This document shows, in pieces, positions 1-47,079 of a stretch of DNA of 47,079 bases. Position 1 is the stretch's first letter, and each line of letters begins with the position of its first letter. The notes beneath the pieces were generated by a model that worked only from the letters and a program-made list of their open reading frames with translations, was not told where the DNA came from and searched no databases. Position numbers and translations under genes: made by a program. The DNA is from Lachnospiraceae bacterium (lineage in GTDB: Bacteria; Bacillota; Clostridia; Lachnospirales; Lachnospiraceae): NCBI GenBank assembly GCA_021205385.1, contig JAJPXQ010000123.1:1-47079 (forward strand), read 5' to 3'.

Positions 1-65
1 GCTTTATGCGGCCTGCAGGGTTATTTTTCTCTATTCAACTGTCAAACACCCGTGATGAAAAGAAG

Positions 66-95
66 AGAGCTGCCGCAATTCGCGGCGGCTCTTTT
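66..95 (+). terminator. Intrinsic terminator of an upstream gene outside the window
   Basis: An 11-bp stem (66-76 with 82-92, one G-U pair) with a 5-base loop is followed by TTTT. It precedes the first complete gene and probably ends a gene to the left of the window. A closely related stem (GAGCTGCC paired with GGCGGCTC) recurs in the terminator at 4093-4142. Confidence 0.75.
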
Positions 96-194
96 GATAA
101 AATGAGTGTAATCCGCAGGGATTTCTGCTATAATGTCAATGTACCATTGAGGGAGTCGGAAATTACACGCGTTGCCGGAAGGGAGCGGAATCAA

Positions 195-1808
195 ATGGGA
201 TATTATCTGAACAGCAAAAATGCTTTTTCGCTGTATGAGAGTGAGACAAGAAAGCCGTATTTTGTCGATAAAACACGGTTGCTCAGCGAGCTGCTCCCAC
301 TTGTCGAGCAGGGAAATAATCACATTTGCATCACCCGGCCCAGGCGCTTCGGCAAATCTGTGATGGCAGCGATGATCGCTTCCTTTTTTGGGAAAGGGGT
401 AGACAGCAGCACTGTGTTTGATTCTCTGGAAATAGCGGGAGTTCCGCGCTACCGTGAGCATCTGAATCAGCATGATGTGATTTATCTGAATTTCAGTGTG
501 GCAGCAAATCTGGGCAAAAGCTATGATGAATTTATCAATCGTATTGAAAAGTCCCTGACAGGAGACCTTCGAAGAAGCTTTCCGGATATTGAGCTTTGGG
601 AGGAAGCGTCTTCGATCGAGTATTTAAAGATGATTCATGCGGAGACAGGCGTGAACTTCATTTTCGTATTCGACGAGTGGGATTGTATTTTTCATAAGAA
701 ATATATAACGAAGAATGATAAAGAAAGTTTTATTAATTTTCTTGCTGCGTTGACAAAGGATACCGGCTATATTTCGTTGAGTTATATGACGGGCGTACTT
801 CCAATTTCAAAATATTCCAGCGGGTCGACGATCAATCATTTTGATGAGTATGCGATGACGGTGCAGGCGAAGTACAGCGAATATTTTGGCTTTACGGATC
901 AGGAAGTGGACGATCTGTATGAGCGTTACCTGAAGCTTGAGTCAGAACCGAAAATTGCGCGGGAGGATCTGCGCTACTGGTATGACGGGTATCAGACCGC
1001 AGGCGGTGAGAAAATTTATAATCCGCGCTCCGTTGTGAAAGCGTTGACCAATAACTGCCTCGCCAGTTACTGGACTTCCACAGGACCTTACTCCGAAATT
1101 TCCACTTACATTGTGAACGATGTGGATGGGGTGAAAAAAGATGTCGCGCTGATGGTCGCCGGAGAGTCGGTTCGGGCGGATGTGGAGGAATATGCTGCCA
1201 CGGCCATGCACCTGAGCACGAAAGACGAGATCTTCTCGGCGATGGTGGTGTACGGCTTCCTTAACTATGAGAATGGGAGAGTACGGATTCCTAATAAGGA
1301 GCTGATGGATGAGTTCGCGCGGACGATTCGCCGGGAAAAGGACCTGGGCTATATTTATCGTCTTGCGAAAGAGTCCGGACGGATGCTGCAGGCAACGCTG
1401 GACGGCGATACGGCGACGATGGAGGAGATCCTGCAGTTTGCGCATGATACTGAAACTCCGCTTTTGAACTACAATAACGAGACGGAGTTGACGGCTATTG
1501 TAAATCTCGTCTATCTGGCGGCACGGGACAGCTATTACGTGGAACGGGAGCGCAAGGCCGGCCAGGGCTATGCCGATTTTATCTTCTATCCAGAGCGGCA
1601 GGATGAGGATGGGATTATTCTGGAGCTGAAGGTGGATGACACGCCGGAGGCTGCGATACAGCAGATCAAGGATCGCGGCTATGTGCTGCGCTTTCAGGGC
1701 AGGATGGCCGAAAAGAAGCGTCACAGCGGGCGGATTCTGCTGGTGGGGATAGGCTACAACCGGAAGGACAAGGAGCATCACTGCAAAGTAGAGGTATTCG
1801 AGGGCTGA
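195..1808 (+). CDS. AAA-ATPase-like protein with C-terminal PD-(D/E)XK nuclease domain
   Basis: This 537-residue protein has the architecture of the AAA-ATPase_like/PDDEXK_9 (DUF1703-type) family. Near residue 50 is the family Walker A variant RPRRFGKS; a Walker B-like FVFDEWD lies near residue 158. The C-terminal part carries a PD-(D/E)XK signature (ADFIFYP followed by ELKVDD). These proteins are abundant in gut anaerobes, often in many divergent copies; their biological role is unknown, though a nuclease role is likely from the fold. The ATG at 195 is preferred over an upstream in-frame start because the GGAAGGGAGCGG ribosome site lies just before it and because family similarity starts at GYYLNSKNAF. 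It is monocistronic, with no strong terminator visible behind it. Family call is confident; function is not. Confidence 0.85.
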   Translation: MGYYLNSKNAFSLYESETRKPYFVDKTRLLSELLPLVEQGNNHICITRPRRFGKSVMAAMIASFFGKGVDSSTVFDSLEIAGVPRYREHLNQHDVIYLNFSVAANLGKSYDEFINRIEKSLTGDLRRSFPDIELWEEASSIEYLKMIHAETGVNFIFVFDEWDCIFHKKYITKNDKESFINFLAALTKDTGYISLSYMTGVLPISKYSSGSTINHFDEYAMTVQAKYSEYFGFTDQEVDDLYERYLKLESEPKIAREDLRYWYDGYQTAGGEKIYNPRSVVKALTNNCLASYWTSTGPYSEISTYIVNDVDGVKKDVALMVAGESVRADVEEYAATAMHLSTKDEIFSAMVVYGFLNYENGRVRIPNKELMDEFARTIRREKDLGYIYRLAKESGRMLQATLDGDTATMEEILQFAHDTETPLLNYNNETELTAIVNLVYLAARDSYYVERERKAGQGYADFIFYPERQDEDGIILELKVDDTPEAAIQQIKDRGYVLRFQGRMAEKKRHSGRILLVGIGYNRKDKEHHCKVEVFEG

Positions 1809-1868
1809 AAATTCTGCCGAGCGCGCAGGCTTTATGAAAATTTGATGAAATTTTTGCTGATTTTTAAG

Positions 1869-1896
1869 TTTACAACGGCTGTATTTTATGTATAAT
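1869..1896 (+). promoter_or_regulatory. Sigma-A-type promoter of the type III toxin-antitoxin locus
   Basis: A TTTACA -35 (1869-1874) is separated by 16 bases from a perfect TATAAT -10 (1891-1896). Transcription would start near 1903, about 26 bases before the first antitoxin repeat. A single strong promoter ahead of the repeats is the usual layout of type III systems. Confidence 0.75.
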
Positions 1897-1928
1897 GTAA
1901 ATAGAAATCATTTTGATTTCTTCATCAC

Positions 1929-2030
1929 GAAGAGTCCTGTGACGGTTCCGACAGGACGGTAAAATAAAAGTGACCGGGTGAAGAGTCCTGTGACGGTTCC
2001 GACAGGACGGTAAAATAAAAGTGACCGAGT
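1929..2030 (+). repeat. Two tandem 51-bp repeats (antitoxin units)
   Basis: Copy 1 is 1929-1979 and copy 2 is 1980-2030. They differ at one base only (ACCGGGT against ACCGAGT). Both start with GAAGAGTCCTGTGACGG and have an internal inverted repeat. There is no spacer between copies, so this is not a CRISPR. Confidence 0.95.
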
Positions 2031-2041
2031 GATGAGAAACG

Positions 2042-2068
2042 GTGGGAGGATTCATTCCTCCCACTTTC
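2042..2068 (+). terminator. Terminator between antitoxin repeats and toxin gene
   Basis: A perfect 9-bp stem (GTGGGAGGA 2042-2050 with TCCTCCCAC 2056-2064) and a 5-base loop are followed by TTTCT. In type III systems this terminator sets the antitoxin:toxin ratio, with occasional read-through making toxin mRNA. It ends 17 bases before the toxin start codon. Confidence 0.8.
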
Positions 2069-2084
2069 TACAGGGAAACGCATT

Positions 2085-2579
2085 ATGAAAATAAAAGACG
2101 AATTTGATTATCAGGTGCTGAACCTGACAGATGCGTTTTTTGATGCCTATTCTGATCCCCCTTATAAAGAAATTGCGAGAAAGAAAAATCGCCCATATGC
2201 CTGTCTGCTGATTCAGTCGCATTATGGTTATTTTATAGCCATTCCCTATCGAAGTCATATTAACCACAAATATGCGTACCGATTTAAAAAGAGCAGGCGT
2301 TCGCAGAGAGCCAGATCAGGTCTGGACTATAGTAAAGCGATCATTATCACAAATGTGGATTATATAGGGGCGGAAGATGCGATTATCGATCAGGATGAGT
2401 ACAAGGAAACGCGTGACAATATAAAATACATACGGAATGATGTTGTTCGGTATATTGACAATTATGTCGATCATCTGAACGGTACTCGCATTGTCTACGA
2501 TGAGATCGAATTTTCCCGTGTCTATCGGTTTTCCACATTACCGTATTTTCATAAAGAGCTGGGGATTGCCACGGCATAA
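2085..2579 (+). CDS. Type III toxin-antitoxin endoribonuclease toxin (ToxN/CptN/TenpN-like)
   Basis: A 164-residue basic protein of the size typical for ToxN/AbiQ, CptN and TenpN toxins (about 150-180). Features that look like the CptN/TenpN branch are an N-terminal KKNRPYACLLI strand, then IPYRSHINHKYAYRF, the block SGLDYSKAIII, and a helical middle EYKETRDNIKYI. The family consists of sequence-specific endoribonucleases with a Kid/MazF-like fold that cut mRNA in the cytoplasm and are held inactive by the repeat RNA. The start has AGGGA 8 bases upstream. The decisive support is context: promoter, tandem repeats, terminator and toxin in the canonical order. Assignment to CptIN rather than TenpIN is tentative. 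Several members defend against phage by abortive infection; whether this one does is unknown. Confidence 0.82.
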   Translation: MKIKDEFDYQVLNLTDAFFDAYSDPPYKEIARKKNRPYACLLIQSHYGYFIAIPYRSHINHKYAYRFKKSRRSQRARSGLDYSKAIIITNVDYIGAEDAIIDQDEYKETRDNIKYIRNDVVRYIDNYVDHLNGTRIVYDEIEFSRVYRFSTLPYFHKELGIATA

Positions 2580-2586
2580 TTGACAG

Positions 2587-2612
2587 TCGTTTTCAAATGA
2601 GTCTGAAAACGA
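2587..2612 (+). terminator. Possible terminator after the toxin gene
   Basis: TCGTTTTCA (2587-2595) pairs perfectly with TGAAAACGA (2604-2612) seven bases after the toxin stop codon. No good T-run follows, so termination here is uncertain. Confidence 0.35.
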
Positions 2613-2644
2613 TTACAAAATTTGTTGCAAGCCTCCTGACCTGA

Positions 2645-4084
2645 AATAAAATCCGCAGCTGGAGCCATACGCAGTTCAGCGCTGGTTCCCCGCTTTATCA
2701 GAATGTGACGGTGGGCGGACAGACGCCGGATAAGAAGGATGCAGTTAATATGATGAGCTACCTGATCCTCCGGAGCGTAGCACAGACGAGGCTGCCGCAG
2801 CCGAACCTGACGGTGCGCTATCACGCAGGGCTGAGCGACGACTTTATGAACGAGGCGATTGAGGTGGTAAAGCTTGGCTTCGGCATGCCGGCCTTCAACA
2901 ATGATGAGATCATTATTCCGTCTTTTATTGATCGTGGCGTGAAGGAAGAGGACGCTTACAATTACAGTGCGATCGGCTGCGTTGAGACCGCTGTGCCGGG
3001 GAAATGGGGCTATCGCTGCACGGGTATGAGCTTCCTTAATTTCCCGAAATCATTTCTGATCGCTCTGAACGACGGCGTTGATCCGGCCTCAGGGATGAAA
3101 TTGATGGACGGAGCGGGACATTTTACTGATATGACAAGTTATGACCAGGTGAAGGCCGCCTGGGACAAGATTATCAAAGAGTTTACCCGGCAGAGCGTGA
3201 TCATAGAGAACGCCTGCGATATGGTGCTGGAGGAGGATGTACCGGATGTGCTCTGTTCTGCGCTCTGCGAAGACTGCATCGGCAGAGGCCTGACCCTGAA
3301 GGAAGGCGGGGCGGTTTACGACTTTATCAGCGGCCTTCAGGTGGGCATTGCGAATCTGGCGGACTCCATGGCGGCAATCAAAAAGCTGGTCTTCGATGAG
3401 AAGAAGCTGACGACGAAGCAACTCTGGGATGCGCTGCTGTCCGACTTTGCGGGCGAGGAGGGTGAACGAATCCGGAAGATGCTGATTGAGGAGGCGCCGA
3501 AGTATGGCAACGACGACGACTATGTTGATCAGCTTGTGGTAGAAGCCTACGCGACCTATATCGAGGAGATCAAGAAGTATCCTAATACCCGTTTTGGGCG
3601 CGGGCCGATCGGAGGCATCCGCTACGCGGGAACTTCTTCAATCTCTGCCAATGTAGGGCAGGGAAAAGGTACACTCGCCACACCGGACGGCCGTCATGCC
3701 GGCGAGCCGCTCGCGGAGGGCTGTTCCCCCAGCCACTCGATGGACCAGTGTGGTCCCACGGCGGTCTTCAAGTCTGTTTCGAAGCTGGATACCCGCGCTA
3801 TCACGGGTGGCGTTCTGCTGAATCAGAAAGTGACGCCGCAGCTTCTTTCGAAGGAAGAGAATAAGACGAAGCTGATCGCATTGCTGCGGACATTCTTTAA
3901 CCGTCTTCACGGCTATCATGTGCAGTACAACGTCGTGTCGAGGGAGACTCTGCTGGATGCGCAGATCCACCCGGAGGACCACAGAGACCTGATCGTACGT
4001 GTGGCGGGCTACAGCGCGTTTTTCAACGTACTTTCCCGACAGACACAGGATGATATTATTGCGAGGACAGAGCAGATTCTGTAA
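2645..4084 (+). pseudogene. 5'-truncated glycyl radical enzyme (pyruvate formate-lyase/diol dehydratase family)
   Basis: The open frame begins right after an in-frame TGA at 2642-2644 and reads as the C-terminal half of a glycyl radical enzyme, joining at LYQNVTVGGQTPD. Full-length relatives have about 780-850 residues; about 480 are left here. The catalytic cysteine region is intact (SAIGCVE), as is the glycyl radical loop near the C-terminus (RVAGYSAFF). There is no plausible start: the first candidate (GTG at 2705) has no ribosome site and lies inside the conserved fold. No activating enzyme is nearby. The N-terminal half of the barrel is missing, so it is most likely a remnant left by a deletion or insertion that brought in the toxin-antitoxin locus. 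The substrate type cannot be told from this part. Confidence 0.8.
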
Positions 4085-4092
4085 AAATTATA

Positions 4093-4142
4093 CCCAAAGA
4101 GAGCTGCCACGGTTTTACGGCGGCTCTCTTTGGGCGTTTTTT
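4093..4142 (+). terminator. Intrinsic terminator after the glycyl radical enzyme remnant
   Basis: A 16-base arm (4093-4108) pairs with 4119-4134 almost perfectly and is followed by CG and six T residues. The stem core resembles the terminator at 66-95. Confidence 0.92.
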
Positions 4143-4151
4143 ATAAAATGC

Positions 4152-4179
4152 TTGACTTTTTCCGTCAAAGGTTTATAGT
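4152..4179 (+). promoter_or_regulatory. Promoter of the cobalamin riboswitch/metal ATPase transcript
   Basis: TTGACT (4152-4157), a 16-base spacer and TATAGT (4174-4179) precede the riboswitch. The transcript would start near 4186, leaving little leader before the aptamer. Confidence 0.7.
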
Positions 4180-4194
4180 AATGAGTGGAAAATT

Positions 4195-4372
4195 AAATTG
4201 AATTTCCGGTTTGAGAACCGGACGTTGCAAGTTCCGCAAGGATTAATAGAGAAACCGGTGAAAGTCCGGTACGGTCCCGCCACTGTGAAAGGGAGTCACG
4301 AAGCAGATGAGTCACTGGATTATATATCTGGGAAGACGCTTTGAGACGCTGAACTTGAGTCAGGAGAACTGC
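4195..4372 (+). promoter_or_regulatory. Cobalamin (B12) riboswitch aptamer
   Basis: The hallmark elements are present in order: the GGTGAAAGTCCGGTACGG segment (from 4258), the CCGCCACTGTG core (GCCACTG at 4279-4285), a GGGAAG segment and the B12 box AGTCAGGAGAACTGC at 4358-4372, which matches the consensus rGYCMGGAGaCCkGC closely. A hairpin CCGGTT/AACCGG sits at the 5' end. It binds adenosylcobalamin or a related cobamide and controls the downstream P-type ATPase gene. The 5' boundary is approximate. Confidence 0.93.
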
Positions 4373-4429
4373 TTGTAATTGATCGCTGAATGATTCTTAC
4401 GATGGATAAGAAGCAGTTTTTCTTTTGTT
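4367..4429 (+). terminator. Riboswitch expression platform: regulated intrinsic terminator
   Basis: AACTGCTT (4367-4374) pairs with AAGCAGTT (4411-4418), with an internal TTCTTA/TAAGAA hairpin, and is followed by TTTCTTTTGTTT. The 5' arm overlaps the B12 box, so aptamer folding and the terminator are coupled. This suggests transcription termination control, with the usual sense being off when cobalamin is bound. The sense was not tested. Confidence 0.75.
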
Positions 4430-4504
4430 TAAATTTCTTCCGTTCTTCCTATTCCCATAAGAACCAGACAAGTGAATAAAAATGAATGCAAAGAGGGTAT
4501 GAAA

Positions 4505-7009
4505 ATGGCGACACCAGACGAGTTGAAGCAGCACGAGGACGCATGTGGCTGTGGCGAGGACCATGGCCATAAGCATGAACATGATCACGGAGACGCATGC
4601 GGCTGCGGAGAAGACCACGGCCACGCGCATGAACATGATCATGGAGATGAGTGCGGCTGCGGCGAGGACCATGGTCATGAGCATGACCACGAGCATGGGG
4701 ACGAGTGTGGCTGCGGCCACGACCATGGCCATGAGCATGCGCACAGTCATGTGCCGGGACATCCGGACGACTGCGAGTGTGAGCTCTGCCATCCGCACGA
4801 GGACTACTGCGACGTGTGCGGCGAGAGCCTTGCGAACTGCACCTGTGACATGCCGGACGCGACGAATAAGAAGCGCGTCTACATTCTCGAAAATTTAGGC
4901 TGTGCGAACTGTGCGGCGAAGATGGAGGCGAAGATCAAGGCGCTGCCGGATGTGGATTACGCGACGATCACCTATTCCACGAAGCAGCTGCGTGTCTCCG
5001 CGCCCGACCCGGATGCGCTGCTTCCGGTTATTCAGGAGATCTGTACGGCGATCGAATCCGAGGTTGTCGTAAAGAAGCGCGAGCGCAAGGTGGCCGCCGC
5101 GGCTCCGGTGCAGGCGGTCGATCCGGAGAGCCGGAAGAAGAAAAAAGAATTCCCGAAGGAGAAGCTGGAGCTCCTGGGTATCATCCTGGGCGCGGTGCTC
5201 TTCCTTGTTGTAGAAGTCATTCATGAGACCAGCGGTGTGGAGGAGCTTCCGCTTCCCTTGATCATCCTGTGTCTCGTTGCCTATGTGATACTGGGCGGCA
5301 AGATCGTCCTGACGGCGCTGAAAAATATCCCGAAGGGACAGGTCTTTGACGAGAACTTCCTGATGACGATCGCGACGGTGGGCGCCCTGATCATTGGCAG
5401 CTATACCGAGGCGGTCGGAGTCATCCTGTTCTACCGCATCGGCGAGTACTTTGAGGACCGCGCGGTGGAGAACAGCCGCAAGGCCATCATGGACGCGGTG
5501 GACATGCGTCCGGATGTGGTGAACCTGGTGGTCGGTGAAGAGGTAAAGGTCATCGACGCAGAGAGCGCCGTAGTCGGCGATATCCTTCTGGTGCGCCCGG
5601 GCGACCGGATCCCGCTGGACGGCGTCATCGTCGAGGGCGAGAGCCGTATCGACACCTCGCCGGTGACCGGCGAGCCGGTGCCGGTCGCCGCAGGCTACGG
5701 CGACGAGGTGACCTCCGGCTGCGTGAACACCTCCGGTGTGATCAAGATCCGTGTAGAGAAGCTGCTGGAGGAATCCATGGTGACGAAGATTCTTGACTCC
5801 GTGGAGAACGCGGCGGCGACCAAGCCGCAGATGGAGCGCTTTATCACCCGCTTCGCGCGTATTTATACGCCGGCGGTTGTGGGTATCGCGCTGGTGACGG
5901 CGATTATCCCGTCCCTGTTTACCGGAAACTGGTATCACTGGGTTTACACGGCTCTGACCTTCCTGGTCATCAGCTGCCCCTGCGCGCTGGTGCTCAGCGT
6001 GCCGCTGGCCTTCTTCTCCGGCATCGGAGCGGGCTCGAAGCTCGGTATCCTCTTTAAGGGTGGCAACTCTCTGGAGGCGATCAAGAACGTGACCACCGTG
6101 ATCATGGATAAGACCGGCACGATCACGAAGGGTAATTTTGAGGTGCAGGAAGCGGTTCCGACAAAGGGTGTGGATGCGGACAAGCTGCTGGCCTTAAGCG
6201 CGGCCTGTGAGATCAACTCCACGCATCCGATTGGAAACAGTATTATTGCTTACGCGAAGGAAAAGAAGATTGATATTGAACGCCCCTCGAAGGTCGAGGA
6301 GATCGCCGGAAAGGGTATCCGCGCGGTCGTGGCGGACGGTGAGGTGCTGTGCGGCAACCGCAAGCTCATGCGGCAGTTCGAGGTAGACCTCGGGGACTAC
6401 GCGCCGGAGAAATTCGGCACGGAGGTGCTGACAGCGTTGAATGGAAAGTTCATTGGCCATCTGGTCATTGCGGATACGATCAAGGAGGAATCCCCGGCCG
6501 CGATCAAAGCGCTGCATGATCTCGGCATCCATACGGCGATGCTGACCGGCGACGGCGAAGAGAGCGCGCTGGATGTGGCGAAGCAGACCGGCATCGAGGA
6601 AGTGCATGCGAAGCTGATGCCACAGGATAAGCTGACACAGCTCAGCGAGATCCGGAAGCGCAACGGCGCGGTCATGTTCGTCGGCGACGGTATCAACGAC
6701 GCTCCGGTGCTGGCCGGCGCGGACGTCGGCGCGGCGATGGGCAGCGGCGCGGACGCGGCGATCGAGGCGGCGGACGTGGTGTTCATGAACTCCAGTCTGA
6801 CCTCCATTGCGGACTCCATCGGAATCGCCCGGAACGCCATGCGCGTGGCGATGCAGAACGTGGTCTTCGCCCTCATCATCAAGGCAATGGTTATCGTGCT
6901 CGGTCTTCTGGGAATGGCGAGCATGTGGTTTGCGGTATTCGCGGACTCCGGCGTCGCAGTGCTCTGCGTGCTGAACTCGGTCCGTGTATTATATAGATAC
7001 AAGAAATAG
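4505..7009 (+). CDS. P1B-type heavy-metal ATPase (ZntA/CadA-like) with Cys/His-repeat N-terminus
   Basis: A roughly 834-residue integral membrane P-type ATPase. Residues 12-83 are four 18-residue Cys/His repeats, followed by a Cys-rich stretch (CECELC, CDVC, CTC) and a heavy-metal-associated domain with GCANCAAK. Then come the membrane helices, the CPC metal site (SCPCALVLSVP), the phosphorylation motif DKTGT, the HP motif (STHPIGN) and GDGINDAPVL. The last helices keep the Lys and Asp typical of Zn/Cd/Pb (P1B-2) pumps (IIKAMV, FADSGVAVL), so Zn2+, Cd2+ or Co2+ are likely ions. The start at 4505 fits AAGAGGG 8 bases upstream; an ATG at 4499 is too close to it. It is controlled by a cobalamin riboswitch, which suggests a link to cobalt or B12 metabolism. 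Known members export metal; direction here is not shown by sequence. Confidence 0.92.
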   Translation: MATPDELKQHEDACGCGEDHGHKHEHDHGDACGCGEDHGHAHEHDHGDECGCGEDHGHEHDHEHGDECGCGHDHGHEHAHSHVPGHPDDCECELCHPHEDYCDVCGESLANCTCDMPDATNKKRVYILENLGCANCAAKMEAKIKALPDVDYATITYSTKQLRVSAPDPDALLPVIQEICTAIESEVVVKKRERKVAAAAPVQAVDPESRKKKKEFPKEKLELLGIILGAVLFLVVEVIHETSGVEELPLPLIILCLVAYVILGGKIVLTALKNIPKGQVFDENFLMTIATVGALIIGSYTEAVGVILFYRIGEYFEDRAVENSRKAIMDAVDMRPDVVNLVVGEEVKVIDAESAVVGDILLVRPGDRIPLDGVIVEGESRIDTSPVTGEPVPVAAGYGDEVTSGCVNTSGVIKIRVEKLLEESMVTKILDSVENAAATKPQMERFITRFARIYTPAVVGIALVTAIIPSLFTGNWYHWVYTALTFLVISCPCALVLSVPLAFFSGIGAGSKLGILFKGGNSLEAIKNVTTVIMDKTGTITKGNFEVQEAVPTKGVDADKLLALSAACEINSTHPIGNSIIAYAKEKKIDIERPSKVEEIAGKGIRAVVADGEVLCGNRKLMRQFEVDLGDYAPEKFGTEVLTALNGKFIGHLVIADTIKEESPAAIKALHDLGIHTAMLTGDGEESALDVAKQTGIEEVHAKLMPQDKLTQLSEIRKRNGAVMFVGDGINDAPVLAGADVGAAMGSGADAAIEAADVVFMNSSLTSIADSIGIARNAMRVAMQNVVFALIIKAMVIVLGLLGMASMWFAVFADSGVAVLCVLNSVRVLYRYKK
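4538..4753 (+). repeat. Four in-frame 54-bp repeats encoding Cys/His metal-binding units
   Basis: Exactly four 54-bp units encode D-(A/E)-C-G-C-G-(E/H)-D-H-G-H-x-H-x-x-x-H-(G/V). Each unit supplies two cysteines and four or more histidines. Units 1-3 are more alike than unit 4, consistent with local tandem duplication. They would buffer or sense soft divalent metals at the cytoplasmic N-terminus of the pump. Confidence 0.92.
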
Positions 7010-7030
7010 CGTGACGGTCTGTAGAGGCAG

Positions 7031-7150
7031 GTCTCAGACATACGCCGTCTGTGACGTCATATGCCTGAGACTTGATGGGCGTTCCGCCCATCCCAAAACA
7101 AAAATCCAGTCTTTTGCAGATAAATCTGCACAGCCTGCCTTTTTGTTTTG
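7031..7150. other. Stack of three palindromes between the metal ATPase and the ABC operon
   Basis: Three inverted repeats follow one another: GTCTCAG (7031-7037) with CTGAGAC (7065-7071), the tight hairpin GATGGGCG-TTC-CGCCCATC (7074-7092), and CAAAACAAAAA (7094-7104) with TTTTTGTTTTG (7140-7150). The last encloses TGCAGAT/ATCTGCA (7115-7130). The final T-rich arm could end ATPase transcription. No clear promoter for the ABC operon was seen, so the region may instead act as an attenuator. Confidence 0.6.
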
Positions 7151-7196
7151 CTGCCGCTCTGAACTGGTACGCAAAATAAGGGAGGAGGGTAACAAG

Positions 7197-8135
7197 GTGA
7201 AAAAAGGTGATCTTTTAAAAAGACTCCTTCAGATCATCATCGTACTTTTCGGGATCAGCTTCCTGACCTTCGGCTTAACCTACATCGCGCCCGGTGATCC
7301 GGTGCAGGCCATGTACGCGGCGAGCGGCTCCATCCCCAGCCAGGAGATCATGGATCAGACCAGGGAGGCTCTGGGACTCAACAAGCCTTTCCTGGTGCAG
7401 TATGTGAACTGGCTGACCGGATGTCTGCATGGAGATTTTGGAACCTCTTATGCGTACAACAAGCCGGTGCTGACACTGATGATGTCCAGACTCTGGCCCA
7501 CGCTGAAGCTGGCGCTGTGTTCGCTGGTTCTGATGCTGGTCATCGCGATTCCGCTGGGTATTCTCTCCGCAACGCACCAGGGCGGGCCGATCGATTATTT
7601 TGTCAGAGGCTTCACATTCCTGGGCGTGTCGATGCCGAACTTCTGGGTAGGACTTTTGCTGATGCTTTTGTTCTGCGTGAAGCTGGGATGGCTGCCTGTG
7701 GTATCGACCGGACAAGGATGGACGAAGCTGGTTTTGCCGACTGTGACGCTGGCTTTTGCCATGGCGTCCAAGTACACAAGGCAGGTGCGTACCGCATTTC
7801 TTGAGGAACTGAATCAGGATTATGTGGTGGGTGCGCGCTGCCGCGGCATCAAGGAGAGCACGATTCTCTGGAAGCATGTGCTGCCGAATTCACTGCTTCC
7901 GCTGGTGACGATGCTGGGTCTGTCCATGGGTTCGCTGCTCGGCGGCACGTCGGTCGTGGAGGTGATTTTCTCCTATCCAGGTCTTGGAAATCTGGCGGTG
8001 AGCGCAATCACATCCATGGACTACAATCTGGTGCAGGGGTATGTGCTCTGGATTGCCCTGATCTATATGGTGATCAATCTGGTGGTGGATATCTCCTATG
8101 GATTCCTGGACCCCAGAATGAGAGAAAAGAGGTAG
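7197..8135 (+). CDS. ABC transporter permease, DppB/NikB type
   Basis: A 312-residue inner-membrane permease of the dipeptide/nickel family. It begins with the typical N-terminal helix (LLKRLLQIIIVLFGISFLTF) and an APGDP motif, then ends in the usual DISYGFLDPRMR tail. The EAA-type loop that contacts the ATPase is seen at GARCRGIKESTILWKHVLPN. The GTG at 7197 is chosen because GGAGGAGGG lies 7 bases upstream; an earlier start would run through the palindromes. It is the first gene of a six-gene run with a second permease, a binding protein and two ATPases. Substrate could be peptide, nickel/cobalt or a metal chelate; sequence alone does not decide. Confidence 0.93.
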   Translation: MKKGDLLKRLLQIIIVLFGISFLTFGLTYIAPGDPVQAMYAASGSIPSQEIMDQTREALGLNKPFLVQYVNWLTGCLHGDFGTSYAYNKPVLTLMMSRLWPTLKLALCSLVLMLVIAIPLGILSATHQGGPIDYFVRGFTFLGVSMPNFWVGLLLMLLFCVKLGWLPVVSTGQGWTKLVLPTVTLAFAMASKYTRQVRTAFLEELNQDYVVGARCRGIKESTILWKHVLPNSLLPLVTMLGLSMGSLLGGTSVVEVIFSYPGLGNLAVSAITSMDYNLVQGYVLWIALIYMVINLVVDISYGFLDPRMREKR

Positions 8136-8139
8136 GGCC

Positions 8140-8964
8140 ATGCAAAAGCTGAAAGAATTTGTAAAGAAGAATCCCAGTTTTACCGTATTTGCCCTGCTGG
8201 CGCTGGCAATCGTCCTGATTGCGGTCCTTGCGCCGTTCATCGCGACGCATGATCCCTATGAGGCGGTACTTGCCGACGCAGTGCAGGCGCCAAGCGCGGA
8301 GCACTGGTTTGGAACGGACAAGATGGGACGTGACCTGTTTTCCCGCGTGATCTATGGGGCGAGGACATCCTTGAGCGCCGCGCTGATTCTGGTGGCAATC
8401 ATCGTGGTGGTCGGTACGTTGCTGGGTATCATCGCCGGATACTTTGGCGGGATTGTGGACGCGGTGATCATGCGAATCTCTGACATGATGATCTCTTTCC
8501 CGGGTATGGTGCTCGCCATCGCGGTGGCAGGTATTCTGGGAGCGAATATCCGAAATGCGATTATCGCCATTTCGATTGTGAGCTGGACGAAGTATGCCAG
8601 ACTCTCGCGCAGCCTCGTGCTGAAGATACGGAACCGCGACTACATAGCGGCGGCACAGCTCACTGGTTCGAAGACCGGTTATATTCTGACAAAGCACATG
8701 CTGCCGAACGTGCTGCCCACGATCCTGATCACTGGCGCGACGGATATCGGAAGCATGATGCTGGAGATCGCGGGACTCTCGTTCCTGGGCTTCGGTGCGC
8801 AGTCACCGACGGCGGAGTGGGGCCTGATGCTCAATGAGGGCCGTGCTTATATGACGGCAGCTCCCTGGCTGATGATTTTCCCGGGTCTCGCAATATTTAT
8901 CACTGTTGTTGTATTTAACCTGCTGGGCGACAGCTTAAGAGATGTGCTCGACCCCAGGAGCTAA
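8140..8964 (+). CDS. ABC transporter permease, DppC/NikC type
   Basis: A 274-residue second permease that pairs with the DppB-like subunit just upstream (4-base gap). It has the family features: a cytoplasmic N-terminus, one helix, the HWFGTDKMGRDLFSRVIYGAR motif region, and the EAA loop around AAQLTGSKTGYILTKHMLPN. It ends in GDSLRDVLDPRS, which is characteristic of this subunit. No start ambiguity: ATG 8140 follows AGAGGTAGGG. Confidence 0.94.
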   Translation: MQKLKEFVKKNPSFTVFALLALAIVLIAVLAPFIATHDPYEAVLADAVQAPSAEHWFGTDKMGRDLFSRVIYGARTSLSAALILVAIIVVVGTLLGIIAGYFGGIVDAVIMRISDMMISFPGMVLAIAVAGILGANIRNAIIAISIVSWTKYARLSRSLVLKIRNRDYIAAAQLTGSKTGYILTKHMLPNVLPTILITGATDIGSMMLEIAGLSFLGFGAQSPTAEWGLMLNEGRAYMTAAPWLMIFPGLAIFITVVVFNLLGDSLRDVLDPRS

Positions 8965-8985
8965 AAGAAAGGAAGGATTTTTATT

Positions 8986-10590
8986 ATGAAAGCAAAAAAG
9001 ATTGCGGCGTTGGTATTGACAGCCGCCATGACCCTGTCCCTTGTGGCCTGCGGCGGGAGCAGCTCTGACAGCTCCAGCAGCTCTGACAGCAGTACAAGCA
9101 TGAGCAGTTCGGGCGGAACGACCTTCACTTTTGGCTGCGACTATTTCTCCGAGTACATCGACCCGTCGGTCAATGTAAACTCCGCCTGGTCGCTGGTTCG
9201 TTTTGGCGTCGGCGAGACGCTGTTCGCCTTTGATATCGATGCGATTGCGCAGGAGAACCTCTGCGACGAGGCGACGACAGACGATTATATCACCTGGACG
9301 CTGCACATCCGTGACGGCATCACCTTCTCCAACGGCAAGGAGCTGACGGCCTCCGCGGTTGTCGCCAGCTGGGAGATGATGTATGAGAAGGAAGCGGCGG
9401 GCAGCACGTCTACCCCGTCTCAGTACCTTGCAAATCCGACCTTCACGGCTGATGACGCAAGCGGCACGATTACCGTTGTCTGTGAGGACGTGACGACGAA
9501 CCTGAAGGGTATTCTGGCTTACCCGTACTTCGCGGTTATCGATGTGGATTCCTATGAGGAGGGTGTGGTCGACTCCGTAGTCGGCACCGGTCCCTATGTG
9601 CTGGACAGCTATGTGGAAGCAACATCCAAGACCTTTGTGAAGAATGACAGCTACTGGAACGGTGAGGTTCCTTACGATGGGTACACCGCGATCTATATGA
9701 CTGACAGCACGACCAAGGCGATGGCGATCCAGAGCGGTGATGTGGACGTGGTAGAGAACGTGACAACGGCCAGCGATCTGGAGACTTTGAAGAACGATTC
9801 TGCTTACACGGTGGAGAGCACCGCAGGCGGACGTCTTGCAAATACCTATTTCAACTTCAACGGACAGCTTGCGAACGACACGCTGCGTCAGGCGATTCAG
9901 TACGCGATTGATGATGAGACAATGTGCAATGTAACCGTTGGCGGCATCTACACGGCCGGCTGCTCGGTGCTTCCGTCCTCCATGGACTATGGCTATGACC
10001 AGCTAACAGATCCTTACGAGTATGATCTGGACAAGGCGCAGCAGGTGCTCGACGACGCCGGCATCGTGGATACCGACGGCGACGGTGTGCGTGAGATCGA
10101 CGGTGAGAACATCAACCTCAAGTATTATTCCTTTGAGAGCCGCCAGCTGCAGACCTTTGCAGAGGCTGTGTCCACGGTGCTGAACAGCATCGGCATCGGC
10201 GTGGATTATCAGGTGCTGGATTATGATACGATTCTCGGCCTGCAGACGTCGGGAGATTTCGATATGGTTTCCTCGAACGCCGTGATCGTGCCGACCGGCA
10301 ATCCGGACGCTTTCCTGGGCAACTTCTACAGCGGGAACTCTGACGGCTATGGTTACTACAGCAACGCGGAGTATGACGCGGCTTACGAAGAGATGATCAC
10401 CTCTACGGATGAAGCGCGCAAGGCGGAGCTCTACGTCGAGATGCAGCAGATCCTGATCGACGACGCGGCGACGATCGTACACGGCTACTACAACAGCTCG
10501 ATCACCTACAACAACACTGTGATTCAGGGCGTTGCGATGTATCCGCTGGATTACACCTGGATCACCACGGACTGGGCTCCGGTGGGCTGA
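8986..10590 (+). CDS. Substrate-binding lipoprotein, DppA/NikA (SBP_bac_5) type
   Basis: A 534-residue extracellular lipoprotein that delivers substrate to the permeases just upstream. It has a lipoprotein signal with the lipobox LVAC (Cys22), a Ser-rich linker, and cluster C binding protein motifs (ITFSNGKELTASAVVASWE, GTGPYVLDSY). ATG 8986 follows AAGAAAGGAAGG. The linker is followed by the two-lobed peptide/nickel-type fold. NikA-like and DppA-like members cannot be separated safely by eye; there is no obvious His-rich metal motif in it. Confidence 0.93.
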   Translation: MKAKKIAALVLTAAMTLSLVACGGSSSDSSSSSDSSTSMSSSGGTTFTFGCDYFSEYIDPSVNVNSAWSLVRFGVGETLFAFDIDAIAQENLCDEATTDDYITWTLHIRDGITFSNGKELTASAVVASWEMMYEKEAAGSTSTPSQYLANPTFTADDASGTITVVCEDVTTNLKGILAYPYFAVIDVDSYEEGVVDSVVGTGPYVLDSYVEATSKTFVKNDSYWNGEVPYDGYTAIYMTDSTTKAMAIQSGDVDVVENVTTASDLETLKNDSAYTVESTAGGRLANTYFNFNGQLANDTLRQAIQYAIDDETMCNVTVGGIYTAGCSVLPSSMDYGYDQLTDPYEYDLDKAQQVLDDAGIVDTDGDGVREIDGENINLKYYSFESRQLQTFAEAVSTVLNSIGIGVDYQVLDYDTILGLQTSGDFDMVSSNAVIVPTGNPDAFLGNFYSGNSDGYGYYSNAEYDAAYEEMITSTDEARKAELYVEMQQILIDDAATIVHGYYNSSITYNNTVIQGVAMYPLDYTWITTDWAPVG

Positions 10591-10618
10591 GCAGAGAACA
10601 AGGAGTGAGGGTAGTCCG

Positions 10619-10634
10619 GGGCTTAAAAAAGCCC
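10619..10634 (+). other. Short hairpin between binding protein and ATPase genes
   Basis: GGGCTT (10619-10624) and AAGCCC (10629-10634) form a small stem in the 76-base gap. Such hairpins often stabilise the upstream binding-protein mRNA, giving more binding protein than ATPase. That role is inferred. Confidence 0.45.
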
Positions 10635-10666
10635 TGGCTGCCCGGTAGTATGAAGGAGGAAATCCG

Positions 10667-11455
10667 ATGCTGAGTATACAGGATGTTTCGATTACATACG
10701 GAAAAAATCCGGCTCCCACCGTGGAAGGCGTCAGTCTCGAGATGAAACAGGGCGAGATCGTCAGCATCGTGGGGGAGAGCGGCAGCGGAAAATCAACCGT
10801 GATCCGCGCGGTGCTCGGCTGCCTGCCGGGCGGCGGTTATGTGAGTAAGGGAGACATTCAGTTTGAAGGAAAATCCCTGCTGGGCTATTCGAAAGAGGAG
10901 TGGAGACAGCTTCGCGGGACGGAGATTTCCATGATTTTCCAGGATTCCGGTGCGATGATCAATCCGATCCGCCGTATCGGCGCCCAGTATGTGGAATACA
11001 TTCGGACCCATGAGAAGATGTCGAAGAAGGATGCCTGGGACAAGGGTGTGGAGATGCTGGAAAAGATGCGTCTGCCGAGCGGGGACAACATCATGCGCAG
11101 CTATCCCTTCCAGCTTTCCGGCGGCATGCGCCAGCGTGTCGGCATCGCGATGGCGATGACTTTTCAGCCGAAGCTTCTGCTGGGCGACGAGCCGACGAGT
11201 GCGCTGGATGTGACGACGCAGGCGCAGATCGTGCGGCAGATGATGGAGCTGCGCGACCAGTACAACACCAGTATTATTGTAGTGACGCACAATATCGGTG
11301 TGGCCGCTTATATGGCGGACAAGATTATTGTCATGAAGAATGGCCGTGTGGTGGATGCGGGAGACCGGGAACAGATCCTGCATCATCCGTCGGACGCTTA
11401 TACAAAGAACCTGCTTGAGAGTGTTCCCGCGATGGGAGGTTATCGATTTGTCTGA
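10667..11455 (+). CDS. ABC transporter ATPase, DppD/NikD type
   Basis: A 262-residue cytoplasmic ATPase. Walker A is GESGSGKST, the Q-loop is in MIFQDSGAMINP, the signature is LSGGMRQRV and Walker B is LLLGDEPTSALD. ATG 10667 follows GAAGGAGG. It is shorter than DppD (about 320 residues) because the C-terminal oligopeptide/dipeptide extension with its Cys cluster is missing. The end overlaps the next ATPase gene by 8 bases, pointing to coupled translation of the two different subunits. Confidence 0.94.
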   Translation: MLSIQDVSITYGKNPAPTVEGVSLEMKQGEIVSIVGESGSGKSTVIRAVLGCLPGGGYVSKGDIQFEGKSLLGYSKEEWRQLRGTEISMIFQDSGAMINPIRRIGAQYVEYIRTHEKMSKKDAWDKGVEMLEKMRLPSGDNIMRSYPFQLSGGMRQRVGIAMAMTFQPKLLLGDEPTSALDVTTQAQIVRQMMELRDQYNTSIIVVTHNIGVAAYMADKIIVMKNGRVVDAGDREQILHHPSDAYTKNLLESVPAMGGYRFV

Positions 11456-12410
11456 GTTAATATTGGAAGCAAAGCATGTGACAAAAAAATACCCGGCTTC
11501 CGGAGGACGGACTCTGATCGCCAACAATGACATCAACCTGAGCATTTACAAGGGCAGGACGCTGGGTATCGTGGGAGAGAGCGGCTGCGGCAAGAGTACT
11601 TTCATGCGCATGGCGATTTCCCTGGAGGCGCCGACGGAGGGCGAGATTCTCTTTCACGGAAAGAGCATTCTCGGCCTGAAGGGAGAGGCGCTGCGGCAGC
11701 ACAGGCAGAACATCCAGATGGTGTTCCAGGATCCGACGGCGGCCTTCAATCCGAAGATGAAGATCATGGATATTATCTGCGAGCCGCTGCTGAACTTTAA
11801 CCGTATTAAGAAGAGTGAAAAGGAAGAGGTGGCACGGAAATATCTGGGGCTCGTGGAGCTGCCCGGAGATTTCGCGACGCGCTACCCCCACAATATGAGC
11901 GGCGGCCAGAGACAGCGTGTCGGTATCGCGCGCGCCCTGACGCTGGAGCCGGAGATCATTCTCTGCGACGAGGCGACGAGCGCTCTCGACGTGTCCGTGC
12001 AGAAGAATATTATTGAGCTGCTTGTAAAGCTTCAGAAGGAAAAGGATATTGCGTTTGGCTTTATCTGCCATGATATGGCGCTGGTGCAGTCCTTCGCGCA
12101 TCAGGTGGCGGTCATGTATCTGGGAAATATTGTCGAGGTCCTGCCGGGGAGCAGCGTCGCGGAGGATTCGAAACATCCCTACACGCAGGCGCTGATCGGT
12201 TCGATTTTTGATCTGAATATGGATTTCTCGAAGCCGATCGAGAGCATCGACAGCGAGGCTCCGAGCCCGCTCGATGTGCCGGTGGGCTGCCCCTTCCAGA
12301 ACCGCTGCGACCGCTGTATGGAGATCTGTAAAAAGGAACGTCCGACGCTGAAAAATGTGGCGGAGAATCATCAGGTGGCGTGCCACCTTTATCAGGAGGT
12401 AGAAGGATGA
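11448..12410 (+). CDS. ABC transporter ATPase, DppF/NikE/OppF type
   Basis: A 320-residue second ATPase, cytoplasmic. Walker A is GESGCGKST, the signature is MSGGQRQRV and Walker B is IILCDEATSALD. The C-terminal oligopeptide-transporter extension is present with its cysteines (CPFQNRCDRCMEICKKERP). A TTG start at 11448 is chosen because GGGAGG lies 8 bases before it and the fold begins at once (LSELILEAKHVTKKY); an ATG further upstream would overlap the previous gene by over 100 bases. It completes an ABC importer of the Dpp/Nik class with the four genes before it. Confidence 0.93.
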   Translation: MSELILEAKHVTKKYPASGGRTLIANNDINLSIYKGRTLGIVGESGCGKSTFMRMAISLEAPTEGEILFHGKSILGLKGEALRQHRQNIQMVFQDPTAAFNPKMKIMDIICEPLLNFNRIKKSEKEEVARKYLGLVELPGDFATRYPHNMSGGQRQRVGIARALTLEPEIILCDEATSALDVSVQKNIIELLVKLQKEKDIAFGFICHDMALVQSFAHQVAVMYLGNIVEVLPGSSVAEDSKHPYTQALIGSIFDLNMDFSKPIESIDSEAPSPLDVPVGCPFQNRCDRCMEICKKERPTLKNVAENHQVACHLYQEVEG

Positions 12411-13645
12411 AAAAATTTTTGAGTCTGCTTCTGGTGTGCGCGCTCGCACTGTCCCTCGCGGCCTGCGGCGGTTCTGCATCCACACAGGAGACTTCTGACG
12501 GAGATGTGAAATATAAGATCGGCGTGGAGGTTTATAGTCAGACAGACCCGGAGATGAGCATGTTTTTCAGTTACTATCGGGACTATATTGCGGAGAGCTT
12601 CCCGGTGGAGTTTATCATGTCCGATGATCTGAATTCGATTGAGGACAGCCTCGCGTTTATCGAAGAGGCGAAGGCGGAGGGTGCTTCCGGGATTATCAGC
12701 TTCTATGGGCTGGATCTGGAAACGGAGGTTGCAGCCTGCGCGGAAAATGAGATGTACTATGTACTTGGCTCTTCCTCCATCAGCGATGAGGAGTTTGACG
12801 CTGTGAAGGATGATCCCTGGTTTCTGGGCGTCATCGGGCCGGACAGCGAGGAGGAGTTCAATGCCGGAAAAGGAATGGCGGAGGATTTCATCGCGGACGG
12901 CGCGCTCAGCTTCCTGATTGTCAGCGGCGGTGCGGGCGATGCCGGAAACTATATGCATTATACCCGTGTGGAAGGAATGCTGACAGCGCTTCAGGATGAG
13001 CTGGGGCTCAGCTATGATGACGCGATTGAAAATCTTGCACAGGCAACGGAACTGACCACGGTTGAGACCGGGCGCGATGATGTATCGATTGTAATCTCTC
13101 CCGGATACGTACAGATGGATGAGGGCCTTGACAATCTGTTTGCCGCTCTTGATATGGGGCAATACGACGCGCTGCTTTCCGCGGTGGGTCTGAGCAGTGT
13201 GTTTGACGACCTGAAGGAAGACATTGAGAAAGACACGCCTCTTATGGAGATTGGCGTCGTGGACTGCTTCTCTCAGGAGAATTATGACGCTTACTATGAT
13301 ATCGCGGCGAACGGATATGGCATGCTGCACTATATCAAGGGAAAATATGCATCGATGGTAGCTCCGGCATTCGTAGCGATGTTCAATGCCCTGGAGGGTG
13401 ACGCTGATCTGGTCAATCCGGACGGCGAAGCGTTCCGGCTGTATCAGAGCTACTGGACGGCAGCGTCCGATGAGGAGTATGCGGAGCTGTTCGGTTACAC
13501 GCAGAGTATCTATGAGAATGCATACAGTGCAGCGGATCTGATGAGCGTGATTCGAGCCTATAATCCGGATGCAACTTATGAAGCTTTTGCTGAGCTGGCC
13601 GAGAGCAGCGACATCGAGTCGGTGCGGGCGAGACTTGCCGAGTGA
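12407..13645 (+). CDS. Second substrate-binding lipoprotein, periplasmic-binding type I fold
   Basis: A 412-residue lipoprotein with a signal peptide and lipobox SLAAC (Cys20). The mature part looks like a type I periplasmic-binding (sugar/BMP-like) fold: a KIGVEVYSQTDPEM start, a helix with AKAEGASGIISFYG and strands such as ADGALSFLIVSGGAGD. This fold is unrelated to the DppA-like binding protein of the same operon, and no matching sugar-type permease is present. ATG 12407 overlaps the preceding stop as ATGA, with GGAGG 7 bases upstream. It may be a second receptor, a sensor or a scavenging protein for the same ligand. Specific ligand unknown. Confidence 0.8.
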   Translation: MKKFLSLLLVCALALSLAACGGSASTQETSDGDVKYKIGVEVYSQTDPEMSMFFSYYRDYIAESFPVEFIMSDDLNSIEDSLAFIEEAKAEGASGIISFYGLDLETEVAACAENEMYYVLGSSSISDEEFDAVKDDPWFLGVIGPDSEEEFNAGKGMAEDFIADGALSFLIVSGGAGDAGNYMHYTRVEGMLTALQDELGLSYDDAIENLAQATELTTVETGRDDVSIVISPGYVQMDEGLDNLFAALDMGQYDALLSAVGLSSVFDDLKEDIEKDTPLMEIGVVDCFSQENYDAYYDIAANGYGMLHYIKGKYASMVAPAFVAMFNALEGDADLVNPDGEAFRLYQSYWTAASDEEYAELFGYTQSIYENAYSAADLMSVIRAYNPDATYEAFAELAESSDIESVRARLAE

Positions 13646-13656
13646 TAGAGAACGAT

Positions 13657-14661
13657 ATGAGATTACAGAACATCGAAGTGAGCGCGGGTGAAAAGAAATT
13701 CGGTTATCTGAAAGTGCCGGGTACTCCATATGAAATCCCCGTGACCGTGATCTGCGGCGCAGAAGAAGGCGAGACTGTACTGATTACTGCTGGTATTCAC
13801 AATGCGGAGTACGTCGGTATCCAGGCGGCCATAGAGCTGCAGAACGAGCTTCAGCCGGAGGATATACAGGGAACGCTCGTGATTGTGCCGCTGGTGAACG
13901 TGAGCGGCTTTCAGAGGAGAACCATGAGCGTTGTCTGGGAGGATAATAAGAACCTGAACCGGGAATTTCCCGGCGATGCGAACGGGTCGACGGCTTCACG
14001 CTTCTGCTATATGATTGAGAAAGATCTGCTGTCCATCGCGGACTACTATATCGATCTTCACAGCGGTGATGGCTATGAGAAGCTGGATTCCTACACATAT
14101 TATGTAGGACCGGTAGAACCGGCAGTGCGGGAGAAATCCTTTGAGATGGCCTGCCGCGTATCTACCGGCTATCTGGTGGAGTCTCAGAGCACCTCGGGCG
14201 GTGCGTATAATTATGCCGCTTCACTTGGCATTCCGAGCATCCTTATGGAGCGCGGCGGTTGCGGACTGTGGAGCCGTCATGAGGTCGATCAGGATAAGGA
14301 GGACGTGCGGCGGATCCTGGCTTATCTCCACATCCTGAAGGGCGGGGATGGATCTCATCCGGAGGAGAAGCATCTGATCTTCCGCGAGGCCGTCTATGAG
14401 AATGCGCCGCTGCACGGCTGCTGGTATCCTTCCTTTCACATCGGGGATTTCTTCAAGGAGGGCGAGCTGCTCGGGGAGATCCGGGATTACTTTGGAAAAA
14501 CGCTGCATCAGTGTTACGCGAAGGCGGACGGTATGATTCTCTATCAGACCGGAAGTCTCTCCGTGGTGCAGGATGGTCCGATGGTGGCCTACGGCGTGAT
14601 GCCGGAAGAGGGACATCAGTATTGCGACGAGTGTGAGGGACATACGCATCATCACGAATAA
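13657..14661 (+). CDS. Succinylglutamate desuccinylase/aspartoacylase-like M14 zinc hydrolase
   Basis: A roughly 334-residue zinc hydrolase of the AstE/aspartoacylase branch of peptidase family M14. Zinc ligands are visible as HNAE near residue 50 and His in DLHSGD near residue 135; LMERGG is a likely catalytic segment. Such enzymes remove acyl groups from N-acyl amino acids. The last 15 residues are unusual, with YCDEC and HTHHHE, a potential metal site. Translation may begin at a GTG at 13642 that overlaps the previous stop, or at ATG 13657. It is the last gene of the ABC operon, so it probably processes the imported compound in the cytoplasm: an N-acyl amino acid, peptide or opine/metallophore-like molecule. 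Confidence 0.83.
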   Translation: MRLQNIEVSAGEKKFGYLKVPGTPYEIPVTVICGAEEGETVLITAGIHNAEYVGIQAAIELQNELQPEDIQGTLVIVPLVNVSGFQRRTMSVVWEDNKNLNREFPGDANGSTASRFCYMIEKDLLSIADYYIDLHSGDGYEKLDSYTYYVGPVEPAVREKSFEMACRVSTGYLVESQSTSGGAYNYAASLGIPSILMERGGCGLWSRHEVDQDKEDVRRILAYLHILKGGDGSHPEEKHLIFREAVYENAPLHGCWYPSFHIGDFFKEGELLGEIRDYFGKTLHQCYAKADGMILYQTGSLSVVQDGPMVAYGVMPEEGHQYCDECEGHTHHHE

Positions 14662-14677
14662 GAATTTTAAGTAAAGA

Positions 14678-14721
14678 ACAGCCGCTCTGCAGATGATTGA
14701 CACTGCAGAGCGGCTGTTTTT
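14678..14721. terminator. Bidirectional terminator between convergent operons
   Basis: A perfect 15-bp stem (14678-14692 with 14703-14717) with a 10-base loop is followed by a T-run on the plus strand. On the minus strand the same stem is followed by TTCTTTACTT. It separates the ABC operon from the etf operon. Confidence 0.9.
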
Positions 14722-14736
14722 GCTCTTCAAAAATAT

Positions 14737-15729
14737 TTACATTTTCTTCGCCCGGATGGCTTCCGCGAATGCGGGCACGACCTCGAAGAGATCTCCCACA
14801 ATGCCGTAGTCGGCCACGGAGAAGATCGGGGCATCGGGATCCTTGTTGATCGCGATGATTGTGTCTGAACCGCTCATGCCGGCCAGGTGCTGGATGGCGC
14901 CGGAGATACCGCAGGCGACGTAGATCTTCGGCGCTACGGTCTTGCCGGTCTGTCCGACCTGATGTGCGTGCGGAATCCAGCCCGCATCGACAGCAGCGCG
15001 GGAGGCTCCGACTACACCGCCCATGGCGTCCGCCAGATCACGAATATAGGAGAAATTTTCCGCGCAGCCCAAGCCGCGTCCGCCGGAAACAATGATATCA
15101 GCCTCTTCGAGGTGGACCGCTTCAGCCACCTCCTTCACCCGCTCCAGCAGGTGAACGCGAATCTTGTCAGGATCAATGTGAATGTCCTCGCGTATGATCT
15201 CGCCGCTGCGGCTGTCGTCAGCCGGCGCTTTTTTGAAAACGCCGGGGCGGACTGTGGACATCTGCGGACGATGATCCGGGCAGGAGATCGTGGCCATCAG
15301 GTTTCCGCCAAAGGCGGGACGTGTGGAGGCCAGGAGGCCGTTTTCATCAATATCCAGACCGGTGCAGTCCGCGGTGAGACCGGTGTGCAGCGAGCAGGCT
15401 ACCCGGGGAGCCACGTCGCGACCGTTGTTCGTCGCTCCGTAGAGAACGATAAACGGAGCATATTTCCGGATCAGCGTCTCCATGGCATAGGACTGTGCGT
15501 CGGTGTTGTAGGTGTCATATTCATCGCCTTCCACCAGCAGCACCTGATCTGCGCCGTAGGAGATGGCTTTCTGAGCGACAAACTCTGCGTTCTTGCCAAG
15601 GACTACAGCGACCAGCTTCGATCCCAGCTTATCCGCCATGGCGCGGCCCGGACTCAGCAGCTCGTAGCCAACGTTCTTTGCTGTACCGTTTTCTGTCTCT
15701 ATATAAACCCAAAGATCTTTATTTTCCAT
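14737..15729 (-). CDS. etfA: Electron transfer flavoprotein alpha subunit
   Basis: A 330-residue FAD-binding EtfA. The C-terminal FAD domain is clear ([20 protein letters not shown], then [18 protein letters not shown] and [16 protein letters not shown]). It forms a heterodimer with EtfB and moves electrons between the acyl-CoA dehydrogenase and other carriers. In anaerobic Clostridia such pairs usually act as electron-bifurcating Bcd/EtfAB complexes that reduce crotonyl-CoA and ferredoxin together. It lies 19 bases behind the dehydrogenase-EtfB fusion gene with an AGGAGG site. Length is normal for the family. Confidence 0.96.
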
Positions 15730-15748
15730 GGTATGTTACCTCCTAATC

Positions 15749-17800
15749 TTAGAGTAGTCCGGCGTCGGACAACAGCCCTGTCAGTTTCTCTGCCGCTGCT
15801 TTTCCATCCAGATTCTCGATCTTCATGCCATTCTTTTCATGGTGAGGCGTGTAGGTCTTGAGAACCTTCGTGGGAGAGCCTGCCAGACCGCGTTCCTGCG
15901 GATCGACGACCACCTCGGCGCTCGTCAGTTCTCCGATCTCAGCAGTCCGTGCAAAGCGTTTGGTCTTGAAGTTCGGATAGCGCAGGTCGTAGGAGGTCTT
16001 GTTGACGGTGATGATGCAGCCGCTGGGCGCGGAATAATAGTCATAACCTTCATCGCTCTCGCGCTTGCACTTCAGTGTTCCATCGTCCTGCAGGCTGACC
16101 TCTACGGCGTAGGAGACGAGCGCACGGTTCAGGTGCTGCGAGATCTCCGGGCCGACCTGACCGGTATCGCCGTCGATCGCCTGCTTGCCGCAGAAGATGA
16201 CGTCAAAGGGTCTGCCGGACTTCTCTTCGAGATAGCTGATGGCAGTGGAGATGATCTTTGAGGTGGCCAGCGTATCGGAGCCGCCGAAAGCACGGTCCGT
16301 GATGAGCCAGGCCTCGTCCGCTCCGGCCGCCAGGCACTCGCGCAGGGCGTCCTTCGCCTTCGGGATACCCATGGTGATCACGGTGACCTTGCCGCCTGTC
16401 TGATCCTTGAGACGCAGGGCAGTCTCCAGCGCGTAGGTGTCAAAGGTGCTGACGATCGCCGGCACTCCTTCACGGATAAGCGTGTGCTTCACGGGATCGA
16501 TCTTGATCTGGGTCGTGTCAGGCACCTGCTTGATGCAGACGAGGAGGTTCAGCGATTTCTGATCGCCCTTTGTCTCCTCGGCAGCTGCCTGGGAGGGAAT
16601 CGTCATCCGCGGTGCTTCCTCACGCTTTGCCGGGGCCGTGGTGGGAGCAGACTTTTTTGTACTCCTGGGGTATTTCTTCTTGACACCACCGGCAATTACC
16701 GTGCGCTGCACCTGGTTCGTGCCCTCATAAATCTGAAGGATCTTCGCGTCCCGCATGAGCTTCTCCATCGGGTAATCCTTCATATAGCCGTAACCGCCCA
16801 TGACCTGAACGCCGTCCACGGCGCACTTCATACCGGTGTCGGTGCCGAAGGTCTTGGCGATGGAAGCCTCCACGGTAAAGGGAAGTCCTGCGTCCATCAG
16901 CTCCGCGGCGTGCAGATACATCTGACGGCCTGCCTGGACCTGAATCTCCATATTGGCCAGCATTTCCTCCACCATCTGGAAATTGGCGACGGGCTGACCG
17001 AACTGCTTGCGCTGCTTGGCGTACTTGGTGGCTTCCTCGACCACACGCTGTCCGATGCCGATGCCAAAGGCGCCCACGCCCGGACGGGAGTGATCAAGGG
17101 TCTCCAGGATGTATTTGAAACCGCGGTTCTTGCGGCCGAGCAGATGATCCTTTGGAATGCGCACATTGTCGAAGATAACCTCACTGGTGCAGCTCAGGCG
17201 CATGCCCATCTTGTCTTCTTCGCGGCCGATTGAGACGCCGGGGCGATCCCGTTCCACGATGAAGGCGGACAGACCCATCGCTCCCGCAGATTTATTCGTG
17301 GAAGCCAGGACGGTGTAGATGCCTGCGATCGGACCGTTTGAAATAAAGGATTTGGTGCCGTTGATGATATAATCGTCGCCGTCCTCCACAGCGGTCGTGC
17401 TGACGCTGCCGGCATCCGAGCCCGCGTTCGGTTCCGTCAGGCAGAAGGCGGCATATTTTTTCTTTATCATGGTGTCAAACCACAGCTTCTTCTGCGCGTC
17501 GGTACCTGCGATCAGAACCGGGAAAGAAGCCAGGGCATTCGCGATCAGCGTGGTGCCGATACCGATGTCGCCGCGGGCGATCTCTTCCGCGATGGCGAAG
17601 ACCTGCACATTCGTAAGGCCGGGTCCGCCGTACTCGGCAGGAACACAAAGCTGATTCAGCCCCATATCGCAGGCCATATCCAGCAGCTTTTCCGGAAACT
17701 CATTGTTACGCTCATAATCTCCCACAGTGGGGATGACCTCTTTGTCTACGAACTCTCGAACCATAGTGAGCAGTTCCTGGGTCTCGTTATCGAAGAGCAT
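15749..17800 (-). CDS. Acyl-CoA dehydrogenase fused to EtfB
   Basis: A 683-residue fusion. Residues 1-374 are a full butyryl-CoA-type acyl-CoA dehydrogenase, with FAD-binding motifs (CLTEPNAGSDAGS), a C-terminal KYAKQRKQFGQPVANFQ and the catalytic Glu at about 359 in IYEGTNQVQRT. Residues 375-415 form a Lys/Ala/Pro-rich linker. Residues 416-683 are complete EtfB, with NLLVCIKQVPDTTQIK, AAGADEAWLITD and the DGDTGQVGP segment. With EtfA encoded next, it covers the whole Bcd-EtfAB complex in two polypeptides. The ATG at 17800 has AAGGAG 9 bases upstream; an in-frame start 48 bases earlier has none. Exact acyl-CoA substrate unknown. The junction is a continuous open frame, not an error that can be seen. 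Confidence 0.9.
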   Translation of the reverse strand: MLFDNETQELLTMVREFVDKEVIPTVGDYERNNEFPEKLLDMACDMGLNQLCVPAEYGGPGLTNVQVFAIAEEIARGDIGIGTTLIANALASFPVLIAGTDAQKKLWFDTMIKKKYAAFCLTEPNAGSDAGSVSTTAVEDGDDYIINGTKSFISNGPIAGIYTVLASTNKSAGAMGLSAFIVERDRPGVSIGREEDKMGMRLSCTSEVIFDNVRIPKDHLLGRKNRGFKYILETLDHSRPGVGAFGIGIGQRVVEEATKYAKQRKQFGQPVANFQMVEEMLANMEIQVQAGRQMYLHAAELMDAGLPFTVEASIAKTFGTDTGMKCAVDGVQVMGGYGYMKDYPMEKLMRDAKILQIYEGTNQVQRTVIAGGVKKKYPRSTKKSAPTTAPAKREEAPRMTIPSQAAAEETKGDQKSLNLLVCIKQVPDTTQIKIDPVKHTLIREGVPAIVSTFDTYALETALRLKDQTGGKVTVITMGIPKAKDALRECLAAGADEAWLITDRAFGGSDTLATSKIISTAISYLEEKSGRPFDVIFCGKQAIDGDTGQVGPEISQHLNRALVSYAVEVSLQDDGTLKCKRESDEGYDYYSAPSGCIITVNKTSYDLRYPNFKTKRFARTAEIGELTSAEVVVDPQERGLAGSPTKVLKTYTPHHEKNGMKIENLDGKAAAEKLTGLLSDAGLL

Positions 17801-17881
17801 GATGAAAAACTCCTTTTCTATAAAGTAAAAGAAGTGGGGATAAGACACAAAACCAGATCGCCCGCTTCTAATCCAGTAGAA

Positions 17882-17910
17882 ATAGTAACATATTTGAAAA
17901 TCATTGGCAA
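17882..17910 (-). promoter_or_regulatory. Promoter of the acyl-CoA dehydrogenase/etf operon
   Basis: On the minus strand TTGCCA (17905-17910), a 17-base spacer and TACTAT (17882-17887) lie about 80 bases upstream of the start codon. Confidence 0.55.
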
Positions 17911-17968
17911 TGTTTTTCTGTAAATTTGTGGGTTATCTCTCTGCTGAGAAAATTTATCGACAGAGGGC

Positions 17969-17997
17969 TTGCATTTCCGGCTGAGCTCTGGTATTCT
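17969..17997 (+). promoter_or_regulatory. Promoter of the DUF3793-flavodoxin operon
   Basis: TTGCAT (17969-17974), 17 bases and TATTCT (17992-17997) stand directly before the tandem dyad operator at 17998-18031. Confidence 0.55.
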
Positions 17998-18031
17998 GAG
18001 TTAGCAATGACTAATTAGCGTAAACTAACTC
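17998..18031. promoter_or_regulatory. Tandem dyad operator, probably for a DtxR/iron-type repressor
   Basis: The sequence contains TTAG-N6-CTAA twice back to back (18001-18014 and 18015-18028). The outer arms GAGTTAG and CTAACTC and the inner CTAATTAG share one centre. Position just after the -10 element suits a repressor. The elements resemble half-sites of DtxR/IdeR-type operators (TTAG...CTAA), and the genes downstream are of the kind induced by iron limitation. The regulator itself is not in the window. Confidence 0.65.
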
Positions 18032-18044
18032 ACGAGGGCGTAAC

Positions 18045-18602
18045 ATGGAGAGAAAGCTATGGGAGACAATCGTAAAACAGTGCGCGCCGGTGCTGGCGGA
18101 CGTCAAGCCGTCGAACCTCCTGATTCTGGCCCGGGAGGAGCAGGACGGTTTTGCGGAGTGTGAGCTGCCGGAAGGCGTGCAGGCGCTGACCTTAAGCCGC
18201 GGCGAGCGCAAAGCCACCTGGTTTCTGTATCGCCGCGATCGCCTGGAAGCGGAGATTGTCTGGCCGCAGACGAGGGCATTTCTGAATTCCTGCGACTACC
18301 ACGCGGGGGAGGAGGGGCTTGATGTGATGCTCTGCCGGCTCCGGGAGCGCTATGCGGCGTATAAGAACGGAAGGGCTGCTTTCCCGCATGAGATGGGCGT
18401 TTTCCTTGGATATCCGCTGTGCGACGTGAAGGGCTTTATCGAGCATGGCGGGAAGAACTTTCTGTACTCCGGCTACTGGAAAGTCTACGGGAACGTTGCT
18501 GCGGCGAAGAAAACTTTCCAGACCTACCGGGCTGTGCGGGACGCGCTGCTGTGGCTGCTTTCCATGGAGGATATCCCACGTGAGGCGGAACTGTCGGCGT
18601 AA
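18045..18602 (+). CDS. DUF3793 family protein
   Basis: A 185-residue soluble protein resembling the DUF3793 family, found in Clostridia near feoAB and flavodoxin genes. Recognisable features are the repeated CAPVL-type start, a central YRRDRLEAEI strand, HEMGVFLGYPLCDVKGFIEHGG and YWKVYGNVAAAKKTFQTY. The cysteine in LGYPLCD is conserved in the family as far as I can tell. Function unknown; the neighbours suggest iron homeostasis or iron-sparing redox. It follows the tandem dyad operator by 13 bases, so a bound repressor could block it. The ribosome site is weak (ACGAGGG). Confidence 0.8.
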   Translation: MERKLWETIVKQCAPVLADVKPSNLLILAREEQDGFAECELPEGVQALTLSRGERKATWFLYRRDRLEAEIVWPQTRAFLNSCDYHAGEEGLDVMLCRLRERYAAYKNGRAAFPHEMGVFLGYPLCDVKGFIEHGGKNFLYSGYWKVYGNVAAAKKTFQTYRAVRDALLWLLSMEDIPREAELSA

Positions 18603-18627
18603 CAGAAACAGAAGGAGGACAAAGAAA

Positions 18628-19059
18628 ATGGGACAGATTGTGATTGCTTATTACAGTGAATCCGGAAATACGGAGCAGATGGCGGGGATCGTCGCAAAGG
18701 GCGTAGAGGCGGCCGGCGGCGAGGCAAAGGTCGTGACGGTGGATCAGGTGACCGCGGATGATCTGAAGGCGGAGACCGTATTTGCGCTCGGCTGCCCGGC
18801 ACTCGGCGAGGAGGAACTTGAGGCAGATACCGTGGAACCGCTCACCGCTGAGATTGAGGGATTCGCGGCCGGAAAGAAGATCGGGCTCTTCGGCTCCTAC
18901 GGCTGGGGCGACGGCGAGTGGATGCGTCTGTGGGTGGATCGCCTTGCGAAGGCCGGCGCGGAAGTGCTCGGCGGCGAGGACGCGATCTGCACAGACGCGC
19001 CGGACGACGAGGCAGAAGCGAAGCTGATGGAGCTTGGAAAGAAGCTGGCGAGTGCATAA
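18628..19059 (+). CDS. Flavodoxin
   Basis: A 143-residue short-chain flavodoxin. The FMN phosphate loop is YYSESGNTEQMA at the N-terminus, with an FMN-flanking loop GSYGWGDGEWM. Flavodoxins replace ferredoxin as low-potential electron carriers when iron is scarce. ATG 18628 follows GAAGGAGG. It is the second gene of the DUF3793-flavodoxin-DUF2325 operon, which agrees with control by an iron-type repressor at 17998-18031. It could also serve the Bcd/Etf system encoded divergently. Confidence 0.93.
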   Translation: MGQIVIAYYSESGNTEQMAGIVAKGVEAAGGEAKVVTVDQVTADDLKAETVFALGCPALGEEELEADTVEPLTAEIEGFAAGKKIGLFGSYGWGDGEWMRLWVDRLAKAGAEVLGGEDAICTDAPDDEAEAKLMELGKKLASA

Positions 19060-19083
19060 AAAGACAGGAGGTGCCGTTTTTCT

Positions 19084-19365
19084 ATGAGTGTCGTCATTGT
19101 GGGCGGTCATGACCGCATGGTCCGTCAGTACATGCAGATATGCAAGAACTATAAATGTAAAGCAAAGGTATTTACGCAGATGTCAGCCAGCCTGGATAAA
19201 CAGATGGGCACGCCGGATCTGTTCATCCTCTTTACCAGTACGGTATCGCACAAGATGGTAAAAACGGCGGTTGACGAGGCGAAGCGCAGGAATGTTGAGG
19301 TTGTGCGCTGCCACACGAGCAGCGGCACGGCGCTTGAGAACATCCTGAAGGAGTATGTAGCGTAA
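19084..19365 (+). CDS. DUF2325 domain protein
   Basis: A 93-residue protein matching the small DUF2325 family: a Rossmann-like start VVIVGGHDRM, the central DLFILFTSTVSHKM and the end RCHTSSGTALENIL. The family often occurs beside DUF3793 and flavodoxin. Function is unknown. An AGGAGG site is present at 19065-19070. Confidence 0.85.
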   Translation: MSVVIVGGHDRMVRQYMQICKNYKCKAKVFTQMSASLDKQMGTPDLFILFTSTVSHKMVKTAVDEAKRRNVEVVRCHTSSGTALENILKEYVA

Positions 19366-19396
19366 AAGTCATGGACTTTTAATTTAAGGAAAGAAT

Positions 19397-19438
19397 CCCC
19401 TCTTGCGGAGAAAGTGAACCGTGAGAGGGGACTTTTTT
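19397..19438 (+). terminator. Intrinsic terminator of the DUF3793-flavodoxin-DUF2325 operon
   Basis: CCCCTCT (19397-19403) pairs with AGAGGGG (19424-19430), with further internal pairing, and a run of six T residues follows at 19433-19438. Confidence 0.85.
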
Positions 19439-19459
19439 GTGAAAAGAATGTGATTTTTC

Positions 19460-19488
19460 TTGTAAAATCCTGTCGAAGTCAGTACAAT
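19460..19488 (+). promoter_or_regulatory. Promoter of the flavin reductase/M23 peptidase pair
   Basis: TTGTAA (19460-19465), a 17-base spacer and TACAAT (19483-19488) precede the start codon by 36 bases. Confidence 0.65.
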
Positions 19489-19524
19489 GATTCATGTTGA
19501 GGACTAACGTGAGGAGAGAGCGCG

Positions 19525-20100
19525 ATGGCGAAGCAGACATGGAAACCCGGGAATATGCTGTATCCGGTGCCGGCAGTGATGGTGAGCTGCAAAAGACCGG
19601 GGGAGAAGGCCAATATTATTACAATTGCCTGGGCGGGAACTGTCTGCTCGGATCCGCCGATGGTGTCGATCTCGGTGCGGCATGAACGGCACTCCTACGA
19701 GATCATAAAGGAGACCGGCGAGTTTGTGGTCAATCTGGTGACAAAGGAGCTGGTGAGGTCGGCGGATTACTGTGGCGTGCGTTCAGGGCGGGACGTGGAT
19801 AAATTCCGCGAATGTCATCTGACGGCGCTTCCGTCAAAGAAAGTCGCTGCGCCGGGGATTGCCGAGAGTCCGGTGAATATCGAATGTCGGGTGACAGAAG
19901 TGAAGCCTCTCGGGAGTCACGACCTCATTCTGGCAAAGGTCGTGAGCGTGACGGTCGACGACCGCTATCTTGATGAAAAGGGAAAGTTTGACCTGAACCG
20001 GGCGGGGCTTGTCGCTTATTCTCACGGTGAATACTTTGAACTTGGCAGGAAGAAGGGAAGCTTTGGCTTCTCGGTGCGGAAGAAAAAGGGTAACAGATGA
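19525..20100 (+). CDS. Flavin reductase family protein (flavoredoxin-like)
   Basis: A 191-residue flavin reductase-like split-barrel protein. The N-terminus NMLYPVPAVMVSC and the segment NIITIAWAGTVCSDPPMVSISVR are typical of the FMN-binding family, as are the later ETGEFVVNL and ADYCGVRSGRDVDKF. Members reduce or bind FMN and act as electron carriers in anaerobes. The start has GAGGAG 8 bases upstream. It overlaps the next gene by 4 bases (ATGA). The partner enzyme is not known. Confidence 0.88.
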   Translation: MAKQTWKPGNMLYPVPAVMVSCKRPGEKANIITIAWAGTVCSDPPMVSISVRHERHSYEIIKETGEFVVNLVTKELVRSADYCGVRSGRDVDKFRECHLTALPSKKVAAPGIAESPVNIECRVTEVKPLGSHDLILAKVVSVTVDDRYLDEKGKFDLNRAGLVAYSHGEYFELGRKKGSFGFSVRKKKGNR

Positions 20101-21545
20101 AGCGGCTGTTCGGAAAAAGATTTAAACTGAAATACGCAGGCTCGCTGTTCCTCTTTGCCTTCCTTATGTTATGCTTTCACCCGATTCTGGGGGACAGCTG
20201 GGACGATGAGGCGACTTACTTTGAAGTGCTGCTGGACGGCGAGGTCATCGGAGCGGTGGCGGACGAGTCCGTGGTCGAAAATGCGTTTCTGGACGCGCGC
20301 GCACAGGTTTCGCGGGAAACGGACGGGCTGGTGCTGGCGAATGTGGAGTGCAGTTATCAGCGCGTATCGCGTCTGCTCGGCTCTACGCTGGAAGAGGATG
20401 AGCTGGAGCAGGTGATCTATGAGCTCCTTCAGGAGAAGGTGAAGACGGCCAGACAGAAATATTATCTGGTGAAGGTCAATGAGTTCACGGTCTATCTCTC
20501 CTCAATGGATGAGGTGGAGGAGTTGCTGCTGGCGGCAATGGAGCCTTATAATGAGGACGGGATGTTCGGCGTCGAGGTTGTCGCCGATACGAGCCGCGAG
20601 CTGAACAGTTTTACGGTTGAAGTGACTGCGCAGGAGGAACTGGGGGAAGAGGACGGCCTGAAAGACCTGGATTTCTACGAGAAAGTGGAGGTCTGCGAGG
20701 CATATATTGATGAGGATGATCTGACCGATGTGGCGGAGGCCATCGATCTTGTGACGAAGGAGACGGAGAAAAATCAGGTTTATGAAGTGCAGGCCGGAGA
20801 CACCCTGTCTGAGATTGCCAACAGCCGCGGATACTATGTGGATGAGGTGCTTGCGCTGAATGAGGGTCTCACGCGGGACGCGACGCTGAATATCGGCGAC
20901 GAGATTATCATCAGTGTACCGGAGCCGGAATTGTCGATCGTCACTACCGTGCAGTCCACCTACGAGGAGGACTACTACGCAGAGACCGAGTATATTGAAA
21001 ACGACGACTGGTATACCACGCAGACGAAGGTGCTGCAGGAGGCGGAGGCCGGTCATCACGAGGTCACCGTGCTGATTTCCTCGAAGAACGGCACAGAGAC
21101 GGATCGGGAAACGATCGCGGAGACGGTGATGGTGGAAGCGGTTCCCGAGATTATCGAGAAGGGAACGCAGACACCGCCGACCTATGTCAAACCGGTCACC
21201 GGCGGTACGCTGAGCTCTACGTTCAAGTGGCGCTGGGGGCGGATGCACAAGGGCGTCGACTGGGCGGTGCCTGTCGGCACGACGGTCCGGGCTTCCAGCG
21301 GCGGTACGGTCGTGAGCGCAGGCTGGTCGAGCGGCTATGGCTATTGTATCACGATCTCGCACCCGGACGGGAAGCAGACCCGTTATGCGCACCTGAGTAA
21401 GATTCTCGTATCCGTGGGAGAAACGGTGGAGCAGAATGAGAAGATTGCGCTCAGCGGCAACACGGGCAACAGCACGGGGGCGCATCTGCACTTTGAGATT
21501 CTGGTGAACGGGACGCAGGTGAACCCGCTGCTGTACCTCGAGTAG
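20097..21545 (+). CDS. Cell wall M23 endopeptidase with LysM and G5 domains
   Basis: A 482-residue secreted or membrane-anchored peptidoglycan hydrolase. The first 33 residues contain a signal or anchor helix. An acidic N-terminal region follows, then a LysM domain (VYEVQAGDTLSEIANSRGYY), a G5 domain (around TEYIENDDWYTTQTKVLQEAEAG) and a C-terminal M23 zinc peptidase with HKGVD and HLHFEI ligand motifs. Such proteins cut peptide cross-bridges in the wall. It overlaps the flavin reductase gene by four bases; functionally it seems unrelated to it. Lengths of all domains are normal. Confidence 0.92.
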   Translation: MKRLFGKRFKLKYAGSLFLFAFLMLCFHPILGDSWDDEATYFEVLLDGEVIGAVADESVVENAFLDARAQVSRETDGLVLANVECSYQRVSRLLGSTLEEDELEQVIYELLQEKVKTARQKYYLVKVNEFTVYLSSMDEVEELLLAAMEPYNEDGMFGVEVVADTSRELNSFTVEVTAQEELGEEDGLKDLDFYEKVEVCEAYIDEDDLTDVAEAIDLVTKETEKNQVYEVQAGDTLSEIANSRGYYVDEVLALNEGLTRDATLNIGDEIIISVPEPELSIVTTVQSTYEEDYYAETEYIENDDWYTTQTKVLQEAEAGHHEVTVLISSKNGTETDRETIAETVMVEAVPEIIEKGTQTPPTYVKPVTGGTLSSTFKWRWGRMHKGVDWAVPVGTTVRASSGGTVVSAGWSSGYGYCITISHPDGKQTRYAHLSKILVSVGETVEQNEKIALSGNTGNSTGAHLHFEILVNGTQVNPLLYLE

Positions 21546-21559
21546 GGTGCGGATTGTAC

Positions 21560-21620
21560 TTGACAGGGCGGGGATATCCCGTTATAATAGCGCAGTTGAC
21601 GAAAAGGTTTGAATATCAAA
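21560..21620 (+). promoter_or_regulatory. fabH promoter with FabT-like operator
   Basis: A consensus promoter TTGACA (21560-21565), 17 bases, TATAAT (21583-21588) is followed by the palindrome TTTGAATATCAAA (21608-21620). The palindrome fits the FabT (MarR-family) operator of lactic acid bacteria and occurs again before acpP and fabD. FabT with acyl-ACP represses fatty acid synthesis genes; its gene is not seen here. Confidence 0.82.
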
Positions 21621-21637
21621 GCAATCGAGGGCAGAAG

Positions 21638-22603
21638 ATGAGAGCAAAAATAATTGGTACCGGGTACAGCCTGCCGGCTTTCCGGGCTGACAATGATTAT
21701 CTGGCGACGCTTGTGGACACGAGCGATGAATGGATATCGGAGCGGACGGGCATCCGGACGCGGCATCTGGCGAAGGAGGAGACGACGCTCTCCATGTCGG
21801 CGGAGGCGGCGCGGATGGCGCTTGAAAGGGCGAATTTCCGGGCGGAGGATGTGGAGCTGCTGATCGTGGCGACCATCACAGGCGATATGGATACGCCGAG
21901 CACAGCCTGCCAGGTGCAGAAGGAGATCGGTGCGAAGCACGCGCTTGCATTTGACATCAATGCGGCCTGCTCCGGTTTTCTCTACTCGCTGCATGTCGCA
22001 GAGGCTTTTATTGCGAGCGGTACTTATCGAAATGTGCTGCTGATCGGGGCGGAGACGCTCTCGAAGATTGTGGACTGGACGGACCGCACTACCTGTGTTC
22101 TCTTTGGAGACGGCGCGGGAGCGGCGCTTGTGACGGCTTCTGAGAGCGGCGGCCTGCTTTCGCAGTCGCTCGGCAGCAACGGTGAGAAGTGGGATGTGCT
22201 TTTCTGCGAGGGAAGACCGAATGAGAACCCGCTTCGCGCAAAGGATCAGAAATGCGGCTATCTGAAGATGGATGGCCAGGAAGTATTCAAATTTGCGGTG
22301 CGTACGGTTCCGCAGTGTATTGAAGACGCGCTTGCGAAAGCGGGGCTGAAGCCGGAGGAGATTGATCTGTTCATTCTGCACCAGGCAAATAAGCGGATTA
22401 TTCAGGCGGTGGCGAAAAGACTCGGCATGGCCGAGGAGAAATTCCCGATGAATATGGATGAATGCGGAAATACATCGGCGGCTTCGCTTCCGATTCTGCT
22501 GGCACAGCTCGACGAGCTCGGAAGACTGCATCCGGGCGACCGGATCGTGCTGTCCGGCTTTGGCGCAGGACTGACCTGGGGCGCGTGTGTGCTGGAATGG
22601 TGA
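21638..22603 (+). CDS. fabH: Beta-ketoacyl-ACP synthase III
   Basis: A 321-residue condensing enzyme that starts fatty acid chains from acyl-CoA and malonyl-ACP. The catalytic triad is clear: Cys in FDINAACSGFLY, His in LFILHQANKRI and Asn in DECGNTSAASLP. The ATG at 21638 fits GAGGGCAGAAG just before it and the typical N-terminus AKIIGTGYSLP. It opens the fatty acid cluster and has its own promoter and FabT-type operator. Confidence 0.96.
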   Translation: MRAKIIGTGYSLPAFRADNDYLATLVDTSDEWISERTGIRTRHLAKEETTLSMSAEAARMALERANFRAEDVELLIVATITGDMDTPSTACQVQKEIGAKHALAFDINAACSGFLYSLHVAEAFIASGTYRNVLLIGAETLSKIVDWTDRTTCVLFGDGAGAALVTASESGGLLSQSLGSNGEKWDVLFCEGRPNENPLRAKDQKCGYLKMDGQEVFKFAVRTVPQCIEDALAKAGLKPEEIDLFILHQANKRIIQAVAKRLGMAEEKFPMNMDECGNTSAASLPILLAQLDELGRLHPGDRIVLSGFGAGLTWGACVLEW

Positions 22604-22611
22604 GAAAGCCC

Positions 22612-22652
22612 TTGACAAACATGTTTTCAGCACATATACTTTGAATGTCAAA
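22612..22652 (+). promoter_or_regulatory. acpP promoter with overlapping FabT-like operator
   Basis: TTGACA (22612-22617), 17 bases and TATACT (22635-22640) form a strong promoter. The palindrome TTTGAATGTCAAA (22640-22652) overlaps the last base of the -10 element, a position suited for repression. Confidence 0.82.
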
Positions 22653-22690
22653 CCATCCGTAAAAGGATAAGGAAATAAAGGAGAAAAACA

Positions 22691-22921
22691 ATGTTAGACA
22701 AAATCAGAGAGATGGTTGCGGAGCAGCTGAATGTGGATGCGAGTGAGATCACCGCAGAGACGACTTTCAAAGAGGATCTTGGCGCGGATTCCCTCGATCT
22801 GTTTGAGCTCGTGATGGCGCTCGAGGAGGAGTATGAGATCGAGATTCCGTCTGAGGAGCTGGAGAATATCACGACGGTAGGCGCTGTGATGGATTATCTG
22901 AAATCCAAGGGTGTGGAGTAA
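22691..22921 (+). CDS. acpP: Acyl carrier protein
   Basis: A 76-residue acidic carrier protein that holds the growing acyl chain on a phosphopantetheine arm. The attachment serine is in the classical motif DLGADSLDLFELVMALEE. ATG 22691 follows AAAGGAG. It sits between fabH and fabD, the common Firmicute order, and it has its own promoter/operator, allowing higher expression than the enzymes. Confidence 0.97.
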   Translation: MLDKIREMVAEQLNVDASEITAETTFKEDLGADSLDLFELVMALEEEYEIEIPSEELENITTVGAVMDYLKSKGVE

Positions 22922-22955
22922 GCGGCGCTGCCGGAATCCATACGTGGACAAAGAG

Positions 22956-22988
22956 AGGGCTGCCTGCGGCTGATATATCGCGGCAGCC
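22956..22988 (+). terminator. Probable terminator or attenuator after acpP
   Basis: GGCTGCC (22958-22964) pairs with GGCAGCC (22982-22988), with extra pairing inside. The T-run behind (TGTATTTCAATTTTG) is interrupted, so leaky termination is likely; this would favour acpP over fabD. Confidence 0.55.
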
Positions 22989-23007
22989 TGTATTTCAATT
23001 TTGTTAT

Positions 23008-23020
23008 TTTGATTATCAAA
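23008..23020 (+). promoter_or_regulatory. FabT-like operator before fabD
   Basis: TTTGATTATCAAA is the best match of the three palindromes to the FabT operator. A clear -35/-10 pair is not seen around it, so it may block a weak promoter or read-through. Confidence 0.7.
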
Positions 23021-23046
23021 CTTTTTTTAGTGAGGTGTATGTAGAT

Positions 23047-23973
23047 ATGAGCGGGCTTGCATTTATATTTCCCGGACAGGGCGCGCAGTACGTGGGCATG
23101 GGAAAGGATTTTTATGAGGCGTTTCCTGTGTGCCGCGAGGTGTTCGACGCGGCTTCAGCGGCGTCAGGACTGGACATTCCGGCGCTTTGCTTTGAAGAGA
23201 ACGAGAAGCTGAACCAGACGGAATATACGCAGATCTGCATGCTGACCGTGGAGATTGCCATTCTGAAGGCTGTAGAGGAGCAGGGAATTACTTCTTCTGT
23301 TAATGCGGGCCTGAGCCTCGGCGAGTATGCGGCGCTGGCGGCGTCGAAGGTGATGAGTCTTCCGGATATTTTCCGCGTCGTGCGCAAGCGCGGCATTTAC
23401 ATGCAGGAGGCCGTGCCGGTGGGCGGAGCCATGGCGGCGGTGTTGGCCATGGATGCGGCGAAGATCGAGGAGATCTGTGAGCAGACGGAGGGTATTGTCT
23501 CCATCGCAAATTATAACTGCCCGGGACAGATTGTGATTACCGGGGAGGAGCAGGCCGTGGAAGCCGCCGGTGAGGCGCTGAAAAATGCCGGCGCAAAGCG
23601 GGTAATCCGCCTGAATGTCAGCGGCCCCTTCCATTCAAAGATGCTCGAAGGGGCGGGGGAGAAGCTGGCCGGGGAGCTGCAGGATGTGGAGATCTCCGGG
23701 ATTGCGACGCCTTATCTTACCAATGTGACGGCGGATTATGTGAAATCCGGAGACGATGTGAAGGACTATCTTCGCAGACAGGTCTCGTCCAGTGTGCGCT
23801 GGCAGCAGTCGGTGGAGCGCATGATTGCCGACGGCGTGGATACCTTTGTTGAGATGGGCCCGGGCAAGACTCTGTCCGGTTTTATGAGGAAAATTAATCG
23901 CAGTGTGACGATGTATAATATAGAGACGATGGCGGACTTTGAGAAAGTTACAGCCCTGTTGAAAGGAGAGTAA
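23047..23973 (+). CDS. fabD: Malonyl-CoA:ACP transacylase
   Basis: A 308-residue enzyme that moves malonyl groups from CoA to ACP. Family motifs are FIFPGQGAQYVGMG at the start, the nucleophile motif in NAGLSLGEYAALAAS and the His motif in NVSGPFHSKMLEGA. ATG 23047 is chosen because GTGAGGTG lies 9 bases upstream and because the family begins close to the FPGQG motif; a GTG four codons earlier overlaps the ribosome site. No fabK or fabI lies next to it, unlike the streptococcal order. Confidence 0.95.
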   Translation: MSGLAFIFPGQGAQYVGMGKDFYEAFPVCREVFDAASAASGLDIPALCFEENEKLNQTEYTQICMLTVEIAILKAVEEQGITSSVNAGLSLGEYAALAASKVMSLPDIFRVVRKRGIYMQEAVPVGGAMAAVLAMDAAKIEEICEQTEGIVSIANYNCPGQIVITGEEQAVEAAGEALKNAGAKRVIRLNVSGPFHSKMLEGAGEKLAGELQDVEISGIATPYLTNVTADYVKSGDDVKDYLRRQVSSSVRWQQSVERMIADGVDTFVEMGPGKTLSGFMRKINRSVTMYNIETMADFEKVTALLKGE

Positions 23974-23977
23974 GCGG

Positions 23978-24718
23978 ATGCTGAAAGGAAAGGTGGCCCT
24001 GGTAACTGGGGCGGCGAAAGGAATCGGGCGCGCGATCGCGCTTGCGCTGGCGGCGGAAGGCGCCACGGTCGTGGTGAACTACAACGGTTCGAAGGAGAAG
24101 GCGGAGCAGACGCTTGGCGAGATCAAAGCGCTCGGCGCGGACGGATGCGTGTATCAGTGCAACGTGGCCGTTACAGCGGATGCGGACGCCATGGTCAAGG
24201 CGGTTATCAAGGAATACGGTCGTCTTGATATCCTCGTAAACAACGCGGGTATCACGCGCGACAATCTGATCATGAAGATGTCGGAGGCGGACTTTGATGC
24301 GGTCATCGATGCGAACCTGAAGGGCTGCTTTAATATGATCAAGGCGGTCAGCCGCCCGATGCTGAAGCAGCGTGCGGGCAGGATTATCAATATTTCCTCG
24401 GTATCCGGCATTATGGGAAATGCGGGGCAGGCGAACTACGCCGCGTCCAAGGCAGGCATCATCGGCCTCACAAAGACGGTGGCAAGAGAGCTTGCGAGCC
24501 GTGGGATTACGGTTAACGCGATTGCTCCGGGCTTTGTGGACACGGATATGACACAGGCGATGCCGGAGAGCGCGCGGGAGGCCGCGGTTTCTATGATTCC
24601 GCTTGGGCATTTTGGAAAGCCGGAGGATATCGCGGATATGGCGGTTTATCTGGCGTCGGAGAAGGGCGCATATATCACAGGGCAGGTAATCAGTGTAGAT
24701 GGAGGAATAGCGATCTGA
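23978..24718 (+). CDS. fabG: 3-oxoacyl-ACP reductase
   Basis: A 246-residue short-chain dehydrogenase that reduces 3-oxoacyl-ACP with NADPH. The cofactor loop is VTGAAKGIGRAIA, the catalytic Ser is in NISSVSGIMGN, and YAASKAG carries the Tyr and Lys. Four bases separate it from fabD (AAAGGAG site), and its stop codon overlaps the fabF start (TGATG). It is part of the translationally coupled fabDGF run. Confidence 0.96.
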   Translation: MLKGKVALVTGAAKGIGRAIALALAAEGATVVVNYNGSKEKAEQTLGEIKALGADGCVYQCNVAVTADADAMVKAVIKEYGRLDILVNNAGITRDNLIMKMSEADFDAVIDANLKGCFNMIKAVSRPMLKQRAGRIINISSVSGIMGNAGQANYAASKAGIIGLTKTVARELASRGITVNAIAPGFVDTDMTQAMPESAREAAVSMIPLGHFGKPEDIADMAVYLASEKGAYITGQVISVDGGIAI

Positions 24719-25953
24719 TGAGGAGAGTAGTAGTGACAGGCATGGGTGCGATCACGCCCATGGGACTGAATGTGAATGATTATTTTGAGAATGTAAAGGC
24801 CGGCAATCACGGTTTCGGGATCATCTCCAGCTTTGACTCCACGGAGTTTAAGGTACATACCGCGGCGGAGGTAAAGGGCTTCGTGGCGAAGGAGTACATG
24901 GATCCGAAGGCGGCCAGAAGAATGGACAAATTCGCGCAGTATGCGGTTGCAGCGGCGAAGGAGGCCATCGAGGATTCCGGACTCGACATGACGAAGGAAG
25001 ATCCTTATATGGTGGGCTGCTCGATCGGTTCCGGTGTCGGCAGTCTGGAGCGCACGGAGATCGAGTATGAGAAGATGGTCACAAAGGGACCGAGCCGTAT
25101 GAGCCCGCTGATGGTGCCTCTTCTGATCTCCAATATGGCAGCGGGCAATGTCTCGATCGCCTATGGTCTGAAGGGCAAGAGCCTGAACGTGGTGACGGCC
25201 TGCGCGACCGGCACGCACTCCATCGGTGAGGGATACCGCAGCATCCAGGTCGGCGACGCGGACGTGATGGTATCCGGCGGAACGGAGAGCTGCATCTGCC
25301 GACTGGGCGTGGCGGGCTTCTCGGCGCTGACTGCGCTCTCCACGATCGAGGATCCGAATCGCTGCTCGATTCCTTTTGATAAGGATCGCGACGGCTTTGT
25401 CATGGGCGAGGGCGCGGGCGTCGTCGTTCTCGAAGAGCTCGAGCATGCGAAGGCGCGCGGTGCGAAGATCTATGCCGAGGTCGTCGGCTACGGCGCGACG
25501 AGCGACGCTTACCATATCACCTCCCCGGCGGAGGACGGCATGGGTGCGGTTGTAGCGATGAAGCGTGCGGTGGAGGAATCCGGCGCGGCGCTCGACGATA
25601 TTATGTATATCAACGCGCATGGCACGAGCACACATTTAAACGATCTGTGCGAGACCCGTGCGATCAAGACTCTGTTCGGCGAGCATGCGAAGGAGATGAA
25701 GGTCAATTCGACCAAGTCGATGATCGGCCATCTGCTCGGCGCGGCCGGCGCGGTGGAGTTCATCACCTGCGTGAAGGAGATGCAGGAGTCCTACATCCAT
25801 GTGACCAGAGGCCTTGAGAATCCGGACGAGGAGTGCGACCTTGACTATGTGCAGGGGCATGGCATCACGATGGATATCGACTATGCGCTGTCGAATTCTC
25901 TCGGTTTCGGCGGCCACAATGCGAGCATCCTGATTAAAAAGTACAGGGGGTAA
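24718..25953 (+). CDS. fabF: Beta-ketoacyl-ACP synthase II
   Basis: A 411-residue elongating condensing enzyme. The active-site residues are Cys in VTACATGTHS, His in NAHGTSTHLND and His in KSMIGHLLGAAGAVE. The N-terminus RRVVVTGMGAITPMG is typical. It overlaps fabG by one base. Length is standard for FabF. Confidence 0.97.
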   Translation: MRRVVVTGMGAITPMGLNVNDYFENVKAGNHGFGIISSFDSTEFKVHTAAEVKGFVAKEYMDPKAARRMDKFAQYAVAAAKEAIEDSGLDMTKEDPYMVGCSIGSGVGSLERTEIEYEKMVTKGPSRMSPLMVPLLISNMAAGNVSIAYGLKGKSLNVVTACATGTHSIGEGYRSIQVGDADVMVSGGTESCICRLGVAGFSALTALSTIEDPNRCSIPFDKDRDGFVMGEGAGVVVLEELEHAKARGAKIYAEVVGYGATSDAYHITSPAEDGMGAVVAMKRAVEESGAALDDIMYINAHGTSTHLNDLCETRAIKTLFGEHAKEMKVNSTKSMIGHLLGAAGAVEFITCVKEMQESYIHVTRGLENPDEECDLDYVQGHGITMDIDYALSNSLGFGGHNASILIKKYRG

Positions 25954-25959
25954 GGCAAT

Positions 25960-26385
25960 ATGGTAATGGATATCAAACAGATCATGGAAATCCTTCCGCA
26001 TCGTCAGCCGTTTCTGCTGATCGACCGGATCGAAGAGCTTGAAGAAGGAAAGCGCGCGGTCGGAAAGAAGTGCGTCTCTTATAATGAGCCCTTCTTCAAC
26101 GGGCATTTCCCGCAGGAGCCGGTAATGCCGGGCGTGCTGATCCTTGAAGCGCTGGCGCAGACCGGGGCGGTCGCGCTGCTCTCTCAGCCGGAGAATAAGG
26201 GCAAGGTCGTCTATTTCGGCGGTATTGACAAGGCGAAGTTCAAGAGAAAGGTCGTGCCGGGCGATGTGCTGACGCTCGAGATGGAGATCATCAAACAGAA
26301 AGGCCCGATCGGCGTGGGCAGTGCGAAGGCGACCGTTGACGGTCAGCTGGCTGCAAAGGCGGAGATGACCTTCGCGATCGGGTAA
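25960..26385 (+). CDS. fabZ: 3-hydroxyacyl-ACP dehydratase
   Basis: A 141-residue hot-dog-fold dehydratase, cytoplasmic. [11 protein letters not shown] begins the domain; the catalytic His is in [12 protein letters not shown] and the Glu in [12 protein letters not shown]. The ATG at 25960 (6 bases after the fabF stop, GGGGTAAGG site) or 25966 could be used. It ends the cluster; enoyl reductase and acetyl-CoA carboxylase genes are not in the window, which is a difference from the gene order in streptococci. Confidence 0.96.
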
Positions 26386-26405
26386 AAGAATACAGGAATA
26401 GGAAA

Positions 26406-26433
26406 GGGGCTGGCACTTTTCGGTGCCAGCCCC
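26406..26433. terminator. Terminator-like hairpin after fabZ
   Basis: GGGGCTGGCAC (26406-26416) and GTGCCAGCCCC (26423-26433) form a perfect 11-bp stem with a 6-base loop between convergent genes. There is no T-run on the plus strand and only a weak one on the minus strand. Confidence 0.65.
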
Positions 26434-26466
26434 GCTATTAGGGGAAAATGGGATGGGATAATGGCT

Positions 26467-26907
26467 TCAGCCTTCGATCATAATTGATTTATTTTCCTCG
26501 ACCTTCGGCGTGGCGTCCTTCTTCGGAACAGTCAGCTTCAGCACGCCGTTCTCAAACGCCGCGTGGACGTCCTCCTGCTTCACCTCGCTGCCGACATAGA
26601 AGCTTCTCTGATAGTGGCCGGTGTAGCGCTCCTGACGGATGTAACGGCCCTTGCTGTCCTTCTGGTCATCCGACTCCTCATGCGCGGCCCGGATCGTCAG
26701 GTAACCGTTCTTCAGCTCCGCGTGCAGATCTTCCTTCCGGAATCCCGGCAGATCAAGCTCGATCTGGTAAGCATTCTCAAGTTCTCTTACATCGGCCTTC
26801 ATCGCCGGCACTGCGTTCCTCTGGCTCACCCGGTAGTACGTTGGGCTCATAAAGTCGTCAAAAAAGTCGTCTACAAAATTCCTTCCAAAAACATCTGTCA
26901 TTAACAT
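26467..26907 (-). CDS. Hsp20/alpha-crystallin small heat shock protein
   Basis: A 146-residue small heat shock protein that binds unfolding proteins in large oligomers. The alpha-crystallin domain is recognisable (KADVRELENAYQIELDLPGF, then GYLTIRAAHEE, ending FENGVLKLTVPKKD), with the C-terminal IMI anchoring motif (KSIMIEG). Among three close ATG codons, the one at 26907 has GGAGG 8 bases upstream. It is monocistronic, with a promoter and a degenerate CIRCE-like element upstream. Confidence 0.94.
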   Translation of the reverse strand: MLMTDVFGRNFVDDFFDDFMSPTYYRVSQRNAVPAMKADVRELENAYQIELDLPGFRKEDLHAELKNGYLTIRAAHEESDDQKDSKGRYIRQERYTGHYQRSFYVGSEVKQEDVHAAFENGVLKLTVPKKDATPKVEENKSIMIEG

Positions 26908-26959
26908 AATCATTACCTCCTCAAGTAAATGAATTCTATTTGTTTTATCTGTTATATGA

Positions 26960-27002
26960 TTTATAGCACATATTGTTAGCCAAGTCAAGCATCGAGTGCT
27001 AA
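26960..27002 (-). promoter_or_regulatory. hsp20 promoter with degenerate CIRCE-like operator
   Basis: On the minus strand TTGACT (26983-26988), a 17-base spacer and TATAAA (26960-26965) form a promoter. Overlapping it, a perfect CIRCE left arm TTAGCACTC is followed after 9 bases by CTTGGCTAA, which matches the right arm (GAGTGCTAA) at 5 of 9 positions. HrcA control is possible but would be weak. Confidence 0.55.
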
Positions 27003-27045
27003 AAAATTGTGAACTTTTTGTGAATTAATTTAAGAAAGGCTTTGG

Positions 27046-27074
27046 TTGTAAAAGAACCGTAAATCATGTATAAT
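27046..27074 (+). promoter_or_regulatory. Promoter of the NfeD/SPFH operon
   Basis: TTGTAA (27046-27051), 17 bases and a perfect TATAAT (27069-27074) lie 31 bases before the NfeD start. Confidence 0.68.
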
Positions 27075-27105
27075 AATCATATCTCTGACAAAGGAGGTGG
27101 AGACC

Positions 27106-27558
27106 ATGCTGCTTACGACACCGCCGATCGGGTGGCTTGTACTGCTGATCGTGCTTCTGGCAGTCGAGGCTGTGACGCTTGGCCTGACGACGATCTGGTT
27201 TGCCGGCGGCGCTGCCGCAGCTTTCGTGGCGGCACTGATCGGCGCGAATCTCACGGTTCAGATTGCGGTTTTCGTCGTGCTTTCCCTGGTGCTTCTGATT
27301 GTCACACGGCCTCTGGCAGTGCGCTATATGCAGAAGGATCATGTAAGGACGAATGCGGACAGCCTGATCGGACGGCATGCGCTTGTGACGGAGGAGATCA
27401 ACAATCTTGATCAGACCGGCGAAGTAAAGATTGCCGATGTGGGCTGGATGGCCAGAAGCCGCAGGGAGGCAGACATCATACCTGTGGGAGGCAGAGTCAG
27501 AATCTGCGCGATAGAGGGAGTGAAACTTATCGTGGAGGAAATCAAGGAGGAAAACTGA
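27106..27558 (+). CDS. NfeD-like membrane protein
   Basis: A 150-residue protein with two or three N-terminal membrane helices (residues about 8-75) and a C-terminal OB-fold of the NfeD family, starting at LIGRHALVTEEINN and including VKIADVGWMARS. NfeD proteins pair with SPFH-domain proteins, and the gene for one begins 1 base after this stop codon. Start 27106 is chosen over an overlapping GTG at 27097 because AAGGAGG lies 8 bases upstream of it. A role in membrane microdomains or membrane-protein quality control is known for the family in general. Confidence 0.9.
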   Translation: MLLTTPPIGWLVLLIVLLAVEAVTLGLTTIWFAGGAAAAFVAALIGANLTVQIAVFVVLSLVLLIVTRPLAVRYMQKDHVRTNADSLIGRHALVTEEINNLDQTGEVKIADVGWMARSRREADIIPVGGRVRICAIEGVKLIVEEIKEEN

Positions 27559-27559
27559 T

Positions 27560-28477
27560 ATGCTCATTTTACTTGTAGTTCTTTTGCTGATTATTGTGAT
27601 TGTGCTGGCGTCCTGCATACGGATCGTGCCGCAGGCGACCGCGATGGTTGTGGAGCGGCTGGGCGCTTACAATGGCACCTGGGGCGTGGGTATCCACATC
27701 AAGACTCCGATCATCGACCGCGTAGCGCGGAAGGTGACGCTGAAGGAGCAGGTCGTGGACTTTGCGCCGCAGCCCGTGATTACGAAAGATAATGTCACGA
27801 TGCGGATCGATACGGTCGTATTTTTCCAGATCACAGATCCGAAGCTCTTCGCCTACGGCGTGGAGAATCCGATCATGGCGATCGAGAACCTGACCGCGAC
27901 GACGCTGCGTAATATCATCGGCGATCTGGAGCTTGACCAGACGCTGACGTCCCGCGAGACCATCAACACCAAGATGCGCGCGTCTCTCGACGTTGCGACA
28001 GATCCCTGGGGCATCAAGGTGAACCGCGTCGAGTTGAAAAATATCATTCCGCCGGCGGCGATTCAGGATGCGATGGAGAAGCAGATGAAGGCAGAGCGTG
28101 AGCGCCGTGAGGCGATCCTGAGAGCCGAAGGTGAGAAGAAGTCCACGATTCTCGTGGCTGAGGGACACAAGGAGTCCGCGATTCTGGATGCGGAGGCGGA
28201 GAAGCAGGCCGCGATCCTGAAGGCCGAGGCACAGAAGGAGAAGATGATCAAGGAAGCCGAGGGTCAGGCGGAAGCGATCATCAAGGTTCAGCAGGCGAAT
28301 GCGGACGGCCTTCGCTTCCTGAAAGAGGTCGGCGTCGACGAGTCAGTCATTCAGCTCAAGAGCCTGGAGGCCTTTGCAAAGGCCGCAGATGGTCAGGCGA
28401 CGAAGATCATTATCCCTTCGGAGATCCAGAAGCTGGCCGGGCTGGTTACCTCTGTCACCGAGGTGGCGAAGGAGTAA
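27560..28477 (+). CDS. SPFH/stomatin-like protein (QmcA family)
   Basis: A 305-residue membrane-anchored SPFH protein. There is one N-terminal helix (LILLVVLLLIIVIVLAS), the SPFH domain (IRIVPQATAMVVERLGAY, TKDNVTMRIDTVVFFQI) and a long coiled-coil region rich in EAEKQAAILKAEAQKEK repeats. It forms large ring-like oligomers in the membrane in related systems. The pair with NfeD is standard. RBS GGAGG overlaps the NfeD stop. Confidence 0.94.
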   Translation: MLILLVVLLLIIVIVLASCIRIVPQATAMVVERLGAYNGTWGVGIHIKTPIIDRVARKVTLKEQVVDFAPQPVITKDNVTMRIDTVVFFQITDPKLFAYGVENPIMAIENLTATTLRNIIGDLELDQTLTSRETINTKMRASLDVATDPWGIKVNRVELKNIIPPAAIQDAMEKQMKAERERREAILRAEGEKKSTILVAEGHKESAILDAEAEKQAAILKAEAQKEKMIKEAEGQAEAIIKVQQANADGLRFLKEVGVDESVIQLKSLEAFAKAADGQATKIIIPSEIQKLAGLVTSVTEVAKE

Positions 28478-28497
28478 GGCTTTCAGACAGGAATATC

Positions 28498-28529
28498 CGG
28501 GCTGGCGCTCTTTACCTGGCGCCAGCCCG
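28498..28529 (+). terminator. Hairpin between SPFH gene and argF
   Basis: CGGGCTGGCGC (28498-28508) pairs perfectly with GCGCCAGCCCG (28519-28529), with a 10-base loop. No T-run follows. It shares the core GGGCTGGC with the hairpin at 26406-26433. Confidence 0.5.
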
Positions 28530-28555
28530 TCTACTATGAGGAGGAAAGATAAGAG

Positions 28556-29542
28556 ATGGATTTAAAAGGAAGAAATTTTCTGAAGCTTTTGGACTATACG
28601 CCGGAGGAGATCGGGTATCTCCTCGACCTGGCGGCCGAATTGAAGGAAAAGAAGAAAAAGTGTATACCGGTGGACACGCTGCACGGAAGAAACGTAGCTC
28701 TGATTTTTGAGAAGACGAGCACGCGGACCCGCTGCTCCTTCGAGGTGGCGGCTCACGATCTCGGGATGGGGACGACCTATCTCGATCCGTCCGGTTCTCA
28801 GATCGGAAAGAAAGAGAGCATCGCGGATACCGCGCGTGTGCTTGGAAGGATGTATGAGGGCATCGAGTACCGCGGCTTCGGACAGGAGATTGTAGAGGAG
28901 CTTGCGAAGTATGCGGGCGTTCCGGTCTGGAACGGACTGACGAATGAGTTCCATCCGACGCAGATTCTCGCGGACATGCTGACGATCCGCGAGCATTTCG
29001 GTTCCCTGGATGTAAAGCTTGTCTATATGGGCGACGCCCGTTACAATATGGGCAATTCCTGGATGGTCGGCTGTGCAAAGATGGGCATGGATTTCACTGC
29101 CTGCGCACCGAAGAAGTACTGGCCGGCGCCGGAGCTGATCGCACAGTGTCAGGAGATTGCGAAAGAGACCGGCGCGAAAATCTCCTTTGAGGAGGATGTG
29201 GAGAAGGCGACGAAGGGTGCGGACGTGATCTACACCGACGTCTGGGTGTCGATGGGAGAGCCGGACGAGGTCTGGGAGGAGCGCATCCGGGAGCTTTTCC
29301 CGTACCAGGTGAACGCCGCGGTTATGAAAAACGCCGGTCCGCAGGCGATCTTCCTGCACTGTCTCCCGTCTTTTCATGACCTGGGTACGGGTATCGGCCG
29401 TCAGATCAATGAGAAGTTCCACATCGATGCGATGGAAGTGACGGACGAGGTCTTTGAGTCCGCCCAGTCGCTGGTCTTTGATGAAGCGGAAAACCGCATG
29501 CACACGATCAAGGCAGTGATGGCGGCCACATTGGGTGCATAG
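28556..29542 (+). CDS. argF: Ornithine carbamoyltransferase
   Basis: A 328-residue cytoplasmic enzyme that makes citrulline from ornithine and carbamoyl phosphate. Carbamoyl phosphate motif [18 protein letters not shown], the ornithine-binding DVWVSMGE and HCLPSFHD are all present. It could serve arginine synthesis (argF) or the reverse, catabolic arginine deiminase route (arcB); no arcA, arcC or other arg genes are next to it to decide. GAGGAGG lies 7-13 bases upstream. Confidence 0.95.
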
Positions 29543-29560
29543 CGTCTGCGGAGCGCGGAT

Positions 29561-29830
29561 ATGAGATGGATTCTGGAAAAATATGAGAGCATTTCCATCT
29601 GGCTGAGCCTGTTTGTCCTGGCGATGGCGGCAGTGGCGCTGACAGATGATACATGGAGGTTTCACAGCACGGCGCTGGCGTTTCTTGCGGGGACGCTGCT
29701 GTTCGGCTTCGGTGCGGCGAGAGGGTGGCGGCTTGGCCACCGTCCGCAGGCATTCGTGGAGATGGGGCTCACCGTCTGCACGGGGGCGGCCTTTGTGCTG
29801 ACGCTTCTGCATATGGGAGGTTTCTTATGA
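29561..29830 (+). CDS. Small two-helix membrane protein of unknown function
   Basis: An 89-residue protein with hydrophobic segments at about 11-30, 37-54 and 66-86, so two or three membrane helices. I do not recognise a family. Codon use is like that of neighbours and it overlaps birA by 4 bases (ATGA), which supports a real gene co-translated with birA. GGAGCG is a weak ribosome site. Confidence 0.65.
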   Translation: MRWILEKYESISIWLSLFVLAMAAVALTDDTWRFHSTALAFLAGTLLFGFGAARGWRLGHRPQAFVEMGLTVCTGAAFVLTLLHMGGFL

Positions 29831-30807
29831 AATCAGAACTGTTGAAGGTGCTGCGTCAGGCGGATGACTATGTCTCCGGTCAGCAGCTGTGCAGCCGTTT
29901 CGGGGTATCCCGGACGGCTGTGTGGAAGGCGATCCGTCAGCTGCAGGAGGCGGGTTATGAGATTGACGCGGTGAACAATCGCGGATATCGTCTTCTGTCC
30001 GCGCCCGATCTGCTCACTCCGGAGGAGATCAGAAGCCGCCTGCACACCGGCTTTATGGGGCAGAACTGTATCTGCCTTGAAAGCGTGGATTCCACAAATA
30101 ATTATGTGAAAAAGCTTGCAGAGAACGGAGCAGAAGAAGGAATGCTCGTGCTCGCTGAGGAGCAGACCGGCGGTAAGGGACGGCGCGGACGCGTCTGGGA
30201 GACACCGAAGGGCAAAAACATTGCGATGTCGCTGCTGCTTCGCCCGAAGATTCATCCGGCGCATGCTTCGCAGCTTACGTTGCTGATGGCGATGGCGGTC
30301 GGAGAAGCCATCCGCAGCTGTACCGGACTTGAGGCCGGTATCAAGTGGCCGAATGACGTGGTCGTAAATGACAGAAAGATCTGCGGCATCCTGACGGAGA
30401 TGAATACTGAGGTGGACTACATCAATTATGTGGTCATCGGAACCGGCATCAATGTGAACCAGCAGGAGTTCCCGGAAGAGCTTCGTGAGATTGCGGGTTC
30501 CCTCCGGCAGAATCTTGGAAAAGAGACAGGCCGGGCGGCGATTGTGGCGGCGAGTATGGACGAGATGGAGAGGCTGTATGACATTTTCCGGAAGACGGAG
30601 GATTTATCCGCGCTGAAGGATGATTACAACCGCTGCTGCGTGAATCGCGGGCATGGAATCCGCGTTATGGAACGAGGGGAGGCCTACACCGGAACGACAG
30701 AGGGCATCAACGATCACGGAGAGCTCGTTGTCTGCAAAGACAGCGGCGAGGAGGTGCTCGTCTATGCCGGAGAGGTGTCAGTGCGGGGCCTCTATGGTTA
30801 TACGTAA
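29827..30807 (+). CDS. birA: Bifunctional biotin-[acetyl-CoA-carboxylase] ligase and repressor
   Basis: A 326-residue group II biotin protein ligase. Residues 1-60 are a winged helix (VSGQQLCSRFGVSRTAVWKA), so it can bind DNA. The ligase domain shows ESVDSTN, the biotinoyl-AMP loop GKGRRGRVW and KWPNDVVV, followed by the C-terminal SH3-like domain. It attaches biotin to carboxylase carrier proteins and may repress biotin genes, none of which are in the window. ATG 29827 overlaps the previous stop and follows GGGAGG. Confidence 0.95.
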   Translation: MKSELLKVLRQADDYVSGQQLCSRFGVSRTAVWKAIRQLQEAGYEIDAVNNRGYRLLSAPDLLTPEEIRSRLHTGFMGQNCICLESVDSTNNYVKKLAENGAEEGMLVLAEEQTGGKGRRGRVWETPKGKNIAMSLLLRPKIHPAHASQLTLLMAMAVGEAIRSCTGLEAGIKWPNDVVVNDRKICGILTEMNTEVDYINYVVIGTGINVNQQEFPEELREIAGSLRQNLGKETGRAAIVAASMDEMERLYDIFRKTEDLSALKDDYNRCCVNRGHGIRVMERGEAYTGTTEGINDHGELVVCKDSGEEVLVYAGEVSVRGLYGYT

Positions 30808-30819
30808 AGGAGAGATCGT

Positions 30820-31152
30820 ATGTATCAGGAGCGTGTGACGCTCTGCGCGGCCAGCGCATATGAAAAAAAATATTATCTGAATGAGGATTTCAAGGGGCTC
30901 CCGCAGCAGATTCGCGATGAACTGCAGATCATGTGCGTGCTTTTCACGGAGGATGTGGGCGGTATCCTTACGCTTGTCTTCGATGAGGAGGGCACTCTGT
31001 TGCTGGAGGTGGAGGCCGACGAGGGCGACCTTCTCTACGATGATATCGGGAGCGAGCTGAAGATCCGGCAGATCAAGCGTGAGAAGAAGGAGCTTCTTCA
31101 GAATCTGGAGCTCTATTACAAAGTCTTTTTCCTCGGAGAGAATCTGGAATGA
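30820..31152 (+). CDS. Small conserved protein of unknown function (possibly DUF6145)
   Basis: A 110-residue acidic soluble protein with no signal or membrane helix; it looks like alternating strands (GGILTLVFDEEGTLLLEVEAD) with a C-terminal helix rich in Lys/Glu. Similar short proteins occur between birA and dusB in Lachnospiraceae. It overlaps dusB by 4 bases (ATGA). Function unknown. Confidence 0.75.
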   Translation: MYQERVTLCAASAYEKKYYLNEDFKGLPQQIRDELQIMCVLFTEDVGGILTLVFDEEGTLLLEVEADEGDLLYDDIGSELKIRQIKREKKELLQNLELYYKVFFLGENLE

Positions 31153-32111
31153 AAAGAGAACTTACGATCGGCGGCGTGCGGCTGCCGAACAATCTGATCC
31201 TCGCACCGATGGCAGGCGTCACAGACCTGCCATTTCGTCTGCTCTGCCGGGAGCAGGGGACGGGACTCCTCTGTATGGAGATGGTCAGCGCGAAGGCGAT
31301 CTATTACCGGAACAAAAACACGGAGGCACTGCTGACGATTGACGAAAAAGAACCGCCGGTCTCTCTGCAGCTGTTCGGTTCCGATCCCTGCATCATGAGC
31401 GAGATGGCGAAGCGCATTGAGGAGCGGCCATTCTCCATTCTGGACATTAATATGGGCTGTCCGGTGCCGAAGGTTGTGAACAATGGCGAGGGATCGGCCC
31501 TCATGAAAAATCCGAAGCTTGCCGGGGAGATTATTTCTCAGGTTGTACGCGCGATCGAAAAGCCGGTCACGGTAAAGATTCGCAAGGGTTTTGACGCGGC
31601 GCATGAGAATGCGGTCGAGATCGCACGGATCGCCGAGGATGCCGGAGCGGCGGCGGTTGCGGTGCACGGCAGAACGCGTGAGCAGTATTACAGCGGCAGG
31701 GCAGACTGGGAGATCATCCGTCAGGTGAAGGAGGCGGTGAGCATCCCGGTCATCGGAAACGGCGATGTGGATTCGCCGGATTCCGCTCAGAAGATGCTTG
31801 CGTCGACCGGCTGTGACGGGATTATGATCGGTCGGGGCGCAAGGGGAAATCCATGGATTTTCCATCAGATTCTGCACCAGATGGAGACCGGAGAGGAGGA
31901 AGCTGCTCCACCGCTTTCGCAGGTGAAGGAGATGATGGTTCGTCATGCCCGCATGCTCGTGGACTATAAGGGCGCGTACACCGGTATCTGCGAAATGCGT
32001 AAGCATGCGGCCTGGTATACGGCGGGGTATCCGAACTCCGCGAAACTGCGCGCACGGGTCAATGAAGTGGAAAGTCTTGAAGAATTCGAGGTTTTAATCC
32101 GCGATCTCTGA
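31149..32111 (+). CDS. dusB: tRNA-dihydrouridine synthase (DusB)
   Basis: A 320-residue FMN-dependent TIM-barrel enzyme that reduces uridine to dihydrouridine in tRNA. FMN and catalytic motifs are APMAGVTDLPFR at the start, the active Cys in DINMGCPVPKV, KIRKGFD, AVHGRTREQ and IGNGDV. It begins within the stop codon of the preceding small gene. Standard length. Confidence 0.95.
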   Translation: MKRELTIGGVRLPNNLILAPMAGVTDLPFRLLCREQGTGLLCMEMVSAKAIYYRNKNTEALLTIDEKEPPVSLQLFGSDPCIMSEMAKRIEERPFSILDINMGCPVPKVVNNGEGSALMKNPKLAGEIISQVVRAIEKPVTVKIRKGFDAAHENAVEIARIAEDAGAAAVAVHGRTREQYYSGRADWEIIRQVKEAVSIPVIGNGDVDSPDSAQKMLASTGCDGIMIGRGARGNPWIFHQILHQMETGEEEAAPPLSQVKEMMVRHARMLVDYKGAYTGICEMRKHAAWYTAGYPNSAKLRARVNEVESLEEFEVLIRDL

Positions 32112-32124
32112 CATATACTGGACC

Positions 32125-32565
32125 ATGAAACTTTTCCGGAAATTATGCTCTCTGTGGAGAAAAGAAGCGCCGGAAGCGCAGATACAGACGGAGCGGGTTC
32201 GGCTCTTCCGGGAATACCGCGAAGCTGCGCCGGAGATTCTGCGCTATCTGCGGCGTGAAAAAGGAATCGCGAGACGGGATCTGGAGCTGATTGTGATCGA
32301 CTATGAGGAGGAACCTGCCTGGCAGATCCGGCAGCTGATCGAGCGGCTGCTGCCGGAAGTAAGAATGCTGACGATTGTCAGCGGACGGCAGACGTATTTT
32401 CACGAGCTGGCGCAGGAAGCGTTCGGGGAGTACGGCCTTCTTGTTGTCGTGACGGATTCATGTGACGCAAAGCCGGCCGGAAACCTCATTCTCGACCTTG
32501 GAGACTGGGAAAAGCAGCTTGACATACTGCCGGGCGAAGGGTACAATAATATTTCAAATCAATGA
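32125..32565 (+). CDS. Hypothetical protein
   Basis: A 146-residue protein, basic at the N-terminus and with no membrane helix. Strands and helices such as DLELIVIDYEE, EVRMLTIVSG and GLLVVVTDS suggest an alpha/beta fold. I do not recognise a family. It lies 13 bases after dusB and 22 bases before greA, in the same direction, so it is probably in their transcript. The ribosome site is unclear. Confidence 0.65.
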   Translation: MKLFRKLCSLWRKEAPEAQIQTERVRLFREYREAAPEILRYLRREKGIARRDLELIVIDYEEEPAWQIRQLIERLLPEVRMLTIVSGRQTYFHELAQEAFGEYGLLVVVTDSCDAKPAGNLILDLGDWEKQLDILPGEGYNNISNQ

Positions 32566-32587
32566 ACCAGATTGGAAGGTGTAGTAA

Positions 32588-33070
32588 ATGGCGGAAAAGA
32601 AGAACATACTGACCTATGAGGGTCTTAAGAAACTGGAAGAGGAGCTGCAGGATCTGAAGGTTGTACAGCGCAGAGAGATCGCTCAGAAGATCAAGGAAGC
32701 CAGAGAGCAGGGCGACCTGTCCGAGAATGCGGAGTATGACGCCGCGAAGGATGAGCAGAGAGATATCGAGGCCCGTATTGAGCAGATCGAGCAGATTCTG
32801 AAGAACGCCGAGGTTGTGCTCGATGAGGAGATCGATTATGACAAGATCAGCATCGGCTGCGTCGTGCGTGTGCTCGATCTGGAGTATGGCGAGGAGGAAG
32901 AGTACAAACTCGTCGGTTCTTCGGAGGCCAGCAGCCTTCAGAATAAGATTTCCAATGAATCCCCGATCGGGAGAGCGCTGATTGGCGCAGAGGTTGGAGA
33001 TGTGGTGGACGTGGAGGCTCCGGCGGGGGTGCTTCAGTATAAGGTGCTCAGCATCCACAGAGCAGGTTAA
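32588..33070 (+). CDS. greA: Transcription elongation factor GreA
   Basis: A 160-residue factor that enters the RNA polymerase secondary channel and promotes cleavage of backtracked RNA. N-terminal coiled-coil with the acidic tip in [18 protein letters not shown] and the C-terminal FKBP-like domain ending in [14 protein letters not shown] are clear. It forms the frequent greA-lysS pair. ATG 32588 follows GGAAGG. Confidence 0.96.
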
Positions 33071-33082
33071 GGAGTGCATAAG

Positions 33083-34567
33083 ATGGCAGAGAAGAATGTA
33101 CAGCAGCAGGATGTGGGACAGTTACTGAAGGTACGCCGTGAGAAGCTTGCAGCGCTGCAGGAGGCGGGAAAGGATCCGTTTCAGATCACGAAATATGATG
33201 TGACCGCGCACAGCGCAGATATCAAGGATCATTTTGAAGAGATGGAGGGGCAGACGGTCCGTGTGGCCGGGCGTCTCATGCAGAAGCGCGTCATGGGGAA
33301 GGCTTCCTTCTGTAATGTGCAGGATTTAAAGGGAAACATTCAGTGCTATGTGGCGCGGGACTGCGTCGGAGAGGATCCCTATAAGGATTTCAAGAAATAC
33401 GATATCGGGGACATCGTCGGTATCGAGGGCGAAGTATTCCGCACGCAGAAGGGCGAGATATCGATCCATGCTTCCGTGGTGACGCTGCTCTCCAAGAGCC
33501 TGCAGATCCTTCCCGAGAAATATCACGGTCTCACGAATACAGATGTGAGATATCGTCAGAGATATACAGACCTCATCATGAATGAAGAGGTAAAAGATAC
33601 CTTCATCAAGCGCTCGAAGATCATCAGCGCGATCCGCCGTTACCTGGACAGCCAGGGCTTCATGGAGGTGGAGACACCGATGCTCGTCGCCAATGCGGGC
33701 GGCGCGGCTGCCAGACCCTTTGAGACGCATTTCAATGCGCTGGACGAGGATTTCAAGCTCCGTATTTCTCTGGAGCTGTACCTGAAGCGCCTGATCGTGG
33801 GCGGTCTGGAGCGCGTCTACGAGATCGGCCGTGTATTCCGCAATGAGGGACTCGACACGAGGCACAATCCGGAATTCACGCTGATGGAGCTTTATCAGGC
33901 CTATACGGATTATCACGGTATGATGGATCTGACGGAGAATCTCTACCGTACGGTGGCGCAGGAAGTGCTCGGCACGACGAAGATCGTCTACAACGGTACG
34001 GAGATCGATCTGGGTCAGCCCTTCGCGCGCATTACGATGGTCGACGCTGTAAAGCAGTATGCCGGCGTGGACTGGGATGAGGTGGAGACGATCGAGCAGG
34101 CGCGCGCGCTCGCGAAGGAGCATCACGTCGAGTACGAGGAGCGACACAAGAAGGGCGACATCCTGAATCTTTTCTTCGAGGAGTTTGTCGAGGAGCATCT
34201 GATTCAGCCGACCTTCGTGATGGATCACCCGATCGAGATTTCGCCGCTCACCAAGAAGAAGCCGGACAAGCCCGATTACGTGGAGCGCTTCGAGTTTTAT
34301 CTGAACGGCTGGGAGATGGCGAACGCCTACTCGGAGCTGAACGATCCGATTGATCAGCGCGCCCGCTTCAAGGACCAGGAGGCGCAGCTTGCGCAGGGCA
34401 ATGAGGAGGCCAATACGACCGACGAGGACTTCCTGAATGCCCTCGAGATCGGTATGCCGCCGACCGGCGGGATCGGGTTCGGGATCGACCGCATGTGTAT
34501 GCTGCTCACGGATTCAGCTGCCATTCGCGATGTTTTGCTGTTCCCGACAATGCGCAGCAATCAGTGA
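33083..34567 (+). CDS. lysS: Lysyl-tRNA synthetase, class II
   Basis: A roughly 494-residue cytoplasmic class II synthetase. There is an OB-fold anticodon domain ([18 protein letters not shown]), then motif 2 ([23 protein letters not shown]) and motif 3 ([20 protein letters not shown]), and it ends at the usual FPTMRSNQ. The ATG at 33083 has AAGGAG 8 bases upstream; a GTG at 33074 overlaps that site. A normal full-length enzyme downstream of greA. Confidence 0.96.
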
Positions 34568-34598
34568 TGTATTACTGTGTAGAGAAAACACTACGTCG

Positions 34599-34708
34599 CA
34601 TAGAGGCATCCGAAAGTTGCAGAACCGGTAATGAGCCTCTATGGATTGTGAACCGTGTTTGCAGCACAGCCTAAATTAAATATGTTGTTTCTTGAGGAAC
34701 AGCTCAAG
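34599..34708 (+). other. Two hairpins in the lysS trailer
   Basis: CATAGAGGC (34599-34607) pairs perfectly with GCCTCTATG (34635-34643) around a 27-base loop. CTTGAG (34691-34696) pairs with CTCAAG (34703-34708). No coding potential or tRNA was seen. They may be parts of a structured 3' end or remains of an RNA gene. Confidence 0.45.
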
Positions 34709-34721
34709 AGATATGTGTCAG

Positions 34722-34769
34722 GGACACTTCGTTATTGGTAGAAATACTAAAACGGAGTGTCCTTTTTTT
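34722..34769 (+). terminator. Intrinsic terminator of the greA-lysS transcript
   Basis: GGACACTTCGTT (34722-34733) pairs with AACGGAGTGTCC (34751-34762), with one G-U pair, and is followed by seven T residues. Confidence 0.93.
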
Positions 34770-35043
34770 GTATCTGATCTGCTCTCCTCTCCTGCCGGTG
34801 CTGAAAAAAGATAGGAAAATATGAAATTATGGTTATGGGAGCGGGACGAACCGAATGGTAGTTGTGGCAAGGCTGGTAAAGGAGGGAGAGGATTTTTCAG
34901 AAGCGATTGGGCGGGCGGAGGCGGCGGAAGAGCCGATGCTTCCGGGGAAACTGGCAGAGTAAAGGTATTATCTGACTTCTTGTATTATATCAGGGTTTGT
35001 GTTATTTTGGATATAGTTCAGACAGCAATTCAGGAGGTATCTT
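34770..35043 (+). other. Intergenic stretch with a possible 35-codon gene remnant
   Basis: No confident gene is present. A short frame from 34855 to 34962 reads as a charged helix-like peptide (VARLVKEGEDFSEAIGRAEAAEEP) and looks like a fragment of a once longer protein, but it has no good ribosome site. The GGAGG before the glycosyltransferase ends this stretch. Confidence 0.35.
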
Positions 35044-35871
35044 ATGTCGGATAATATGATTCATATACTGGTTTCATTTGATAAAAAATATATTCCCCCT
35101 TTTAAGGTCATGCTTCACTCACTGCTCGTGAACAATCCGCAGGAGCGGTTTCACGTCTGGTTATTGCAAAACAGTATTCCTTCGGCAGATCTTCGCAGTC
35201 TGGAGGAGTATTGCAATGTTCAGAGTGCAGCGTTCACAGCCGTGCAAATTGACGGCACTTTGTTTCAAAATGCGCCGGTGTCCAGACAGTATCCGCAGGA
35301 GATGTATTACAGGCTTCTGGCGGCGCAGCTTTTGCCAGATACCCTGGATCGCGTTCTGTACCTTGATCCCGACATTCTGGTGATCAATCCGTTGCGTCCG
35401 TTGTGGAAAACAGAACTTAGCGGAGCGGCCTTTGCCGCGGCTTCTCACAGCTGGGAACCGGATACGGTAAATGATATTAACCGCATTCGACTGGAAACAG
35501 GGCATGACTATTACAATACGGGAGTCCTGCTGATGGACTTAAGCCGAATGCGCGGACTCATTGTTCCAGATGAAATTTACAACTATATCCGGGAACACAG
35601 AGAGGAACTGCTTTTGCCCGATCAGGATGTATTTAACGCATTGTACGGAAAAGATACGGTTCAGGTTGATGACAGGCTTTGGAATTATGATGTCCGACAT
35701 TCACAGGTATACAGATTGAAAAGTGAGGGCATCTGCAATACAGACTGGGTGATGCGAAATACGGCGATTCTCCATTTCTGCGGGAAATATAAACCCTGGA
35801 GAGCTGGATACACAAACCGGTTTGGAGTGTTGTATAAGCACTATATGAATCTTACGGAACGGCTGGTTTAG
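35044..35871 (+). CDS. Glycosyltransferase family 8 protein
   Basis: A 275-residue GT-A fold enzyme resembling family 8 (LPS/galactosyltransferase-like). It starts with NMIHILVSFDKKYIPPFKVMLHSLL, has the metal-binding DxD in LYLDPDILVI, the acceptor-site YYNTGVLLMDL and the C-terminal HFCGKYKPW, all typical. The donor is likely a UDP-sugar. AGGAGG lies 8 bases before the start. Monocistronic; base composition is lower in GC than the neighbours, which may indicate separate origin. Acceptor unknown. Confidence 0.93.
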   Translation: MSDNMIHILVSFDKKYIPPFKVMLHSLLVNNPQERFHVWLLQNSIPSADLRSLEEYCNVQSAAFTAVQIDGTLFQNAPVSRQYPQEMYYRLLAAQLLPDTLDRVLYLDPDILVINPLRPLWKTELSGAAFAAASHSWEPDTVNDINRIRLETGHDYYNTGVLLMDLSRMRGLIVPDEIYNYIREHREELLLPDQDVFNALYGKDTVQVDDRLWNYDVRHSQVYRLKSEGICNTDWVMRNTAILHFCGKYKPWRAGYTNRFGVLYKHYMNLTERLV

Positions 35872-35893
35872 TTTTCTTCGCAGCTTTCTGGAA

Positions 35894-35923
35894 GGTTTTA
35901 TCAGGCTCCGGAGGAATAAAACC
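35894..35923 (+). terminator. Possible terminator after the glycosyltransferase gene
   Basis: GGTTTTAT (35894-35901) pairs with ATAAAACC (35916-35923) around the inner palindrome CTCCGGAG. The stem is AT-rich and no long T-run follows. Confidence 0.4.
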
Positions 35924-36061
35924 ACGGTTTGCCCTATGTGTTACCATTTTGGACAGAAGATGAAAAATGTCACTTGCGGATTTGTGAAGATGCGTATAAT
36001 TTAAAAACGGCAGAGAAAACACGAAACAGCGCAAGAATGAAGAAATCATGGGGAAAATTGA

Positions 36062-37036
36062 ATGAATACAGAAAATCAGGAGCCCTTAATGAAAGCTGAA
36101 GTGGAGATGATGGAAGATTCTGTTCCACAATTTCCCGAAGAGGATGATGACATTTTTCAGGATGATGGCAGTGATGCAGAACTGATAGAGGATAAAGAAG
36201 TACCGGAAGGGGTCGACGTAGGAGACCCCGTGCATATGTACTTGAAGGAAATGAGTTCATTTGCCATGCTTTCTGCGGAAGAAGAGATAGAACTGGGGCG
36301 GAGGATCGCTGAAGGAGATACGGAAGCAAAGGAAAAACTGATTGACGCAAATCTGCGCCTTGTGGTGAGTATTGCCAAACGATACTTGAACCATGGTCTT
36401 TCATTTCTTGATCTTATCCAGGAAGGCAATATGGGCTTAATGAAGGCGGCAGAAAGATATGATTATACCAAAGGGTACAGATTCAGTACCTATGCTGTCT
36501 GGTGGATTCATCAGGCAATGATTCGTGCCATTGCTGATATTGGCCATACAATCCGCATCCCTGTTCACACAAATGACAGGGTTTATCAGGTGCTGAAAGT
36601 TAAAAAGTCGCTTGCCGTAGAACTTGGCCATGAGCCTTCCACTGCGGAGATCGCAAAACAGCTTAATATGACTACCAGTCAGGTAGAGGAGCTTTTGGCA
36701 ATGGCGAATGAGATGGTATCCCTGGACAGCCCTGTAAGCGGGAACTCCGAAACGATACTGGGAGATCTCGTCGAGGATGAATCAGCGCTTTCCCCGGAGG
36801 AAAATGCTTTGCAAGTTGTGCAGCAGCAGGAACTGGACAGGGTGCTGGACAATACATTGTCAGAACGTGAGCGCGATGTAATTCGCTATCGTTATGGTTT
36901 TGTTGATGATCGCATATGGACGCTGGAAGAAATAGGGGAGCATTTTCATATTACTAGAGAGCGTGTGCGGCAGATAGAAGAAAAGGCATTGCGGAAGCTG
37001 CGAATCCCGGTTCACCGCTCTGTGCTGGCGGATTAA
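36062..37036 (+). CDS. RpoD-like group 2 sigma factor
   Basis: A 324-residue sigma-70 family factor. Residues 1-50 are a short acidic region instead of a full region 1.1; region 1.2 ([11 protein letters not shown]), 2 ([34 protein letters not shown]), 3 and 4.2 ([28 protein letters not shown]) are intact. Region 2.4 reads [19 protein letters not shown] where housekeeping factors have WWIRQAITRAIADQARTIR. The position of E. coli T440 is Ile154 and that of R436 is His150; Q437 is kept. A changed taste for the -10 element is likely. It is shorter than housekeeping SigA (about 370). An AT-rich -10-like TATAAT is at 35995-36000. It is followed by a tetR gene 25 bases on. Confidence 0.92.
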
Positions 37037-37061
37037 AACCGCTGAAGGAGTGGGGGGTAAA

Positions 37062-37643
37062 GTGAGAGAAGATCAAAAACAAAAGCGCAGTACTATGACA
37101 AGAGAATGTATTTTTACCGCCCTGCTTCTTCTGATGGAACGCATGCCTTACGAGAAGATTACGATTACGGACATCGCGAAAAAAGCGGGGGTGTCCCGTA
37201 TGTCCTACTATCGGCTCTACAAGTCCAAGGACGACATTTTGATCCAGTATTTCAACGACGCGTTCGAGGACTGCTTAAAACAGATCAGGGAGACGCCTAA
37301 ACTCGACCGTTATCAGTTCGCGCTGATCATTTTCAGTATCGGTGCACAGCATTATCAGGTGCTGGAAGGCGTGATACGGGCGAAGCTTTACGATATGGTT
37401 CTGGAGCGTTTTGTCGGCTATTGCGCTTATCTGGCGGAGCATGTATTTCTGCTGGATGTGAAGGAGGTCTGCGTTGACTACTGGATTTACCAGGAGGCCG
37501 GACGCGTCTGTCTTCTGCTGCTGCGCTGGATTGCCAGGGGAAGAGTGGAGACGCCGGAGGAAATGGCCTGCTTTTTTGTGGAGGACCCGTTGAAGGAACG
37601 GATGGCCGCATGGGATTGCGGGGCTTCACCTTTGCAGGAGTAG
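37062..37643 (+). CDS. TetR family transcriptional regulator
   Basis: A 193-residue regulator. The N-terminal helix-turn-helix is clear (TITDIAKKAGVSRMSYYRLYKSKDDIL), followed by a helical ligand domain that I cannot assign. A GTG at 37062 is the preferred start because the purine-rich AAGGAGTGGGGGG precedes it; an in-frame GTG at 37050 is less likely. It lies 25 bases behind the sigma gene and directly upstream of the MMPL transporter gene, whose promoter holds a palindrome. The likely role is control of the transporter. Confidence 0.9.
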   Translation: MREDQKQKRSTMTRECIFTALLLLMERMPYEKITITDIAKKAGVSRMSYYRLYKSKDDILIQYFNDAFEDCLKQIRETPKLDRYQFALIIFSIGAQHYQVLEGVIRAKLYDMVLERFVGYCAYLAEHVFLLDVKEVCVDYWIYQEAGRVCLLLLRWIARGRVETPEEMACFFVEDPLKERMAAWDCGASPLQE

Positions 37644-37694
37644 AAGCGGTCAGGAAACAGATCAGGCCGCTTTGTCACAATTAAGAAAACTTTA

Positions 37695-37723
37695 TTGTCA
37701 ATTCCGTGGAATTATCATATGAT
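37695..37723 (+). promoter_or_regulatory. MMPL transporter promoter with palindromic operator in the spacer
   Basis: TTGTCA (37695-37700), 17 bases and TATGAT (37718-37723) form a promoter. The perfect palindrome AATTCCGTGGAATT (37700-37713) fills most of the spacer, an ideal place for the TetR protein encoded just upstream. Confidence 0.7.
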
Positions 37724-37781
37724 AGCGACATGAAAAATGCGTGACAGATGTAACAGTCAGGACAGCAGGAGGCCTTGAGAC

Positions 37782-40103
37782 TTGAGAAGAGTGGCGGAAT
37801 TGATTGTGGACAGGAGAAATCTGCTCCTGGCCATTTTTATAGCGGCGGCGATCGGCAGCGTGATCATGGCCTCGCATGTCAATGTGATTCAGGAGCTGAC
37901 GGACTATCTGCCGGAGGATACAGAGACGCGGCAGGGGCTGGATATCATGGAGGAGGAATTTACGACCTTCGGGACAGCCAAAGTCATGATTGAGAACGTG
38001 AGTCTTGCGGAAGCGCAGGAGATCGCGGCGCAGATCGAGGAAATCAAGGGCGTTTCCTCGGTGGATTTTTACGAGGAAGACGACGAGGAGGAGCAGGAGA
38101 TCACGGACGGCGAGGCGCTGCGGGACTATTACTATGAGCTGGCGGCGCTTCTGACGATCAACTTCGAGACGGAGGAGGACGAATCTCTCGCACAGGCAGC
38201 GATCGCGGATGTGCGGGAGGCGCTTGCCGACTATGATACTTGGTTTTACACAACCGTCGATAAGGACGACAGCGCGGAGCTGCAGGGGGAGATGAAGGTG
38301 ATCCTGGTCATCGCCGTCGTCATCATCGTGGCCGTGCTGTGGTTCACGTCGAGGACCTATATGGAGATCGCCATTTTCATGCTGGTGTTCGCCATGGCGG
38401 CGATCCTGAATATGGGGACCAACTTTATTTTCGGGAATATTTCTTTCGTGACCAACGCCGTGGCGGTCGTGCTGCAGCTGGCGCTGGCCATTGACTATGC
38501 AATCATCATGTTCCACCGCTTTATGGAAGAAAAAACGCAGGTCGACACGCGGAAGGCGCTGGTGCGCGCTCTGGAAAAGGGGATCCCGGAGATCTGTTCG
38601 AGCTCGCTCACGACGATCGCGGGCATGGTCGCGCTGATGTTCATGCAGTTCGGCATCGGCATGGACCTCGGACGCGTCATGGCGAAGGCGATTCTTCTGA
38701 GTATGCTGTCCGTCTTCGGCTTCATGCCGTGGCTGATCATGCACTGGGACCGGCAGATTGAGCGTACGATGCACCGCAGTTTTGTGCCGAATATCGAATT
38801 CTGGGGGAAATTTGTGCTGGCTGTGCGGAAGGTCACGCTTCCGGTCTTCGCGGTGGTGTTGGTGGTATCCTGTTATCTGTCGAGCCACTGCGATTACATC
38901 TACGATACAAATTCTGTGGAATCCGCCCGTATGAACGAGTACATGACTTCAAAGCGCGAGATCTCAGAGAAATTCGAGACCGACAATACGATGGCGATCA
39001 TCGTTCCGAAGGGCGACTATGAGAGTGAGGCGGCCATTTTGTCGCGGATCGGAGAGCTGGACCGCGTGGAGTCGACGCTGGGCCTTGCCAACGTCACCGT
39101 GGACGAGGAGGAAGAGTATGTGCTGACCGACGCCCTGACGCCGCAGCAGCTGGCGGATATTACGGATATTGACATCGACACGGTCCGCCTTCTGTACCGC
39201 TTCTACGCCTGGAAGGAGGAAAAATACGGAGCTTTCCTGAACTCCATCGATGAGTTCGAGATTCCGCTGCTCTCCATGATTGACTTTATCTACGGCGAGG
39301 AGGAGAATGAGACCTTTGACTTTGATGACGATCTCTCAGCGGATATCCGCGAGATGTATGAGACCGTGTCCGACGCGCGCGAGCAGCTGGAGGGCGAGGA
39401 GTATAGCCGGCTGATTTTTACCATGTCGGGTCCGGTGGAAGGCGAGGATACTTTTGCGGTCATCGATGAGGTGCGTGAGATCGCGCTGGAATATTACCAC
39501 GAGGTGTACGTGGTGGGCGATTCCACGAGCGATTACGACCTGAGCAAGTCTTTCACGCAGGACAATATCCGTATCACGGTGATGACGGCGGTGTTTGTGG
39601 CGGTGATTCTCTTCTTCACCTTCCGCAATTACAGTATTCCGCTGATCCTTGTGGCGACAATTCAGACCAGTATCTTCATCAATTTTTCGATTCCGGCGGT
39701 CATGGGGACGAGTATGTTTTTCCTGAGCTACCTGATTGTCAGTTCGATCCAGATGGGAGCGACGATCGACTACGCCATCGTTATTACAAGCCGGTATACG
39801 GAGTTACGGAAAGAGGGCGTGGAGAAGGCCCGCGCAGTCACTGACACCCTGAATGAGAGTTTTCCGACGATCATCACCTCCGGTACGATCATGACGGCGG
39901 CGGCCTTCGTGATCGGCCGAACCACGACGAATCCGACGATCGCTTCACTTGGCAGTACGCTGGCAAAGGGGACGCTGACCTCTATCATTCTGGTGATGCT
40001 GATTCTGCCACAGCTCCTCTATGTGTTTGATTCTCTGATCGGGAAGACCTGGAGAAAACGACGTATTTCCGTCGGCGGCGAAGAAGGGAGGGCGAAGTCA
40101 TGA
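37782..40103 (+). CDS. MMPL/RND family transporter
   Basis: A 773-residue membrane protein of the MMPL/RND superfamily. It has one N-terminal helix, an extracellular loop (residues about 35-170), a bundle of helices to about 380, a second acidic loop (about 385-605) and a second bundle of helices. The proton relay positions are in LALAIDYAIIMFHRF and GATIDYAIVITSRY. Such proteins export lipids, peptides or drugs. The TTG start at 37782 has AGGAGG 10 bases upstream. The stop overlaps the next gene (ATGA), linking it to the giant coiled-coil surface protein. Substrate not known. Confidence 0.92.
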   Translation: MRRVAELIVDRRNLLLAIFIAAAIGSVIMASHVNVIQELTDYLPEDTETRQGLDIMEEEFTTFGTAKVMIENVSLAEAQEIAAQIEEIKGVSSVDFYEEDDEEEQEITDGEALRDYYYELAALLTINFETEEDESLAQAAIADVREALADYDTWFYTTVDKDDSAELQGEMKVILVIAVVIIVAVLWFTSRTYMEIAIFMLVFAMAAILNMGTNFIFGNISFVTNAVAVVLQLALAIDYAIIMFHRFMEEKTQVDTRKALVRALEKGIPEICSSSLTTIAGMVALMFMQFGIGMDLGRVMAKAILLSMLSVFGFMPWLIMHWDRQIERTMHRSFVPNIEFWGKFVLAVRKVTLPVFAVVLVVSCYLSSHCDYIYDTNSVESARMNEYMTSKREISEKFETDNTMAIIVPKGDYESEAAILSRIGELDRVESTLGLANVTVDEEEEYVLTDALTPQQLADITDIDIDTVRLLYRFYAWKEEKYGAFLNSIDEFEIPLLSMIDFIYGEEENETFDFDDDLSADIREMYETVSDAREQLEGEEYSRLIFTMSGPVEGEDTFAVIDEVREIALEYYHEVYVVGDSTSDYDLSKSFTQDNIRITVMTAVFVAVILFFTFRNYSIPLILVATIQTSIFINFSIPAVMGTSMFFLSYLIVSSIQMGATIDYAIVITSRYTELRKEGVEKARAVTDTLNESFPTIITSGTIMTAAAFVIGRTTTNPTIASLGSTLAKGTLTSIILVMLILPQLLYVFDSLIGKTWRKRRISVGGEEGRAKS

Positions 40104-43100
40104 GAAGAATGAAACAAAGTTTTCGATGGATGGCCATACTGCTCACGGCAGTGCTCCTCATTTCGCAATCCGGGATTACCACGCTTGCCGCGGGAGATGT
40201 GGTCGTCATCGACAGCGCGGAGGATCTGGTACTGCTCGCGGACAGCTGTCGGAAGGAGAGCTATTCCACCGGGAAGACCTTCCGGCTGGAGGCGGATATT
40301 GACCTGTCTGAGTATGAGAACCTGTCGATTCCGGTTATGAACGGCAGCTTCGAGGGCGGGGGACACACGATCAGCGGCCTGAAACTGACGGAGGAAATGT
40401 CGGACTACGCTCTGTTTCGCTATGTGGGTGAGAACGGGAGTATTCATGACCTGACTGTGGAAGGCGAGGTGCTGGGCGGCGACGGACAGGAGCACATCGG
40501 CATTCTCGCGGGCAGTAGCGCGGGGACGATCGAGAACTGCGTGAGTCGGGGGACTCTGAACGGGGAGACATCTGTGGGCGGCATTGCAGGCGTCAATGAG
40601 GAGAGCGGCGTGATTTCCCGCTGTACAAACGAGGCGCAGGTGGATGGAAAGATGGAGACCGGCGGGATCGCGGGGACGAACGAAGGCAGTATCAGCGACT
40701 GTCGGAATACAGGCCCTGTCAACACCAGTCAGAAGGTGACAAAAGGCCTGAACGGGAGCAGTGACAGCATCAGCGTCTCGCTCTCGGGAGCAGTGACAGG
40801 TCTCACCTCCGATGACCGCGCGAACCGGACCGGTGGGATTGCGGGAAGCTCTTCGGGGAGCGTCGTGCGCTGTACGAACGAGGCGGTGATCGGCCATAAG
40901 AGACTTGGCTCGTCCACCGGCGGCATCGTCGGCTGGCTGAGCGGAAGTCTGTCATACTGCGAAAATACAGGGATGATTTACGGGCACAAGAATGTGGGTG
41001 GCATCGTTGGCGTGCTTGAACCGTACGAGGAGACCGCTTACAACACCGATTACGGGCAGACGCTTGAGGAGCAGCTGGATGGACTGGATGTGCAGCTGGA
41101 CGTGCTGATGGATACGGCCGACGGGTTGGGCAATCATCTGTCGGATAATGCGGATATTCTGTCCGGACAGCTGGATGCGCTGCGGGATTCTCTGCGCGCA
41201 TATATGGATGATTACGGCGAATTGCTGGAGGATGGCAAGGACAGTATCGACGAGAATATCGGTGCGATCAGCGATACGCTGGACGGCATGCAGTACGACC
41301 TGCGTGTGGAGGAGTTGAGCAGCGCGCTCACGCAGATTTCGTCGGATATCCAGAAGATGGAGACGATTCTTTCACAGCTGCAGCCATACCTCGAACAGGG
41401 GAATGCACAGCTCGACGCGCTGGTGCAACAGTATTCCGCGCAGCTTGGCGAGTGGACGCAGCTGCTTGATGAATTGCAGGCATATCTTCAGGGTTTACGG
41501 GAAAATCAGGGAGGCGGCGCGTCCGGTAATGGGAATGTAGAGAGCAATGAAACCGGGACGAATGAAGCGAATCCGGAAAGCAGTACAGAGGCTGAAGGCG
41601 AAGCATCTTCCGTGAGCGCAGGGGAGACAATGTGCGCCAGGACAGCAACGATTTCTCTTGTACCGGTGACGAACACAGAGACTTCGTTTACAGCGGAGTT
41701 CAGCGCCGCTCTGCAGCAGCTCTCAGTTTTGAGCCAGGATATTCGCTCTCAGATCAGCATCGTGACGACGGTGCTGGGCGAGTTGCCGGGGGAAACGCAG
41801 GAAATGGCTTCCGACGCGAAATCCATCGTGGACAGCCTGAACAGCCTGATAAGCGATTTGGGAAATGTTATGGATGATTTCGCGGACGAGATGGATACCA
41901 TGAAGGATGACCTTCGTCAGAAGTCCGACAGCCTTTCTGATCAGCTGGATGTGTCGGCGGATACGCTGGGATCCGACCTTGACGATGTCGGCGACTGTCT
42001 TGACCGGATAAAGGATCAGTTCAGCGAGATCCGGGTTACGATCTCAGGGGTTTTTGAAGAGCTGAAGGAACGGATCGAGGATGGGAGCGTTTACGTGGAT
42101 GTGTCCGAGCTGGCGGACAGCAGCGTGGGCGATGGAAAAATCATTTCCTGTGAGAATACAGGAGAGCTGTATGCGGACGGACAGGGCGGCGGAATTGTCG
42201 GGACGATCTCGAAAGAGACCGCGCAGCAGGCGTCCATATGGCTCTTTGAAGACAGCGACGGAGATAATGACGAGGAAGAGGAGAGCAGCAGTATTACGCA
42301 TCATCTGTCAGCCGTGGTATCCGGCTGTGTAAATACAGGCGACGTGACAGTCAGCGGTGATTATGCGGGCGGTGTCGTGGGGAAAGCGGACTACGGAATG
42401 GTCGCGGAGAGTGAGAATTACGGGGACGTCACCGCGGACGGCGGAAGCTATGCGGGAGGGATCGCAGGGCGCTCCGAAAATCTTATCCGCGATTGCTACA
42501 TGCTGGGCGGTGTCTGCGCGGATTCTTACGTGGGCGGCGTGGCTGGACGCGGGGAGGATATCTGCGGCTGTTATGTGTGCTCGTATCTGGATCTTGAGGA
42601 TTTGGTGAAAGCCTGTGGAGCCGTGGTGGGAAGCGCGGATGGAGATGTGGAGGAGAATTATTTCGTGGAAAACGGCTGGGGTGCGGTGGATGGCGTCACG
42701 CGCGATGCGCAGGCTCTCGGCATGTCCTACGAGTCCTTGCTTGAACTGAAGAACATGCCGGACAATTTTAAAGAGTTTACCGTGCGCTTCCTGGATGGGG
42801 ACGAAGTGATCTGGGAACAGAGCTTTTCCTATGGAACAGAGCTCTCCGTGGAGGAATACCCCGCTCTTCCGGAATCGGAGGACGGCTATGTGTACTGGGA
42901 GGAGAAGGACCTCAGTCCCATTCACCGGAATGTGACGGTTCATGCCGTATACCGCGCATTCATTCCTTCCCTGACGGCGGGAGAGACGGACGGGAAGAGC
43001 ACGCTCCTGTTCGGCGGTGAATTTTATCCGGACTCCGTGCTTGCCGTGCGGGAGGCGACAGAGGAGGAGACGGAGAATGTGGCGGCAAATCTGGAACTTG

Positions 43101-43456
43101 ACAGGGTGTTTCAGAAATATTATGTCAGAGGCGTCTATTACTATGAACTCTCGCAGGCGGAGGAAGTGCGTGAGCAGGCTGTGGTGAGAGTTCTGAATCA
43201 TATCTCGCGCTCCGACAGTATCCTGACGATGAATGAAAGCTTCGAGACAGTGGGAGAAGTACAGGAGACGGAGGTTGTGGGAAATTATCTCTCTGTCAGC
43301 ACGCAGATCGGCAGCAGGGGCTACATCGTCGTCCTTGACAGGGTCGATTCCGGGATGGCCGTGCTGGGCGTACTGTTAATGATTCTGGTGGTAACAGGAG
43401 CAGTGGTACTGGTGATGCATAAAAGAAAAAGAATGAAGAGGACAGAAAAGATATAG
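40100..43456 (+). CDS. Large surface protein with GLUG repeats, coiled coils and C-terminal anchor helix
   Basis: A 1118-residue protein. A signal peptide covers about 1-31 (TTLAAG end). Two blocks of GLUG-like repeats (VGGIAGVNEESG, TGGIAGTNEGS; about 100-310 and 700-860) form a beta-solenoid. Between them lie two long coiled coils (about 318-470 and 530-690) parted by a Ser/Asn/Glu-rich linker. A InlB-type B-repeat segment (FTVRFLDGDEVIWEQSF to HAVYRAF) follows, and a membrane helix with a Lys/Arg tail ends the protein (about 1085-1107). There is no LPXTG. It overlaps the MMPL transporter gene by 4 bases. The coiled coils suggest a periplasm-like adaptor or scaffold for the transporter; that role is inferred. 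Confidence 0.86.
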   Translation: MRRMKQSFRWMAILLTAVLLISQSGITTLAAGDVVVIDSAEDLVLLADSCRKESYSTGKTFRLEADIDLSEYENLSIPVMNGSFEGGGHTISGLKLTEEMSDYALFRYVGENGSIHDLTVEGEVLGGDGQEHIGILAGSSAGTIENCVSRGTLNGETSVGGIAGVNEESGVISRCTNEAQVDGKMETGGIAGTNEGSISDCRNTGPVNTSQKVTKGLNGSSDSISVSLSGAVTGLTSDDRANRTGGIAGSSSGSVVRCTNEAVIGHKRLGSSTGGIVGWLSGSLSYCENTGMIYGHKNVGGIVGVLEPYEETAYNTDYGQTLEEQLDGLDVQLDVLMDTADGLGNHLSDNADILSGQLDALRDSLRAYMDDYGELLEDGKDSIDENIGAISDTLDGMQYDLRVEELSSALTQISSDIQKMETILSQLQPYLEQGNAQLDALVQQYSAQLGEWTQLLDELQAYLQGLRENQGGGASGNGNVESNETGTNEANPESSTEAEGEASSVSAGETMCARTATISLVPVTNTETSFTAEFSAALQQLSVLSQDIRSQISIVTTVLGELPGETQEMASDAKSIVDSLNSLISDLGNVMDDFADEMDTMKDDLRQKSDSLSDQLDVSADTLGSDLDDVGDCLDRIKDQFSEIRVTISGVFEELKERIEDGSVYVDVSELADSSVGDGKIISCENTGELYADGQGGGIVGTISKETAQQASIWLFEDSDGDNDEEEESSSITHHLSAVVSGCVNTGDVTVSGDYAGGVVGKADYGMVAESENYGDVTADGGSYAGGIAGRSENLIRDCYMLGGVCADSYVGGVAGRGEDICGCYVCSYLDLEDLVKACGAVVGSADGDVEENYFVENGWGAVDGVTRDAQALGMSYESLLELKNMPDNFKEFTVRFLDGDEVIWEQSFSYGTELSVEEYPALPESEDGYVYWEEKDLSPIHRNVTVHAVYRAFIPSLTAGETDGKSTLLFGGEFYPDSVLAVREATEEETENVAANLELDRVFQKYYVRGVYYYELSQAEEVREQAVVRVLNHISRSDSILTMNESFETVGEVQETEVVGNYLSVSTQIGSRGYIVVLDRVDSGMAVLGVLLMILVVTGAVVLVMHKRKRMKRTEKI

Positions 43457-43464
43457 AAGAGATC

Positions 43465-43493
43465 AGCCACGCGGGCAGAACGCCCGTGTGGCT
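43465..43493. terminator. Hairpin terminator between convergent genes
   Basis: AGCCACGCGGGC (43465-43476) pairs with GCCCGTGTGGCT (43482-43493), a 12-bp stem with one G-U pair and a 5-base loop. The T-run is short on both strands. Confidence 0.7.
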
Positions 43494-43497
43494 CTAT

Positions 43498-44628
43498 TTA
43501 CTGCTGATACTTCTCCCGTTTGCCGGTTGCCTCTTTTAGCAGTGAGTAAGCGGCGGAAGTAGCAGGAACACCCAGCAGCATTCCTATGGGACCGCCCAGG
43601 TTGCCACCGACATAGACTGCAGCCAGCACCCACATGGCGGGTAAATTGATTTTTGTGCCAACTATCCGAGGGTAAATCAGGTTATTTTCCAATTGCTGTA
43701 AAACAATGATGTAGATAAGAAATATCAGTGCCTTGATGGGACTGACCGTCAGGATCATGATTGCTCCGATGATTGCACTCACATAGGCGCCGACAATGGG
43801 GATGATCGCTGTGACGCCGACCAGAGCTCCGACCATCGCGGCATAGGGAATACGCAGAATCAGCATGCCGATCATACAGAGGGTTCCCAGTATGATCGCT
43901 TCCGTGACCTGACCTCCAATAAAGCTCTGGAAAGTGCTGCTGCAGACCGCGCAGACATGGATCAGCGGTTCGCCGATTTTTCCCGGCAGCCAGACTCGCA
44001 CAAGGCGGCAGGCCTGACGCTTCAGTTTTTCCTTTGAGGCGAGAATGTAGATGGAAAAGACCAGTGCAACCACAAAGGTTACGACTGAACTCACGAACGC
44101 GCCAGTCACGCTGATGGCCTGATTTACAAATTCGCCGCTGTTGGCGCTGATAAATTCATCCAGCTGTGCTTTCAGGCCGAGCCAGTCGATATCGAACCCA
44201 GCAAGAAATTCCCCGATGGGAGTTTCCATGAGAGCTGCATTATCCTCCAATGCGTCCAGTCCATTCAGCCCGTTGCCTATGATCTGGACAATCAGCCGGA
44301 CAGCCCTGAGAAGCTCCGGGACGACCAGAACGGCGACGAGAATCAGGATTGCGACAATCAAAATCAATGCCAGCACGATGGAGAGTGCGCGGATTCCTTT
44401 TTTCATGAAGGTCTTTTTTTTCAACAGGCGCTCGATCGCACTCATGGGGACATTCAGGACCAGGGCCAGAATGACGCCAATCAGAAATGGTTTGATGAGA
44501 TCGACCAGATAAAGAACCACGCCAATAATTCCGGTCAGGTGTTCAAATGTGATATAAATCAAAATACAGCAGGTGATGATGCCAATGATCCACTTACCAA
44601 TTTCCCGGCGGTTTTCTGGTGTATGCAT
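43498..44628 (-). CDS. AI-2E family transporter (PerM/UPF0118)
   Basis: A 376-residue membrane protein with about eight helices. The family pattern is present: the N-terminal IKPFLIGVILALVLNVP, the central VFSIYILASKEKLK and the C-terminal GPIGMLLGVPATSAAYSLL with the PxxxG-type motifs near IPYAAMVGALVGVTAIIPIVGAYVS. Members have been linked to export of small molecules and to Na+/H+ antiport; the name AI-2E is historic. The start has AGGAGG 9 bases upstream. It is the last gene on the minus strand behind the broken mntP. Confidence 0.93.
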   Translation of the reverse strand: MHTPENRREIGKWIIGIITCCILIYITFEHLTGIIGVVLYLVDLIKPFLIGVILALVLNVPMSAIERLLKKKTFMKKGIRALSIVLALILIVAILILVAVLVVPELLRAVRLIVQIIGNGLNGLDALEDNAALMETPIGEFLAGFDIDWLGLKAQLDEFISANSGEFVNQAISVTGAFVSSVVTFVVALVFSIYILASKEKLKRQACRLVRVWLPGKIGEPLIHVCAVCSSTFQSFIGGQVTEAIILGTLCMIGMLILRIPYAAMVGALVGVTAIIPIVGAYVSAIIGAIMILTVSPIKALIFLIYIIVLQQLENNLIYPRIVGTKINLPAMWVLAAVYVGGNLGGPIGMLLGVPATSAAYSLLKEATGKREKYQQ

Positions 44629-44675
44629 GATAAAATGTACCTCCTGTTACAAAATTATTGACGGGTAACGTGTTC

Positions 44676-45163
44676 TTATCTTATGCCGGTAATAAAGATT
44701 TCCACACCGATCGCGATCAGGATAACTCCGCCGAGAATCTGTGCTTTATTAGCCAGTTATATTCTGCAATCGTAAAACCTACGGAAAACGCATCGATGGA
44801 GGTCGCGATTCCCTGAAAAAACAATGTTCCCCGTCCCAGCGCTGCGGAGGCATACGGCTTATTCCTGGTGAAGATGCCGACCGACAGCATTTTCCCGCCA
44901 ATCAGGCAGAGCAGGAGCAGGGAGATCCAGGGAATTGCCGGTTCAAGGGCAGTAAAGTATCGGACAAAGTTATGTACACAGAACCATCCAAGCAGTGGCA
45001 TCAAGGCCTGAAAAAAAGCGAATGTTCCGGCGATGTGAATCATCTTGCTTTTGGGCATCTGCGGTTCATTCAGGCCATTTGCCATGGATACGGAAAAAGC
45101 ATCCATGGCCAGCCCGAAGCCAAGAAGTATGCTATTGAGAAAAAATTGAAAGTTCCAGTCCAT
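44676..45163 (-). pseudogene. mntP: mntP manganese exporter, broken by an internal deletion with frameshift
   Basis: The gene starts normally (LLGFGLAMDAFSVSMANGL) and keeps the second half-motif SIDAFSVGFTIAEY. The frame then leaves the family and stops at 44717. The true C-terminus is readable in another frame directly after (NKAQILGGVILIAIGVEIFI, ending at 44676). MntP normally has about 185 residues; about 35-40, including a membrane helix, are missing at 44750-44760. MntP exports Mn2+, so this strain likely lost this route unless another pump exists. An intact copy would follow the radical SAM gene by 15 bases in the same transcript. Confidence 0.85.
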
Positions 45164-45178
45164 TTCATTTCTCCCTCG

Positions 45179-46540
45179 TTACTTATGTGCCGGTTGATTT
45201 TCTTTCCAGAGTTCCTGTGCCGTCCCGCTCCAGTTTTCCGCATAGGGAATGGTCTTGCTGACCAGATGCTCGGCGCTCTCCGGGCTCTGGTAATCGGTGC
45301 TTACAGCGCCGGTTTCTTTTACCATTTCGGGCAGACATTCCGGGTTCTCCAGCATGGGACATGGCTGGAACATATTTTCATTGAACGGTTGCTTCCTGTG
45401 ATACTCCATGAAGATCGGGCTCTTCAGCGCATCCAGCAGGGTGGTATCGTGAATGTTGCAGTTAGAATAGTGGATAAAGACGCAGGGTTCCACATCGCCT
45501 CTGGCATTGATGTGCAGATAATAACGTCCTCCCGCGATACAGCCGCCCACATACTGCGCGTCATTCTGGAAGTCCATGGAGAAGATAGATTTGGTCTTAC
45601 GGAACTCACGAATACGCTCACAGACAAGTTTTCGCTGTTCAGGGCTCGGTAGAAGTGCGGTCGCCGCGTCGTTGCCCACCGGCATATAATGGAACAGCCA
45701 TACAAAGAGCGCGCCCTTGTCGATGATATAGTCAAAGAACTTTTCACTGCTGATGTCCGCGTAGTTGTTGCTGGTGTAGCACACGGAAAGCCCGAAGGGC
45801 AATTTGTAGGTTTTCAGCAGATCCATGGCACGGTTCACCTTCTGATAAACCCCGCTGCCACGGCGGGAGTCATTGGCCTCCTCAAATCCTTCCAGACTGA
45901 TGGCCGGAACAAAATTCTTCACCCGTAGCATCTCCTGACAGAAAGCCTCGTCAATGAGTGTCCCGTTGGTGAAGGCGAGAAACTCGCAGTCCGGATGCAT
46001 CTCGCAGATTCTGATCAGATCCTTTTTGCGAACCATGGGTTCTCCACCGGTATAAATATACATGTAGGTTCCCAGCTTTTTGCCCTGGCGGATAATAGAA
46101 TCGATGGTTTCCACGCTCAGGTTGAGCTGATTGCCGTATTCTGCGGCCCAGCAGCCGGTGCAATGCAGATTACAGGCCGATGTCGGATCCAGAAGGATGG
46201 CCCACGGGACATTGCAGCCCTCCTGTGTTCTCGCATCTTCCCGCGTGAGTCCGCCCAGAAGAGATGCATTTAAAAGAAAATTCTGGAAAAACGCCTTGCG
46301 GACGCCGGAGTCCAGATCATACAGCTTCAGGATCAGCTGGTACCAGTTGTTTTTGGTGTCGATTGCATCACGAACCGCAGCCCTTTGAACTTTGTACCAG
46401 TCCTCCGGGAAAAATCTGTCTATCATCTGCATCAGCTTTGGCAGGTTTTCTTCCGGGTTTCCTTCAATATATTTGAGTGCCTGGTTGACAGCGAGTACCT
46501 GTACATTACTTTTGAGCGTGTTTGCCACGATGTTCACCAT
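45179..46540 (-). CDS. Radical SAM protein with SPASM-like C-terminal cysteines
   Basis: A 453-residue radical SAM enzyme. After an N-terminal helical domain of about 110 residues there is the cluster motif CNLHCTGCW, the GGEP motif (YIYTGGEPM) and the usual TIM-barrel pattern. The C-terminal region has more cysteines (VGGCIAGG, DVEPCVFIHYSNCNI, QPCPMLENPEC), consistent with an auxiliary Fe-S cluster as in SPASM proteins. Substrate is unknown; no precursor peptide was recognised next to it. A clear ribosome site is not seen at this start, so another start within the first 20 codons is possible. The divergent 66-residue fragment at 46832 may be of a related family. Confidence 0.87.
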   Translation of the reverse strand: MVNIVANTLKSNVQVLAVNQALKYIEGNPEENLPKLMQMIDRFFPEDWYKVQRAAVRDAIDTKNNWYQLILKLYDLDSGVRKAFFQNFLLNASLLGGLTREDARTQEGCNVPWAILLDPTSACNLHCTGCWAAEYGNQLNLSVETIDSIIRQGKKLGTYMYIYTGGEPMVRKKDLIRICEMHPDCEFLAFTNGTLIDEAFCQEMLRVKNFVPAISLEGFEEANDSRRGSGVYQKVNRAMDLLKTYKLPFGLSVCYTSNNYADISSEKFFDYIIDKGALFVWLFHYMPVGNDAATALLPSPEQRKLVCERIREFRKTKSIFSMDFQNDAQYVGGCIAGGRYYLHINARGDVEPCVFIHYSNCNIHDTTLLDALKSPIFMEYHRKQPFNENMFQPCPMLENPECLPEMVKETGAVSTDYQSPESAEHLVSKTIPYAENWSGTAQELWKENQPAHK

Positions 46541-46831
46541 TGGCGCTTTTTACGAAAACGCCCCTTTCCTTTTGTTTTCCATCCAGTATAATGGCAGATA
46601 CTTCAAATTTCACTGGACAATTTAAGACGTTTGTAAATAATTGCGTCAAGATTCTGAAAGTGTTACTTTTTGGGACACAAAGGCAGATTCGTACCTTGAG
46701 ATTTTAGAAAATAAGGATTAACGTACTGAATAAAAGCTTGGGAACAGTCAGACCAACTGCCCCGACTAACATGATCTACAGATAGTAAATAATGGTTTTT
46801 CAGATAATGTGCATGGACAGGAGAAGCATGG
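46541..46831. other. Divergent intergenic region
   Basis: No gene was seen. Next to the radical SAM start is an imperfect inverted repeat (GGCG-C-TTTTT with GAAAA-CGCC, 46543-46563). AT-rich segments would hold the divergent promoters, but no pair with a good 16-18 spacer stands out. Confidence 0.4.
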
Positions 46832-47032
46832 ATGAAGAGTGACATGTCCCGTATTTTGATTGAAACGCTTGTAAAAAACACTTTAAAGGATTTAAGAGAT
46901 TCGCCGGAGCGAAGTGTTCGAAATCTGGTTCATATGGCATTAAAGTTTTCAGAGGGGAGATTTCAGCACGAATTTTTCGAGGTGGCCGGGACCATGTTGG
47001 AAAATGAGCAGAGTTCTTATTATGATGATTAG
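46832..47032 (+). CDS. 66-residue fragment resembling the N-terminus of a Clostridial radical SAM family
   Basis: The frame encodes LIETLVKNTLKDLRDSPERSVRNLV then FSEGRFQHEFFEVAGTMLENEQSSYYDD and stops. From memory this resembles the N-terminal helical domain of some Clostridial radical SAM proteins, in which the chain continues after SAYY. Here it stops at 47032, followed by a hairpin. It is thus probably a truncated gene, or a free-standing helper domain. GGAG stands about 10 bases before the start. Confidence 0.55.
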   Translation: MKSDMSRILIETLVKNTLKDLRDSPERSVRNLVHMALKFSEGRFQHEFFEVAGTMLENEQSSYYDD

Positions 47033-47038
47033 AGCGAC

Positions 47039-47067
47039 ATAAGGGTAAAGCCATATTCCCTTATTTC
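47039..47067 (+). terminator. Possible terminator after the 66-residue frame
   Basis: ATAAGGG (47039-47045) pairs with CCCTTAT (47058-47064), with a 12-base loop, and is followed by TTC. It lies 7 bases after the stop codon. The window ends soon after. Confidence 0.5.
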
Positions 47068-47079
47068 ACAATACGTACA

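What the first reader, a model, noticed from the sequence alone, without database searches (positions are those of the whole stretch)
1869..2579. Complete type III toxin-antitoxin locus with only two 51-bp repeats
The sequence shows in 710 bases a strong promoter, two 51-bp tandem repeats with one mismatch, a perfect intrinsic terminator and a 164-residue ToxN/CptN-like gene with its own ribosome site. Known type III systems (ToxIN, CptIN, TenpIN) have exactly this order, with the toxin processing the RNA and being inhibited by it. The 51-base unit is longer than the ToxI unit and has a hairpin plus a second pairing (CGGT/ACCG) that could give a pseudoknot of new shape. The gene lies beside a nuclease-like AAA gene and a broken enzyme gene, a setting typical of accessory DNA; a phage defence role is possible.
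Basis: partly seen in the sequence, partly recalled or inferred. Interest (0 to 1): 0.85.

Follow-up and report, generated by a model that had tools for sequence, protein, structure and literature searches.

The report
TenpIN-type RNA-guarded toxin gene pair
A gut bacterium carries a small, apparently movable gene pair in which two copies of a knotted RNA probably hold an RNA-cutting toxin in check; it belongs to a known family of such pairs, and its relatives show how that family's RNA is built and how it decays.

Summary
The 164-residue protein (2085-2579) is a TenpIN-family type III toxin by NCBIfam NF047358 (168.4 bits, cut-off 90). Upstream are a near-consensus promoter, two 51-nt repeats with one mismatch, and a GC-rich hairpin whose U-tract is weak, not perfect. 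Length and copy number are ordinary: tenpIN repeats in one published table are 41-55 nt, 2.1-3 copies (PMC6315513).

Of 64 loci examined, 26 (window included) carry this antitoxin family, 45 units. Stem 1 covaries at 5 of 7 pairs. The CGGU/ACCG loop pairing hardly varies here but recurs with other letters in other TenpI arrays, which supports an H-type pseudoknot. A 5' hairpin and a leader-trailer helix recur too.

An antitoxin-first search found the RNA in 25 of 299 genomes. All 9 with an open toxin frame have two units; of 16 without, 13 have one (Fisher p 1.1e-4; 4.6e-4 if one doubtful case is moved). The 0.7-0.8 kb cassette sits among other neighbours in two close relatives; the AAA gene and broken enzyme look like bystanders.

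Verdict: new member of a known kind; phage defence untested.

The parts
1869..1896 (+). promoter, TTTACA-16-TATAAT
   Evidence: scan, 11 of 12
1903..1921 (+). 5' hairpin of the antitoxin RNA (AGAAATCA/TGATTTCT); its last base is shared with the closing helix
   Evidence: 8-pair stem here; mean longest stem 6.6 pairs in 25 distinct leaders against 4.8 in mononucleotide shuffles; 4-5 pairs only in L007, L010, L018, L019, L034, L053, L055
1921..1928 (+). 5' strand of the proposed helix that closes the array (TTCATCAC)
   Evidence: pairs with 2029-2036; matched leader-trailer pairs better than mismatched in 25 distinct loci; in the window the linker between the units competes almost equally
1929..1979 (+). 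antitoxin unit 1: stem 1 1934-1940/1951-1957, stem 2 (pseudoknot) 1943-1947/1972-1976, A-rich stretch between
   Evidence: TRF, alignment A1 and pair counts
1980..2030 (+). antitoxin unit 2: stem 1 1985-1991/2002-2008, stem 2 1994-1998/2023-2027
   Evidence: TRF
2029..2036 (+). 3' strand of the proposed closing helix (GTGATGAG); a GA(A/T)GA motif overlaps it
2042..2064 (+). terminator-like hairpin between antitoxin and toxin, weak U-tract
   Evidence: window 2028-2080 folds at z -3.3; + strand tail fails the T rule
2085..2579 (+). TenpN toxin gene, 164 aa, probable endoribonuclease
   Evidence: NCBIfam NF047358 168.4 bits against cut-off 90
1844..2644 (+). cassette shared at about 95% identity with G397 (1844-2644) and G401 (1859-2568) in other genomic places

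Best explanation
A TenpIN type III toxin-antitoxin cassette. One promoter makes a short RNA: a 5' hairpin, two 51-nt units, then a leaky terminator. Each unit folds as an H-type pseudoknot, stem 1 with a loop (CGGU) that pairs with ACCG across an A-rich stretch (stem 1 shown by covariation; stem 2 supported through other TenpI arrays). A helix between leader and trailer may close the array (supported by comparison, role inferred). Occasional read-through makes the TenpN toxin (inferred from gene order and characterised relatives). TenpN, an endoribonuclease by family, probably cuts the precursor near the conserved GA(A/U)GA linker and is held inactive in a complex with the freed units (inferred). 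If transcription stops, as in element loss or phage takeover, the RNA decays first and the toxin cuts cellular RNA (inferred from ToxIN and TenpIN precedent). The cassette has moved between sites, and in relatives that have lost a working toxin the array is mostly down to one unit (shown as a pattern; order of events inferred).
For: NCBIfam TenpIN equivalog far over its cut-off. Canonical order. 26 of 64 examined loci, the window's own included, carry the same unit family. Stem 1: 99.3% of cells paired, 5 of 7 pairs changed on both sides; whole structure 98.9% of cells paired against 85.1% in shuffles and covariation score 0.334 against 0.099, 0 of 500 shuffles reaching either. In other TenpI arrays stem 2 reads GAGC/GCTC, GGGC/GTCC, GGATA/TATCC, AGGCT/AGCCT or GGG/CCC; in 15 of 18 such loci the best pseudoknot score is reached by at most 1 of 40 dinucleotide shuffles. 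Leader-trailer pairing: matched mean -9.9 against mismatched -7.5 kcal/mol, 0 of 2000 permutations (of the longest helix) as good. GA(A/T)GA after stem 2 in 41 of 45 units, 3.6 expected by shuffling. Antitoxin-first set of 25 genomes: open toxin frame, 9 two-unit and 0 one-unit; none, 3 and 13.
Against: No experiment. Two of the five measures are weak or flat: pairs changed on both sides 5 against 4.0 (23 of 500 shuffles), further pair types 9 against 9.0 (352 of 500). Stem 2 barely varies within this subfamily; the rival hairpin is almost as well kept (96.8% of cells, against 98.5%), and L010 and L019 keep the rival's GGT while their loop has changed (both have broken toxins). A single unit folded alone is no more stable than shuffles (z -0.7, -1.3), and the minimum-energy fold of the array pairs arms of different units (that program cannot draw pseudoknots). 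Leader-trailer pairing is 5 pairs or fewer in L018, L035, L037, L055; against the linker between units the trailer is the better partner in 16 of 19 two-unit loci, 12 by at least 1 kcal/mol, and in the window only -12.2 against -11.8. Related loci are not independent. L002 and L056 pair an open toxin frame with one unit.
Confidence: 0.92

Rival explanations
1. A decayed or silent TenpIN remnant: sequence intact here but the system is no longer working, like many relatives.
For: 16 of 25 antitoxin-bearing genomes have no open toxin frame beside the array; the 95% identical copy in G397 is split by a stop in the same frame; the U-tract is weak.
Against: Here the ORF is full length and has the five columns invariant in A3 (R36, P54, R56, D81, L152), two units whose stems pair, and a near-consensus promoter.
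Confidence: 0.15
2. The array is a regulatory leader or attenuator of the downstream gene and not an antitoxin.
For: Structured RNA followed by a hairpin and then the gene.
Against: Tandem units, toxin family membership and the link between toxin loss and unit loss fit an antitoxin; no Rfam regulator reaches its threshold there.
Confidence: 0.03
3. The locus forms one defence island with the AAA-ATPase/PDDEXK gene.
For: They are adjacent, 1-1808 and 1869-2579.
Against: In G397 and G401 the cassette has other neighbours; the AAA gene has diverged relatives elsewhere in the same genome (C74 71%, C162 65%); PADLOC finds nothing in either protein at E up to 1. Co-occurrence over many genomes was not counted.
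Confidence: 0.04

Closest known systems
TenpIN family (type III toxin-antitoxin, named after Photorhabdus; NCBIfam NF047358)
   Same: Toxin over the curated cut-off; promoter, two-unit array, hairpin, toxin order; tenpIN unit lengths 55 (2.1 copies), 53 (2.1) and 41 (3) in PMC6315513 Table 3 (passages seen).
   Different: The antitoxin belongs to a subfamily with CGGU/ACCG stem 2 that matched no Rfam family in the window or in L002, L003, L054; a leader-trailer helix is not described in the passages I read.
CptIN of Eubacterium rectale (PDB 4RMO)
   Same: About two units, H-type pseudoknot, long A-rich loop (PMC4627078 passages; 45/2.1 in PMC6315513); weak toxin similarity (E 0.048).
   Different: 45-nt unit; the window protein does not match the CptIN model at E up to 1.
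ToxIN / AbiQ
   Same: Operon order and presumed mechanism (PMC5086642 passages).
   Different: 34-36 nt units, 2.8-5.5 copies; the window protein does not match Pfam ToxN_toxin.
Rfam RF02925 '6A RNA'
   Same: Matches antitoxin units of other TenpN-associated arrays in 4 of 20 loci given (L012, L041, L057, L074).
   Different: Does not match the window's units.

Membership tests
TenpIN | toxin protein of the TenpN family | tested here: met
   NF047358 168.4 bits, cut-off 90, E 1e-49, 141 of 141 positions
TenpIN | tandem repeat array directly upstream of the toxin | tested here: met
   2.1 copies of 51 nt, 1929-2036
TenpIN | terminator-like hairpin between array and toxin | tested here: met
   hairpin 2042-2064, z -3.3; U-tract weak, so as a strict terminator it is doubtful
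TenpIN | antitoxin units fold as pseudoknots | tested here: met
   comparative support only: stem 1 covaries; stem 2 through other TenpI arrays, not within the subfamily
TenpIN | toxin is an endoribonuclease that processes the array | not testable with these tools
   needs biochemistry; the conserved linker GA(A/T)GA is only suggestive
TenpIN | RNA neutralises the toxin; abortive infection | not testable with these tools
   needs growth and phage assays
CptIN | toxin over the CptIN model NF047359 | tested here: not met
   no match for the window protein at E up to 1
ToxIN | Pfam ToxN_toxin match and short (34-39 nt) units | tested here: not met
   no match at E up to 1; unit 51 nt
known anti-phage defence systems (PADLOC) | match to a PADLOC model | tested here: not met
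   0 families at E up to 1 for the toxin and for the AAA gene

The most novel reading that the evidence does not exclude
TenpI antitoxins of this subfamily are not loose repeats but a closed, capped two-unit RNA particle: a 5' hairpin, a leader-trailer helix that shuts the array, and two pseudoknots that pressure from the toxin keeps at two. Solitary, mostly one-unit arrays left in many genomes after toxin loss could act as anti-addiction RNAs against incoming TenpIN elements.
Probability: 0.22. Interest if true: 0.55.

Novelty: new member of a known kind. Interest (0 to 1): 0.38.

Why it matters
No solved TenpN or TenpI structure turned up: the sequence searches of the PDB gave only weak hits, and the passages read in PMC5086642 and PMC4627078 name ToxIN and CptIN structures only. 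The relatives gathered here give a testable pseudoknot model, a likely processing motif, a possible closing helix, and a natural experiment on why two units are kept. They also suggest that Rfam's 6A RNA is a TenpI antitoxin.

Tried and rejected
Rejected: a pseudoknot of new shape by length alone (unit length is ordinary for tenpIN). A simple hairpin CGGT(columns 27-30)/ACCG instead of the pseudoknot: no covariation, and its 5' side is changed in units of L054, L037 and L018 that keep the loop CGGT; but the reverse holds in L010 and L019, so within the subfamily this is a lean, not a proof. DUF5748 (below cut-off). The AAA gene as a partner.

Led nowhere: viral-contig scan with the window protein, 7 pattern matches and no relative; profile scan of viral contigs not possible; phage records held 3 weak relatives, plasmid records 104, all under 60% identity; paper searches for 6A RNA found none; the founding TenpIN paper and the structured-RNA paper are not held (both recalled by identifier).

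Weak points in my own counts: one search picks the best-scoring pseudoknot of each locus; its control covers 18 loci that I chose, those outside this subfamily with a seed-profile score over about 90, with L060 left out because little upstream sequence is held; 3 of 18 failed (L014, L046, L059), and L040/L042 and L043/L044 are close pairs. The sub2 part (23 of 30) includes regex hits that are not true linkers. One search scores the longest helix found, which in L032 and L034 is not the CTTCGC helix. Permutations do not remove shared ancestry. Model R1 was built on units from 13 of the 25 genomes it found. 'Open toxin frame' in G096 (L011) has no ATG, GTG or TTG before the domain; moving it gives 8 and 0 against 4 and 13, p 4.6e-4, and the pooled table p 3.1e-4. 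L110 (G221) did not pass the pattern; that it lacks a toxin rests, and its unit. The genomes are mostly drafts.

Full report
The observation. Only the terminator is overstated: the scan reported it on the - strand only, since the + strand tail is poor in T.

The toxin. NCBIfam places the protein in TenpIN (NF047358, 168.4 bits, cut-off 90, full model length). Pfam and PADLOC give nothing over a cut-off. The nearest solved chains are distant: CptN 4RMO at E 0.048 by single sequence, ToxN 4ATO at E 0.19 by a 37-sequence profile. In that alignment five columns are invariant (R36, P54, R56, D81, L152) and seven nearly so.

Spread. The family model matches 28 of 397 same-family genomes at E up to 0.001, 15 over the cut-off; 21 of 392 in the order at E up to 1e-15, 16 over; 16 of 391 in the class at E up to 1e-10, 12 over. 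These samples overlap and each includes the window's genome. In the genus, 7 of 17 genomes, the window's included, have a DNA match to 1850-2640, some only to the array. The six close relatives found in genome contigs are titled Lachnospiraceae (4), Bacillota (1) and Clostridium (1). Plasmid records with a relative number 104, all under 60% identity, among them small E. coli and Salmonella plasmids; phage records 3.

The antitoxin. Of 64 loci examined (66 less two duplicates), 26 carry the window's unit family, the window's own included, 45 units in all: 19 loci with two units, 7 with one. In alignment A1 (45 units, 39 distinct), stem 1 is paired in 99.3% of cells and 5 of 7 pairs change on both sides; in some arrays the two units have different stem 1 sequences that each still pair (L004, L008, L013). 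Against 500 shuffles the whole structure stands out in cells paired (98.9 against 85.1%), cells changed on both sides (54 against 16.3) and covariation score (0.334 against 0.099), none reached; it does not in further pair types (9 against 9.0) and hardly in pairs changed on both sides (5 against 4.0, 23 of 500). Stem 2, CGGU(U)/(G)ACCG, is paired in 98.5% of cells but its only standard change is U-G to U-A at one pair, so it says little by itself. Support comes from other TenpI arrays, where the loop of a stem 1 hairpin pairs across an A-rich stretch with other letters; in 15 of 18 chosen loci at most 1 of 40 shuffles scores as well. The rival, a plain second hairpin using the CGGT after stem 1, has no covariation and 96.8% of cells paired. 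Its 5' side is changed in units of L054, L037 and L018 that keep the loop CGGT, while L010 and L019, beside broken toxins, show the reverse.

Folding by energy alone does not favour a single unit (z -0.7 and -1.3), and the best fold of the two-unit array pairs arms of different units (z -2.7); the program cannot draw pseudoknots.

Two further RNA elements. A leader just upstream of unit 1 pairs with the trailer just after the last unit (window 1921-1928 with 2029-2036). Over 25 distinct loci, matched pairs average a longest helix of 6.8 pairs and -9.9 kcal/mol, mismatched 5.9 and -7.5; none of 2000 permutations reached the matched helix length, and shuffled trailers average 5.2 pairs. Types such as CTTCATCA/TGATGAAG, CTTCGC/GCGAAG, TATCGCT/AGCGATG and TCAGCT/AGCTGA occur. 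It is 5 pairs or fewer in L018, L035, L037 and L055. The linker between the units is a competing partner: the trailer wins in 16 of 19 two-unit loci, ties in 1, loses in 2, and in the window wins only by 0.4 kcal/mol. Upstream lies a 5' hairpin, mean longest stem 6.6 pairs against 4.8 in mononucleotide shuffles over 25 distinct leaders, 4-5 pairs only in seven of them. None of these tests removes shared ancestry. A GA(A/T)GA motif follows stem 2 in 41 of 45 units, 3.6 expected, and in 23 of 30 pattern hits in another TenpI subfamily, 1.8 expected; I read it as the likely processing site.

Two units and toxin loss. An antitoxin-first search with model R1 found matches at E up to 1e-4 in 25 of 299 same-family genomes, 25 different genera; units of 13 of these had gone into the model. 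Nine have a TenpN over the cut-off without stops beside the array, and all nine have two units. Sixteen do not: fragments or frames with a stop in G007, G113, G155 and G248, and no family match at that place in the other twelve. Three of the sixteen have two units, thirteen one; Fisher p = 1.1e-4, or 4.6e-4 if G096, whose frame lacks a usual start codon, is moved. Some arrays keep short, weakly scored scraps of the toxin (L098, L099, L114, L115; E 2e-7 to 0.035). Pooled with the toxin-first loci the table is 17 and 2 against 5 and 14 (p 1.9e-4). The two exceptions, L002 and L056, pair an open toxin frame with one unit. The simplest reading is that the toxin is lost first, as addiction predicts, and that the second unit is kept mainly while the toxin is there.

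Mobility and neighbours. Window 1859-2568 is 95.8% identical to G401 and 1844-2644 95.3% to G397, with different flanks in all three. G397 carries a glycyl-radical enzyme with an open frame of 808 codons, 99% identical over 2645-4140 to the part that the window holds, about 20 kb from its own cassette on the same contig. In the window's own genome a query covering the missing 5' part matched only the window itself, at 2645-2687. So in the window a rearrangement joined the cassette end (2644) to the middle of that enzyme gene (2645). An assembly error at this junction cannot be excluded. The AAA gene has diverged relatives elsewhere in the same genome.

Comparison with the literature. One published table of gut type III loci lists tenpIN toxin/unit (copies) of 158/55 (2.1), 144/53 (2.1, twice) and 140/41 (3) (PMC6315513, passages). 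TenpIN of Photorhabdus aborts phage M1 in Pectobacterium and coliphages in E. coli (PMC5377504, passages). Toxin processing of the RNA and ring-like complexes are described for ToxIN and CptIN (PMC5086642, PMC4627078, PMC8860590, passages). The founding TenpIN paper was not held, so I cannot say that this subfamily or its pseudoknot is absent from print; the listings did not show it.

Verdict. A genuine, apparently intact TenpIN cassette: new member of a known kind, with comparative results on its RNA that go a little beyond what I found in the papers I could see.

Noticed in passing
L057 267-419, L074 843-948, L041 1331-1434, L012 1993-2044: Rfam RF02925 '6A RNA' matches antitoxin units upstream of TenpN-like toxins in 4 of 20 loci given; this suggests that 6A RNA is a TenpI antitoxin. 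Two paper searches on it found none.
   Followed up: partly
L020, L021, L023, L024, L066, upstream of the toxin-like gene: Distant TenpN-like proteins (41-50 bits, below cut-off) preceded by a different RNA: L020, L021, L023 and L024 share GTATGTTTAACTTCC and show no tandem repeat by my scan; L066 has a block repeated twice. Possibly another type III-like family.
   Followed up: no
window 1-57: The first 52-65 bases of the contig recur at 94-100% in four other contigs of the same genome (C15, C68, C72, C89): a dispersed repeat at which the assembly may break.
   Followed up: no
window 2645-4084: Glycyl-radical enzyme gene lacking its 5' part; G397 has a copy with a full-length open frame and a second one at 87% identity.
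   Followed up: yes
window 4212-4390: Cobalamin riboswitch (RF00174, 107.1 bits) upstream of a long His-rich ORF (4472-7009; P-type metal ATPase by my reading, not searched) with a 54-base tandem repeat (4538-4739).
   Followed up: no
L030 (G397): The cassette copy 95% identical to the window's has its toxin split by a stop in the same frame.
   Followed up: partly
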